A DNA stretch of 55,106 nucleotides from Oxalobacteraceae bacterium (GTDB lineage: Bacteria; Pseudomonadota; Gammaproteobacteria; Burkholderiales; Burkholderiaceae_D): contig OMID01000106.1 of the NCBI GenBank assembly GCA_900299005.1, positions 1 to 55,106 of the forward strand. The letters are read 5' to 3'. Both the position numbers and the translations under genes were made by a program. Numbering within the stretch: position 1 is the stretch's first letter; each line of letters opens with the position of its first letter. This document shows, in pieces, positions 1-55,106 of the stretch. The notes below the pieces were generated by a model. That model saw only the letters and a list, made by a program, of their open reading frames with translations, did not search any database and had not been told where the DNA came from.

Positions 1-428
1 ATGGAGTACTGGAGCGTCAATTCCGACGTTACTTTGCTGAAGCTGATCGTCGCAAGGGCAACACGGGCGAAACACTCCTCCAATTGCTCGAGACTCGCCT
101 TGATAACGTGGTGTATCGCCTAGGGTTTGCATCGACTCGTGCTGAGGGCCGCCAACTGGTCTCACACAAATCAATCACTGTAAACGGTAATGTGGTCAAT
201 ATCCCCTCTTATCAGGTCAAGGTTGGCGACCTTGTCGCAGTGCGTGAAAAGGCGAGAAAGCAGGTTCGCATTGCTGAGGCGTTGTCGCTTGCCGAACAAA
301 CCGGTTTCCCGATCTGGGTGTCCGTCGATGCCAAGAAAATGGAAGGCTCTTTGAAGACCCTGCCGGACCGTTCTGACTTCAACCAGGAAGTCAACGAGTC
401 CCTGATCGTCGAGCTGTACTCACGATAA
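1..428 (+). CDS. rpsD: 30S ribosomal protein S4 (5' end missing)
   Basis: Ribosomal protein S4 binds 16S rRNA early in assembly of the small subunit. The window opens inside the gene; the frame starting at base 3 reads [20 protein letters not shown] and continues without a break to TAA at 426-428. The S4 RNA-binding domain is visible ([20 protein letters not shown], then the SHKSITVNG stretch), and the C-terminus [11 protein letters not shown] is typical of the family. It is followed by rpoA and rplQ, the usual end of the alpha operon. In many bacteria S4 represses this operon; no S4 operator can be seen here because the upstream part is outside the window. Confidence 0.97.
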
Positions 429-520
429 TTTCTCCGGCGTCGGCGCGTTCCGCGCTGGCGCCATTCGATATGCCATCAGCCTTATCGGTGTAACGAGCCG
501 AGGGTATTGAAAGGATATTC

Positions 521-1498
521 ATGCAAAACAATCTTCTAAAGCCTCGCATTATTGAAGTTGAACCGCTCGGCCTCGGCCACGCCAAGGTCGAGATGGAACC
601 ATTCGAGCGTGGCTATGGCCATACACTGGGCAACGCGCTGCGCCGTGTTCTGCTGTCCTCGATGGTCGGCTATGCACCTACCGAAGTCACTATCGCGGGT
701 GTCGTCCATGAGTACTCTTCGCTGGATGGTGTGCAGGAGGATGTCGTTGACATACTGCTCAACCTCAAAGGGGTTGTGTTCAAACTCCATAGCCGTGATG
801 AAGTAATGCTGTCCCTCAAGAAAGAAGGGGAAGGTGCGGTGCTGGCGTCTGACATTGATTTGCCCCATGACGTCGAGCTGATCAACCCAGATCACATCAT
901 TGCGCACCTGACCCCGGGCGGTAAGCTTGATATGCAGGTGAAGGTTGAAAAAGGTCGTGGCTATGTTCCCGGTAATGTCCGTCGCTTGTCCGAAGACGCA
1001 AACAAGTCGATCGGACGCATCATTCTTGATGCCTCGTTTTCGCCGGTCAAACGCGTTTCATACTCTGTCGAATCTGCTCGTGTCGAACAGCGCACTGACC
1101 TTGACAAGCTGGTGATGAATATCGAAACCAATGGCGTCATTACCCCGGAAGAGGCAATCCGCCAATCTGCCCGCTTGCTGGTCGATCAGTTGAATGTGTT
1201 TGCAGCACTAGAGGGTACCGAGACTGCCGCTGAAGCCCCCTCGCGTGTGCCGACGGTCGATCCGATCCTGCTGCGTCCGGTGGATGATCTCGAACTCACC
1301 GTGCGGTCGGCAAACTGCCTCAAGGCAGAAAACATTTACTACATAGGCGACCTGATCCAGCGCAGCGAGAACGAGCTGCTAAAAACGCCAAACCTCGGAC
1401 GCAAATCACTGAATGAGATCAAGGAAGTGCTCGCCTCACGTGGTTTGACGCTGGGCATGAAGCTTGAGAACTGGCCGCCCGCCGGGCTTGACAAATAA
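521..1498 (+). CDS. rpoA: RNA polymerase subunit alpha
   Basis: Alpha dimerises to scaffold beta and beta-prime, and its C-terminal domain contacts UP elements and activators. The protein has 325 residues, the usual betaproteobacterial length. The N-terminal domain carries the family signature [18 protein letters not shown] near residues 32-49. The C-terminal helix-hairpin-helix domain lies at about residues 245-315 ([20 protein letters not shown], then [19 protein letters not shown]). The start is supported by AAGGA six bases before ATG. It lies 92 bases after rpsD and 124 bases before rplQ and is almost certainly cotranscribed with both. Confidence 0.99.
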
Positions 1499-1622
1499 TC
1501 AGGAGAATTTCCCTCCCCTCGTTAACACTATTTACCGGCCCGCGTAACACCGGAGCTTCACTTCCTGAAGCATCGGTTCATCGATAGAAGAGCTGGATGA
1601 AAAACTCTGAAAAGGAAATGCC

Positions 1623-1991
1623 ATGCGCCATCGTCACGGTCTCCGTAAACTGAACCGCACCTCATCTCATCGTCTTGCCATGCTGCGCAACATTACCGTT
1701 TCGCTGTTGCGCCACGAAGCAATCAAGACCACGCTGCCCAAGGCCAAGGAGTTACGCCGCGTTATCGAGCCTATCATCACTCTGGGCAAGAGTGACACCT
1801 TGGCCAACAAGCGTCTCGCATTCAATCGTTTGCGCGACCGTGATATGGTTGTCAAGCTGTTTGCCGAGATTGGTCCGCGTTATGCTAATCGTAACGGCGG
1901 GTATCTTCGCATCTTGAAAATGGGTTTCCGTGTCGGCGATAAAGCACCCATGGCGTATGTCGAGCTGGTCGACCGCCCCGAGTCTGCCTAG
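1623..1991 (+). CDS. rplQ: 50S ribosomal protein L17
   Basis: Large-subunit ribosomal protein L17. The N-terminus [20 protein letters not shown] is diagnostic, and the length (122 residues) is slightly shorter than the roughly 130 I recall for Burkholderia, the difference being a shortened acidic C-terminal tail. AAGGAAATGCC precedes the ATG. The gene ends in TAG, so amber is used as a true stop in this genome. It is the last gene of the alpha operon and is followed by a strong intrinsic terminator about 60 bases on. Confidence 0.98.
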
Positions 1992-2051
1992 TCCGGAGCT
2001 TCACGAAAAGCGTCCTGCGACGCAAGGCATCGTAAATAATCACTACGAACC

Positions 2052-2077
2052 AAAAAAGCCAGGCTCGCCTGGCTTTT
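2052..2077 (+). terminator. Intrinsic terminator after rplQ
   Basis: A perfect GCCAGG/CCTGGC stem with loop CTCG is flanked by an A-run on the left and TTTT on the right, so it can work in both directions. It closes the rpsD-rpoA-rplQ operon. Confidence 0.9.
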
Positions 2078-2149
2078 GTACTTTTCGCGCTCGGGGTGCC
2101 GGTGCGCTTTGTGGCAAGCTCATAAGCCCAACTTTTCATCGTACCTTCC

Positions 2150-3070
2150 ATGTCCATCCTCAGCGTTAATGGTCTGCACAAATCCTATGGTGAGGGGGAT
2201 GCGTGCTTGGATGTTATCAATGGGCTCTCTTTCAGCTTGCGGCGAGGTGAATGCTATGGTTTGCTGGGGCCCAATGGGGCCGGAAAGACCACAACGCTGA
2301 AACTTTGCCTTGGTCTTGCGACCCCAGACCGGGGAGAGATTTCTCTCGCTGGCCATGCTGTGCCTGTGGACGCTCGTATCGCGCGACAGCGGGTAGGCGT
2401 CGTACCTCAGATAGACAGCCTTGATCCAGATTTCACGGTCGAAGAAAACCTACAGGTCTACGCTCGCTATTTTGGTCTTCGTGAAAGCGAGACGGAGGCG
2501 AGAATGCAGTGGCTACTGGATTTCGCGAGCCTGACCGCCAAACGTCATTCGCGAATTGCTGAACTCTCGGGTGGGATGAAACGTCGCTTGATGCTTGCAC
2601 GCGCACTGGTGAATGACCCCGACCTGATTTTCATGGACGAACCCACTACAGGACTCGATCCTCAGGCAAGACATCTGATTTGGGAGCGCCTCAAGAGCCT
2701 GCTTGCCTCTGGCAAGACGATCCTGCTTACCACACATTTCATGGATGAGGCAGAGCGCTTGTGTGACCGATTGGGTGTGCTCGACCATGGTCGAATGATC
2801 GCCGAGGGTGCGCCACATGAATTGATCGCAGAGCATATCGAACCGCAGGTGCTCGAAGTCTATGGAGACAACGTTGAGGAGTGGGCGCAGCAGATGCGGC
2901 AGACGACTGATCGGATGGAGATCAGCGGCGATACCGTATTTTGCTACGTTCATCAGGCGGAGCCTTTGCTGCAAAGCTTAACCATGAGAGGCGGGCTGCG
3001 TTATCTGCACAGGCCAGCCAACCTGGAGGATCTGTTCTTGAAACTGACCGGACGCGAGATGCGAGACTAA
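2150..3070 (+). CDS. ABC exporter ATPase, NodI-like
   Basis: ATP-binding subunit of an ABC-2 type exporter. The 306-residue protein shows Walker A GPNGAGKT at 40-47, the signature LSGG at 139-142, Walker B with [10 protein letters not shown] at 161-170, and the H-loop [11 protein letters not shown]. It has the C-terminal extension of the DrrA/NodI family. The next gene is the matching permease, 5 bases downstream. From established knowledge, betaproteobacteria carry a conserved chromosomal NodIJ-like exporter thought to be the ancestor of rhizobial nodIJ. The substrate is unknown, so I do not use the name nodI. The start ATG gives a clean N-terminus ([14 protein letters not shown]), although no strong ribosome site is visible. 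Confidence 0.9.
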
Positions 3071-3075
3071 GACCG

Positions 3076-3861
3076 ATGACTACCCGCTGCTATCGCCTGC
3101 CCGCGTTCAGTCTCCGCTTCATTCCTGTCTGGCGGCGCAATTTCCTAGTCTGGCGAAAGCTGGCAGTGGCGAGCGTGATAGGCAATATTGCCGAGCCCCT
3201 GATCACGCTTATCGCATTTGGCTACGGACTAGGCAGTCTGGTACAGCGCATCGATGGCATACCGTACATCGAATTTCTCGCCAGTGGCTCGATCGCCATG
3301 TCCGTAATGATGGCCGCCTCATTCGAAGCGCTGTATTCCGCATTCTCACGCATGCATGTGCAAAAAACCTGGGAGTCATTGCTAAATACACCACTTGAGT
3401 TGGATGATATTGTGTTGGCCGAGATGCTGTGGGCTGCCAGCAAAGCGATGATCTCCGGAATTGCTATCCTGGGCGTCTTGTTCTTACTGGGGATCGGTCT
3501 GTACCCGACCACGCTCTTTGTGCCGTGGGTGCTATTCTTGATCGGTATGACCTTTGCTTCCTTGGCGCTGGTCATGAACGCTATCGCGCGGGGTTATGAC
3601 TTCTTCACCTACTACTTCACCTTGCTGCTGACGCCGATGATTTTTTTGTCCGGCGTCTACTATCCGGCGCGCCAGCTGCCGATCTGGTTGCAGGCGGCGA
3701 CCGATTTTCTACCGCTCAGCGCCGCCGTGCAGCTTGTGAGACCATTGCTTCTGGGCCGCCTGCCTGAACAAGCTGTGGCGCATTTGCTGGTGCTCATGGC
3801 TTACTGTGCAGCGGGCTTTTACCTGGCGACCGTGCTTACCCGACGACGCTTACTGCAATAA
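3076..3861 (+). CDS. ABC-2 exporter permease, NodJ-like
   Basis: Membrane subunit paired with the preceding ATPase. From ATG at 3076 the protein has 261 residues, with about six hydrophobic segments (for example LITLIAFGYGLGSLV, GIAILGVLFLLGIGLY, FASLALVMNAIA). It has the ABC-2 motif LTPMIFLSGVYYPARQLP near residues 190-207, as in NodJ. The open frame extends upstream to 2941, but that part overlaps the ATPase gene and looks non-coding, so I chose the ATG 5 bases after the ATPase stop. The substrate is unknown; NodJ proper exports lipochitin oligosaccharides, and nothing else here suggests nodulation. Confidence 0.88.
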   Translation: MTTRCYRLPAFSLRFIPVWRRNFLVWRKLAVASVIGNIAEPLITLIAFGYGLGSLVQRIDGIPYIEFLASGSIAMSVMMAASFEALYSAFSRMHVQKTWESLLNTPLELDDIVLAEMLWAASKAMISGIAILGVLFLLGIGLYPTTLFVPWVLFLIGMTFASLALVMNAIARGYDFFTYYFTLLLTPMIFLSGVYYPARQLPIWLQAATDFLPLSAAVQLVRPLLLGRLPEQAVAHLLVLMAYCAAGFYLATVLTRRRLLQ

Positions 3862-3883
3862 ATTTCGGACGATATGCAGCGTG

Positions 3884-4249
3884 ATGGAACCCATACTGCT
3901 CGTGCTCACCAATCTCCCTGATTCGGAGTCCGCCCGTTCGCTCGCCTGTCGGCTGGTTCAATCCAGACTAGCCGCGTGCGTCAACCTGATGCCGGGCGTG
4001 CAATCAATTTACCATTGGCAGGGAGTCGTTGAGCAGGCGACAGAGGTCACGCTTCTGATCAAGACAACACAACGGCAGTACCACCAGCTGGAGCAGGAGA
4101 TTGTCGCGAACCATCCCTATGAGGTGCCTGAGGTCATTGCCTTGCCTGTCACAGATGGGCATGCACCCTATTTGCACTGGGTGATAGCAGGAGCTTCAGC
4201 AGGAACTTCAGCAGGAAGTTCATCAGACGTGCCGAGTGATCATGCGTAA
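3884..4249 (+). CDS. cutA: CutA-like divalent-cation tolerance protein
   Basis: CutA is a small, very stable trimer linked in E. coli to copper tolerance and located in an operon with dsbD, as here. From ATG at 3884 the protein has 121 residues. Family motifs are visible: LTNLPDSESARSLACRLVQ at the N-terminus, ACVNLMPGVQSIYHWQG, and HPYEVPEVIALPV. The last 19 residues or so (GASAGTSAGSSSDVPSDHA) are a low-complexity tail beyond the usual fold, encoded by three near-identical 12-base units. Its stop codon overlaps the dsbD start region. No good ribosome site is seen, so the start is by homology. Confidence 0.88.
   Translation: MEPILLVLTNLPDSESARSLACRLVQSRLAACVNLMPGVQSIYHWQGVVEQATEVTLLIKTTQRQYHQLEQEIVANHPYEVPEVIALPVTDGHAPYLHWVIAGASAGTSAGSSSDVPSDHA
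4187..4222 (+). repeat. Three 12-base tandem units inside cutA
   Basis: Units GCAGGAGCTTCA, GCAGGAACTTCA and GCAGGAAGTTCA follow one another in frame and encode AGAS, AGTS and AGSS. Each differs from the next at one or two bases. Confidence 0.9.
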
Positions 4250-6041
4250 ATCGCTTCACTGGCTACTCGTGGGATTACTGATCATTCTCATGCTCGGTAC
4301 CACGGCCACCGCTGAAGAGGAATTCCTTACCCCTGAGCAGGCATTCCATGTCAGTGCGCGTCTGATGAACACCAGCACTGTCGTAGTGAATGTCCAGATT
4401 GCCGACGGCTATTACATGTACCGCGATCGCTTTGGATTCAAGGCCGAGGGCGCTGTACTGGGTCAGCCTGATATTCCACGCGGGAAAATCAAATTCGATC
4501 CTAATTTCGAGAAAGATGTCGAAACCTTTCGCCAAGGGGTGGAGATCTCGATTCCCGTTCAGGCGAGTGCTGCGTTCACGCTTACTGTGGCTAGCCAGGG
4601 CTGCTCCGACAAAGGCCTTTGTTACGCTCCGATGACGTCGGTAATGCAGCTTTCTCACTCGGGTATCCCCGCCTCCAACGCGGGAACAGGCGCCTCATCT
4701 TCTGATGCTTACAGAGACATGAGGCGTGGCATTGCTCAAGCGGTACCCGACACTGAAATGGGCCGTATTGAAGCCTCGCTCTCTAGCCGAAGTCTGGTGG
4801 TGATTTTGCCCTTGTTTCTTTTGCTGGGTATCGGCTTGTCGTTTACCCCGTGCGTGCTGCCGATGGTGCCAATACTCTCTTTCATCATCGTTGGTGAAGG
4901 TGTGCAAACTACGCGTCGTCGCGCCTTCTTGCTATCGCTTGCGTATTCGCTGGGCATGGCACTCGTGTATACCTTATTGGGCATCTCTGCCGGCCTGGTC
5001 GGCGAGGGTTTGTCCGCAGCGCTGCAAAGTCCGTATGTCCTGACAGGCTTTGCGTTCATGATGGCAGCCTTGTCTTTGTCGATGTTCGATATCTATCAGT
5101 TGCAAGTGCCGGCTGCTGTGCAATTGATGCTGACCCGTTTCTCCGAGCGGCAGAAGGGTGGCAAACTAGTCGGCGTATTCATCATCGGTGCCGTTTCCGC
5201 GCTGATTGTCGGGCCGTGTGTTGCTGCGCCGCTGGCGGGTGCGTTAGTCTACATCAGCCAGACACGCGATGTGTTGATTGGCGGTAGCGCACTGTTCGCC
5301 ATGGCCGTCGGAATGAGCGTTCCTCTGCTACTGGTGGGTCTGTCCGCCGGTACCTTGTTGCCGCGCGCGGGTCATTGGATGCAAGTCGTGAAGCCGTTCT
5401 TCGGCGTGCTGATGCTTGCACTTGCGCTATGGATGGTGAATTCCCTGATCCCTAGTTGGCTTCTCATGCTTGGCTGGGGGGGGCTCGGTGTGGGGTACGG
5501 CATTTTCTTGATAAGAGGCGCCAATCTTGGACTAGTCGCGAAATTCGTCGGTACGATGTTCATGCTGCTGGGCTTGATCGAATGGGCGGGGTTGGCCACG
5601 GGTAGTCGCGATCCTTGGGCGCCTCTAGCCGGACTGTCTGGAGAGAGAGTGGCCAAAGTAGCGTTCACCAGAATCAAGACCACAGACGAGCTCGATCGTG
5701 CGCTCGCCGCAGCGGATGGAAAGCCCGTGCTGTTGGACTTTTATGCCGACTGGTGCGTGTCTTGCAAGGAAATGGAGAAGCTGACCTTCACTGACCCCGA
5801 AGTACACGCGACGATGAACCGTATGGTGCTTCTGCAAGTGGATGTGACCGCTAATGACGCCGATGACAAGGCGTTACTCAAGCGCTTTGGTTTGTTCGGG
5901 CCACCCGGCATTCTTTTTTTTGATGCTCAGTCCCAGGAATTGCCGGCTGCGCGTGTCATCGGCTTCCAGAACCCTAGGCGTTTTCTTGAATCGCTGCGCA
6001 GGGCCAATGCAGATACCGCATCGATCGAGTTCGCCAAATAG
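4242..6041 (+). CDS. dsbD: Thiol:disulfide interchange protein DsbD
   Basis: DsbD carries electrons from cytoplasmic thioredoxin across the inner membrane to DsbC, CcmG-like and other periplasmic thiol proteins. The 599-residue protein has a signal peptide (1-24), an alpha domain with Cys pair C121/C127 (GCSDKGLC), and an eight-helix membrane domain with C204 (FTPCVLPM) and C326 (VGPCVAAP). The C-terminal thioredoxin-like domain has WCVSC at 504-508. All six redox cysteines are therefore present. I chose ATG at 4242, overlapping the cutA stop; a GTG two codons earlier is possible. The gene ends in TAG. The neighbouring cytochrome c genes are plausible beneficiaries of its reducing power. Confidence 0.96.
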   Translation: MRKSLHWLLVGLLIILMLGTTATAEEEFLTPEQAFHVSARLMNTSTVVVNVQIADGYYMYRDRFGFKAEGAVLGQPDIPRGKIKFDPNFEKDVETFRQGVEISIPVQASAAFTLTVASQGCSDKGLCYAPMTSVMQLSHSGIPASNAGTGASSSDAYRDMRRGIAQAVPDTEMGRIEASLSSRSLVVILPLFLLLGIGLSFTPCVLPMVPILSFIIVGEGVQTTRRRAFLLSLAYSLGMALVYTLLGISAGLVGEGLSAALQSPYVLTGFAFMMAALSLSMFDIYQLQVPAAVQLMLTRFSERQKGGKLVGVFIIGAVSALIVGPCVAAPLAGALVYISQTRDVLIGGSALFAMAVGMSVPLLLVGLSAGTLLPRAGHWMQVVKPFFGVLMLALALWMVNSLIPSWLLMLGWGGLGVGYGIFLIRGANLGLVAKFVGTMFMLLGLIEWAGLATGSRDPWAPLAGLSGERVAKVAFTRIKTTDELDRALAAADGKPVLLDFYADWCVSCKEMEKLTFTDPEVHATMNRMVLLQVDVTANDADDKALLKRFGLFGPPGILFFDAQSQELPAARVIGFQNPRRFLESLRRANADTASIEFAK

Positions 6042-6207
6042 CGAAGAAGCGCTGATTAATTAAACATCGTAAGATTTCTTTTTTGGGAAATAGCTGCAAG
6101 CCGTTGATTTGGCCGGCTCCCGCGTCAAACAGCGATGATGGCTCGCCATAACATGGGGTTTTCGTCAGCGTCTCCCTGAGTGTTATTCACAAAGCTCGAT
6201 ATGGTAT

Positions 6208-6236
6208 TTTTCAGCTTTATTTCGAGCGGCTATAGT
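6208..6236 (+). promoter_or_regulatory. Candidate sigma-70 promoter of the peroxiredoxin gene
   Basis: TTTTCA at 6208-6213 and TATAGT at 6231-6236 with a 17-base spacer, about 30 bases before the start codon. The -10 is good and the -35 weak. Confidence 0.45.
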
Positions 6237-6267
6237 GGCTGTTCACCATCAACCAAAGGAGATCCAG

Positions 6268-6906
6268 ATGACAATAAGACTTGGCGATACCGCGCCTGAT
6301 TTCGAGCAAGATTCTTCTATTGGGAAGCTCCATTTTTATGCGTGGGCGGGCGACTCTTGGGTCGTGTTGTTCTCGCACCCAGCCGATTTCACACCAGTCT
6401 GCACGACCGAGCTGGGCCTGACGGCAAAATTGAAACCTGAATTCGACAAGCGCAATGTGAAGGCGATTGCACTGTCTGTTGATCCTGCGGACAAGCACAA
6501 AGACTGGATCAAGGATATTGAGGATACTCAGAAAACCGTGGTCGGGTTTCCTATCGTCGCCGATGCCGATAAATCAGTGTCTACCCTGTATGACATGATT
6601 CACCCGAATCAGTCTGAGACGGCCACCGTCCGTTCGTTGTTCGTTATCGATCCGAAAAAGAAAGTACGTCTGATGATCACTTATCCGATGAGCACAGGTC
6701 GTAATTTCGACGAAGTACTGAGAGTGATCGATGCACTGCAGCTAACCGACGGCTATACCGTGGCCACGCCAGGTAACTGGAAGGATGGTGATGATGTGAT
6801 CATCCCGCTGTCCGTGCAGGATGAGGCCGTGATCAAACAGAAATATCCGAAGGGTTATTCGGCGCCGCGGCCTTATCTGCGGATTACACCCCAGCCAAAC
6901 AAATAA
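6268..6906 (+). CDS. 1-Cys peroxiredoxin (Prx6/AhpC-TSA family)
   Basis: Reduces hydrogen peroxide and organic hydroperoxides in the cytoplasm. The 212-residue protein contains the peroxidatic motif HPADFTPVCTTE with C45 and no other cysteine, so it is a 1-Cys enzyme that needs an external reductant. The long C-terminal domain (from about residue 150) is typical of the Prx6 subgroup. I chose ATG at 6268 because AAAGGAG lies 6 bases before it; the frame is open from 6235 but that extension is unsupported. It is a single-gene unit with its own promoter candidate and a strong terminator. Confidence 0.95.
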   Translation: MTIRLGDTAPDFEQDSSIGKLHFYAWAGDSWVVLFSHPADFTPVCTTELGLTAKLKPEFDKRNVKAIALSVDPADKHKDWIKDIEDTQKTVVGFPIVADADKSVSTLYDMIHPNQSETATVRSLFVIDPKKKVRLMITYPMSTGRNFDEVLRVIDALQLTDGYTVATPGNWKDGDDVIIPLSVQDEAVIKQKYPKGYSAPRPYLRITPQPNK

Positions 6907-6930
6907 CCTCAATCTGAGAACCTGTAATAG

Positions 6931-6953
6931 CGTCCGCGTATGCGGACGTTTTT
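6931..6953 (+). terminator. Intrinsic terminator after the peroxiredoxin gene
   Basis: Perfect CGTCCGC/GCGGACG stem, loop GTAT, followed by TTTTT. Confidence 0.92.
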
Positions 6954-7055
6954 ACATCCGGAGTTTCGTCCCACGGACGTCATCGAGACAACATGTTTCG
7001 TCGCTGTGTAGAGCAGATTTATCCTTTTGATGCCAAACTCACTCCGTTCGGGATT

Positions 7056-7829
7056 TCATGTCTCGCTTGTTTTGGCTGTTTGTGAGATGTCTGTCCTATC
7101 CACCCGCCGGTGATGAATATGCTTTTCGCGGGAGATGGGGTGACGGATCGGCTTGCTGTCTACAAGTCGATCATTGGGGTCGTTAAGCGATTGAGATGAT
7201 TTATCCTCTGTATGGATCTCTGTGATTTCGCTATTAACCGATGCCGAAGGTTGGGCAAGACCCACAGAATCACTTTGCAGAATTCTCCTTTTTCCCTCAG
7301 TGGGCGGCGGAAATGAATTTTTTTTCGGCGCCACATAGTCAGTCTCGATGAGGCTAGCGCTATCGTCCGTCTCGTTGGCAACCCGCATTAACAGCCCGCT
7401 CTCGCTGGCCTTGGAGAAGTTTTTGGCAAGGATGTTATAAGACAACTCTGTCTTGCGATCATAATCGAGCCTTATGTCATCAAAAAAATTCTTTTTCTTC
7501 GCCACTAGTAAACTCGAATCTGCATTTTTAATAGTTCGCATACTGTGTGCGAACTGAGTCGTAGTAAGATCTTTATTTTGTGCCATGCAAAATTTTCTAA
7601 AATCCTCGAGTGTTTGACTTTTGCTTCGCGCAACCCCTTGTCTTTGAAAATTATCGAGACTGTCTTTATGTGCGACAAAAAATACAATCATATTTTTTGT
7701 CGAGCCGTCTTTGCATTTGATTTGCTCTTTTTTGCTGCCAATAATTAGTTCATCCGAGTTGGTTTGTAACTCTGAAAATTGTTTTTGCGGATTTATTTGA
7801 AATGCAAATTTTGCGGAAGAAGTTGTCAC
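7056..7829 (-). CDS. AT-rich orphan protein of unknown function
   Basis: I do not recognise this gene. It starts with GTG at 7829, four bases after a very strong ribosome site TAGGAGG, and encodes 257 residues. There is no signal peptide and no membrane segment. The first 130 residues or so look folded and are rich in Lys, Asp, Phe and Asn; the last 110 or so are polar and probably disordered (Ser, Thr, Pro, Glu, then a basic patch REKHIHHRRVDRT). Base composition is clearly lower than the neighbours: lines around 7.5-7.74 kb are about 35-42% GC by count. This suggests recent acquisition. A secreted effector is possible from the Ser/Thr-rich N-terminus and disordered tail, but no secretion signal or partner gene is seen. 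Confidence 0.7.
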   Translation of the reverse strand: MTTSSAKFAFQINPQKQFSELQTNSDELIIGSKKEQIKCKDGSTKNMIVFFVAHKDSLDNFQRQGVARSKSQTLEDFRKFCMAQNKDLTTTQFAHSMRTIKNADSSLLVAKKKNFFDDIRLDYDRKTELSYNILAKNFSKASESGLLMRVANETDDSASLIETDYVAPKKNSFPPPTEGKRRILQSDSVGLAQPSASVNSEITEIHTEDKSSQSLNDPNDRLVDSKPIRHPISREKHIHHRRVDRTDISQTAKTSET

Positions 7830-8143
7830 AGGTCCTCCTAGTTGAGAATTTGCCTTGTCGCGCCGCCATCGGCTTACGAACTCATCGCGAGGTCTTGCTC
7901 AGTTGCAGCGCCTCAGATCAGGATATTTGTGGTTAAAAACCGACGAATTTGTTTGTGTCGAAGTGAAACGCAAATAATCCTCCAGATAAGTGACTCATCT
8001 GGAATTTCTGTTCCGTCTCGTGTTGCTGGTGAGTAGGATCGTGGCGCTACACGACCACCAGGGTGATCTTGATCCGTAGAACCGGTCGGGGTCGCGGGTA
8101 GAGTGGGCTTGCCCGCTGGTGTGGTCGGTAGCCGGGGAGCGAG
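7830..8143. other. Gene-free gap between the orphan gene and hemB
   Basis: A 314-base stretch with no supported gene. Its left part (to about 7985) is AT-rich like the orphan gene and probably holds that gene's promoter; its right part is GC-rich. An imperfect inverted pair, CGACCACCAG near 8052 and CTGGTGTGGTCG near 8116, could form a long-range stem. No terminator with a T-run is visible for hemB. Confidence 0.6.
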
Positions 8144-9283
<1,140 letters not shown>

Positions 9284-9293
9284 TCAGACTAAC

Positions 9294-9400
9294 AGGTGAC
9301 TGTTCACCTCCCGCTTCTCCTCCCTGAGCGGGGCCGTTCTGCCAGAGGGTGGCTCGGCGTTGAACCCTGGAGACCTTCCCCTTTCTCCAGGGGTTTTTTT
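9294..9400 (+). ncRNA. Structured small RNA candidate between hemB and engB
   Basis: The intergenic region contains consecutive inverted repeats ending in a terminator that points along the plus strand, opposite to both flanking genes. In order: AGGTGA (9294-9299)/TCACCT (9304-9309); CCCGCT (9310-9315)/AGCGGG (9327-9332); GCCG (9333-9336)/CGGC (9355-9358) with an inner GCC/GGC; then a 9-base-pair stem CCCTGGAGA/TCTCCAGGG followed by seven T. Read on the minus strand the last hairpin has no T-run. A published 'hemB motif' RNA is known from Burkholderiales next to hemB; I cannot check whether this is it. The 5' end and promoter are not identified. The alternative is a structured hemB leader on the minus strand. 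Confidence 0.6.
9365..9400 (+). terminator. Plus-strand intrinsic terminator beside the engB stop
   Basis: CCCTGGAGA (9365-9373), a 10-base loop, TCTCCAGGG (9384-9392), G, then T7 at 9394-9400. The T-run overlaps the reverse complement of the engB stop codon. No annotated plus-strand gene lies upstream of it. Confidence 0.85.
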
Positions 9401-10124
9401 ATGCGTTTTCCTCTGAGGGTGCGGCATTGGTTGCCGCCGCTTCGCTCAGTCCCAGCAGTGCGCGAACTTTAGCGTCAGCGTCACCGATTCCGATCCGCTT
9501 GGTCGCCGAAAACAACTGCGCGGTAAAAGGAAGCGGCATGCCAGTCTCGTCAACATAACTTGACAGCACCGTGTGTGCAAGTCGCAGTGCATCAGCGGCC
9601 TCGCTTCGGTTCAGCTTATCTGCCTTGCTTAATAGGCAATGAACGGGCTTCCCGGTGCTGGCGAACCACTCGAGCATCTGAATATCTAGCTCCGTGAACG
9701 GCCGGCGTGCGTCCATGATCAGCACCATGCCGACGAGAGGATCACGAACTTGCACATAGCGGCCCAGCAGCTCTTGCCAATGATCTTTGGCCGAGCCGGA
9801 GACCTCTGCATAGCCGTAACCCGGCAGATCGACAAGGAACGCGCGTATTTCCTCGGTGCGCGTCGGGTCCTTGCGATGCTGACCCACCCGCGCGCCACCT
9901 ATGGAGAAAAAATTGATGTGTTGCGTGCGGCCCGGCGTTTTGGACGCGAATGCCAGATGCTTTTGATTGCACAGCAGGTTGATAGCCGTGGATTTACCCG
10001 CGTTTGATCGTCCTGCGAAAGCAATTTCCGGGACTTTATATTTTGGTAAATCTCCGAGCCGGTTAACGGTAGTGAAGAATCGGGCTTGCCAGAGAGCGGA
10101 CATAAATCGTTGCCAGAGCGGCAT
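9399..10124 (-). CDS. engB: Ribosome-biogenesis GTPase EngB (YihA/YsxC)
   Basis: An essential GTPase in most bacteria, needed for late assembly of the 50S subunit. The 241-residue protein has G1 GRSNAGKS at 38-45, the [12 protein letters not shown] switch region, G3 LVDLPGYG, and G4 LSKADKLNR. Two starts are possible: ATG at 10124 (used here) and ATG at 10103 ([10 protein letters not shown]), which matches my memory of relatives better; neither has a clear ribosome site. The C-terminal tail of about 25 residues is Ala-rich. It is divergent from the cytochrome c4 gene and lies upstream of hemB. Confidence 0.94.
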
Positions 10125-10144
10125 TGGGTCAGGCGACGGTCACC

Positions 10145-10159
10145 CATTGTAGTACAATG
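10145..10159. promoter_or_regulatory. Perfect 15-base palindrome at the engB promoter
   Basis: CATTGTA-G-TACAATG, 7-base arms around one base. It covers the candidate engB -10, so a protein bound here could block engB transcription. No known operator consensus is recognised. Confidence 0.4.
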
Positions 10160-10174
10160 CAGGGTTGTTATTAA
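10146..10174 (-). promoter_or_regulatory. Candidate engB promoter
   Basis: On the minus strand TTAATA (10169-10174) and TACAAT (10146-10151) are separated by 17 bases, placing the transcript start about 15 bases before the first engB ATG. Confidence 0.45.
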
Positions 10175-10190
10175 CTCAAAAAACAGTGGT

Positions 10191-10207
10191 CCAATCGGAC
10201 ACATTGG
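10191..10207. promoter_or_regulatory. Inverted repeat upstream of the cytochrome c4 gene
   Basis: CCAAT-N7-ATTGG, about 45 bases before the start codon. A possible operator; it matches no consensus I know. Confidence 0.3.
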
Positions 10208-10249
10208 GCTGCAGTTCAAAAAATCCTATTTCAATTCCCGGGTGTTTGA

Positions 10250-10909
10250 ATGAATCGTGCTCTACCGTCGTTCGTGAAGTTCGTCTCCATGGCTGCTCTG
10301 GCCCTCGCATCGATGACTGCGGCCTCTGAGAACAAGGCACAGCCTGCTGCAGATGCCAACAAGGGCGGCGCTCTGTATGCCAATGGCGATGCATCGCGTG
10401 GCATTCTTGCCTGTGTCGCTTGTCATGGCAATGCCGGTAATTCAAGCATCACGCAAAACCCCAAGCTTGCCGCGCAGCATGAGGCGTACCTTCAAAAGCA
10501 GCTGTACGATTTCAAGGGCCCCGCACGCAACAATGCCGTGATGACTGCAATCGCCAAGGCGCTGAGCGATGAAGACATCCGCAATTTGGCTGCCTATCTT
10601 GAGCAGCAGAAGCAGCAGCCCGGCGCTGCTAAGAACAAGGACACCATTGAATTGGGCAAAAAGATCTACCGAGCTGGCATCGCCGAAAAGAACGTGCCTG
10701 CCTGCGCTGCCTGCCATGGCCCCACCGGCGCTGGCATCCCCGCGCAGTTCGCGCGCATTGGTGGCCAGCATCAGGATTACACAGTCGCTCAGCTGACTAA
10801 CTTCCGTACGGGCGCCCGCGCAAACAGCACGCAGATGACAGCGGTGGGCAAGCGCATGTCCGATGAAGAGATGCAGGCAGTTGCCGACTACATCGCCGGC
10901 CTCAAATAA
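10250..10909 (+). CDS. Dihaem cytochrome c4
   Basis: Periplasmic electron carrier, usually donating to terminal oxidases. The 219-residue protein has a signal peptide (about 1-25, cleaved near TAASEN). It has two class I haem sites: CVACH (C55, C58, H59) and CAACH (C152, C155, H156). The two halves resemble each other, as expected for a duplicated c4 fold. The next genes, resB and ccsA, encode the machinery that attaches haem to such proteins. It has its own terminator candidate before resB, so it may be transcribed separately. Confidence 0.95.
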   Translation: MNRALPSFVKFVSMAALALASMTAASENKAQPAADANKGGALYANGDASRGILACVACHGNAGNSSITQNPKLAAQHEAYLQKQLYDFKGPARNNAVMTAIAKALSDEDIRNLAAYLEQQKQQPGAAKNKDTIELGKKIYRAGIAEKNVPACAACHGPTGAGIPAQFARIGGQHQDYTVAQLTNFRTGARANSTQMTAVGKRMSDEEMQAVADYIAGLK

Positions 10910-10984
10910 TCTGTCATCCGGAATCGTTTCCGGACCAGATCGGATTATTGAACCAAGCGTCGACAGTGAGCGGCGTTAATCGAA

Positions 10985-11010
10985 GGGGGTGGCTGCTGCC
11001 GCCCTTTTTT
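10985..11010 (+). terminator. Terminator after the cytochrome c4 gene
   Basis: GGGTGGC/GCCGCCC stem with one G-T pair and loop TGCT, followed by TTTTTT. Confidence 0.8.
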
Positions 11011-11066
11011 ATTTCGCGAGCCCTTGGGCGCCCGCAGTCAAGAGACAAGACAGGTAAGCATACGGG

Positions 11067-13169
11067 ATGAGCACGAGTACAGAAGGCATTGTTTTACAGA
11101 CCCGCCGACGCTGGCTTTCGGACGTCGTTGAACTGCTCTCGTCGATGCGGTTTGCGATCAGTCTGCTGACAGTGATATCGATTGCCTCGGTGATCGGCAC
11201 GGTCGTCACCCAAAACGAGCCGATGCCGAACTACGTAAACCAGTTCGGCCCGTTCTGGTTTGAGATCTTTGCGCGTTTTTCTATCTACTCGGTGTACTCG
11301 GCCTGGTGGTTCTTATTGATCATGGCCTTTCTTGTAACCTCCACATCGCTGTGCATTGCTCGCAATGCACCCAAGATGATTGCCGACATGCGCAGCTGGC
11401 GTGATCATGTTCGCGAACAATCGCTGCGAAATTTCCATCATCATGTCGAGTGGCAGAGCACGGGGGAGCCTACCGCAGTGGCGCAAGAAACTGCGCGCCG
11501 TGTTGCAGCGGGCGGTTTTCAGGTCAAGCTTGTCCAGAAAGCTGACGCCGTATTGGTGACTGCCAAGACGGGAGCCGCAAACAAGCTGGGTTATATCTTC
11601 GCCCATGCGGCCATTGTGATCATATGCATCGGCGGTTTGCTCGATTCCAATCTGCCAATTCATCTGCAGCGATGGCTGTTCGATAAACATCCCTTCGTCG
11701 GCAACGGCATCATTGCCGAGATTCCGGCCAAACACCGACTGGGAACGAGCAATCCCACATTTCGCGGCAACACCTTCATTCCAGAGGGTGCGAGCAGCAA
11801 TACCACGATACTGCCTATGAGTGAAGGCGTGATGATCCAGGAATTGCCTTTCACGTTACGCCTGCAGAAATTTATCATCGATTTTTATCCAACTGGCATG
11901 CCAAAACTCTTTGCCAGCGAGGTGGTGGTCACTGATCATGAGACAGGAAAGACTTTCCCGGCGACCATCAAGGTCAACGAGCCGCTGGTTTACAAAGGCC
12001 TCGCTGTGTATCAGTCCAGCTTCGAAGATGGTGGCAGTCATTTGACGCTAGTTGGGCATCCCATGAGTGGTGTGAGTCATCAAAGCTTTCAGCTCGAGGG
12101 AGAGGTCGGCAAGTCCACGCCCTTGCTGGGCAGTTCAGGCGCGGAATACACTATTGAATGGTCAGGCTTCCGTCCTTTTAATGTCGAGAACACCTCGGCG
12201 GCCAATGGGCAGGACGTGCGTGCCGTTGATCAGGGCAAGAGCTTCAATGAAAAATTCTCTGTCAAACTTGATCAGCAACTGGGTTCCGCCGCTAGTAACA
12301 AGAAAAACAAAGATCTTAAAAATGTCGGTCCTAGTGTGCAGTACAAATTACGCGACAAGAACGGACAGGCGCGCGAGTTCAACAACTACATGCTTCCTGT
12401 GACTATCGATGGCGCGGAAGTCTTTCTCGCCGGCCTTCGCGATTCGCCGGCTGAGCAGTTCCGTTATCTACGCATTCCCGCAGATGACAAAGGCACCATG
12501 AATGAATGGATGCGTCTGCGCGCTGCCCTGGCTGACACCGACCTTCGCGAAAAAGCCGCACGTCGCTACGCGGAGACAGTACCTCTGAGTGCGGGTCCGA
12601 ACTCGCAACTGCGCGAGCAGCTCAAGGCGTCAGCCCTGCGTAGCCTGACTGTGTTTGTTGGCGATCGGGAGTCGACCGGCTATGTCGCGATTGCACGCTT
12701 CATCGGCAAGCTGCCCGAGGACCAACAGGAAAAAGCCGCCGACATTTTCATGAAGATACTCAACGGCAGCCTGTGGGAATTATGGCAAATCGCGCGTGAA
12801 AAGGAGGGTCTTCCGGCGATGGTCGCTGATGAAAAAAATGGTCGCTTCCTTCAACTGGCCACCAATGCGATGGCCGATGCCTTCTTCTACGAAGCGCCCG
12901 TACTCTTGCAGCTAAAGGGGTTTGATCAGGTCAAAGCCTCGGTCTTTCAGATCACGCGATCCCCTGGAAAGAACGTCGTTTATCTGGGGTGCCTGCTGTT
13001 GGTACTGGGTGTGTTTTCGATGCTGTATGTGCGCGAGCGACGGCTCTGGGTCTGGATTCGGCCCTCAGGCGATGGTCAAAGTCACGCACTGATGGCGATG
13101 AGTACCCAGCGCCGCAGCTTGGATTTCGACAAAGAATTCGAGCGCCTGAAAGCACATCTGCCGCACTGA
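11067..13169 (+). CDS. resB: Cytochrome c biogenesis protein ResB (CcsB of System II)
   Basis: Partner of CcsA in System II, which moves haem to the periplasm and links it to CxxCH cysteines. The 700-residue length fits the large proteobacterial form. Membrane segments appear at about 29-49, 74-97, 173-193 and 645-665, with a large periplasmic domain between the third and fourth. It lies between the cytochrome c4 gene and ccsA. The start codon follows a weak ribosome site. In some betaproteobacteria resB and ccsA are fused; here they are separate, with 124 bases between them. Confidence 0.95.
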   Translation: MSTSTEGIVLQTRRRWLSDVVELLSSMRFAISLLTVISIASVIGTVVTQNEPMPNYVNQFGPFWFEIFARFSIYSVYSAWWFLLIMAFLVTSTSLCIARNAPKMIADMRSWRDHVREQSLRNFHHHVEWQSTGEPTAVAQETARRVAAGGFQVKLVQKADAVLVTAKTGAANKLGYIFAHAAIVIICIGGLLDSNLPIHLQRWLFDKHPFVGNGIIAEIPAKHRLGTSNPTFRGNTFIPEGASSNTTILPMSEGVMIQELPFTLRLQKFIIDFYPTGMPKLFASEVVVTDHETGKTFPATIKVNEPLVYKGLAVYQSSFEDGGSHLTLVGHPMSGVSHQSFQLEGEVGKSTPLLGSSGAEYTIEWSGFRPFNVENTSAANGQDVRAVDQGKSFNEKFSVKLDQQLGSAASNKKNKDLKNVGPSVQYKLRDKNGQAREFNNYMLPVTIDGAEVFLAGLRDSPAEQFRYLRIPADDKGTMNEWMRLRAALADTDLREKAARRYAETVPLSAGPNSQLREQLKASALRSLTVFVGDRESTGYVAIARFIGKLPEDQQEKAADIFMKILNGSLWELWQIAREKEGLPAMVADEKNGRFLQLATNAMADAFFYEAPVLLQLKGFDQVKASVFQITRSPGKNVVYLGCLLLVLGVFSMLYVRERRLWVWIRPSGDGQSHALMAMSTQRRSLDFDKEFERLKAHLPH

Positions 13170-13293
13170 CGACCGGCCGTGATCGCTGCCGGGATCCAAA
13201 GCAAGGTGGCGACTGCTGCACTATACTTCTTTTAATTGCTAGTCAGGCGACGTCTGAAAGACTGCATCAGATGCCGCTGTCCGGAGAAACGCG

Positions 13294-14445
13294 ATGGAAC
13301 TCACCCAGAACCCCAGCTATGAAGAAAGCCCCGGTTTTCTGAAAAACCGTAGCCTGTTCGATTGGATTTTTGCCGCGCTGCTGATGGCCGCTGCGCTGTT
13401 TGCGCTGAACCGCTATGGCGAGTTCATGGATATCTACGAAAAAGGTATCTTGTTGGCCGCAGTGCCCACCTTTGCGGGTCTGGGCTGGTACTGGCGGCCG
13501 GCGCGGCTGTTGATGCTGCTTATTGGCGTCTTGTCCATCAGTGCCATTTCGCTCTACCACAGCGATCTCGAGATGGCGCAGTCACGCTTCTGGCTCAAGT
13601 ATTTGTTATCCAGTCAGTCCGCGATTTTATGGATGAGCACGCTGTTTTTCCTCTCTACCCTTTTCCACTGGGGTGGATTGCTTGCGCGCTCTGAATTTGG
13701 TGGTGCCATCGGAAGCAAGCTCTGCTGGGCGGCGATATTGTTGGGTTTTACCGGCATGATGGTCCGCTGGTATGAATCCTATCTGCTGGGCGCTGATATC
13801 GGGCATATCCCTGTCTCGAACTTGTACGAAGTTTTCATCCTGTTCTGTCTGATTACTGCGCTGTTCACGGTTTTTTATGAAGGCAAGTACGAGACTCGTC
13901 AGGTGAGTGCCTTCATCCTGCTGATCATCTCGGCTGCCGTCGGTTTTCTGCTCTGGTACATGACCAGTCGAGATGCACATGAAATCCAGCCACTGGTACC
14001 TGCACTACAGAGCTGGTGGATGAAAATCCATGTGCCCGCTAACTTCATTGGTTATGGTACGTTTGCCCTGGCTGCCATGGTCGGGATTGCCTACCTGCTC
14101 AAATCAAAAGCGGTTTTTGAAGATCGTCTTCCCCCGCTGGAAGTGCTGGATGACATCATGTACAAGGCGATTGCGGTGGGTTTTGCTTTCTTCACAATTG
14201 CCACCATCCTTGGTGCGCTGTGGGCGGCAGACGCTTGGGGTGGCTACTGGTCTTGGGACCCAAAAGAAACCTGGGCACTGATCGTCTGGCTCAATTACGC
14301 GGCCTGGTTGCACATGCGTCTGATGAAGGGCTTGCGTGGGCAGGTCGCCGCGTGGTGGTCTGTGATCGGATTGCTGGTGACGACATTTGCGTTCCTGGGG
14401 GTGAATATGTTCTTGTCGGGGCTGCATTCCTACGGTGAGTTATGA
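13294..14445 (+). CDS. ccsA: Cytochrome c biogenesis protein CcsA (CcsB in some nomenclatures)
   Basis: Haem-handling membrane subunit of System II cytochrome c maturation. The 383-residue protein has about eight membrane helices. The tryptophan-rich WWD motif WAADAWGGYWSWDPKETW is at about 310-327, and conserved histidines lie on either side (for example KIHVPANFIGYG and the C-terminal SGLHSYGEL). GGAG lies 7 bases before the ATG. A TATACT box at 13222 in the gap before it might be an internal promoter, but no -35 is convincing. It acts with the ResB protein encoded just upstream. Confidence 0.95.
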   Translation: MELTQNPSYEESPGFLKNRSLFDWIFAALLMAAALFALNRYGEFMDIYEKGILLAAVPTFAGLGWYWRPARLLMLLIGVLSISAISLYHSDLEMAQSRFWLKYLLSSQSAILWMSTLFFLSTLFHWGGLLARSEFGGAIGSKLCWAAILLGFTGMMVRWYESYLLGADIGHIPVSNLYEVFILFCLITALFTVFYEGKYETRQVSAFILLIISAAVGFLLWYMTSRDAHEIQPLVPALQSWWMKIHVPANFIGYGTFALAAMVGIAYLLKSKAVFEDRLPPLEVLDDIMYKAIAVGFAFFTIATILGALWAADAWGGYWSWDPKETWALIVWLNYAAWLHMRLMKGLRGQVAAWWSVIGLLVTTFAFLGVNMFLSGLHSYGEL

Positions 14446-14538
14446 GACGGCTGCCGGCTACCTGAAGGGTTTGTTTCATTCAGCGCTCGCGGCGGCGATA
14501 CGGGTATAGGCTTTTGGGGCGCTCTCACGGAGTATGCA

Positions 14539-15501
14539 ATGCTGATCAGATGTGCTCACTTTGCCAAGCCTGCAGCGTCCGAGATCACGCCCCGCCATCT
14601 GGCTGAATCGCGCCGGTTGTTTCTGAGCCAGCTAGCAGCGGGCGTACTGAGCGCAACGGGTGTTGCCTTGGATGCGGCTTCAGCCGAGGGCGGCATGCGG
14701 CAACTGACGGCGCCGGCCAACCCCGCATTTACGGCAAAGGACAAGCCCACCCGTTTCGACGATGCGACGACGTACAACAATTTTTATGAGTTTGGCATGG
14801 ATAAGGGTGATCCTGCGATATACGCGGGCTCTCTCAAGACCCGTCCATGGACTGTGCGCATCGACGGCGAGGTGAAGAAACCCCTGACCTTGGACATTGA
14901 CGCGCTCTTGAAGCTCGCACCACTGGAAGAGAGGCTGTATCGCCTGCGCTGCGTCGAGGGCTGGTCGATGGTAATCCCTTGGATTGGCTATTCATTTGCC
15001 GAGTTGATCCGCAAGGCTGAGCCAACGGGCAATGCGAAATTCGTTGAATTCACCTCGCTGGCTGACCCCGCCCAAATGCGGGGTGTCAACAGCCGCGTTC
15101 TGGACTGGCCCTACACTGAGGGTCTGCGCATTGACGAAGCAAATCATCCGCTTACCTTGCTGTGTGTCGGCCTGTACGGTCAGGTACTGCCGAATCAAAA
15201 TGGCGCGCCGGTGCGGATCGTCGTTCCCTGGAAATACGGCTTCAAGTCAGCCAAGTCCATCGTGCGCATCCGTTTCACTGAACAGCAGCCCCGGACCGCA
15301 TGGGGTCGTGCGGCACCTGAGGAATACGGCTTTTACTCCAACGTCAACCCGGAGGTCTCACATCCCCGCTGGTCGCAGGCGACCGAGCGGCGCATCGGCG
15401 AAGATGGGTTATTTACCCGCAAACGCAAGACTCTGATGTTCAATGGGTATCCTGAGGTCGCCTCGCTCTATGCGGGCATGGATCTGAAAAAATTCTTCTG
15501 A
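14539..15501 (+). CDS. msrP: Methionine sulfoxide reductase catalytic subunit MsrP (YedY)
   Basis: Periplasmic molybdoenzyme that repairs oxidised methionines, receiving electrons from MsrQ. The 320-residue protein starts with a Tat signal ([12 protein letters not shown] at about 24-35). It contains the molybdenum-ligating cysteine C138 in [14 protein letters not shown], followed by the family's [14 protein letters not shown] region. GGAG lies 6 bases before the ATG. The partner gene msrQ follows 8 bases later but is interrupted, so electron supply to this enzyme may be lost. It sits in the usual place after the cytochrome maturation genes. Confidence 0.95.
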
Positions 15502-15509
15502 TCCTGCTC

Positions 15510-16115
15510 ATGCAGACACTTTTACTGCAGCACCTGCGCTCAGTGAAGCTGGCAGTGTTTGCGGCCGGGCTTTTGCCTCTGTCGCGGGCAGTGTATCTTG
15601 GCTTTCAGGATAAACTAGGTGCCAACCCTATCGAGTTCGTGACCCGTGCCAGTGGCGACTGGACGCTGTATTTTCTTTGTCTGACTCTGGCGATTACGCC
15701 TTTGCGCCGGTTAACGAGTCTCCACGTACTCCTCAGCTTTCGGCGTATGTTGGGCCTGTACACATTCTTTTATGCTTGCTTGCATTTCCTTTGCTTCCTG
15801 TGGTTCGATCATTTTTTTGATCTGGAAGAGATGTGGCGCGATGTACTGTAGCGCCCGTTCATCACCGTGGGTTTCGTTGCCTTTGCGCTGCTCGTGCCGC
15901 TGGCGGCGAGCAGTCCGGGACGCGTGCGCCGCTGGCTTGGGCGCCGCTGGTTGCAGCTGCACCGGCTGATCTATCTGATCGCCGCGCTGGCCATTTTGCA
16001 TTTCGGGTGGATGAGGTCTGGCAAAAACAATCTGGACGATCCGCTCCTGCTGGGTGCCGTCGTTGGCATACTGCTTTTATCGAGGCTTGTGTTTCGCTGG
16101 CGTGAGCATCAATGA
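15510..16115 (+). pseudogene. msrQ: msrQ (YedZ) haem membrane subunit, interrupted by an in-frame amber codon
   Basis: MsrQ is the b-type haem membrane protein that feeds electrons to MsrP. The frame from ATG at 15510 runs 113 codons, meets TAG at 15849-15851, and continues in the same frame for 87 further codons to TGA at 16115. Both parts are homologous to MsrQ: before the stop comes TFFYACLHFLCFLWFDH, after it RPFITVGFVAFALLVP and LQLHRLIYLIAALAILHFGW. Relatives have lysine (AAG) or a similar residue before RPFITVG, so one base change explains the stop. The truncated product would lack the later haem-ligand histidines. A sequencing error or amber suppression is also possible. Confidence 0.85.
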
Positions 16116-16140
16116 AGGAGCCAGTCGGGCTGATGCTTGT

Positions 16141-17418
16141 TCAGATATTTTCCAGTGCGAACAGATCAGAAGGTTTTTCCCGCCGACGTATCAGCCTGAA
16201 CTGATCACCCTCGACCAGCACCTCTGCCGCACGCCCGCGTGTGTTGTAGTTCGATGCCATTGTCATGCCATAAGCCCCCGCAGACATGATCGCCAGCAGG
16301 TCGCCCGGCGCAACCGCCAGCGATCGCTCACGCGCCAGCCAGTCGCCAGATTCGCAGACAGGGCCAACGATGTCGTACACCCGCGCGGGCGAACGCGGCT
16401 CAGATAACGGCAAAACCCCATGCCAGGCTTCGTACATGGCCGGACGCATCAGGTCATTCATGGCGGCATCCACGACGGCAAAATTCTTGCTGCTGCCATG
16501 CTTCAGATAATGCACCTCGGTGACCAGTACGCCGGCGTTTCCAACGATGGAGCGGCCCGGCTCGAACATTATCGTCATTGGACGCCCACCATGTCGTTCG
16601 GCGCGCCAGCGATCAATGCGGGCGAACAAGCGTGACAGATAATCTGCGACCGCGACTGGTTTTTCATCGTCATAGGTAATACCTATGCCGCCGCCAATGT
16701 CAAGATGATGCAGGTCGATACCTGCATCCTGCAACTGGTCGGCCAGCTCGATTACCTTGTCGAGTGCCTCGAGCAGGGGCGCGTCATCCAGCAATTGCGA
16801 GCCAATGTGGCAGTCAATGCCGGTCACGTCGAGGTGGGGCAGCGATCCGGCAACGCGATAGGTGGCCAGCGCATCCTCAAAAGCGATACCGAACTTGTTT
16901 TCTTTTAGGCCGGTCGAGATGTAGGGGTGCGTTTTAGGATCAACATCAGGATTCACGCGTAGCGACACGCGCGCACGCTTGCCCCCCGAACCCGCGACCT
17001 CGTTGAGCCGGTGCAGCTCGGGAATTGATTCAACGTTAAAGCAGAGGATGTCCTCTGACAGTGCGAAGCGCATCTCCTCCCGCGTCTTGCCTACGCCGGA
17101 AAAGATCACTTTGCGCGTGTTGCCGCCGGCTGCAATCACTCTCTCCAGCTCTCCGCCGGAGACGATGTCAAAACCCGAGCCCAGTCTGCCCAAAAGACTC
17201 AACACGGCAAGATTGGAGTTGGACTTTACCGAATAGCAGACCAGCGCACCCTGATCACCCCGCCCATGCTGGCGACAGGCGTTAGCGTAAGCCAGAAAAT
17301 TCTCTGTCAGGCTGGCGCTGGAGTACACATACACGGGGGTGCCGAACTCAGCGGCGATGCGATCAAGCGGCACCTGCTCGACATGCAGTTTGCCGTTCAC
17401 ATAAACAAAGTGAGACAT
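16141..17418 (-). CDS. lysA: Diaminopimelate decarboxylase
   Basis: Converts meso-diaminopimelate to lysine, the last step of lysine synthesis, using PLP. From ATG at 17418 the protein has 425 residues. The PLP lysine is K65 in CYSVKSNSN; other signatures are CHIGSQ, LDIGGGIGI, the EPGRSIV phosphate site, and GPVCESGDWL with the active-site cysteine of the partner subunit. A TTG two codons earlier is an alternative start. The gene lptM ends 6 bases upstream, an arrangement also found in E. coli relatives and many proteobacteria (lptM-lysA or lptM-dapF). Confidence 0.97.
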   Translation of the reverse strand: MSHFVYVNGKLHVEQVPLDRIAAEFGTPVYVYSSASLTENFLAYANACRQHGRGDQGALVCYSVKSNSNLAVLSLLGRLGSGFDIVSGGELERVIAAGGNTRKVIFSGVGKTREEMRFALSEDILCFNVESIPELHRLNEVAGSGGKRARVSLRVNPDVDPKTHPYISTGLKENKFGIAFEDALATYRVAGSLPHLDVTGIDCHIGSQLLDDAPLLEALDKVIELADQLQDAGIDLHHLDIGGGIGITYDDEKPVAVADYLSRLFARIDRWRAERHGGRPMTIMFEPGRSIVGNAGVLVTEVHYLKHGSSKNFAVVDAAMNDLMRPAMYEAWHGVLPLSEPRSPARVYDIVGPVCESGDWLARERSLAVAPGDLLAIMSAGAYGMTMASNYNTRGRAAEVLVEGDQFRLIRRREKPSDLFALENI

Positions 17419-17424
17419 GGTCAA

Positions 17425-17577
17425 TCAGGGCTGGCGCGATGAAGGTTCTGGCTGGTCGACATTTGACGAGGGTGCGGTGGGCCGAGGCTTGTCAGGCAGG
17501 TAAAGCGGCCCTGTCTGGCCGCAAGCAGTCGCGCTGGCGATCAGAAACGTCGCTAGAATCATGCGCAGCGTGGTCAT
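17425..17577 (-). CDS. lptM: Small lipoprotein LptM (YifL)
   Basis: A 50-residue lipoprotein, easily missed because of its size. It reads MTTLRMILATFLIASATACG and continues QTGPLYLPDKPRP. The signal peptide ends at a lipobox (ATAC), and the CGQTGPLYLP motif right after the lipidated cysteine is the hallmark of the YifL/LptM family. From established work in E. coli, LptM helps LptD mature its disulfides and assemble with LptE. It stands directly before lysA on the minus strand and is divergent from cyaY. The LPS transport genes of this window lie 14 kb away. Confidence 0.88.
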   Translation of the reverse strand: MTTLRMILATFLIASATACGQTGPLYLPDKPRPTAPSSNVDQPEPSSRQP

Positions 17578-17744
17578 GACCAGATATTCACGAGATTCAC
17601 AGAGTAGATAGAACGTATCTCGTCAGGTCGCCGGCGGCGCTGACAATACTTTGCCGCACGTCTGCATGGTTTGCGGTATTGTCGCCCTGCCATCATCCTG
17701 ACGAGATAGGTCCAAGGTCTTGGTAACAACACGAGGAGTGTAGC

Positions 17745-18071
17745 ATGACAGAATCTGAGTTCTTGGCCGCGGCAGAGGCCGTTCTGGACAATATCGAATC
17801 GCGCCTCGAGCGGGCAGCCGATGCAGCGAATATCGATCTGGAGTGCAGCCGCAGTGGCAACGTGCTGGAGATAGAATTCATCGAGCACAACTCGAAGATC
17901 ATCGTCAATACACAGGCGCCTATGCAGGAAATTTGGGTTGCAGCACGCTCCGGCGGCTTTCACTACAGGATGACTGGCGACCGCTGGTTGGATACCCGAG
18001 ATGGCTCGGAGCTGTTTGCCGCACTCTCATCGTTGGTTTCAGCGCAGGCCGGGATGCCACTGATCTTCTGA
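17745..18071 (+). CDS. cyaY: Frataxin-like iron-binding protein CyaY
   Basis: Bacterial frataxin, which binds iron and regulates iron-sulfur cluster assembly on IscS. The 108 residues match family length. An acidic first helix (ESEFLAAAEAVLDNIESRLE) is followed by the beta-sheet with the signatures QEIWVAARSGGFHY and DTRDGSELFAALS. GAGGAG precedes the ATG by 6 bases. It is divergent from lptM-lysA and converges on ponA with only 7 bases between the stops, so the two genes probably share no simple terminator. Confidence 0.95.
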   Translation: MTESEFLAAAEAVLDNIESRLERAADAANIDLECSRSGNVLEIEFIEHNSKIIVNTQAPMQEIWVAARSGGFHYRMTGDRWLDTRDGSELFAALSSLVSAQAGMPLIF

Positions 18072-18078
18072 GCGTGCG

Positions 18079-20442
18079 TCAGAATAATTCGCTCTTCTGC
18101 CCCTCTTCATGTTTTTCTGTTGGCGGTTTGGTCTCTGGAGGTGCTTGCGGTGTGACGCCTAAGGAATTCACGCTCCCGCCGCCCTCCGAATATTCCGAAT
18201 ACATATAATCGCCACCCGCTGTCGTGATCCCCTGCGGCAGTTCACGCTCCTGCGCGGGCAGCGCCTGCAGGGCTTTTTGCATGTAGCCAATCCAGATCGG
18301 CAACGCCAGTCCGCCGCCTGTCTCTCGATTACCCAGATTCCGGGGCTTGTCAAAGCCTATCCAGGCCACGCCAACCAGCTTGGGGTGATAACCCGCGAAC
18401 CAGGCATCGATTGAATCATTCGTGGTGCCTGTCTTGCCCGCTATATCGCTGCGTTTCAATGACAGCGCGCGCGTTGCGGTACCGTGTTTGATCACGTCTT
18501 TGAGCATGCTGTCGACAAGAAAGGCATTACGCGAATCGATCACCCGCAGGCTTTCGTCGCCAGCTTTCTCGGGGTTCACCTCAAACAAAGTCTTGCCATT
18601 ATTGTCGGTGATTTTCGAGATCAGGTAAGGATTCACCTTGTAGCCGCCGTTGGCAAAAACAGCATAGGCCCCTGCGAGTTGCAGTGGCGTCACGGCACCA
18701 GCGCCCAGCGCCAGCGTGAGGTAGGGCGGATTTTTTTCGGGGTCAAAGCCGAACCGCGTCACATATTCTTGCGCATATTGTGGCCCGATTTTTTCGAGAA
18801 TCCGGATTGACACCATGTTCTTCGACTTCGACAAGCCCTTGCGCATCGACATCGGGCCTTCGTATTTGTTGTCGTAGTTTTTGGGTTCCCATGCCTGGCT
18901 ACCGGTCTGCGATGCATCGAAGGTAATCGGTGCATCATTGATGATGGTGCCGGGTGACAGACCTTTCTCCAGAGAGGCCGAATAAATGAAGGGCTTGAAC
19001 GAAGAACCCGGCTGACGCCAAGCCTGCGTGACATGATTGAACTTGTTGCGACTGAAGTCAAACCCGCCCACAAGCGCGCGTATCGCACCATCCTCCGCGC
19101 TTGCCGATACGAATGCCGATTCCACTTCGGGTAACTGGATGATGGCCCAGCCCTGTCCCTCCTGCATTACTCGAATGATGGCGCCACGGCGTATGCGCTT
19201 GTTGGCGGGCACTTTGTCGGTCAGAGAGCTGGCCGCTTGCCCCAAGCCATTTTCCGGAATCGTGATTTCCTCTCCAGAGGCCAGTAGTGCTCGAATGCTC
19301 TTTGGTGCGGTTGCCAAGACGACGGCGGCGACCATGCCATCGCTGTCCGGATGCTCGGCCAGTTCAGATTCGATCGCCGCTTCTGCTTCGCCTTTATCCG
19401 CCGGGATGTCCATGTAACCCTCGGGGCCGCGATAGGCCTGACGCTTTTCATAGTCGAGTACCCCGCGTCGTAGCGCGAGGTAAGCCGCGTCCTGATCTGC
19501 CTTGGTAATGGTGGTGAATACATTCAGGCCTCGCGTATAGGTATCTTCCTTGAACTGCTCATAGACCATTTGCCTTGCCATCTCGGCGACATATTCGGCA
19601 TGCACACCGAATTCGTTGCTGTCCATTTTTATTTTCAGTTTTTCATCGCGCGCCTGCTCGTACTGTGCCGTCGTGATGTAGCCAAGATCGTGCATACGCT
19701 GCAGGATGTACTGCTGACGTCCTCTGGCGCGCTTCGGGTTTACTACTGGATTGTTCGCGGAGGGCGCCTTTGGCAGCCCGGCCAGCATGGCTGCCTCTGC
19801 GACAGTGATGTCCGACAGTTTTTTACCGAAATAAATTTGCGCGGCTGACGCAAAGCCATAGGCGCGCTGACCCAGATAGATCTGGTTCATGTACAACTCA
19901 AGAATCTGATCTTTGGTCAAGGTCTTTTCTATCTTCCATGCCAGCAGTACTTCGTACAATTTACGTTTGATGGTCTGCTCGCTTGAGAGAAAAAAATTAC
20001 GGGCGACCTGCTGTGTGATGGTCGATGCCCCTTGGCGGGCACCGCCCAGTGCGTTGTGAACCGCCGCCCGAAGAATGCCCCAGTAATCGACACCGCCATG
20101 CTCGTAGAAGCGATCATCCTCAATGGCCAGTACAGCTTGCTTCATCACCTTGGGAATATCTTTGTAGCGGACCAGGCTGCGGCGCTCTTCACCGAACTCA
20201 CCGATGAGCATGTTATCGGCCGAAAAAACTCGCAGCGGCATCTTTGGCTGGTAAGTCGCCAGCGAATCAATATCTGGCAGATTCGGATACGCCATCATCA
20301 TCATGAAGCTGACCAGCAGCACGCCGATCACGGCCACGCCGGTAAGCAGACCAAAGAGGCTCAGTGCCAGCTTGACAGGGGCGGGCAGTGGAGAAGGGCG
20401 AGAACCGGAGGGCGCATCCCCTTGCGGTGTAGGTGAGTTCAT
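18079..20442 (-). CDS. ponA: Penicillin-binding protein 1A (bifunctional)
   Basis: Class A PBP that polymerises and cross-links peptidoglycan. The 787-residue protein has a short cytoplasmic tail, one membrane anchor (about 24-52), and a GT51 glycosyltransferase domain (AVLAIEDDRFYEHGGVDYWG, GASTITQQVARNFF). An OB-like insert follows, then the transpeptidase domain with SSFK (PGSSFKPF), the SKN motif (SKSKNMVS) and KTG (AGKTGTTNDSIDAWF). All catalytic motifs are intact. It is divergent from pilM, the classic betaproteobacterial and pseudomonad ponA/pilMNOPQ layout. Confidence 0.97.
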   Translation of the reverse strand: MNSPTPQGDAPSGSRPSPLPAPVKLALSLFGLLTGVAVIGVLLVSFMMMMAYPNLPDIDSLATYQPKMPLRVFSADNMLIGEFGEERRSLVRYKDIPKVMKQAVLAIEDDRFYEHGGVDYWGILRAAVHNALGGARQGASTITQQVARNFFLSSEQTIKRKLYEVLLAWKIEKTLTKDQILELYMNQIYLGQRAYGFASAAQIYFGKKLSDITVAEAAMLAGLPKAPSANNPVVNPKRARGRQQYILQRMHDLGYITTAQYEQARDEKLKIKMDSNEFGVHAEYVAEMARQMVYEQFKEDTYTRGLNVFTTITKADQDAAYLALRRGVLDYEKRQAYRGPEGYMDIPADKGEAEAAIESELAEHPDSDGMVAAVVLATAPKSIRALLASGEEITIPENGLGQAASSLTDKVPANKRIRRGAIIRVMQEGQGWAIIQLPEVESAFVSASAEDGAIRALVGGFDFSRNKFNHVTQAWRQPGSSFKPFIYSASLEKGLSPGTIINDAPITFDASQTGSQAWEPKNYDNKYEGPMSMRKGLSKSKNMVSIRILEKIGPQYAQEYVTRFGFDPEKNPPYLTLALGAGAVTPLQLAGAYAVFANGGYKVNPYLISKITDNNGKTLFEVNPEKAGDESLRVIDSRNAFLVDSMLKDVIKHGTATRALSLKRSDIAGKTGTTNDSIDAWFAGYHPKLVGVAWIGFDKPRNLGNRETGGGLALPIWIGYMQKALQALPAQERELPQGITTAGGDYMYSEYSEGGGSVNSLGVTPQAPPETKPPTEKHEEGQKSELF

Positions 20443-20486
20443 TCGAAAGCAGAAAAACTAAGCGAGTACCTCGCTTGACAAGAGTC

Positions 20487-20492
20487 ATTATA
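20487..20492 (-). promoter_or_regulatory. Candidate -10 box of ponA
   Basis: TATAAT on the minus strand, 45 bases upstream of the ponA start. No good -35 is visible at 17 bases. Confidence 0.4.
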
Positions 20493-20600
20493 GCGGCTCG
20501 CTCATCCGACAACTTCAGACGCTGAGCTCGGTTAGCTCTGAGTTTGCAGCGTGCCCGTCGGCGATTGCGTCAGGATTTGACAACGAGACCTCAGCGTTGC

Positions 20601-20630
20601 TTTACACGGAGAAAAGTCGCTTGCTAGCAT
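20601..20630 (+). promoter_or_regulatory. Candidate promoter of pilMNOPQ
   Basis: TTTACA (20601-20606) and TAGCAT (20625-20630) with 18 bases between, and an extended -10 TGC. It lies about 43 bases before the pilM start. Confidence 0.45.
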
Positions 20631-20672
20631 CCGCCAGTTTTTAAAAAGACAATCTGCGATGGGAAGCGTGCT

Positions 20673-21746
20673 GTGGAAATTGGCTGGCGACAGTGTCTGG
20701 GATGGTTCTCCGGTAAGCGTGCAGCGCCCGTGCTGGGAATTGATCTCAGTGCTGATGCGGTTCGCGTGATCGAGTTGTCCGCAGTTGGAGGGCGCTGGCG
20801 TGTTGAATGTTATGCACGAAGGATGTTGCCCCATGGTGCTATCAGGGACGGGAATATCGTTCATTCGGCACTGGTGTCTCAAGCGTTGCTTGAGGCATTG
20901 ACCGAATCTGGTACCCCGGTACGTCGCGCAGCGCTTGCTTTGCCATCGGGGCTGGTCATACGCAAGGTTCTTCGGCTACCCGACGATCTGTCCGACGAGG
21001 AGCTGGAATCCCAGGTAGAGGCGGACGCGGAGGATACCCTGCCTTTCTCCCTGGATGAACTCAGGCTGGATTTTGCAGTGATCGGACCTTCCGCAGATGA
21101 TCCGGGCAAGATCGATGTGATGCTGGTCGCGGCACGCAAAGAAAAAATCGATGAGCGGGTGTCATTGGCCGAGTCGGTCGGCCTGCAAGCGGTTGCCGTT
21201 GACGTAGAGCAGCAGGCCTTGCTGGGGGCGGTGGCGCTCCATGACTGGCATGCTGCCAACCCGCCAACACTAGCGCCAAATCATTACGTCGATCAATCCA
21301 TTGAACAATCCAGCTATGTGCTTTTGAAACTCGGTCGCGACGCTAGCCATTTTTCCGTGGTACGCGGAGGCCAGATCGCCTTCGAGCGCGAATTGAGCCT
21401 GGGATTGCATAAGCTGGAGCAGGAGATCAGTCGTCGTCCCGAACAGGCGGCAGCGCTGGCAGAGGCGTTTCACGACGTGGCATGCCAGGAGATACGGCGG
21501 GCGATGCAGCTGCACGCCAGTGGTGCTGAGCATGCCGGCCCGGAAACGGTGCTGCTCGCAGGACCAATCGACCACCTGCCCATGTTGCCCGCAGTGCTGG
21601 GTGATCGTCTGTCACTATCGGTTCAGCTGGCGAATCCTTTCAGCGCTATGGCATTGTCACCCACCATTGATGAAGCCTTGCTAAGAGCGGATGCATCGTG
21701 TTGCCTTCTCGCCTGCGGACTGGCGACACTGCACGCGACGTCATGA
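20673..21746 (+). CDS. pilM: Type IV pilus assembly protein PilM
   Basis: Cytoplasmic actin-like ATPase that binds the N-terminus of PilN and links the pilus alignment complex to the motors. The 357-residue protein shows the PilM/FtsA-like opening VLGIDLSADAVRVIEL and the region EELESQVEADAEDTLPFSLDEL typical of PilM. It starts with GTG, preceded by GGGAAG. It is the first gene of a five-gene operon in which each stop overlaps the next start by ATGA. Confidence 0.94.
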   Translation: MEIGWRQCLGWFSGKRAAPVLGIDLSADAVRVIELSAVGGRWRVECYARRMLPHGAIRDGNIVHSALVSQALLEALTESGTPVRRAALALPSGLVIRKVLRLPDDLSDEELESQVEADAEDTLPFSLDELRLDFAVIGPSADDPGKIDVMLVAARKEKIDERVSLAESVGLQAVAVDVEQQALLGAVALHDWHAANPPTLAPNHYVDQSIEQSSYVLLKLGRDASHFSVVRGGQIAFERELSLGLHKLEQEISRRPEQAAALAEAFHDVACQEIRRAMQLHASGAEHAGPETVLLAGPIDHLPMLPAVLGDRLSLSVQLANPFSAMALSPTIDEALLRADASCCLLACGLATLHATS

Positions 21747-22324
21747 TTCGATTCAATTTTCTTCCCTGGCGTGAGGATCATCGACGCCAGAAAAAGCAGC
21801 TGTTCCAGCGCCAGCTTATGCTCGGTGGATTACTGGGACTGAGCATTCTCTTAGTAGTCTGGTTTTTCAATGAGCAGCGAGTACAGATCCAGGCCGAACG
21901 CAATGCCCTACTGACATCGGAGATAGCGCTACTGGATACGCGTTTGCATGAGATCGCCAGCCTCAAACGCGACATTCAGGCATTGCAGGCTAGGCAGCGT
22001 GCGGTCGAGGCGCTGCAGCGCGATCGCCACCAGCCGGTTCAACTCCTTCAAGAATTGGTGACACATATCCCCGAGGGCGTCATGCTGAAATCAATGGCCC
22101 AAGGCGATCGCTTGATGCTCTCGGGGTATGCTGTCTCGAATGGACGTGTCTCTGAGTTACTGCACAACCTCGCCCCTGAGCGTACATCAATGCCCATTGA
22201 GCAGCCAGAGTTGGTGGAGATCAAATCCACCAATCTTGGCGAGGGCAGAGAGAGCCGCAGACTGTTCGAGTTTTCCGTCGCCTTACCCCCATCGAAACCC
22301 GACTCAGCGAGAGGTCGTCGATGA
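21743..22324 (+). CDS. pilN: Type IV pilus assembly protein PilN
   Basis: Inner-membrane protein that pairs with PilO and is held by PilM. I chose ATG at 21743, overlapping the pilM stop, because it gives the conserved PilM-binding N-terminus MIRFNFLPWRE. The protein has 193 residues: a single membrane helix at about 25-45, a coiled coil (ERNALLTSEIALLDTRLHEIASLKRDIQALQARQ), and a ferredoxin-like periplasmic domain. The frame is open further upstream but inside pilM. Confidence 0.94.
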   Translation: MIRFNFLPWREDHRRQKKQLFQRQLMLGGLLGLSILLVVWFFNEQRVQIQAERNALLTSEIALLDTRLHEIASLKRDIQALQARQRAVEALQRDRHQPVQLLQELVTHIPEGVMLKSMAQGDRLMLSGYAVSNGRVSELLHNLAPERTSMPIEQPELVEIKSTNLGEGRESRRLFEFSVALPPSKPDSARGRR

Positions 22325-22995
22325 ATGGTCTGCAGGCATTCTCTGTGCGTTACCCCGAGGCTTGGGTGGGGCAATTCAGCGGCCTGCGCGAGCGACACCC
22401 GGGACTCTGGCCGCGATTACCCCAGCTGTTATTGCTTTTGACATTCATTCTCGCTGTGGTCGCGGCGGGTGCCTGGCTGTGCTGGATCGGCCAGTGGGAA
22501 GAACTTGAACTTGGGGCGGCGCAAGAAGAAAAACTCAGAATTGCCTTTCGCGAAAAAGTCATCCAGTCCAAAAACCTTGAGCTACTTCGTGCACAGAAAG
22601 CGCGTGTTACACAACAAGTTGCAACCCTTGAGCGTCAGTTACCAAACCGGTCGGAAATGGATGCCATGCTGCACGAGATCAATCAAGCGGGTATCGGTCG
22701 CGGGCTTCAGTTCGAACTGTTCAAACCGGGACAACTGCAACTTGGCGAGCATTATGCGGAGCTGCCGATAGACATTCGACTTTCAGGCGATTATCACGCG
22801 CTGGCTGGTTTCGTCAGTGACCTTGCCAACCTGCCGCGCATTGTCACCATGGATCACATCACTATCACGCGACAAAAAGAGCGTTTGTCCTTTCAGGCCA
22901 TTGTTCATACCTACCGCTATCTTGATGTCGCTGAGAATCAGCAGTTGGTCGACAAGCCTGCGGATGCGGTCACGCAGAAAGGTCGGAAACCATGA
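22321..22995 (+). CDS. pilO: Type IV pilus assembly protein PilO
   Basis: Periplasmic partner of PilN, with 224 residues. After a cytoplasmic N-terminus there is one membrane helix (about 36-57: LPQLLLLLTFILAVVAAGAWL), a coiled coil (about 60-110), and a ferredoxin-like domain with the PilO signature MLHEINQAGIGRGLQFELFK. It overlaps pilN and pilP by ATGA, consistent with equal production of the alignment subcomplex. Confidence 0.93.
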   Translation: MNGLQAFSVRYPEAWVGQFSGLRERHPGLWPRLPQLLLLLTFILAVVAAGAWLCWIGQWEELELGAAQEEKLRIAFREKVIQSKNLELLRAQKARVTQQVATLERQLPNRSEMDAMLHEINQAGIGRGLQFELFKPGQLQLGEHYAELPIDIRLSGDYHALAGFVSDLANLPRIVTMDHITITRQKERLSFQAIVHTYRYLDVAENQQLVDKPADAVTQKGRKP

Positions 22996-23519
22996 GTGGG
23001 CAGCGAGGGTGGTCAGTAATTTACCCGCTGCTTTTGTTTATCGTCGCGGGGTGCAGCAGTCCTCGAGACGAAGAATTGCATGCATGGATGAAGAAGGTTC
23101 GCAGCGATGCGCCGCCCGCCATCGCATCCGTTTCTGAGCCGTCGGTGCTGCAGCCAATCACTTATCACGCTGCTGATCAAGTGGACCCTTTCAGCCAGAT
23201 AAAAATTACCGTAGCTGCTTCCGCCACATCGATCAATGGCGCACTACCTGATCCACAAAGAGCCCGAGAGCCCCTCGAGTCCTATCCGCTCGACAGTCTT
23301 CGAATGGTGGGTAGTTTGCAGCGGCGTGGGCAGGCGTTGGCCCTAGTGCAGGCAGACAAGGTGCTCTATCAGGTGCGACGGGGAGATCATCTGGGACAGG
23401 ACCAGGGAAAGGTGATCGATATCTCCGAGTCCGCCATCGATATTCAGGAAGTCGTGCAGGAAACTACAGGGACTTGGACGACGCGCAAAGTGCAACTATC
23501 CATCCACGGCGGTCAATGA
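22992..23519 (+). CDS. pilP: Type IV pilus lipoprotein PilP
   Basis: Inner-membrane lipoprotein connecting PilN/PilO with the secretin PilQ. The 175-residue protein has a lipoprotein signal ending at VAGC, a disordered linker, and a C-terminal beta domain (LDSLRMVGSLQRRGQALALVQADKVLYQVRRGDHLGQDQGKV) that is diagnostic of PilP. ATGA overlaps join it to pilO and pilQ. Confidence 0.94.
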   Translation: MSGQRGWSVIYPLLLFIVAGCSSPRDEELHAWMKKVRSDAPPAIASVSEPSVLQPITYHAADQVDPFSQIKITVAASATSINGALPDPQRAREPLESYPLDSLRMVGSLQRRGQALALVQADKVLYQVRRGDHLGQDQGKVIDISESAIDIQEVVQETTGTWTTRKVQLSIHGGQ

Positions 23520-25639
23520 GCCCTTTCTCTCATTCCCTTCTTTGGAAAGGCCTGTGGATATTGGGTTTCATGATGCACGTGTGCCTTGTTCGCGCTGAAC
23601 CAAATGCGATGACTGACATACAAGCTGCGCGCGACGGAAATCAGGCACAGTTGAAATTAACATTCAAGCAAGTACCGGTAGCGGAGCCATCAAGCTTCTC
23701 GACCACCAGTCCACCTCGGCTGGTGCTGGATTTTGCAGATACGCAAAACGCCACCGGGCGCACCCGGCGATTGCTGGACATTGGCGATTTACGCCATGTT
23801 GATATCGTGCAGGTGGCCGGACGTACCCGTCTGGTGATCGCGCTCAAGCGCTTGATACCCTTTGCTAGTCGCGTGCAGGACAACACGCTCATTCTGAATT
23901 TTTCTGACAAAGCGCTGTTGACGTCTGGCGCATCGGCTGCCAGTGCAATCGCGGTTGAACGCAACGCACTACTGGATGTTGATTTCAGACGTGGTAGCCA
24001 TGATACCGGGCGAGTCATTATTGACTTGTCCCAAGCTCAGGCTGCAGTCGACATCCGCAGGCAAGGGCAATCTCTGATCGTTGACTTCATGAAAACCCAC
24101 CTGCCGGATGTGTTGCGCCGGCGACTCGACGTCAGGGATTTCGGCACGCCGGTGCAAAGCATTAGCACCAGCGCTCAGGGTGACATGGTTCGGCTACAGA
24201 TCGACGCTGCCGAGCAGTGGGAGCACACTGCCTGGCAGACTGATAAGCGGCTTGTCGTTGAGGTTCGACCATGGCGCGCCGATGATGCAAAGACTGCGGC
24301 CAACGGGCGAGGCTATCGTGGTGACAAGTTATCGCTGAATTTTCAAAATATCGAAGTGCGTGCCTTGCTGCAGGTGATCGCGGATTTCACGGGTCTGAAC
24401 GTGGTGGCCAGCGACAGCGTGACCGGGCAACTGACTCTGCGGCTCAAGGATGTCCCTTGGGATCAGGCGCTGGATATTGTGATGCAGGCGCGCGGACTGG
24501 ACATGCGCCGCCATGGCAATGTGCTCTGGATCGCACCCAAGGACGAGCTGCTGACAAAAGAACGGCTTGAGCTTGAGCAGAAAGCGCAGATTTCCGAGCT
24601 GGAGCCATTGATCACCGAAACTTTTCAGCTGAATTATCAGAAGGCCGATGCTTTTAGGCAGGTGTTCGGCTTGGACGGGCAGGTGGGGCGCGGGAGTATC
24701 CTGTCACGCCGCGGTAGCGCATCGGCAGAGCCGCGCACCAACAAGCTCTTTGTCACCGATACGCCCAGCCGGCTTGAGGAAGTACGCAAGCTGATACAGC
24801 TGACTGATGTGCCTACGCGGCAGGTGATGATTGAGGCACGTATTGTCGAGGCAGATGACAGTTTCAACCGGAATCTTGGCGCAAAACTGGGTTTCATCGA
24901 CATGCGCAGCGGTAATGCGAAGGGAACGACGGGCATTAACCTGCCCGGTTCAACACGACTCGCCGTGACGGGAAACTATCTGGGCGTGGGCGAGCAGACT
25001 CTGCAGGCAAAGGTCTCGGACAAAAGCTTCATCCCGAACACGCAACTGGTTGATCTCCCTGCGAACGCCATAGGTACGGCGAGTGCGGCGAGTATTGCGG
25101 TCAGCCTTTACTCGGCGGGTGCTAGCCGCTTCTTGAACCTCGAATTATCTGCACTCGAGTCCGAGGGCAAGGGCAAGATCATTTCCAGTCCCCGTGTTGT
25201 CACTGCAGACCAGCAGGCGGCCGTGATCGAACAAGGGGAGGAAATTCCCTATCAGCAGGCGACCAGCAGCGGTGCGACATCAGTGCAGTTCAAAAAAGCC
25301 AATCTGAAGCTTGAAGTGACACCGCAGATCACGCCTGATGCCCAGATCATTCTGATGGTCGATGTGGCAAAGGATTCGCGCGGCACACCGGTAGGTAACA
25401 GCTTTGCGATCAATACCAAGCACGTCAAGGCCAATGTGCAGGTGGAGAATGGAGGCACGGCCGTCTTGGGCGGAATATTCACACAGGATGAACAGGAGAG
25501 CCGGTACAAGGTACCTTTCTTTGGCGATATTCCTCTGATCGGTCACCTCTTCCGAAAGACTAACCGTTCACGGGTACGCTCCGAGCTGCTCATCTTCATC
25601 ACGCCCAGAGTGATTACCGACCCGACAGCCATGCAGTGA
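23516..25639 (+). CDS. pilQ: Type IV pilus secretin PilQ
   Basis: Outer-membrane secretin through which the pilus passes. From ATG at 23516 (overlapping the pilP stop) the protein has 707 residues: signal peptide, two AMIN domains that bind peptidoglycan (about 35-270), a secretin/TonB short N-terminal domain (LSLNFQNIEVRALLQVIADFTG), an N1-like domain, and the secretin barrel. The barrel has the GEEIPYQQATSSGATSVQFKKA and VPFFGDIPLIGHLFR signatures. All expected parts are present, so the strain probably makes type IV pili, with pilin genes elsewhere. Confidence 0.96.
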   Translation: MSPFSHSLLWKGLWILGFMMHVCLVRAEPNAMTDIQAARDGNQAQLKLTFKQVPVAEPSSFSTTSPPRLVLDFADTQNATGRTRRLLDIGDLRHVDIVQVAGRTRLVIALKRLIPFASRVQDNTLILNFSDKALLTSGASAASAIAVERNALLDVDFRRGSHDTGRVIIDLSQAQAAVDIRRQGQSLIVDFMKTHLPDVLRRRLDVRDFGTPVQSISTSAQGDMVRLQIDAAEQWEHTAWQTDKRLVVEVRPWRADDAKTAANGRGYRGDKLSLNFQNIEVRALLQVIADFTGLNVVASDSVTGQLTLRLKDVPWDQALDIVMQARGLDMRRHGNVLWIAPKDELLTKERLELEQKAQISELEPLITETFQLNYQKADAFRQVFGLDGQVGRGSILSRRGSASAEPRTNKLFVTDTPSRLEEVRKLIQLTDVPTRQVMIEARIVEADDSFNRNLGAKLGFIDMRSGNAKGTTGINLPGSTRLAVTGNYLGVGEQTLQAKVSDKSFIPNTQLVDLPANAIGTASAASIAVSLYSAGASRFLNLELSALESEGKGKIISSPRVVTADQQAAVIEQGEEIPYQQATSSGATSVQFKKANLKLEVTPQITPDAQIILMVDVAKDSRGTPVGNSFAINTKHVKANVQVENGGTAVLGGIFTQDEQESRYKVPFFGDIPLIGHLFRKTNRSRVRSELLIFITPRVITDPTAMQ

Positions 25640-25643
25640 TGTC

Positions 25644-25685
25644 GCCCTGCCAGTCTGGCGATCTGGTCAGACTGGCTCAGGCAGG
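25644..25685. other. Strong hairpin between pilQ and aroK
   Basis: GCCAGTCTG (25649-25657) pairs perfectly with CAGACTGGC (25668-25676), and an outer CCTGCC/GGCAGG pair can extend or compete with it. No T-run follows, so it looks like an mRNA-stabilising or processing structure rather than an intrinsic terminator. Confidence 0.5.
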
Positions 25686-25749
25686 CGAATGAGATAAACT
25701 GTCATTTTTCCTGCGGAAATTCCGGCGTTCGTGCACGCCGCCGGCTGGC

Positions 25750-26331
25750 ATGCTGAATTCAACAACAAATATCTTTCTGGTCGGACTGATGGGTTCCGGC
25801 AAAACGACCATTGGCCGCGCGCTGGCAAAGCGCCTCAACAAGCGCTTTATCGATGCCGATCATGAGATTGAGGCGCGCACGGGTGCGTCGATCCCTTTGA
25901 TTTTTGAAATCGAAGGCGAGGCGAGCTTCAGGCAACGAGAGGCAGATGTAATCCGTGACCTGACTGCGCAACAGGGTATTGTGCTGGCGACCGGTGGCGG
26001 CGCTGTGCTCAATCAAACCAGTCGCCACCTGTTGAAGGAACGTGGCGTTGTTGTGTACCTGCGCGCCTCAGTGAGCAGCATTCTTCAACGAACCAGCCAT
26101 GACCGCAATCGTCCACTGCTGCAGACCGCTGACCCCAAGGCCCGGATAGAAGCCTTGTCTCAGCAACGAGGTCCGCTCTATGATGAAGTGGCTCACATTA
26201 CCGTCGAGACAGGTCGTCCGAATGTGCAGTCGGTTGTGCAGAATATTCTTGCCCAACTTGATAAGTATCCTGTTGCTAGTGGCGAAATGCCTGCTGCGTC
26301 CAGCGATGAAAGCCCCGTGGATCATTCATGA
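25750..26331 (+). CDS. aroK: Shikimate kinase
   Basis: Phosphorylates shikimate at the 3-position in aromatic amino acid synthesis. The 193-residue protein has Walker [10 protein letters not shown] (12-20), the shikimate-binding [13 protein letters not shown], the GGGAVL motif, and the lid region RPLLQ. A Ser/Pro-rich C-terminal tail of about 20 residues extends beyond the usual fold. The start of aroB overlaps its stop by ATGA. The pilQ-aroK-aroB order is conserved across many beta- and gammaproteobacteria. Confidence 0.96.
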
Positions 26332-27428
26332 CACCAGCGACCGACATTTTTGCCGAACTCAACGTTGCACTTGAGGACCGCAGCTACCCCATCGTCATCG
26401 GTCGCCGCTTGCTCGAGAACAGCGATTTTGCGCGTCTGGTACCGGGCAAGCGGGTAGCCATCGTCACCAACACCGTTGTCGCTCCGCTGTATTTGGCCAC
26501 GCTTACTGCCATGCTCGAAGGCGCAGGCAAGCGCTGCATCGCCATCGTGCTGCCCGACGGTGAGGAAGAAAAAAACGTCGATAACCTGATGCGTATCTTC
26601 GATACGCTGCTGCAGAACAAGTGTGATCGTAAGACCACCCTGCTTGCGTTGGGGGGCGGCGTGATTGGCGACATGACCGGTTTTGCGGCAGCCACTTATA
26701 TGCGCGGCGTGCCTTTTGTGCAGGTGCCCACGACGCTGCTGGCCCAGGTCGATTCCTCTGTCGGTGGCAAGACAGCGATTAACCATCCGCTGGGTAAGAA
26801 CATGATCGGCGCTTTCTACCAACCTCAATCCGTGCTGGCCGATACCGCCACACTGATGTCGCTGCCCCTGCGTGAGCTCTCCGCAGGGCTGGCTGAGGTT
26901 ATCAAGCATGGCGCGATTATTGATGCCGAATTCTTCCGTTGGCAAGAAGATCACATGCCCGAGCTGATGGCGCGTGACGATCAGGCGCTGGCCTATGCCA
27001 TACGTCGCTCGTGTGAGATCAAGGCTGATGTTGTGCGACAGGACGAACGCGAAGGCGGGCTGCGCGCAATCCTGAATTTTGGTCACACCTTTGGCCATGC
27101 GATTGAGGCAGGTCTTGGCTACGGCGAGTGGCTGCATGGCGAGGCCGTTGGCTGCGGCATGGTGATGGCAGCTGATTTGTCAGTCCGAATGGGCTACCTG
27201 GAGCCAGCGGATCGTGAACGCATCGTTGCGCTCGTGCGCGCTGCGGGGCTACCTATCGTCGCCCCGGATCTGGGTGTTCATCGTTGGTTGGAGCTGATGG
27301 AAGTCGACAAAAAGAACGAAGACGGCAAGATACGTTTCATTCTGTTGAAGCCGCTTGGTAGTGCAACGATGACAGGTGTGCCTTCTGACCTGCTGGAGGC
27401 AACGCTGAAAGCCTGCGTCGTCCACTGA
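26328..27428 (+). CDS. aroB: 3-dehydroquinate synthase
   Basis: Converts DAHP to 3-dehydroquinate, the second step of the shikimate pathway; needs NAD and a divalent metal. The 366-residue protein shows [11 protein letters not shown], the [20 protein letters not shown] active-site stretch, and metal ligands in [25 protein letters not shown] and [10 protein letters not shown]. It is translationally coupled to aroK and followed after 33 bases by dgt, with which it may be cotranscribed. Confidence 0.97.
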
Positions 27429-27461
27429 CGCCGATCGAAGCGGCATGATAATACAACTTTC

Positions 27462-28604
27462 ATGATGCCTGACTTCGACGCCTATCTCGCCCCCTATGCT
27501 GCGCGCATGTCGACCTCGCGTGGGCGTACTGTCAACGAGACTGCCTCAGCGACACGCAGTGAGTATCAGCGCGACCGCGATCGCATCATTCATTCCACCG
27601 CGTTTCGCCGTCTGGAGTACAAGACCCAGGTCTTCGTCAACCACGAGGGAGATCTGTTTCGAACCCGTCTGACGCACAGCATTGAAGTCGCACAGATCGC
27701 ACGTTCGCTCGCACGTAATTTGATGTTAAATGAGGATCTTGTCGAGGCGATCTCTCTGGCGCATGATCTCGGGCACACACCTTTCGGCCATGCGGGTCAG
27801 GACGCACTGAATGCCTGCATGAAAGATTACGGAGGCTTCGAGCACAACCTGCAAAGCCTTCGTGTTGTTGATACACTGGAGCAGCGCTATGGTGCATTTG
27901 ATGGCCTTAACCTGACCTTCGAGACGCGCGAAGGCATACTCAAGCACTGCTCTTTATCCAATGCGCAGCGGCTGGGTGAGCTGGGACGCCGCTTCATTGA
28001 AAAGAAGCAGCCCAGTCTGGAGGCGCAGCTGGCTAATCTGGCCGATGAGATCGCCTACAACAATCATGACATTGATGATGGACTGCGCTCAGGCCTGCTG
28101 ACCGAGCAGCAAATGGACGAGGTCAGTCTTTTTGCGCGCTATCGCGCCGAGGTCGAGCGTCTGTTCCCCGGCATCGGCGGTCGCCGGGCGATCAATGAGA
28201 CCGTCAGGCGAATGATCAATGCACTCGTAGAGGATCTGATAAAGACCTCTCTTGCTAATATTCATGATGCTGGCGTGAGTTCAGTGGATGAGGTGCGCGA
28301 TGCGCCGCCTCTGATTGGTTTTTCAGAGGCGATGAAATCCCAAGCACAGGAGCTGAAGCGTTTTTTACGAACAAATCTGTATCAGCACTACCTAGTTAAC
28401 CGCATGACCAGCAAGGCGCGTCGTATCGTGACTGATTTGTTCGACATTTTTATCGACGGCCCACAGCTCCTTCCTTCCGATTATCAGCTGTCGGGCCAGG
28501 ATACACCGGAGCAGGCACGCAAGGTCGCCGACTATATCGCCGGCATGACGGATCGTTACGCGATGCGTGAGTACCGTCGTTTGTTCGCAGTTGACGAAAT
28601 ATGA
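27462..28604 (+). CDS. dgt: Deoxyguanosinetriphosphate triphosphohydrolase-like protein
   Basis: HD-domain enzyme that removes triphosphate from dNTPs. The 380-residue protein has the HD residues in [16 protein letters not shown] and [15 protein letters not shown], a later metal Asp in [15 protein letters not shown], and the short dGTPase-like (type 2) architecture. ATG at 27462 or the next codon, 27465, could be the start. The aroB-dgt order is typical of Burkholderiales. Its stop lies 7 bases from the end of a convergent gene. Confidence 0.93.
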
Positions 28605-28611
28605 TGCGAAA

Positions 28612-29700
28612 TTAACCCAGATCGCGCAGCGGATGTGCGTAGTCGGGCCAGGCTGGCTCAAAAAAACGCTCGATCATGGCAGCATTGACTTCGCCCAGCG
28701 TTGCCGGATTCCATTGCGGCGCATGGTCCTTGTCGATCGCCAGCGCACGCACGCCCTCGATCACTTCGCCGTGTTCGAAGCAACGCCTTACCATCGTGCG
28801 CTCCATGCGCAGACAGTCCGAGATATCCATGGAGGCGGCGCGCCGCAATTGTTCCAGAGTCACGCACATCATCAGCGGCGATTTCTTTTTCATCGCCGCC
28901 AAGGTTTTGGAGGCAAATTCTCCGGAATCTGAAGCGAGTGATCTCATGATGTCCGGGACCGTGGTGCCAGAAAAATGATGCTCGATTAATTCGCGTGATA
29001 CCGCCAGTGACGATGTTGAGGGATCAGCTTGCTTGGCAAACGCAGCGGTGAAGTTGCGAATGGTCTAGCGGCAATCACCCTCAGCTTTGACGGTCAGCGC
29101 ATGCAGCGCAGGCAGCTCTGAAGAGGGCACGAACACATCAGCAAGATTTGCATAGAGCGCGTCGGCAGCGCCAATGATGGCGCCACTCACACCGAGATAC
29201 CACCCCAGCTTGCCTGGCGCGCGTGAGAGAAAATGGCCGCCACCAACATCGGGAAACAGGCCGATGCCAACCTCAGGCATCGCCATCTTGGTGCGTTCTG
29301 TCACAATGCGCAGTCGTGCCTGCGGCCCCGCCTGCGCGATGCCCATGCCCCCGCCCATGACGACGCCATCCATCAGCGCAACATAAGGTTTGGGGTAATG
29401 ATGGATCAGATAATTTAGAGCATATTCTTCGGTAAAAAAGTCTTCGATCAGTGCGCCGCCACCGGTTGCGCTCGCGATCCCCTTTTGATGAAAGAAACGA
29501 ATATCGCCCCCCGCGCAGTAGGCTTTCTCGCTCGCGCTGTGTACGAATACAGTGCGGATCGCGGCATCATCTCGCCAGCGGCGCAAGGTAGCGCTCATCG
29601 TGCGCACCATCTCCAGGGACAGGGAATTGAGTGCTGCAGGACGATTCAGCGTGATGACGCCGGTGTGGCCGCTGACGTGGGTCTGGACGAATTCGCTCAT
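28612..29700 (-). pseudogene. 3-hydroxyisobutyryl-CoA hydrolase / enoyl-CoA hydratase family gene, interrupted by an in-frame amber codon
   Basis: Crotonase-superfamily gene of the type that hydrolyses 3-hydroxyisobutyryl-CoA in valine breakdown. From ATG at 29700 it runs 211 codons to TAG at 29065-29067. It then continues in the same frame, without a frameshift, for about 150 codons to TAA at 28612. The first part has the oxyanion-hole region (AYCAGGDIRFF, DGVVMGGGMGI) and MPEVGIGLFPDVGGG. The second part has the C-terminal extension of this subfamily (SPLMMCVTLEQLRRA, then DFRMERTMVRRC-like text and DHAPQWNPATL). Together they make a full-length protein of about 361 residues. Without suppression only the crotonase core is made. 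Sequencing error is an alternative. Confidence 0.82.
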
Positions 29701-29849
29701 GTCTCAATGCGGGCGTGTCGCGCTGTCAGGCTGCGGTGGACGGTCACCCTTGTTCTTGGTTGAAAGAGCAAAGTGTATCGGTATTTTCACCGACGAGATG
29801 GGACATGCAAAAAGGCGGTTTCCGGTCGGTGAAGCCAGCGGAAAGAGAG

Positions 29850-29876
29850 AAAAAACAAGGGCGCCGATGCGCCCTT
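29850..29876 (-). terminator. Terminator after hpf
   Basis: On the minus strand AAGGGCGC, loop ATCG, GCGCCCTT, then GTTTTTT. It closes the lpt-rpoN-hpf transcription unit. Confidence 0.9.
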
Positions 29877-29921
29877 GGGGTCTCCCGGCAAAATCTGCGC
29901 CGGGCGCGGGTGTGGAGGCCG

Positions 29922-30272
29922 TCAGGCTACTTCTGTTGTAGGCCCCTCGTAGCGGCGGATGCCTTCATGCTGATGGTCTTGTATCCGGCCCTTGTGCTTG
30001 AGCACCTGGCGATCCAGCTTGTCCATCAGCAGGTCAATCGCGGCATACATGTCCTGGGCTTCGCTCTCCACATGAAAATCCTTGCCGCGGGTATGCAGAT
30101 TGATCTCTGCGCGCTGGCGTTTTTCTTTTTCGGTCAGACTATCAACAGTGAGGGTAACCGAGATATCGATCACATTGTCGAAATGTCGCTTGATGCGTTC
30201 CAGTTTGTTTTGCACATATTCCCTCAGCGAGGGTGTCAGTTCCAGATGGTGTCCGCTGATTTTCAGGTTCAT
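29922..30272 (-). CDS. hpf: Ribosome hibernation promoting factor (HPF/YfiA family)
   Basis: Binds the 30S subunit in slow growth and promotes ribosome dimerisation or inactivation. From ATG at 30272 the protein has 116 residues: [20 protein letters not shown], then the basic patch [21 protein letters not shown] and [25 protein letters not shown] lies 8 bases before this ATG, so I reject the longer frame starting at 30341. It follows rpoN, the usual proteobacterial order, but ptsN and hprK, which often come next, are absent; a terminator follows instead. Confidence 0.95.
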
Positions 30273-30369
30273 ACACAGCACTCCTTGGCATAGCGTCGCT
30301 GGAGGATCCGGCACGACCGCCGGCCGGACGGAAAGCAGCAACGGTGAAAAAACTGGAAAACGGAGAAGA

Positions 30370-31869
30370 CTACAAGGACTTGCGGAGATTAACGGGCGGT
30401 ATCTTGAGGGCTTCGCGATATTTGGCTACGGTCCGCCTCGCAACGACCATGCCCTGTTCGGCCAGCATGTCCGTGATCTTGCTGTCGGAGAATGGATTTT
30501 TCGGGTCCTCGGCTCCTATCAGTTGTTTGATCAATGCACGTATCGCCGTTGATGATGCCTCGCCGCCGGCTTCGGTCGCCACATGGCTGCCGAAGAAGTA
30601 TTTCAGTTCATACATGCCATGCGGTGTCAGCATGTATTTCTGAGTGGTCACGCGAGAAATCGTGCTCTCATGCAGGCCCAGTGTATCAGCTATTTCACGC
30701 AGCACAAGCGGTCTCATGGCGACTTCGCCGTGGGAGAAAAAGTTCCGTTGACGATCTACTATCGCCTGCGACACCCGCAGTATGGTGTCGAAGCGCTGCC
30801 GCATGTTTTTGATCAGCCATTTGGCTTCCTGCAGTTGTGATGAGAGCGAGCCCTCGCCTTTGTTTTGCTTGAGGATATTGGCATACATGGCATTGACCCG
30901 AAGCTTGGGCATCACCTCACGGTTGAGGCTGACCTGCCAGCCATTCCTTGCGCGTTTGACAATCACATCCGGCACGACATAATCCGAAGCATCCCCGGCA
31001 TAGGCAGCGCCAGGGTGCGGGTTGCAGCGGCGGATGATGACTTGTGCTTCGCGCAAATCCTCATCGTCGCAATCCAGTGCCTTTTTCAACTTGTTGAACT
31101 CGCGTTGCGCGAATAGTTCAAGGTGATTTTCTACCAGCACAAGAGCCATGCGGCGCGTCACAAATGGGACTTTGTCCATGCGCCTTATCTGGATCGCGAG
31201 GCACTCCGATGCGTTGCGCGCACCGACACCGGCAGGATCGAAACTCTGCAAGAGTTTCAGCGCCACCATCAGTTCCTCGGCCTCGATCTCTAGCTCCTCA
31301 GGCAGGCGGGCATGGATCTCTTCCAGGGATTCTTCCAGATAGCCATTGTCATCTAGCGCATCGATCAGGAGTTCCACCAGGGCGCGGTCACGACGGTTTT
31401 CTACCGTGACGGAGAGCTGTTCCCGCAGATGTTCCCGCAGGGTCAAGTGATGCGCTTCGAGTTGCGGTCGACCATTGTCGTCCTCGGGTGCCTTGGATGA
31501 TCGAGCCACATCGTCGAAGCTCCATTCCGCTTCGTTGCCCGGGCCGCCTTCCTCACTGTTCCCTTCACCGCCACCTTCGCCAGCCTGGGGGGTTTCAAAG
31601 CCACTGTCGGCGGGCTCGCCGGCTTCGCCCGAGGGCAACTCGCCGGATGACGCTGACAGTGGAGCCTGACCAATCGCGCCATCACCCAGAAGGCGAACCG
31701 AATGATCAAGCGGGTCGTCTATTCGCTCCAGCAAGGGGTTATCCGCCAGCATGCTCTCGAGCTCCTGATGCAGCTCCAGCGTCGATAATTGCAGCAGACG
31801 GATAGATTGCTGCAGCTGAGGTGTCAGCGCCAGATGCTGCGATACACGAAGCTGTAGCGTCTGTTTCAT
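30370..31869 (-). CDS. rpoN: RNA polymerase sigma-54 factor
   Basis: Sigma factor for -24/-12 promoters that need AAA+ activators, often for nitrogen and motility genes. The 499-residue protein has the Gln/Leu-rich region I ([20 protein letters not shown], residues 1-50) and an acidic region II (about 60-125). The core-binding domain and helix-turn-helix follow, and the RpoN box [10 protein letters not shown] sits at 477-486. It ends VNLRKSL with a TAG stop, the normal family end. It lies 8 bases downstream of lptB. Confidence 0.97.
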
Positions 31870-31877
31870 CGCGAGGA

Positions 31878-32630
31878 CTACATCCTGAAATGTTCGCCAA
31901 GATAGACCCGGCGAACGGATTCATTGCCGATAATTTCCTCCGGATTACCGGAGGCCAGTACGGATCCCTGATTGATAATGTAAGCGCGATCGCAGATGCC
32001 CAGCGTCTCACGCACATTATGGTCTGTAATCAGAATGCCGATACCGCGCTCTTTAAGGAAGCGCACGATGCGCTGGATCTCGATCACCGCAATCGGGTCA
32101 ACACCGGCGAATGGTTCGTCGAGGAGAATGAATCTAGGATTAGTCGCCAATGCGCGGGCGATCTCGACACGGCGACGCTCACCACCCGAGAGGGACAGCG
32201 CCTGGCTGTCGCGTAATTTATCTATCTGTAATTCCGCCAGCAATGCATTCAGACGCTGCTCGATCTGCGAGCGCGACATCGGCTTGCCACCGTTTTTCTG
32301 CAGTTCCAGCACAGCGCGAATATTGTCTTCGACCGAGAGCTTGCGAAATACCGAGGCTTCTTGTGGAAGGTAGGACAGCCCGCGCTCGGCGCGGCGGTGT
32401 ATCGGCAGACGGGAGATGCTCTCGCCATCGAGCAGGATTTCTCCCCCCTCAGAGGGAACCAATCCGACAATCATGTAAAACGACGTCGTTTTTCCTGCGC
32501 CATTAGGTCCAAGCAAACCGACCACTTCGCCGCTGGCCACGTCGAGCGATACATCGTGCACGACTTGCCTTGCGCCGTAGCTCTTTTGCAGGCCACGGAC
32601 CTTAAGCATGCTGGCCGGAGTTACACTCAT
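31878..32630 (-). CDS. lptB: LPS export ABC transporter ATPase LptB
   Basis: Energises extraction of LPS from the inner membrane with LptF, LptG and LptC. The 250-residue protein has Walker A GPNGAGKT (41-48), the signature [15 protein letters not shown], Walker B with [14 protein letters not shown], and the H-loop [18 protein letters not shown] typical of LptB. It starts with ATG overlapping the lptA stop and ends YLGEHFRM with TAG. lptF and lptG are not in this window, as usual. Confidence 0.97.
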
Positions 32631-33196
32631 TCCTTGATTTTCTCCTGATTGCGCGGCTGTAGCGTTGCTCGTACGCGCCCACCGTTGGGTTTGCTCTCGC
32701 CGGAGACGGAATTGGTGACTGAGTAAAATTCGACGCGGCTATCGTAGGAAATAAATTCGCCCTCAACCTCATCTGTCACGCGGGATCCATCGAGCATTTT
32801 TACTCTCGCCTGCTTGAATAATTTGGCGACTTCGGTTCTGGTATCGTATTCGATGCGGTCGGCAGCGCTGCCTTCTATCCACAGGTCCTTGCCGCCGTCG
32901 CGCTTCTGGCGGAACGTTGTTGCGCCGCCCGAGGGCGCGTAAAGCGTGGCATATTGATGGCCCGCCTGATCCTGACGCACCAGCAGCTTCTCGGCATGCA
33001 TGATCAGTGTGCCGCGCGTAAGCACCACATTGCCAATGAAGGTATTGGTCTGCTTGGCTTCGTCATAGAACATTTGATTGGCTTCGACATTCGTCGGTTT
33101 GTTGAAGTCGGCCTTCTCTGCTTGAGCCGGCTGTGTTCCATGCAAGAGAACGATGGCGGTGATGCCGGCGAGTACGGTGAATAGATTTTTTTTCAT
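32627..33196 (-). CDS. lptA: LPS transport periplasmic protein LptA
   Basis: Forms the periplasmic bridge along which LPS moves to LptD. The 189-residue protein has a signal peptide (1-26, cleaved near QPAQAEKA) and the OstA-fold strands [30 protein letters not shown], then [15 protein letters not shown]. Its stop overlaps the lptB start. A 26-base gap separates it from lptC upstream. Confidence 0.95.
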
Positions 33197-33222
33197 TGTT
33201 TGCGCATCCTGGGTATGCTTGT

Positions 33223-33810
33223 TCAGCGCGGTGGTTCATAAAAGCCGGTCACCTTGCTTTTCAGGGTCAGCTGACGTTTGTTATTGTCGGCTACCATGCC
33301 GGTGCCCGATAGACGCGATTCGCCGAGGTGCGCCACTACTGGCTGGTCGGTTTTCACCAGATCCTCGTCGAGTAAGGCCACCATGTACTGTGACTCGAGC
33401 ACCAGAGCGTCTGTGCCGCGCGCCTGCGGCCGCTCCAGCCGGACGCCATCATAGAAGTGCATCTCGCGTTGCTGTTTGGTGATCCTTGCTCGCTGGGCCT
33501 GCAGTGTCATGGGACTGTTTTTCGTTGAAAAACTGCGCACCATGGGCCGTTCGATGACGCTGCTGTCATCCGCCGGATAGTGCACCAATTTCTCGCCTGT
33601 GATCAGGTACTGCGCCTTGCCATTAGGTGCCAGACGCGTGTAGCTGAAATCCTCGATGACATAATCCGGGTCCGTACCTGCTGTTTGTGGTTGCGCCTCA
33701 TCGTCGCCACGAAGAGCCAGCTCTAGCGCCCAAAAACTGAGAGCAGCCAGAAGAGAGCCGAACGCCAGCACCAGGAGCGCAGGATATCGGCGCCGAATGT
33801 TCTCGTTCAT
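33223..33810 (-). CDS. lptC: LPS export system protein LptC
   Basis: Bitopic inner-membrane protein that passes LPS from LptBFG to LptA. The 195-residue protein has one membrane helix at about 9-33 and a periplasmic domain with PDYVIEDFSYTRLAPNGKAQYLITGEKLVHYPADDS, the usual opening of betaproteobacterial LptC. It overlaps kdsC by 4 bases. Confidence 0.94.
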   Translation of the reverse strand: MNENIRRRYPALLVLAFGSLLAALSFWALELALRGDDEAQPQTAGTDPDYVIEDFSYTRLAPNGKAQYLITGEKLVHYPADDSSVIERPMVRSFSTKNSPMTLQAQRARITKQQREMHFYDGVRLERPQARGTDALVLESQYMVALLDEDLVKTDQPVVAHLGESRLSGTGMVADNNKRQLTLKSKVTGFYEPPR

Positions 33811-34343
33811 GCCAGGTAAGGCGCGAGCGCCGCCTCGTACTTATCCTGCGCGCGAAGGATGAAATCGCAGACTTCGCGTACGGCCCCGCGCCCACCGCCT
33901 GCGCGGGTCACGTAGTGTGCGCGCCGGGTTACTTCAGGATGCCCGTTCGGCACACTGACAGCGAAACCCACACGCAGCATGACAGGCAGGTCGATGACAT
34001 CATCGCCCATAAAGCCACATTCTCCATGAGGCACTCCAGCTTCTTCCGCCGTTCTCTCGAATGCCGATCGTTTGTCATGCACACTCTGCAGTAGCACGCT
34101 GATCCCAAGATCTGCTGCCCGTCGCGTGACGATCGGAGATTGGCGCGCACTGATAATTCCGGTCTTGACCCCGTTTTGCTGCAGCAGCTTGATCCCGTGG
34201 CCATCGAGCACATTGAAAGTCTTGATCAGCTCGCCCTCGGGACCATAGCGCAATCCGCCATCGGTCAGCACGCCATCAACGTCGAAGATCATCAGTTTCA
34301 CGCGTCTAGCGCGCTGTGTGGCTGAGAGTGGGGCGATGTTCAT
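33807..34343 (-). CDS. kdsC: 3-deoxy-D-manno-octulosonate-8-phosphate phosphatase
   Basis: HAD-family phosphatase releasing Kdo from Kdo-8-phosphate, for LPS inner core. The 178-residue protein has the nucleophile motif DVDGVLTDG (D21), motif II IISARQS, and motif IV GDDVIDLPVM. It sits between kdsD and lptC in the standard kdsD-kdsC-lptC-lptA-lptB order, with 2 bases between it and kdsD. Confidence 0.96.
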   Translation of the reverse strand: MNIAPLSATQRARRVKLMIFDVDGVLTDGGLRYGPEGELIKTFNVLDGHGIKLLQQNGVKTGIISARQSPIVTRRAADLGISVLLQSVHDKRSAFERTAEEAGVPHGECGFMGDDVIDLPVMLRVGFAVSVPNGHPEVTRRAHYVTRAGGGRGAVREVCDFILRAQDKYEAALAPYLA

Positions 34344-34345
34344 GC

Positions 34346-35374
34346 TCAGATCACCTTTGCTCGGGTGAGATCATGGATATGCAGAGCGCCCACCAGCTTG
34401 CCATCGAGTTCTGCTACCAACACCTGATTGATTCGGTGCGCCTCCATCAGCTCCACCGCATCCACAGCCAGCTGTTCCGGCCCCACCCGGCGCGGGTTCT
34501 TGCGCATCACATCGCTGATCGGCGTTTTGGAGAAATCCGTGCCTTGCTCGATCAGGCGCCGCAGGTCGCCGTCCGTGAATATGCCGAGTACATGGAAGTG
34601 ATCATCGACGATAGCGGTCATTGCCATCCCCTTGCGTGTGATTTCCAGCAGCGCAGCTGGCAGCAACACGTTGGCTTTGACTGCAGGGATGTCACTACCG
34701 GTACGCATGACATCGCGCACATGGGTGAGCAACCTTCGCCCGAGTGCGCCGCCGGGGTGAGACCGGGCGAAATCTTCCTCACGAAATCCCCGGGCATCCA
34801 GCAGGGCGACTGCCAGTGCATCCCCCATGGCCAGCGTCGCTGTCGTGCTGGCCGTCGGTGCGAGATTGAGCGGGCACGCTTCCTTGGCCACAGCCACATT
34901 CAAATGCACGTCGGCGAGTCTGGCCAGCGAAGATTCAGGTCTGCCGGTCATCGAGATTAATTTCGCGCCCAGTCGTTTGATGACGGGAAGGATCGCCATC
35001 AACTCTTCGGATTCGCCCGAGTTCGAGATTGCAATGAAGGCGTCGGCATTGGTCACCATGCCCAAGTCGCCATGCGCCGCCTCACCGGGATGTACGAACA
35101 GCGCTGGCGTGCCGGTGGATGCCAGGGTGGCCGCGATCTTGCGCGCGATATGACCCGACTTTCCCATGCCGGAGACGACCACTCGACCGCTGCATCCCAG
35201 CAGCAGCGCAGCGGCGCGGGCAAATTCATCGTTCTCGCTATTGGAGAGGCGGTCTTTCAGCGCCAGAATGGCATCGGCTTCGATTTGCAGCGTGTCCCGG
35301 GCCAGCTGCAGCGCACGTAGCGCGCGACTGTTGTCAAATTGCTGCGAGAATGTTTTCTCATGGGTTACACTCAT
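34346..35374 (-). CDS. kdsD: Arabinose-5-phosphate isomerase
   Basis: Converts ribulose-5-phosphate to arabinose-5-phosphate, the precursor of Kdo. From ATG at 35374 the protein has 342 residues: a SIS domain (about 35-190, with GRVVVSGMGKSGHIARKIAATLASTGTPALFVHPGEAAHGDLG) and two CBS domains at the C-terminus (RKNPRRVGPEQLAVDAVELM region last). The TTG at 35392 is a less likely start. A TATACT box lies only 6 bases before the ATG, so if used the transcript would be nearly leaderless; no -35 supports it. Confidence 0.95.
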   Translation of the reverse strand: MSVTHEKTFSQQFDNSRALRALQLARDTLQIEADAILALKDRLSNSENDEFARAAALLLGCSGRVVVSGMGKSGHIARKIAATLASTGTPALFVHPGEAAHGDLGMVTNADAFIAISNSGESEELMAILPVIKRLGAKLISMTGRPESSLARLADVHLNVAVAKEACPLNLAPTASTTATLAMGDALAVALLDARGFREEDFARSHPGGALGRRLLTHVRDVMRTGSDIPAVKANVLLPAALLEITRKGMAMTAIVDDHFHVLGIFTDGDLRRLIEQGTDFSKTPISDVMRKNPRRVGPEQLAVDAVELMEAHRINQVLVAELDGKLVGALHIHDLTRAKVI

Positions 35375-35439
35375 GAGCGGAGTATAGCCCAATATTTAAA
35401 GCAAAAAACCTGCCAGACACAAAAGATCAGTGCCCACCT

Positions 35440-35617
35440 TCAGCAACAACATGATGCCAGTTGATCGCGCAGGAATCCCTCTGGGGAATCGCTGGGTAAA
35501 TCCCGTCGCAGGGTAAGCCAACATCGCTGTGCGGCACGGGAACCCGTCACATCAACGACTCGCCGCCCGTTTTTACGGGCGAGAGCTTGCGGTTTTTACT
35601 GAGCACCTTCTTGGCCT
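35440..35617 (+). promoter_or_regulatory. Structured leader of the CPA2 antiporter gene
   Basis: The 225-base gap between kdsD and the antiporter gene holds several short stems on the plus strand: TCCC/GGGA near 35476-35486, ACGGG/CCCGT (35536-35540 with 35543-35547), and GCCCG/CGGGC (35565-35569 with 35576-35580) with a TTTTTA loop. A leader regulating the transporter, or a small RNA, is possible. It matches no riboswitch that I recognise. Confidence 0.35.
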
Positions 35618-37606
35618 ATGAATTCACCGCTGGAACTGACACTGATCTTGCTCGTGGCCGCGGTGCTGGGTGTCGTGGCATTCAGGATGATGAACCTGCC
35701 ACCGATGCTAGGCTATCTGTCAGTCGGCATTGCGATTGGTCCTCACGCGCTGGGCTTGGCCTCCAACAGCAATGCCACCCATATGCTGGCGGAGTTCGGT
35801 GTGGTGTTCCTGATGTTCTCGATTGGTCTCGAGTTCTCTCTGCCCAAGCTGAAATCGATGCGACGCAGCGTATTTGGACTGGGCATGGCTCAGGTGGTCG
35901 TCACTATACTCGTCACGATGCTATGTGGCGGCTTGATGGCCAAGCTGCTGCCAAGGATGTTCGACATCGGATGGAGCGCGTCTTTCTCGCTCGGTGGTGC
36001 GTTATCCATGTCCTCAACCGCCATCGTCATCAAGCTCCTGACCGAGCGCCTCGAACTCGAGAGCGAACACGGGCGTCGCATCATCAGCATTCTGCTGTTC
36101 CAGGATCTAGCGGTGGTTCCGCTGATCATTCTCGTCCCCTCGCTGGCCAACCCCGGGCCAGATCTCCTCGAAGACCTGCTGATGGCCGGTCTGAAAGCAG
36201 CATTCGTGCTGTTCATCCTGCTGTATTTTGGCCAGGGTCTCCTGCATCGCTGGTTTCAGATTGTCGTGCGCCGTCGCTCCCATGAGCTGTTCATGTTGAA
36301 CCTCTTGCTAATCACGCTGGGCGCCGCGTGGATCACCGAGGTCGCGGGTCTGTCGCTGGCGTTGGGCGCATTTGTGGCCGGCATGCTGATCTCCGAGACT
36401 GAGTTCCGTATCCAGGTCGAAGAAGACATCAAGCCTTTCCGGGATGTCCTGCTTGGCCTGTTCTTCATCAGCGTGGGCATGATGCTTGACATGCGGCTGG
36501 TGCTGGACAACCTGCTGCTCGTGCTGGTCTTGCTGACAATTCCCCTGATACTCAAGTTCGGGTTGATTGCGTTACTGGCGCGGGCCTTCGGTGCTTCGCC
36601 CGGTGTCGCGCTGCGCACGGGCCTTGGGCTGGCACAGGGTGGCGAATTCGGCTTCGTATTGCTCAATCAGGCCGGAGGGTTGTCCTTAGTCGATCAAGGA
36701 CTGGTGCAGCTGATCCTCGCAGCGATGGTGCTCTCCATGCTCGCAACGCCGTTCATTTTCGCCAACATGGATCGGCTAGTGATGAGGCTGGCGACCAACG
36801 AGTGGATGCAGCAATCGCTGAACCTGACCCGTCTTGCCAGCCGCACCATGAAAGAAGAGCAGCATGTGATTATTGCTGGCTTCGGACGCAGCGGACAGAG
36901 TCTGGCGAAGCTGCTGGAAGAGGAGAACATTCCCTACCATGCGCTTGATCTCGATCCCGAGCGCGTCATTGAAGCGCAGAGTGCTGGCGCGGAGGTGTCC
37001 TACGGCGATGCTTCGCGGCGGGAGAGCCTGATCGCCGCGGGTATTCATCGCGCGGCGGCGATTGTGATTACCTACGCAGATACACAGTCAGCGTTGAAGA
37101 CGCTGCATTTTGTCAACGAGCTTGCACCCACTTTGCCAGCTATTGTGCGCAGCCTTGGCGATGATGATATTGATGTGCTGCGCTCCGCTGGCGCGGATGA
37201 AGTCGTGCCCGAGGCAATCGAGGGCAGCCTGATGCTGGCTTCACATGCCTTGTTGCTCAAGGGCGTGCCGTTGCGGCGAGTGATTCAGCGTGTTCAGACG
37301 GCGCGAAGCGAGCGCTATGCATCGCTGCGAGGCTATTTTCATGGTCTTGATGATGTTGCCGACGATGACGAGCACCTTCAGGTGCGTCTTCACTCCGTGC
37401 CGCTGCACGACAAAGCCGGGGCTATCGGGCTCTCTCTTGAGCAGCTTGATCTTCCGCAGCTGGGTACTGAGGTTACCGCTGTGCGTCGCGGAAAGACGCG
37501 CATCCCGTTTGCGCCAGATACGTTGCTCATGGCAGGCGATGTGGTGGTGCTGCGCGGCGCGGCTGCCGCCTTGGAGCGCGCAGAGAAGCGTCTCCTTGCA
37601 AAGTAA
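35618..37606 (+). CDS. CPA2-family monovalent cation:proton antiporter (KefB/YbaL-like)
   Basis: Inner-membrane cation/proton antiporter with a cytoplasmic regulatory module. The 662-residue protein has about 12 membrane helices (1-385) with typical motifs such as MLGYLSVGIAIGPHALGL, SSTAIVIKLL and GLGLAQGGEFGFVLL. An RCK/TrkA-N domain starts near 417 (HVIIAGFGRSGQSLAKLLEEE), and a TrkA-C domain is at about 570-655. KefB, KefC and YbaL share this layout; I do not see enough to separate them, and no KefG/KefF partner is adjacent. It is divergent from the kdsD operon. Confidence 0.9.
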   Translation: MNSPLELTLILLVAAVLGVVAFRMMNLPPMLGYLSVGIAIGPHALGLASNSNATHMLAEFGVVFLMFSIGLEFSLPKLKSMRRSVFGLGMAQVVVTILVTMLCGGLMAKLLPRMFDIGWSASFSLGGALSMSSTAIVIKLLTERLELESEHGRRIISILLFQDLAVVPLIILVPSLANPGPDLLEDLLMAGLKAAFVLFILLYFGQGLLHRWFQIVVRRRSHELFMLNLLLITLGAAWITEVAGLSLALGAFVAGMLISETEFRIQVEEDIKPFRDVLLGLFFISVGMMLDMRLVLDNLLLVLVLLTIPLILKFGLIALLARAFGASPGVALRTGLGLAQGGEFGFVLLNQAGGLSLVDQGLVQLILAAMVLSMLATPFIFANMDRLVMRLATNEWMQQSLNLTRLASRTMKEEQHVIIAGFGRSGQSLAKLLEEENIPYHALDLDPERVIEAQSAGAEVSYGDASRRESLIAAGIHRAAAIVITYADTQSALKTLHFVNELAPTLPAIVRSLGDDDIDVLRSAGADEVVPEAIEGSLMLASHALLLKGVPLRRVIQRVQTARSERYASLRGYFHGLDDVADDDEHLQVRLHSVPLHDKAGAIGLSLEQLDLPQLGTEVTAVRRGKTRIPFAPDTLLMAGDVVVLRGAAAALERAEKRLLAK

Positions 37607-37624
37607 GGCTGAACAGCGACACAC

Positions 37625-38530
37625 ATGGAAGCTTTTCAACGCATTCTCAGCATTATTTTGCCGGTGTTTCTGATGATCGCCGCAGGCTATGGCTACACGC
37701 GGCTGCGGGGTGTGGTGGTTAAGACCGATCTTGCGGCAGTTAATCGTCTCAGCATTGAGCTGCTTTGTCCTTTGCTGCTGTTCTCTGCGCTGGCATCAAA
37801 GGATTTTGATTTACTGGCAAATCTTCCGCTGATCATTGCCGGCGCACTCGTGGCTCTGGGTTCTGGTCTATTCGCATGGCCGGTTGCGCGTCTCCTGGGT
37901 TACGACCCTCGCACCTTCTTGCCGCCCATGATGTACAACAATTGCGGCAACATGGGGCTGCCGCTGGCCATACTGGCCTTCGGCTCTGCCGGGCTGTCAG
38001 AGGCCGTCGCGCTATTCATGGCTTGCAGCCTTGTATACTTTACCTTGGGGATACGGTTGATGGAGAGTGGCCGAGAGGGTTCGCGCCGCGCAAGACTGCG
38101 CGTGTTCGCCAGCCCGATGATGATGGCCATGATCACCGGGATGTTGTTCGCGGCGTTCAGAGTGGCGCTACCCGACTTTCTGCTGCAGGCTTTGCGGTTG
38201 CTGGGTGAGGCGAGCATTCCTCTGATGCTGCTCGCCCTTGGCGTGCGGATGACGGATGTCAGCTTCAATAGCTGGCGCATTGGCCTGGTCGGCGCGGCCG
38301 TGTGTCCGCTAGCCGGGCTGGCATCGGCGGCCTTGCTGGAGCTGGTGATTCCTTTGAACGCGATTCAGCGAGGCCAATTGTTTCTGTTTGCTTCTTTGCC
38401 GCCCGCAGTGTTCTGCTTCATCATCGCAGAGGCCTACAAGCAGGAGCCTGAAAAAGTCGCGGCGATCGTGATGATGGGTAACCTGGCGGCACTGGGTTTT
38501 GTGCCACTGGGGCTGTGGCTGGGAATGTAA
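37625..38530 (+). CDS. AEC-family (auxin efflux carrier-like) transporter
   Basis: Integral membrane carrier of the Mem_trans/AEC family; bacterial members export or import small organic acids such as malonate or malate. The 301-residue protein has about ten helices, with PVFLMIAAGYGYTRL at the start, the central MYNNCGNMGLPLAILAFG signature, and a second half opening GEASIPLMLLALGVRM. It follows the antiporter gene after 18 bases and may be cotranscribed. The substrate cannot be judged from sequence. Confidence 0.9.
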   Translation: MEAFQRILSIILPVFLMIAAGYGYTRLRGVVVKTDLAAVNRLSIELLCPLLLFSALASKDFDLLANLPLIIAGALVALGSGLFAWPVARLLGYDPRTFLPPMMYNNCGNMGLPLAILAFGSAGLSEAVALFMACSLVYFTLGIRLMESGREGSRRARLRVFASPMMMAMITGMLFAAFRVALPDFLLQALRLLGEASIPLMLLALGVRMTDVSFNSWRIGLVGAAVCPLAGLASAALLELVIPLNAIQRGQLFLFASLPPAVFCFIIAEAYKQEPEKVAAIVMMGNLAALGFVPLGLWLGM

Positions 38531-38576
38531 AAAAGCAGGCGGCATGCCACATGAGGCCACGTTACGCCCGCTTTTT
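38530..38576. terminator. Possible bidirectional terminator between the AEC gene and uvrA
   Basis: AAAAAAGCAGGCG and CGCCCGCTTTTT pair with one A-C mismatch around a 23-base loop; the right arm lies in the uvrA stop region and codes for its Lys-rich end. Confidence 0.45.
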
Positions 38577-41432
38577 CTCTTTCTTAGTCACCAGCATCGG
38601 TGCCAGGTATTTACCTGTGAAGCTCTCGGGATGCTTTGCCACCTGCTCGGGCGTGCCGGTGGCAATGATCTGCCCGCCTCCTGCACCACCTTCCGGGCCA
38701 AGATCAATGACCCAGTCGGCGGTCTTGATCACGTCGAGATTGTGTTCAATGATCACCACGGTATTCCCTTGGTCGCGAAGCCGGTGGATGACTTTCAGCA
38801 GCAAGGCGATATCATGAAAGTGCAGGCCCGTGGTGGGCTCATCGAGTATATACAGGGTGCGCCCGGTATCACGTTTGGAGAGCTCAAGCGATAGCTTGAC
38901 ACGCTGCGCTTCGCCCCCGGAAAGGGTGGTTGCGCTCTGACCCAGGCGTATGTATCCGAGCCCTACATCCAGCAGTGTCTGGAGTTTACGCGCGATGAGT
39001 GGTACCGGCTTGAAGAAGGCATGCGCATCTTCCACTGTCATGTCGAGGACTTCGGAAATATTCTTGCCCTTGTACTGCACCTCCAGCGTCTCGCGGTTAT
39101 AGCGTTTGCCGTGGCAGACATCGCAAGGAACATACACATCCGGCAGGAAGTGCATTTCTACTTTGAGCACGCCATCGCCCTGACAGGCCTCGCAGCGCCC
39201 ACCTTTGACATTGAACGAGAAACGTCCGGCCGAGTAACCACGCTCTTTTGCCTGCGGCACGGTAGAGAACAACTCGCGGATTGGCGTGAATACGCCAGTG
39301 TAGGTTGCGGGATTGGAGCGGGGCGTGCGACCAATCGGCGCCTGATCGACCGAGATTACTTTGTCAAAATGCTCAAGACCATTCACGCTGTCATACGGTG
39401 AAGGTTCAGCTTGCGAGCCGTACAGATGGCGCGCCAGCACGTGATACAGCGTATCGTTGACCAGCGTGGATTTGCCCGAGCCAGATACGCCTGTCACGCA
39501 GGTCAGCAAGCCCACGGGTAGTGCCAGCTTGACTGATTTGAGGTTGTTGCCGGTGGCGCCGCTGATGACCAGCTGTTTTTTCGGGTCAATCGGTGTGCGA
39601 CGCTCGGGCACTTCAATCAATCGCGTGCCATTCAGATATTGCGCCGTCAGCGACTCGCGTTGCCTGATGATGTCATCCAGCGTACCCTGCGCAATCACCT
39701 GGCCGCCATGAACGCCAGCACCGATACCCATATCCACGATGTGATCCGCGCAGCGGATGGCATCTTCATCATGCTCGACCACCAGCACGGTGTTGCCAAT
39801 ATCGCGCAAATGCTTGAGCGTTGCGATCAGCCGGTCGTTGTCGCGCTGATGCAGACCGATGGAGGGCTCATCAAGCACATACATCACGCCCGTCAGACCC
39901 GAGCCAATCTGCGAGGCCAGACGGATGCGCTGCGCTTCGCCACCTGACAAGGTGTCTGCGCTGCGCTCCAAAGATAGATAATCCAGTCCAACATTGTTGA
40001 GGAACTTCAGCCGCGAGATGATTTCTTTGATGATGCGGTCAGCAATTTCTTTTTTTGCGCCTTTGAGTTTGAGTTTTTCGAAGAATTCCAGCGTGTCGCG
40101 CAGTGGCATTTCAGCGACCTGATAAATCGCACGCTGCTGGGTGCCATCGCCGACTTTCACAAAGCGTGCCTCGACACGCAGACGTGCACCTTCACATTCG
40201 GGACATTCTTTTTCATTGATGAATTTCGCCAGCTCCTCCTTCACGGCCATCGAGTCGGTTTCATGATAGCGACGCTCGAGGTTGTTGATTACGCCTTCGA
40301 ACGTGTGTTCACGTATCACCGTTCGGCCCCGTTCGTTGATGTAAGCAAATGGCACCTTATCTTTGCCCGAGCCATACAGCACGACTTGCTGGGCTTTTTC
40401 AGCCAACTCCTCGAAGGGAGTGTCGATATCGAATTGATAGTGCTTTGCCAGCGAGGACAGCATCGTGAAATAAAACTGGTTGCGTCGGTCCCAGCCCTTC
40501 ACAGCACCCGACGCGAGTGACAGGTTGGGGAAGGCAACGATGCGTTTGGGGTCGAAGAACTCGATATGTCCCAGACCATCGCATTCCGGGCACGCACCCA
40601 TCGGATTATTGAACGAGAATAGTCGCGGCTCCAACTCTTGCAATGAATAACCGCAGGTCGGACAGGCAAATTTGTTCGAGAACATCTGTTCTTTGCCGGT
40701 ATCCATTTCCATGGCGATCGCTCGTCCTTCTGCGAGGCGTAGCGAGGTCTCGAAGCTCTCTGCGAGGCGCTGTTTGATGTCCGCGCGGATCTTCACGCGG
40801 TCGATCACGACGTCAATCGTATGCTTTTCGGTTTTTTTGAGTTTCGGCAGTGAATCGACCTCATAAATTTTCGCCGGGCCCGAGCCGCTCTGAATTCGAA
40901 AGCGCACAAAACCTTGAGCCTGCATCGTCTCGAATAGGTCATGGTGCTCGCCTTTGCGATTGGCCACCACAGGCGCAAGGATCATGAGCTTGGTATCTTC
41001 GGGCATGGCCATTACTGCATCCACCATTTGCGAGACGGACTGCGCGGCCAGTGGATTTTCGGGATGATCGGGGCAGAAAGGCGTTCCCACGCGGGCGAAC
41101 AACAGGCGCAGGTAATCATGAATTTCGGTGACCGTGCCAACGGTGGAGCGCGGATTGTGCGAGGTGGCTTTCTGCTCAATCGAGATTGCGGGTGACAAGC
41201 CCTCGATCATGTCCACATCCGGTTTTTCCATCAGCTGCAAAAACTGCCGCGCATACGCCGACAGCGATTCGACATAGCGTCGCTGGCCCTCCGCATACAG
41301 CGTGTCGAATGCCAGTGAGGACTTTCCGGAACCCGAGAGTCCGGTGATCACAATCAGCTTGTTGCGTGGCAGATCGAGGCTGATGTTCTTCAGGTTGTGC
41401 GTGCGCGCACCGCGAATGCGAATGTCTTCCAT
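38562..41432 (-). CDS. uvrA: Excinuclease ABC subunit A
   Basis: Damage-recognition ATPase of nucleotide excision repair, loading UvrB. From ATG at 41432 the protein has 956 residues. It shows Walker A motifs GLSGSGKS (31-38) and GVSGSGKS, two LSGGEAQR signatures, the zinc modules CPTCGY/CPEC and [19 protein letters not shown] with CDVC, and EPTTGLH near the end. The frame is open upstream to 41498, but [15 protein letters not shown] is the family start. It converges on the AEC gene and is divergent from the MFS gene. Confidence 0.98.
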
Positions 41433-41584
41433 GCAGATATCCAGACGTTTGGAAACCGTGCGCATGTCTTTTTGCCAAAATTCCTGGCCAGTGCCCACGG
41501 GTCAACCTGTTACTATAGCTGGTTTTCATTACCGGCTCAGGGCCGCGCCACTCGGCGCTTCCCGCCCTTGAGGTTTTCGCTTCA

Positions 41585-42811
41585 ATGTCTTCCCAGATGG
41601 ACGCTTCTTCAACCCGCATGAATGCCACCGAGATTCGCGCCAGCGTATCGCTCGCTTCGATTTTTGGCCTTCGCATGCTCGGACTTTTTCTCATTCTCCC
41701 CGTGTTTGCGATACATGCGAAGTCATTGCCCGGCGGTGACAATGCGACACTGGTGGGGCTGGCCATGGGCATGTATGGTCTGACACAGGCGATAGGTCAG
41801 ATTCCATTTGGCATTGCGTCTGACCGGCACGGCAGAAAGCGCATCATCATCATCGGTCTTGTGTTGTTCATTCTTGGCGCGTTGATCGCGGCGGTCGACA
41901 CCCACATTATGTGGGTGATCATCGGTCGCGCTGTGCAGGGTGCGGGCGCGGTGTCGGCGGCGGTGACGGCACTGATTGCGGATTCGACGCGCGATGAGCA
42001 TCGAACCAAGGCGATGGCATTGGTCGGCGGCTCGATCGGTCTCACCTACGCGGCTTCGCTGGTGCTGGCGCCGCTCATGTACGCGGCCATAGGCATGAGC
42101 GGCATGTTTTTGTTTGTCGCCACCTTGGCAGCCATGGCCATCTTCATTGTCGTGTTCGTCACGCCGGCTGCACCACCTCGACCACCAGAGCGAATCGCCT
42201 TCATCGATGTCTTGCGTGATGGCGAGCTGATGCGCATGAATTTTGGCGTATTCGCGTTGCATGCGATACAAATGTCGATGTTTGTCGTGCTGCCCAATGC
42301 GATGGTCGGTGCAGCAGGCATGCCCGTCAGCCAGCACTGGAAAATCTACTTGCCGGTAGTACTGGTGTCTTTCGTGCTTATGCTGCCGCCGATTTTTTTG
42401 GGTGAGAAACGTGGACGAATGAAGCAGGTGTTCGTCTCGGCGATCGGTCTGTTGTTGTTGGTTGAAGTCGGTCTGCGTGCCGCGATCGTGCAATCAGTAC
42501 TGTCTTTTCAGTTGGTGGTCATGCTGCTGCTTGCTTTCTTTGTCGCATTCAACATTCTCGAGGCCAGCCAGCCATCGCTGGTGTCGCGTCTGGCGCCTGC
42601 AGGAGCGCGCGGTGCCGCATTGGGCGTCTACAACACCATGCAGGCGATTGGATTGTTCGTGGGTGGAGCAGGGGGTGGATTGATTGCGCAATACTTCGGT
42701 GCGCCAGCGGTGTTCACCGCTGGCTGCTTGCTCACCGTCGCCTGGCTTATAATTGCCGCATCCATGCGAAACCTTCCGCGCCGCGCAAAGCAAATGGCAG
42801 CGGCACACTGA
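41585..42811 (+). CDS. MFS transporter (YajR-like)
   Basis: Major facilitator with 408 residues and about 12 helices. MFS motif A is present as GIASDRHGRKRIIIIG between helices 2 and 3, and a motif-C-like glycine-rich stretch sits in helix 5. The uvrA-MFS-ssb order is conserved in Burkholderiales, so the gene is part of the core genome there. The C-terminal YAM domain of E. coli YajR is absent. The substrate is unknown. A few upstream Met codons make the exact start uncertain (41585, 41597 or 41618). Confidence 0.9.
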   Translation: MSSQMDASSTRMNATEIRASVSLASIFGLRMLGLFLILPVFAIHAKSLPGGDNATLVGLAMGMYGLTQAIGQIPFGIASDRHGRKRIIIIGLVLFILGALIAAVDTHIMWVIIGRAVQGAGAVSAAVTALIADSTRDEHRTKAMALVGGSIGLTYAASLVLAPLMYAAIGMSGMFLFVATLAAMAIFIVVFVTPAAPPRPPERIAFIDVLRDGELMRMNFGVFALHAIQMSMFVVLPNAMVGAAGMPVSQHWKIYLPVVLVSFVLMLPPIFLGEKRGRMKQVFVSAIGLLLLVEVGLRAAIVQSVLSFQLVVMLLLAFFVAFNILEASQPSLVSRLAPAGARGAALGVYNTMQAIGLFVGGAGGGLIAQYFGAPAVFTAGCLLTVAWLIIAASMRNLPRRAKQMAAAH

Positions 42812-42883
42812 GTCAAACGCTTCTTTTCCCGTAATTCCACATTCATTCTATTCGCGCTGCAGTTGCCTTCACAGGAGAAACCT

Positions 42884-43357
42884 ATGGCATCGGTCAATAA
42901 AGTCATCATCGTCGGCAACCTCGGGCGCGATCCCGAGACGCGTTATATGCCCAGTGGCGATGCGATGACGAATATTGCTGTGGCCACGACCGATAAATGG
43001 AAAGATAAGGGTACGGGTGAGCAGAAAGAAGCGACGGAATGGCATCGTGTGGCTTTCTTCGGCAAGCTCGCGGAGATTGCTGGCCAGTATCTGAAAAAAG
43101 GGTCTCAGGTGTACATAGAGGGCAAGCTTCGCACACGCAAGTGGACCGACAAGGACGGCATCGAAAAATACTCTACCGAGATCATCGCCGACACTATGCA
43201 GATGCTCGGCAGCCGTCAGGGAATGGGTGGTGGCAGTGCTGCGATGGAAGAGGCGGGATATGGGGGCGGTTCAGCCGCGCGCGCGCCTGCCACCGCGGCT
43301 GCGTCCGCCCCTGCGAAGCGCGCGACCACCGATTTCGATGACGACATTCCGTTCTGA
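42884..43357 (+). CDS. ssb: Single-stranded DNA-binding protein
   Basis: Coats single-stranded DNA in replication, recombination and repair. From ATG at 42884, preceded by AGGAG six bases away, the protein has 157 residues: [20 protein letters not shown], the OB fold to about residue 110, a Gly/Ala-rich linker, and the acidic tip DFDDDIPF that binds partner proteins. The longer frame from 42863 lacks a ribosome site. Confidence 0.98.
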
Positions 43358-43426
43358 TCATTCATCGTTCACCGCCGAGCTTGGTCGGCCAGCGATCCGT
43401 CGTCGCTTCATTCTCACTGGCGCCTG

Positions 43427-44191
43427 ATGGCCAGATTGCCAAGACTGTCGGTGGCGGGACATCTTCATCATGTGGTTGCGCGCGGCCACAATGATCAGCC
43501 GATTGCCATCGATGACCTCGATTTCCAGACTTTTCTGGGCGCGCTGCGCGACTCAGCGCAGCACGCAGGGGTCGCTGTTCATGCCTATGTGCTGCTGCCC
43601 AACCGCCTTCAACTGCTGGTCACACCGTCCCAGAGCGACAGCCTCGGAAGAATGATGCAGGCCATCGGGCGACATTACGTTCCCTATTTCAACGCGCGAC
43701 ATCAACGCAGCGGCAGCTTGTGGGCGGGTCGCTTTCGCTCGACCGTGCTGGAATCTGATGCCTATTTCATCCCCTGCGCGCAGCTAATCGAACAGCAAGC
43801 GCTGCAGGCCGGTCTGGTTAGCACCTTGTCTGCGTATCCATGGTGCAGTCATGCGCATCATGTTGGCAGTCGGCGCGAACCCTGGATTACTGACCACCCG
43901 GGCTACTGGGCTCTTGGGAACACACCATTCGATCGGGAGGTGGCCTACCAGCGGCTCTCTGACACCCCTGTCGCTGCGGCGTTGGTGGCCGAGATCGAGT
44001 CGGCGACCTACAAATCCTGGCCGCTGGGTTCGGAAGCCTTCCGTCGCAGCCTAGGCAAGCTGACCGTCCGGCGTCTGGAGCCCGCAAAACGCGGCCGACC
44101 GAGCAAGGGCAGCGCGCACGGGGCCGTGGCCCCGGCAGAGACCAAGGTGCGAGGGCGTGGTGCCGGGCGGCGCCGACCTAGCCCTGGCTAA
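43427..44191 (+). CDS. Y1-transposase-like (REP-associated type) protein without HUH histidines
   Basis: The 254-residue protein matches the Y1/IS200-like, REP-associated family: MARLPRLSVAGHLHHVVARG at the start, HAYVLLPNRLQLLVTP where active relatives have PNHxHLL, then GRHYVPYFNARHQRSGSLWAGRF with the position of the catalytic tyrosine, and YWALGNTPFDREVAYQRL. Both metal-binding histidines of the HUH motif are replaced (R and Q), so the nuclease is probably dead. The C-terminus is basic (KRGRPSK, RGRGAGRRRPSPG) and may bind nucleic acid. The intact frame and lack of terminal repeats suggest a domesticated gene. I recall similar HUH-less versions in other Burkholderiales but cannot verify this. 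Confidence 0.8.
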   Translation: MARLPRLSVAGHLHHVVARGHNDQPIAIDDLDFQTFLGALRDSAQHAGVAVHAYVLLPNRLQLLVTPSQSDSLGRMMQAIGRHYVPYFNARHQRSGSLWAGRFRSTVLESDAYFIPCAQLIEQQALQAGLVSTLSAYPWCSHAHHVGSRREPWITDHPGYWALGNTPFDREVAYQRLSDTPVAAALVAEIESATYKSWPLGSEAFRRSLGKLTVRRLEPAKRGRPSKGSAHGAVAPAETKVRGRGAGRRRPSPG

Positions 44192-44266
44192 GCCCGTGGC
44201 GACGCCTCGTATCGCGCATTGTCCGCGCTGGCGCTATTCTGTCCCTAATTTAATTTGCACTGTTTT

Positions 44267-44304
44267 GGATACAGGTGAAAATAGTATCCGACCCTATTTT
44301 TTTT
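44267..44304 (+). other. Hairpin followed by T8 in the gltB leader
   Basis: GGATAC (44267-44272) pairs with GTATCC (44284-44289), and a run of eight T lies at 44297-44304. The seven-base gap before the T-run makes it a weak terminator or attenuator for the upstream gene or for gltB. Near-repeats GTCCCTAATTT (44241) and GACCCTATTTT (44290) flank it. Confidence 0.4.
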
Positions 44305-44370
44305 GATTGCCGTGTCTATTGCATTGCACTATCCTTCATGGCTCACTTTTCTAGGCTGCGGAGTAACGCC

Positions 44371-47300
44371 ATGCAAGCGCAAGGTTTGTACGACCCGAAT
44401 AACGAACACGATGCCTGTGGCGTCGGTTTCATCGCCCACATCAAGGGACAAAAAAGCCATTCCATCATCGAACAAGGCTTACTGATCCTGAAAAACCTTG
44501 ACCATCGGGGCGCCGTCGGCGCTGATTCCCTGATGGGCGATGGCGCTGGCATCCTGATCCAGATCCCCGATCAGTACTACCGCGAGCAGATGACCAAGCA
44601 GGGGGTCAGCTTGCCACCACCGGGCGAGTACGGTGTGGGCATGGTGTTTCTGCCCAAAGAGCATGCATCGCGGATCGCATGCGAACAGGAAATCGAGCGG
44701 GCCGTGCATGCCGAAGGTCAGGTGGTGCTGGGTTGGCGCGATGTGCCCGTCAATCGCGACATGCCGATGTCGCCGACGGTGCGTGACAAAGAGCCCGTCA
44801 TCCGTCAGATCTTTATTGGCCGCGGTCAGGACATCATGGTGACCGATGCGCTCGAGCGCAAGTTGTACGTCATCCGCAAATCGTCTGGGCATGCGATTCA
44901 GGCCTTGAATTTATTGCACGGTAAAGAATTTTTTGTGCCCTCCATGTCGGCACGCACGGTCGTGTACAAGGGATTACTGCTTGCCGATCAGGTAGGCGTC
45001 TACTACAAGGATTTGCAAGATCCGCGCTGTATCTCGGCGCTCGCTCTGGTACATCAGCGTTTTTCGACCAACACCTTCCCCGAGTGGCCCTTGGCCCACC
45101 CGTACCGATTGCTCGCCCACAACGGAGAGATCAACACGGTCAAAGGCAATTTCAATTGGATGCGCGCACGCGAAGGCGTGATGAAATCGGCCGTGCTGGG
45201 GGATGACCTGAAAAAACTGTTCCCGCTGATCTATGAAGGTCAGTCGGACACAGCGTGTTTCGATAACGCGCTCGAACTGCTCGTCATGGCGGGTTATCCG
45301 ATCGCGCAAGCGATGATGATGATGATCCCTGAAGCCTGGGAAAACCATACGCTAATGGACGACAATCGTCGCGCGTTTTACGAGTATCACGCCGCAATGA
45401 TGGAACCTTGGGATGGTCCTGCTGCAATGGCCTTCACCGACGGTCGTCATATCGGTGGCACACTCGACCGTAACGGCTTGCGTCCGGCACGTTATCTGGT
45501 GACAGACGATGATCTGGTGGTTATGGCTTCCGAGTCAGGCGTGTTACCGATTCCCGACTCTAAAATCGTGAAAAAATGGCGTTTACAGCCGGGCAAAATG
45601 TTCCTTATCGATCTGGATGCAGGCCGCATCATCGACGACAAGGAACTGAAAGATACTTACGCCAACGCTAACCCCTACAAGCAATGGATTGACTCCGTAC
45701 GCATCAAACTTGACGACATCGCGACCGAGGCCGAGAAGCGCGACGAAAAAACCACCCTGCTCGACCGTCAGCAAGCGTTTGGCTACACGCAGGAAGACCT
45801 GAAATTCCTGATGGCCCCAATGGCAGTTGGTGGTGAAGAGGCGACGGGCTCCATGGGCAATGACTCGCCACTGGCCGTCATGTCCAACAAGAACAAGCCG
45901 CTCTACCACTATTTCAAGCAGCTCTTCGCGCAGGTGACCAATCCGCCGATCGATCCGATCCGCGAAGCCATGGTGATGTCGCTGGTCTCCTTCATCGGTC
46001 CCAAGCCGAACCTGCTGGACACCAACAACATAAACCCACCGATGCGTCTCGAGGTGTCGCAGCCCATACTCGACTACAAGGACATCACGCGTCTGCGCAA
46101 TATTAGCGAGCACACCAGCGGCAAATTCCGTTCTTTCGAGCTGGATATCTGCTATCCCGTGGAGTGGGGTATGGAAGGTGTCGAGGCGCGCCTCGCCTCC
46201 TTGTGCGCACAGGCCGTCGATGCGGTGAAGTCAGGTCACAACATTCTGATTCTATCGGATCGCGCGGCCGACAAAACCACGGTCGCCATTCCCGCTTTGC
46301 TGGCAACCTCAGCGGTGCATCAGCACCTGGTCAGCAAAGGAATGCGTACCTCGACGGGTCTGGTCGTTGAGACCGGCTCGGCTCGTGAGACGCATCATTT
46401 CGCGCTGCTCGCCGGCTATGGCGCCGAGGCAGTTCACCCCTACCTCGCCATGGATACGCTGGTCGACATGGCGACTGGCCTCTCGGGGGATCTATCGGCT
46501 GACAAAGCGATTTACAACTTCCAGAAAGCGGTTGGCAAGGGTCTGCTGAAAGTATTCTCGAAGATGGGCATCTCGACCTACATGTCCTATTGTGGCGCGC
46601 AGATCTTCGAAGCGATTGGCCTGAACAAGGCCATGGTCGACAAGTACTTCCGGGGCACTGCGTCAAATGTCGAGGGCATCGGAGTTTTCGAAGTCGCTGA
46701 AGAAGCCCTGCGCCTGCACAAGCTCGCGTTTGGCAATGATCCCGTGTTGGCCAATGCGCTGGATGCTGGCGGTGAATACGCGTTTCGAGTGCGCGGCGAG
46801 GACCACATGTGGACACCGGATGCTATCGCCAAACTGCAGCACTCAACTCGCTCGGGCAATTTCGGCACGTACAAGGAATATGCGCAGATCATCAATGATC
46901 AATCCAAGCGTCACATGACGCTGCGCGGCCTTTTCGAGTTCAAGATTGATCCATCGAAAGCCATCCCGATTGATGATGTCGAGCCTGCAAAAGAGATCGT
47001 CAAGCGTTTCGCGACCGGTGCGATGTCGCTCGGCTCCATCTCGACGGAGGCGCACTCGACACTGGCAATCGCCATGAATCGCATTGGTGGGAAGTCGAAC
47101 ACCGGGGAAGGCGGCGAGGACGAGGCGCGCTACCGTAACGAGCTGCGTGGCATTCCGATCAAAAAAGGCGACACGCTTGCATCTATCATCGGTCAGGACC
47201 GTATCGAAAAAGATATCGAGCTGCTCGATGGCGATTCGCTGCGCTCCAAGATCAAACAGGTTGCTTCGGGTCGGTTCGGCGTCACCACCGAATATCTCAC

Positions 47301-49050
47301 CTCAGCGGACCAGATACAAATCAAGATGGCACAGGGCGCGAAACCAGGCGAAGGGGGTCAGCTGCCCGGCCACAAAGTGTCGGAATACATTGCGAAACTG
47401 CGCTTCTCGGTGCCCGGCGTGGGTCTGATTTCACCACCGCCGCACCATGATATCTACTCGATTGAAGACCTCGCCCAACTGATTCACGATCTGAAGAACG
47501 TGAACCCCGCTGCGGCTATTTCGGTCAAATTGGTCTCGGAAGTGGGTGTTGGCACCGTCGCTGCCGGCGTTGCCAAAGCCAAGGCCGACCATGTCGTGAT
47601 TGCTGGTCATGATGGCGGCACCGGCGCCTCACCGCTGTCCTCGATCAAGCATGCAGGCACGCCGTGGGAGCTGGGCCTCGCCGAGACACAGCAGACCCTG
47701 GTACTGAACGGCTTGCGTGGGCGTATTCGCGTACAGACTGATGGTCAGATCAAGACGGGCCGTGATGTGGTGATCGGCGCCCTGCTCGGGGCAGACGAGT
47801 TTGGATTCGCAACTGCACCCTTGGTGGTTGAGGGTTGCATCATGATGCGAAAGTGCCATCTGAATACTTGCCCAGTCGGCGTGGCCACGCAAGACCCGGT
47901 GCTACGCGCGAAGTTCCAGGGCAAACCCGAGCATGTGGTGAATTACTTCTTCTTCGTTGCTGAAGAAGCGCGCCAGATCATGGCGCAGCTGGGTATCCGC
48001 AGCTTTGATGAGCTCATTGGACGTGCGGATCTGCTCGACAAGTCGCGTGCGATCAGCCACTGGAAAGCAAAAGGTCTGGACTTTAGCAAGATCTTCTACA
48101 TCCCCGAGACTGGCGATGAGGCTCGCCATCATGTGGCGATGCAGGATCATGGTCTTGAAAAGGCGCTCGATCACAAACTGATCGCGCAGGCAAAGCCGGC
48201 CATCGATCGCGGCGAGAAAGTCTCGTTCATCTCACCGATCAAGAACCTGAACCGCACCGCTGGCGCCATGCTCTCGGGCGAGGTGGCCAAGAAATACGGC
48301 CACGAAGGTCTGCCGGATGACACCATACACATCCAACTGCAGGGTACGGCGGGGCAGTCGTTTGGCGCGTTTCTTGCGCACGGCGTGACCTTCGATCTGG
48401 TTGGCGAAGGGAATGACTATGTGGGCAAGGGTCTCTCGGGTGGACGCATTATTGTGCGCCCGAACACCGAGTTCCGAGGCCGTGCTGTAGACAACATCAT
48501 CATCGGCAATACCGTGCTTTACGGCGCGATTGCGGGCGAGGCGTTTTTCAATGGTGTCGCAGGGGAGCGTTTTGCGGTGCGTAACTCCGGCGCGGTAGCC
48601 GTCGTCGAGGGAACCGGCGACCATGGCTGCGAATACATGACCGGCGGCACCGTGGTCGTGCTGGGTACCACCGGCCGTAATTTTGCTGCCGGTATGTCGG
48701 GTGGCATCGCCTATGTGTACGATGAGGACGGCAGCTTTGCCGCCAAATGCAACATGGCGATGGTCGCGCTTGATCCAGTGTTGTCCTCTCACGAGCAGGA
48801 GACGACCGTGTCCAAATCGGCTTGGCACAGTCTGCAGCGTGGTGGCGAGCGTCAGACGGACGAGGCCATGCTCAAGAGCTTGATCGAGCGTCACTTCAAG
48901 CACACGGGCAGCACGCGCGCTCGGACGCTGCTCGACGACTGGGGTAACGCACGCAGCAAATTCATCAAGGTATTCCCCACAGAGTACAAGCGTGCGCTTG
49001 GGGAAATGTTCACCGCAGCCGGCAAGGCCGCAGAAAAAATCACTGCTTAA
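44371..49050 (+). CDS. gltB: Glutamate synthase (NADPH) large subunit
   Basis: Transfers the amide of glutamine to 2-oxoglutarate, giving two glutamates; works with GltD. I chose ATG at 44371, with GGAG seven bases before it, rather than the GTG at 44275, because it gives the conserved propeptide [20 protein letters not shown]. Cleavage before C16 would expose the catalytic Cys of the type II glutaminase domain. The 1559-residue protein then has the central domain, the FMN-binding synthase domain (about 820-1210; [20 protein letters not shown]) and the 3Fe-4S site CHLNTCPVG. The beta-helix GXGXG domain is at the C-terminus. Confidence 0.98.
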
Positions 49051-49077
49051 TACGCAAGTAAAAAAGAAGAGAACGCC

Positions 49078-50541
49078 ATGGGTAAAGTCACCGGTTTTCT
49101 AGAATTCCAGCGCCTGCAAGAGGCCAGCGAAGCGCCGCAGGCACGTCTGAAGCATTACAAGGAATTCGTTCTGCATCTCTCGGATGCGGACGCGAAAGTG
49201 CAGGGCGCTCGCTGCATGGATTGCGGCATCCCGTTTTGCAACAGTGGCTGCCCCGTCAACAACATCATTCCCGACTGGAATGATCTCGTCTATCACGGTA
49301 ATTACCGTGAGGCGCTCGACGTTTTGCATTCGACGAACAACTTCCCGGAGTTCACGGGCCGCATCTGCCCCGCTCCCTGCGAGTCGGCATGCACGCTGGG
49401 GATCAACAGTGATCCTGTAGGCATCAAGTCGATCGAGCACTTCATCATCGACAAGGGTTGGGAAAACGGCTGGGTCGTGCCGCAGCCTCCGGCGATCAAA
49501 ACGGGTAAAAAAGTCGCCGTGGTCGGTGCGGGGCCTGCCGGCCTGGCGGCCGCTCAGCAATTGGCGCGTGCCGGTCACGAGGTGACCGTGTTTGAAAAGA
49601 ATGACCGCGTTGGCGGCCTGCTTCGCTATGGCATTCCCGACTTCAAATTCGAGAAATCGCATATTGACCGTCGTATCGAGCAGATGAAAGCCGAGGGCGT
49701 CAATTTCCGCACCGGGGTATTGGTTGGCAAAGAGTTCCCGAGCGAGATCATGAACCTTGCGAAAGATACGATATCGCCTGAGCAGCTCAAAAAAGATTTC
49801 GATGCAGTCATTGTCAGCGGCGGCGCAGAGCAGCCTCGTGATTTGCCGGTGCCCGGCCGTGAACTTGGCGGGGTGCATTTCGCGATGGAATTTCTGCCGC
49901 AGCAGAATCGAGTCAATGCTGGCGACAAGTTGACCGACCAGATCATGGCGGCCGGCAAACATGTCATCGTGATTGGTGGTGGTGATACGGGCTCGGACTG
50001 CGTTGGCACCTCCAATCGTCATGGCGCTGCGTCGGTCACCCAGTTCGAGCTAATGCCCATGCCGCCAGAGCACGAAAACAAAGCGCTGGTCTGGCCCTAC
50101 TGGCCGACCAAACTGCGTACCTCCTCGTCGCATGAAGAAGGTTGCGAGCGGGATTGGGCGGTGGCTACCAAGCGCCTTGAAGGCAAGCACGGCAAAGTCG
50201 AGAGGCTGGTCGCTGCCCGGGTTGAATGGAAAGACGGCAAGATGAGCGAAGTGCCGAACTCCGAGTTTGAAATGAAGGCGGATCTGGTATTGCTCGCGAT
50301 GGGGTTTGTGTCGCCAGTGAATTCGGTGCTTGATGCCTTCGGCGTCGAAAAAGATGCGCGGGGTAATGCCAAGGCGTCGACCGATGGCGAGGGTTGCTAC
50401 CAGACATCTGTGCCGCAGGTGTTCGCAGCGGGTGATATGCGTCGCGGGCAGTCGCTGGTGGTGTGGGCAATTCGCGAGGGACGTCAGTGTGCGCGTGCTG
50501 TTGATGAATTCCTGATGGGTTCATCGGTATTGCCGCGCTGA
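49078..50541 (+). CDS. gltD: Glutamate synthase (NADPH) small subunit
   Basis: Moves electrons from NADPH through FAD and iron-sulfur clusters to GltB. The 487-residue protein has the N-terminal 4Fe-4S ligands ([17 protein letters not shown] and [13 protein letters not shown]), the FAD fold [21 protein letters not shown] near 143, the NADPH fold [13 protein letters not shown] near 298, and the C-terminal [20 protein letters not shown]. It follows gltB by 27 bases and is closed by a strong terminator. Confidence 0.98.
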
Positions 50542-50564
50542 GGTTTTCTGCTGAATGTGTGATC

Positions 50565-50593
50565 AATGCCCGCCCCACGCGGGCATTTTTATT
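50565..50593 (+). terminator. Terminator after gltD
   Basis: GCCCGC/GCGGGC stem, loop CCCAC, then ATTTTTATT. Confidence 0.9.
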
Positions 50594-50684
50594 GCCCGAA
50601 ATGCTATGCTTGGGCACTGGCCATTGCAGGGGTGCGTCTTCCTTCTTCCGTCGCCACCATTGTTTTTGAATTGACAAATCCCAC

Positions 50685-51488
50685 GTGTCCAATTTCGTCG
50701 ACATTCGAGACCTGCATTTTGCCTACGGCGAGCGCGCCATCCTGAGCGGACTCGACATGCAGTTCCCCAAGGGCAGTGTGGTGGCCGTCATGGGGGGCTC
50801 TGGATCGGGCAAGACGACAGTGCTGCGGCTCATTGGTGGTCAGTTGCGTGCGAATTCCGGCAGTATTACGGTCGACGGACAAGAGGTCGGCCGTCTGGAT
50901 TTGCAAGGGCTGTATGCCCTTCGCCGCCGTATGGGCATGCTGTTCCAGCATGGCGCGTTGTTTACGGATCTGACCGTGTTCGATAACGTTGCGTTCCCCT
51001 TGCGCGAAAACACCCCTTTGCCCGAGCAAATGATCCGTGATCTGGTGCTGATGAAGCTGCACGCGGTGGGTCTGTCAAATGCCGCACACCTGAAACCGGC
51101 CGAAATTTCTGGTGGCATGGCGCGGCGCGTAGCGCTGGCACGCGCAGTCGCTCTCGATCCGCAACTGATCATGTATGACGAGCCGTTCGCCGGTCTTGAT
51201 CCCATTTCAATGGGTGTAACGGCCAACCTGATCCGCAAGCTCAACGATGCATTAGGCTCCACGTCCATTCTGGTCTCGCATGATGTGCATGAGTCCTTCA
51301 GCATTGCCGACCATGTATATTTTCTGTCCCAGGGGCGCATCGTTGCTCACGGCACCCCGCAGCAGATGCAGGAATCCGACGATCCCTACGTGCGGCAGTT
51401 TGTGCATGCCGAGGCCGACGGCCCGGTGCCCTTCCATTACCCTGGGCGCGGCATTGCCGAGCAACTGGGTATGCAGGAAGGCGCATGA
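50685..51488 (+). CDS. mlaF: Phospholipid ABC transporter ATPase MlaF
   Basis: Cytoplasmic ATPase of the Mla system, which keeps the outer membrane asymmetric by moving phospholipids between membranes. The 267-residue protein starts with GTG (MSNFVDIRDLHFAYG). It has Walker A GGSGSGKT (37-44), the family's variant signature ISGGMARRVALARA, and Walker B with MYDEPFAGLDPISMG. The H-loop is VSHDVHE. ATGA joins it to mlaE. Confidence 0.96.
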   Translation: MSNFVDIRDLHFAYGERAILSGLDMQFPKGSVVAVMGGSGSGKTTVLRLIGGQLRANSGSITVDGQEVGRLDLQGLYALRRRMGMLFQHGALFTDLTVFDNVAFPLRENTPLPEQMIRDLVLMKLHAVGLSNAAHLKPAEISGGMARRVALARAVALDPQLIMYDEPFAGLDPISMGVTANLIRKLNDALGSTSILVSHDVHESFSIADHVYFLSQGRIVAHGTPQQMQESDDPYVRQFVHAEADGPVPFHYPGRGIAEQLGMQEGA

Positions 51489-52264
51489 TCATCGATATGC
51501 TCGCCCATCTGGGCGCCAGCGTTCGCAGCGGGCTTGGCGGCCTTGGGGCGGCAGCCCGCACTTTCGCAGACCTCATCATGGCATCCGGCACGGCGCTGCG
51601 CCGTCCGCGGCTAGTGACGGATCAGGTGCATTTCATCGGGAATTATTCGCTGATCATCATTGCCGTATCCGGCCTGTTTGTCGGCTTCGTGCTCGGCCTG
51701 CAGGGCTACTACACCCTCAACAAATACGGTTCCGAGCAGGCGCTGGGATTGCTGGTGGCGCTATCGCTGATACGTGAGTTGGGTCCGGTGGTCACCGCAT
51801 TGCTCTTCGCAGGACGCGCAGGCACATCGCTCACTGCAGAGATTGGGTTGATGAAGGCGGGCGAGCAACTGGCCGCCATGGAGATGATGGCAGTCAACCC
51901 GATGCGACGCGTGCTCGCGCCACGCTTCTGGGCCGGAGTCATTGCGATGCCGGTGCTGGCTGCGATCTTTAGCGCCGTGGGTGTGCTGGGCGGTTATATT
52001 GTCGGTGTGCGACTCATCGGCGTGGACGAAGGTGCCTTCTGGTCGCAGATGCAGGCCGGGGTGGATGTCTGGGCCGATGTGCTTAATGGCGTGATCAAGA
52101 GTTTCGTGTTTGGTGTTGCCGTGACCTTCATTGCGCTTTACGAGGGCTATTGCGCAGCGCCCACACCCGAGGGAGTCGCCCGCGCGACCACGCGCACGGT
52201 CGTGATTGGTTCTCTGATGGTGCTGTGGCTGGATTTCCTGCTCACTGCATTGATGTTTAGCTGA
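51485..52264 (+). CDS. mlaE: Phospholipid ABC transporter permease MlaE
   Basis: Membrane subunit of MlaFEDB. The 259-residue protein has about five to six hydrophobic segments and family signatures FVLGLQGYYTLNKYGSEQ, ELGPVVTALLFAGRAGTSLTAEIGLMKAGEQL and NPMRRVLAPRFWAG. It overlaps mlaF by 4 bases and precedes mlaD by 7 bases. Confidence 0.96.
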   Translation: MIIDMLAHLGASVRSGLGGLGAAARTFADLIMASGTALRRPRLVTDQVHFIGNYSLIIIAVSGLFVGFVLGLQGYYTLNKYGSEQALGLLVALSLIRELGPVVTALLFAGRAGTSLTAEIGLMKAGEQLAAMEMMAVNPMRRVLAPRFWAGVIAMPVLAAIFSAVGVLGGYIVGVRLIGVDEGAFWSQMQAGVDVWADVLNGVIKSFVFGVAVTFIALYEGYCAAPTPEGVARATTRTVVIGSLMVLWLDFLLTALMFS

Positions 52265-52271
52265 GGCGAAG

Positions 52272-52748
52272 ATGCAACGCAAATCTCTGGATGTCTGGGT
52301 AGGGCTGTTCGTGCTGCTGGGTGCGCTAGCGGTCATGTTCCTGGCGCTCAAAGCTGGCAACATGAGCTCGATGAGCTTTGGGCCCAGCTATTCGCTGGTG
52401 GCTCGCTTTGACAATATAGGTGGCCTCAAGCCACGCGCTCCGGTCAAGAGCGCGGGCGTCGTGGTCGGTCGTGTCGAGAGCATAGGCTTCGATGACAAGA
52501 CATTCTTGGCGCAGGTGACACTGCGAATCGAGTCGCGTTATGCCTTTCCTAAGGACAGCTCGGCCAAGATACTAACCTCAGGTCTGCTGGGCGAACAATA
52601 CATCGGCCTTGAGCCTGGTGGAGATACAAAAAATTTTGCCGAGGGTGATCGTATCAAGAGCACTCAGTCAGCGATCGTCCTCGAAAACCTGATCAGCCAA
52701 TTCCTGTACAGTAAAGCTGCCGATGCCAGCGGCGAGGAGAAAAAATGA
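52272..52748 (+). CDS. mlaD: Phospholipid transport MCE-domain protein MlaD
   Basis: Anchored periplasmic protein whose hexamer receives lipids from MlaC and funnels them to MlaE. The 158-residue protein has one N-terminal membrane anchor (about 9-28) and one MCE domain (YSLVARFDNIGGLKPRAPVKSAGVVVGRVESI, then GLLGEQYIGLEPGG). The stop overlaps the mlaA start (ATGA). Confidence 0.95.
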   Translation: MQRKSLDVWVGLFVLLGALAVMFLALKAGNMSSMSFGPSYSLVARFDNIGGLKPRAPVKSAGVVVGRVESIGFDDKTFLAQVTLRIESRYAFPKDSSAKILTSGLLGEQYIGLEPGGDTKNFAEGDRIKSTQSAIVLENLISQFLYSKAADASGEEKK

Positions 52749-53458
52749 CCATCCACACACGCTTGCTCCGCTGGGGTGCTATCGCATTCATCAGTTGGGT
52801 GCTGACAGCCTGTGCCAGCACCAACGTGGCCGGTGCTGGCAGCGATCCACGCGATCCTTATGAGAACTACAACCGCGCCATGTTCGAATTCAACCGTAAA
52901 GTAGACGATAATCTTTTGAAACCGGTCGCCACCGGTTATGCTGCCGTTCTGCCCTCCTTTGTACGCACTGCGGTAGGCAATTTCTTCGCCAACATCGGTG
53001 ATGTCTGGACCTCGGTGAACAATTATTTGCAGGGCAAGCCAAAAGATGGCACCACGGACGCTGTACGTGTCGTCTTCAATTCAACGATAGGTGTTGCGGG
53101 CCTGATTGACGTGGCAACGCCGATGGGGCTGCCCAAACACGAGGAAGATTTCGGGCAAACTCTGGGTGTCTGGGGCGCCAAATCCGGGCCGTATGTCGTG
53201 CTGCCTTTCTTTGGTTCCAGCACCGTGCGCGATACGTTCGCAAAACCCCTCGATTTGTATGCCGATCCGCTCACTGCCTCCAGCAATGTGCCAGTGCGGG
53301 CTAAAAACAGCGGCCGAGCGCTGCGAATTGTTGATGATCGCGCAGCCCTGCTGGATACCGGCACCCTCATGGAGGGCGCGGCGCTGGATCCTTACCAGTT
53401 CTTCCGTGATGCGTACTTGCAGCGCAGGGAAAGTCGCATTCGTGACGGCAACGAATAA
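52745..53458 (+). CDS. mlaA: Outer-membrane lipoprotein MlaA (VacJ)
   Basis: Removes mislocalised phospholipid from the outer leaflet and passes it to MlaC. The 237-residue protein has a lipobox LTAC (Cys near 23) and VacJ motifs DPYENYNRAMFEFNRKVDD, VFNSTIGVAGLIDVATPMGLPKHEEDFGQTLGVWG and GPYVVLPFFGSSTVRD. In E. coli mlaA lies elsewhere; here it is inside the operon, as in other betaproteobacteria. A short palindrome and a 130-base gap follow. Confidence 0.95.
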   Translation: MTIHTRLLRWGAIAFISWVLTACASTNVAGAGSDPRDPYENYNRAMFEFNRKVDDNLLKPVATGYAAVLPSFVRTAVGNFFANIGDVWTSVNNYLQGKPKDGTTDAVRVVFNSTIGVAGLIDVATPMGLPKHEEDFGQTLGVWGAKSGPYVVLPFFGSSTVRDTFAKPLDLYADPLTASSNVPVRAKNSGRALRIVDDRAALLDTGTLMEGAALDPYQFFRDAYLQRRESRIRDGNE

Positions 53459-53460
53459 CT

Positions 53461-53478
53461 CGCGCGCTGCAGCGCGCG
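53461..53478. other. 18-base perfect palindrome after mlaA
   Basis: CGCGCGCTGCAGCGCGCG starts 3 bases after the mlaA stop. There is no T-run; it may be an mRNA 3'-end structure or a chance product of GC-rich sequence. Confidence 0.4.
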
Positions 53479-53588
53479 TTGCCCGCGGTCGGCCTGCCCG
53501 TATTTGGCCCTCAGCGATCTGTTTCGGTATGATTCGGCTTTCCGGGTGCTCCACAGACCGGCACGCCCCTTGATCGCACGGAATCGCT

Positions 53589-54230
53589 ATGTCCCTCCTC
53601 AGGAAGTTATCCTCTTTTTTTGTCACTGCGATTTTTCTCCACGCAGGTAGCGCCAGTGCTCAGCAGGAGGCGCCTGATGCGCTGATCAAGCGCGTCAGCA
53701 CCGAAATACTCGAGCTGGCCAAGACCGACAAGCAGATTCAGGCGGGCAATCAGCAGCGGATCATGGAGGTCGTCCAGGCCAAGGTCATCCCGCACGTGAA
53801 TTTTCAGCGGATGACTGCCATGGCAGCTGGACGTTTCTGGCGCGAGGCCACGCCGGAGCAACAGGCTGCGCTGACCACGGAATTCCGTGCCCTGCTGATC
53901 TACACCTACTCAGGCGCGATTTCGCAAGTACGTAACCAGGTGCTGGAATTCAAGCCCTTGCGCGCTGATGCCGGCGATGATGAAGTCGAAGTTCGCTCGG
54001 TTGTGATCCAGCCCCGTGGTGAGCCGATACAGTTGAACTACCGCCTTGAAAAAACGCCGGCTGGCTGGAAAATCTATGACGTCAACATTCTGGGCGTCTG
54101 GCTGGTAGAGACGTACAAGGGAACCTTCGCCGCCGAGATCAACAAGGGCGGCATCGACGGGCTGATCCGCGCGCTGGCCGAGCGCAACAAGCGACTGGCT
54201 GTGGCGCCCCCCAAGCCTGCAAAAACCTGA
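53589..54230 (+). CDS. mlaC: Phospholipid-binding periplasmic protein MlaC
   Basis: Soluble carrier that ferries phospholipid between MlaA and MlaD. The 213-residue protein has a signal peptide (1-24, ending SASAQQ) and MlaC motifs VIPHVNFQRMTAMAAGRFWREATPEQQAALTTEFRALLIYTYSGA and YDVNILGVWLVETY. It lies 130 bases after mlaA and overlaps the mlaB start (TGATG). Confidence 0.95.
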   Translation: MSLLRKLSSFFVTAIFLHAGSASAQQEAPDALIKRVSTEILELAKTDKQIQAGNQQRIMEVVQAKVIPHVNFQRMTAMAAGRFWREATPEQQAALTTEFRALLIYTYSGAISQVRNQVLEFKPLRADAGDDEVEVRSVVIQPRGEPIQLNYRLEKTPAGWKIYDVNILGVWLVETYKGTFAAEINKGGIDGLIRALAERNKRLAVAPPKPAKT

Positions 54231-54487
54231 TGAGCTTCGCTCCCACCTCGATCACGATGGCGGACGCCGCACAGGCACTGCGCGATGGCCTGGCTGAGAT
54301 CGATCGGGGTAACGCGCAGATTGACCTGTCCCGGCTGCACCAGTTCGACTCGTCGGCGGTGTCAGCGGTACTGGCGTGGAGAAGGGCGGCTTCAGCGCGG
54401 GGTACTCTGGTGCAGATCACCGGCTTGCCTGACGGTCTGCGTAGCCTTGCCGTGCTCTACGGCGTGGAGGATCACTTGCGTTCCTGA
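54230..54487 (+). CDS. mlaB: STAS-domain protein MlaB
   Basis: Small cytoplasmic STAS protein that binds MlaF and is needed for ATPase activity. The 85 residues include IDLSRLHQFDSSAVSAVLAWRRAA, the STAS loop (DSSAV) where MlaB has its key residue. It overlaps mlaC by one base (TGATG) and completes the mlaFEDACB set. Confidence 0.9.
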   Translation: MSFAPTSITMADAAQALRDGLAEIDRGNAQIDLSRLHQFDSSAVSAVLAWRRAASARGTLVQITGLPDGLRSLAVLYGVEDHLRS

Positions 54488-54543
54488 GCGTTTGCGCAGG
54501 CACGTCGGTCCCGGTCCGGAGCGGCTCCAGAGCTCAAATCCCC

Positions 54544-54549
54544 TATAAT
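54544..54549 (+). promoter_or_regulatory. Perfect -10 box before the last ABC transporter gene
   Basis: TATAAT with no good -35. A transcript from here would have a leader of about 105 bases in which ATCGGC near 54567 can pair with GCCGAT near 54622. Confidence 0.4.
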
Positions 54550-54660
54550 CCGAGTCTTTGCATCGTTATCGGCTGAGGCTGGCCCGCACGGCTGGCGCAG
54601 GGGTTGCAAAAGCACGCCCGACCGCCGATACCTCGGCACTCTCCACTGATTTGCCACGCC

Positions 54661-55106
54661 ATGTCCGCCATCCGGATCGACAACGTCAAGAAACGCTACG
54701 GCGCATTGCAGGCCTTGGGCGGTGTCTCGCTCGACATCGCTGAGGGCGAATTCTTCGGTTTGCTCGGGCCGAATGGCGCGGGCAAGACGACCCTGATTTC
54801 CATCATCGCCGGACTGGCGCGCGCAGATGAGGGGTGGGTCCGCATCCACGGCCATGACGTCATCAACGACTATCAGGCTGCGCGCAGACGACTGGGCGTT
54901 GTGCCACAGGAGCTGGTGTTCGACCCCTTTCTCACAGTGCGCGAGACACTTCGCATGCAGTCGGGCTACTTCGGCATCCGACGCAACGATGACTGGATCG
55001 ACGAGATAATGCACCACTTGCACCTCACGTCGAAAGCCAATTCCAACATGCGGGCGCTGTCGGGCGGAATGAAGCGGCGGGTGCTGGTTGCACAGGCGCT
55101 GGTGCA
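54661..55106 (+). CDS. ABC exporter ATPase, YadG-like (3' end beyond window)
   Basis: ATP-binding subunit of an ABC-2 type exporter, cut off by the window end after 148 codons. It starts MSAIRIDNVKKRYGALQALG and has Walker A GPNGAGKT (36-43), the Q-loop (VVPQELVFDPFLTVRETL) and the signature [15 protein letters not shown]. An ABC-2 exporter with this kind of ATPase follows mla genes in many betaproteobacteria, so a permease gene probably comes next. The start is the first ATG in frame; the ribosome site is weak. Confidence 0.92.
   Translation, partial: MSAIRIDNVKKRYGALQALGGVSLDIAEGEFFGLLGPNGAGKTTLISIIAGLARADEGWVRIHGHDVINDYQAARRRLGVVPQELVFDPFLTVRETLRMQSGYFGIRRNDDWIDEIMHHLHLTSKANSNMRALSGGMKRRVLVAQALV

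Follow-up and report, generated by a model that had tools for sequence, protein, structure and literature searches.

The region at 9294–9400 of the window (the whole stretch of DNA analysed, 55,106 nucleotides) carries a member of the Rfam family RF02837, anti-hemB. It probably encodes a plus-strand small RNA (sRNA) of about 105 nt, which would start at a promoter of the sigma-E (RpoE/AlgU, ECF02) type, end at its own terminator and act, aided by Hfq, through masking of ribosome-binding sites. Comparison with relatives established, at the level of sequence, the family membership, the hairpins, the terminator, the loop and, outside the Burkholderia-like family, conserved promoter boxes at a fixed spacing. 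Family membership and direction are already known. The conserved sigma-E-type promoter is an addition that was absent from the preliminary description of this DNA, and for anti-hemB it is new in that it was not found in print; in the open-licence PMC literature we found no paper linking anti-hemB to sigma-E, which is weak evidence of absence.

The locus and its flanking genes

Open reading frames and start codons place both neighbours of the RNA on the minus strand. We take the gene at 8144–9157 to be hemB, based on the preliminary description and recognition of the protein rather than on a family scan, and the gene at 9399–10124 is presumably engB, a name taken from the same description and likewise not from a family scan. 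The features of the locus are:

8144–9157, minus strand: hemB (5-aminolevulinate dehydratase), open reading frame with start codon at 9157, divergent from the sRNA
9262–9269, plus strand: -35 box GAACTT(TT), sigma-E/AlgU-type, from a pattern match at 9262–9288; full box GAACTTTT
9284–9288, plus strand: -10 box TCAGA, 16 nt after GAACTT, from the pattern match
9294–9296, plus strand: predicted sRNA transcription start (± 2 nt), 6–8 nt after the -10 box
9294–9309, plus strand: 5' hairpin AGGTGA/TCACCT, from the fold, lying for the most part before the Rfam match, which begins at 9307
9307–9400, plus strand: Rfam RF02837 anti-hemB match, full model 1–81, 53.5 bits, gathering threshold 49.5, E 9.9e-10
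9310–9332, plus strand: hairpin 1, CCCGCT/AGCGGG, which presents the C/U-rich loop, from the fold
9316–9326, plus strand: loop TCTCCTCCCTG, which is the likely seed and reads as the reverse complement of a Shine-Dalgarno-like sequence
9333–9358, plus strand: hairpin 2, GCCG/CGGC, differing between copies in sequence and length, from the fold
9365–9400, plus strand: intrinsic terminator with a 9-bp stem, C-rich loop CCTTCCCCTT (9374–9383) and T7 (9394–9400), from the fold and a terminator search
9399–10124, minus strand: engB (GTP-binding protein), open reading frame, relatives found by tblastn; its stop codon overlaps the last T bases of the sRNA

The earlier reading of a structured plus-strand RNA in the gap between two minus-strand genes was confirmed by the open reading frames, the fold and the Rfam match. 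Because all plus-strand open reading frames of at least 80 amino acids between 8144 and 9399 fall inside hemB, on the opposite strand, no plus-strand gene was seen for the terminator to serve, as had been described. It had also been claimed that a small RNA is transcribed against hemB and engB. The small RNA stands, but "against" does not: hemB, whose start codon (9157) lies about 138 nt from the predicted sRNA start, diverges from the RNA and shows no overlap with it within its coding region, and the overlap with engB is confined to the stop codon. Beyond hemB, a 257-aa open frame on the minus strand (7056–7829) lies between a peroxiredoxin-like gene and hemB.

Family membership and published homologue

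In the Rfam scan of the whole window, RF02837 was the sole match over threshold, so that the suspected membership in a hemB-associated RNA family was upheld by the covariance model (53.5 bits against a gathering threshold of 49.5). The direction, previously called unsettled, is no longer so, since Rfam models the strand corresponding to the plus strand here and both the start and the 3' end of the homologue ncS04 have been mapped in Burkholderia cenocepacia. Sass et al. report ncS04 of strain J2315 as anti-hemB, on the plus strand and 105 nt long, with its start from dRNA-seq and its 3' end from RACE and dRNA-seq (PMC5688073). The gene order '<- -> <-' and co-purification with Hfq are given for ncS04 in an earlier paper of the same authors (PMC4603805), and Khoo et al. 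name Anti-hemB among the trans-acting RNAs of B. pseudomallei (PMC3521395); the 'anti-HemB' of PMC6515984 is an antibody. The start predicted in the window gives an RNA of about 105 nt, equal to the length of ncS04 in Table 1 of PMC5688073, and the two are further alike in RF02837 membership and gene order, the length being predicted in the window and mapped in ncS04. Hfq binding is reported for the homologue. The window RNA differs from the Burkholderia-like copies in its sigma-E-type promoter, as against a mostly TATGAT-type promoter there, and in a long C-rich terminator loop, which is short in the three aligned Burkholderia-like copies; its paired 5' hairpin lies mostly outside the 81-position RF02837 model.

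Other families were considered. The betaproteobacterial toxic small RNAs of RF02278 (ncS27, bdhR1, S17) have, as here, a C/U-rich loop complementary to ribosome-binding sites together with a terminator, but they have a 64-position model and another locus, and membership was rejected as no RF02278 match was obtained in 8900–9800 with E up to 10. The window's genome has an RF02278 toxic small RNA of its own at L002:1497–1558 (G000:C38:3724–3785), with 73.8 bits, a C/U-rich loop and a terminator. The alphaproteobacterial ar14 (RF02344) is alike in layout with C-rich loops, and was rejected with a full-length score of 22.2 bits, far under the gathering threshold of 58.8. A PLSDB search gave no match.

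Hairpins, loop and terminator

The plus strand at 9280–9410 folds into four hairpins (9294–9309, 9310–9332, 9333–9358 and the terminator). The preliminary description had counted three hairpins ending in a terminator, of which the terminator was retained and the count was not. The terminator stem pairs 9365–9373 with 9384–9392, and the minus strand has a hairpin followed by TTCAACG and no T-run, which bears out that the 9-bp stem and T7 act as a terminator on the plus strand only. One terminator-like site was found in 8900–9900, on the plus strand, and this count alone proves nothing because on average 0.7 such sites turn up when the region is shuffled. The plus-strand folding energy (z -1.93; 8/200 shuffles as good) is similarly weak on its own. 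Chance is nevertheless unlikely because of the Rfam match (53.5 bits, E 9.9e-10) together with covariation across relatives.

The structure alignment contained 71 sequences, hand-picked from 119 representatives of 200 copies with 48 left out, and since they were picked for ease of alignment the pairing percentages lean high. RNAalifold predicted 22 pairs on these sequences, with changes on both sides in 15. In the 19 pairs that were counted, 97.6% of cells were paired and 13 pairs had both-side changes, with the reservation that these pairs derive from the prediction on the same alignment, which favours structure. On none of five measures did any of 500 shuffles reach these values, and sliding the structure gave 34–54%. 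The 5' hairpin has both-side changes in 6/6 pairs with 96.5% of cells paired, hairpin 1 has 5/6 pairs invariant with 100% of cells paired, and the terminator has both-side changes in 6/7 counted pairs. A stem of at least 4 pairs in hairpin 2 was present in 114/119 representatives, but the shuffled control reached 77%, so this count is uninformative. The T-run, the conservation of which had been proposed as a check, is at least five long in 118/119 representatives, all of which had been selected for a run of four T or more.

The C/U-rich loop, CUCCUCCCU, is almost invariant across the copies. The loop TCTCCTCCCTG was exact in 147/200 distinct copies and CTCCCT was present in 199/200, counts which lean high as the collecting pattern itself demanded CTCC and two pyrimidines. 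Outside the Burkholderia-like family, the majority of aligned copies have a C-rich terminator loop (TCCCCTT-like); a crude word count gave 52/59 for the window's family, 43/52 for other families and 2/8 for the Burkholderia-like family. This second C-rich loop (TCCCCTT), at 9374–9383 and equivalent positions, could, from its sequence, serve as a second pairing site.

A minus-strand feature, either a terminator or a leader element for engB-hemB, is very improbable. The reverse strand folds as well (-46 kcal/mol, z -1.05), but it lacks a T-run where the plus-strand T-run is conserved (in copies collected with at least four T), and transcripts from the plus strand have been mapped in B. cenocepacia (PMC5688073). 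The minus-strand leader or terminator was rejected as a candidate on the missing T-run and on a ylbH match of 18.4 bits against a cut-off of 50.

Sigma-E-type promoter boxes

Upstream of the RNA the window reads GAACTTTT-N16-TCAGA (9262–9288). The boxes resemble in sequence those of the sigma-E-dependent MicA and RybB; according to Papenfort et al., micA and rybB conform to the sigma-E boxes GGAACTTTT and GTCAAA (PMC1804206). As expected of an sRNA of the MicA/RybB type, a -35 and a -10 box of sigma-E character, 16–17 nt apart, were found conserved upstream. The likeness to these enterobacterial RNAs consists of GGAACTTTT/GTCAAA-type boxes and of being a short intergenic sRNA (PMC1804206); the window RNA differs in that its likely pairing region is a C/U-rich hairpin loop.

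Conservation was determined in 200 distinct copies with 80 nt upstream, taken from 230 loci showing the loop pattern. This sample omits copies near contig ends or rich in N, and only identical duplicates were removed, with near relatives counted repeatedly. Sixteen loci fetched with RF02837 had no loop pattern and were dropped, some of them over the Rfam cut-off (L002, L140, L152, L166, L174, L176, L179, L180, L182, L184, L185, L186, L188, L189, L241 and L391). In the window's family (f1, which we infer to be Oxalobacteraceae, the Burkholderia-like family f31 being Burkholderiaceae in the narrow sense), 96 of the 105 distinct copies carried AAC[CT]T-N15..17-TC upstream (shuffle mean 3.8; reverse complement 0), and 91/105 carried GAACTT or GAAACTT at the same spacing (shuffle 0.3). 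The strict pattern was found in 36/64 copies from other families of the order (shuffle 1.9) and the looser AAC[CT][TAC]-N15..17-TC in 55/64 (shuffle 5.1; reverse complement 2); these copies often read GGAACTT or GGAACTA-N16/17-TCnnA. The box test thus failed in 9/105 copies of the window's family and, with the looser pattern, in 9/64 of the other families, L237 failing solely from an undetermined base. The -35 columns of the 96 matching copies were A100 A100 C100 T96 T100 T95 T86, the first five being constrained by the search and the last two (T95, T86) free. The spacer was 16 in 87 and 17 in 9 copies, with 16 tested first, and in 94% an A, which the search did not demand, stood at position five of the -10 box.

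An expanded loop, TCCCCTTCCCTCCCTG, was observed in 11 copies of the window's family, 8 of which fail the box test (L154, L167, L173, L177, L178, L181, L190 and L192). L154 and L167, with AACTT-N17-CC, and L192, with a spacer of 18, are near misses and the others have no AACTT; judging from their sequences, the promoter of those without AACTT may have changed independently.

The loose box pattern was not enriched across the window's genome, with 20 matches versus 70 in the reversed control, and a further genome-wide box search gave 4 matches versus 11 in the control; one GAAACTT match lies inside the rpoE coding match. Because the pattern is not enriched genome-wide, the case for the promoter rests on its conservation.

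The Burkholderia-like copies

In the Burkholderia-like family, AAC[CT]T-N15..17-TC was found in 11/31 copies and the looser pattern in 15/31. The word TAT[AGC]AT was present in 30/31 (shuffle 1.5), with 31/31 on the reverse complement because it reads alike on both strands. In copies of the L223 type, a start 105 nt before the end of the T-run falls 7 nt below TATGAT. Five copies (L224, L387, L390, L392 and L394) have GAAACTT-N17-TCATAC with an overlapping TATCAT. From these sequences, the Burkholderia-like promoter seems to have been remodelled for use by the housekeeping sigma factor.

The same two observations, the TAT[AGC]AT count and the L223-type start, speak for an ordinary housekeeping promoter, in which case the RNA would be a trans-acting anti-Shine-Dalgarno sRNA and the GAACTT boxes an activator site or the site of another ECF sigma factor; ECF groups other than RpoE also have AAC in the -35 box. 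We regard this as rather unlikely, as TAT[AGC]AT is about at chance outside the Burkholderia-like family (2/105 in the window's family, shuffles 4.8; 5/64 in the others, shuffles 2.3), and the boxes and their spacing match sigma-E and the rpoE boxes of the genus.

In B. cenocepacia, none of the seven conditions tabulated in PMC5688073 changed ncS04 significantly, and short stresses, SDS among them, had largely no significant effect as reported there. As the Burkholderia-like clade is mostly without boxes, these data neither support nor refute a role of sigma-E; the non-response is predicted by a promoter switch and equally by sigma-E never having controlled the RNA.

Possible connection with RpoE

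An RpoE scoring above its family cut-off is encoded in the window's genome. GAACTT-N16-TC together with AAC, AGC or TAAC was found within 350 nt upstream in 9/12 rpoE loci of the same genus, including the window's own genome, where the boxes are TGAACTTTTTGAATGTCATCAAGTCAACG at -228; the L199 rpoE locus has a weaker form of the search pattern and is outside the 9/12. Outside the genus, similar boxes within 350 nt were found in 0/6 rpoE loci scanned, and 3 more were unreadable. Both in vitro and in E. coli, the SigE of Bordetella bronchiseptica directs transcription at rpoHP3, a sigma-E promoter of E. coli (PMC3490749); this promoter type is therefore used by at least one RpoE of the beta-proteobacteria. 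FoxI and FoxJ of Fusobacterium nucleatum are described as sigma-E sRNAs with a conserved cytosine-rich seed and promoters shared with rpoE, which repress envelope proteins (PMC11005410); they belong to another phylum.

Distribution and genomic context

RF02837 was found over the cut-off in 129/294 genomes of the window's family, 245/399 genomes sampled across the order and 91/120 genomes of the Burkholderia-like family. At E 0.001 these counts were 228/294, 299/399 and 105/120, and matches at this level need care as they also occurred in 3/14 control genomes including E. coli, none of them over the cut-off. The weaker second RF02837 match in the window's genome is the RF02278 RNA at L002 (29 bits with RF02837, 73.8 with RF02278).

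The window's arrangement of hemB and engB recurs in 101 of the 105 distinct copies that lie in loci longer than 1.5 kb. Of the remainder, 3 have no engB match and one (L247) is relocated. The L247 copy (76.5 bits) follows engB in the same orientation, with no hemB match in the 3-kb locus (flanks of about 1.5 kb), and it keeps GGAACTC-N16-TCTTAC boxes, the loop and the terminator. The engB-hemB gap, as estimated, was at most 33 bp in 20/80 named engB loci (L056, L073, L076–L078, L080, L081, L083, L085, L087, L089, L091–L094, L101, L105, L106, L111 and L112), and 18 of these 20 carry the label Massilia, Duganella or Rugamonas. Such a gap leaves no room for the sRNA, and the two genes do without the RNA there. 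In the fetched flank of 17 Janthinobacterium-labelled engB loci no hemB was found.

The opposite orientation between hemB and engB that is kept in the 101/105 copies with enough flank would be expected of a cis-antisense regulator of hemB and/or engB, with the RNA or its transcription interfering. However, we consider this improbable, as the RNA overlaps nothing of engB beyond the stop codon and diverges from hemB, the most conserved part of the RNA is a loop resembling the complement of a ribosome-binding site, L247 retains RNA and boxes on the engB strand without a hemB match in its flanks, a quarter of the named engB loci have no room for the RNA, and the homologue ncS04 binds Hfq (PMC4603805). 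A trans-acting RNA fits better than regulation of hemB or engB by overlap, and hemB is probably not regulated in that way.

Candidate targets

Because the loop complements the ribosome-binding site and the homologue binds Hfq, masking of start sites in trans is the most likely mode of action. Masking of the ribosome-binding site has been suggested for B. cenocepacia sRNAs (PMC5688073), and S17 of B. pertussis, a different sRNA, represses its target by pairing through a C/U-rich region (PMC11722255). For the window RNA, the dependence on sigma-E and the targets are both inferred from sequence.

AGGGAGG-N3..9-ATG gave 22 matches in the window's genome versus 6 in the reversed control. The longer open frames following AGGGAGG sites were read by eye as a phosphate ABC ATPase, ribosomal protein L6, a periplasmic binding protein and a PPK2-like protein, and start sites of this type showed no envelope theme in the window's genome. 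A comparison of the 3 porins that satisfied a start-site rule with 86 other genes (p 0.04) was underpowered and was not trusted, being confounded by ribosome-binding-site strength. A Porin_4 match in the window's genome, at G000:C13:1036–1956 (L360), contains one in-frame TAG stop. Of 42 window genes, mlaA has the start site, AGGAGAAAAAATG, that pairs best with the sRNA loop, but it was rejected as a conserved target with -7.0 to -17.5 kcal/mol in relatives (13/30 loci readable). The window has an mla-type operon at 50685–54230, in which MlaA was confirmed by PF04333 and the rest was read by eye. In these small tests (AGGGAGG sites, porins and mlaA) no conserved target was found.

Biological meaning

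We propose that upon envelope stress sigma-E would make the anti-hemB RNA, that Hfq and the C/U-rich loop of the RNA would pair it with purine-rich ribosome-binding sites of some mRNAs, and that this pairing would lower their translation, as sigma-E sRNAs do elsewhere. Burkholderia-like genomes would have remodelled the promoter to suit the housekeeping sigma factor. On a wider scale we lean slightly towards anti-hemB being the non-coding branch of the response that sigma-E mounts to envelope stress in this order (Burkholderiales, GTDB), analogous to the gamma-proteobacterial MicA and RybB, with one or two C/U-rich loops masking ribosome-binding sites and with the Burkholderia-like promoter swapped to a housekeeping one.

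In the literature found, no regulator or function of anti-hemB is stated. If the proposal is true, the promoter swap would explain why the family looks constitutive and functionless in the strain studied. The species studied so far may then mislead, since the Burkholderia-like copies seem to have a changed promoter, and the conserved sigma-E promoter would place anti-hemB in a defined stress response, in which its role becomes testable.
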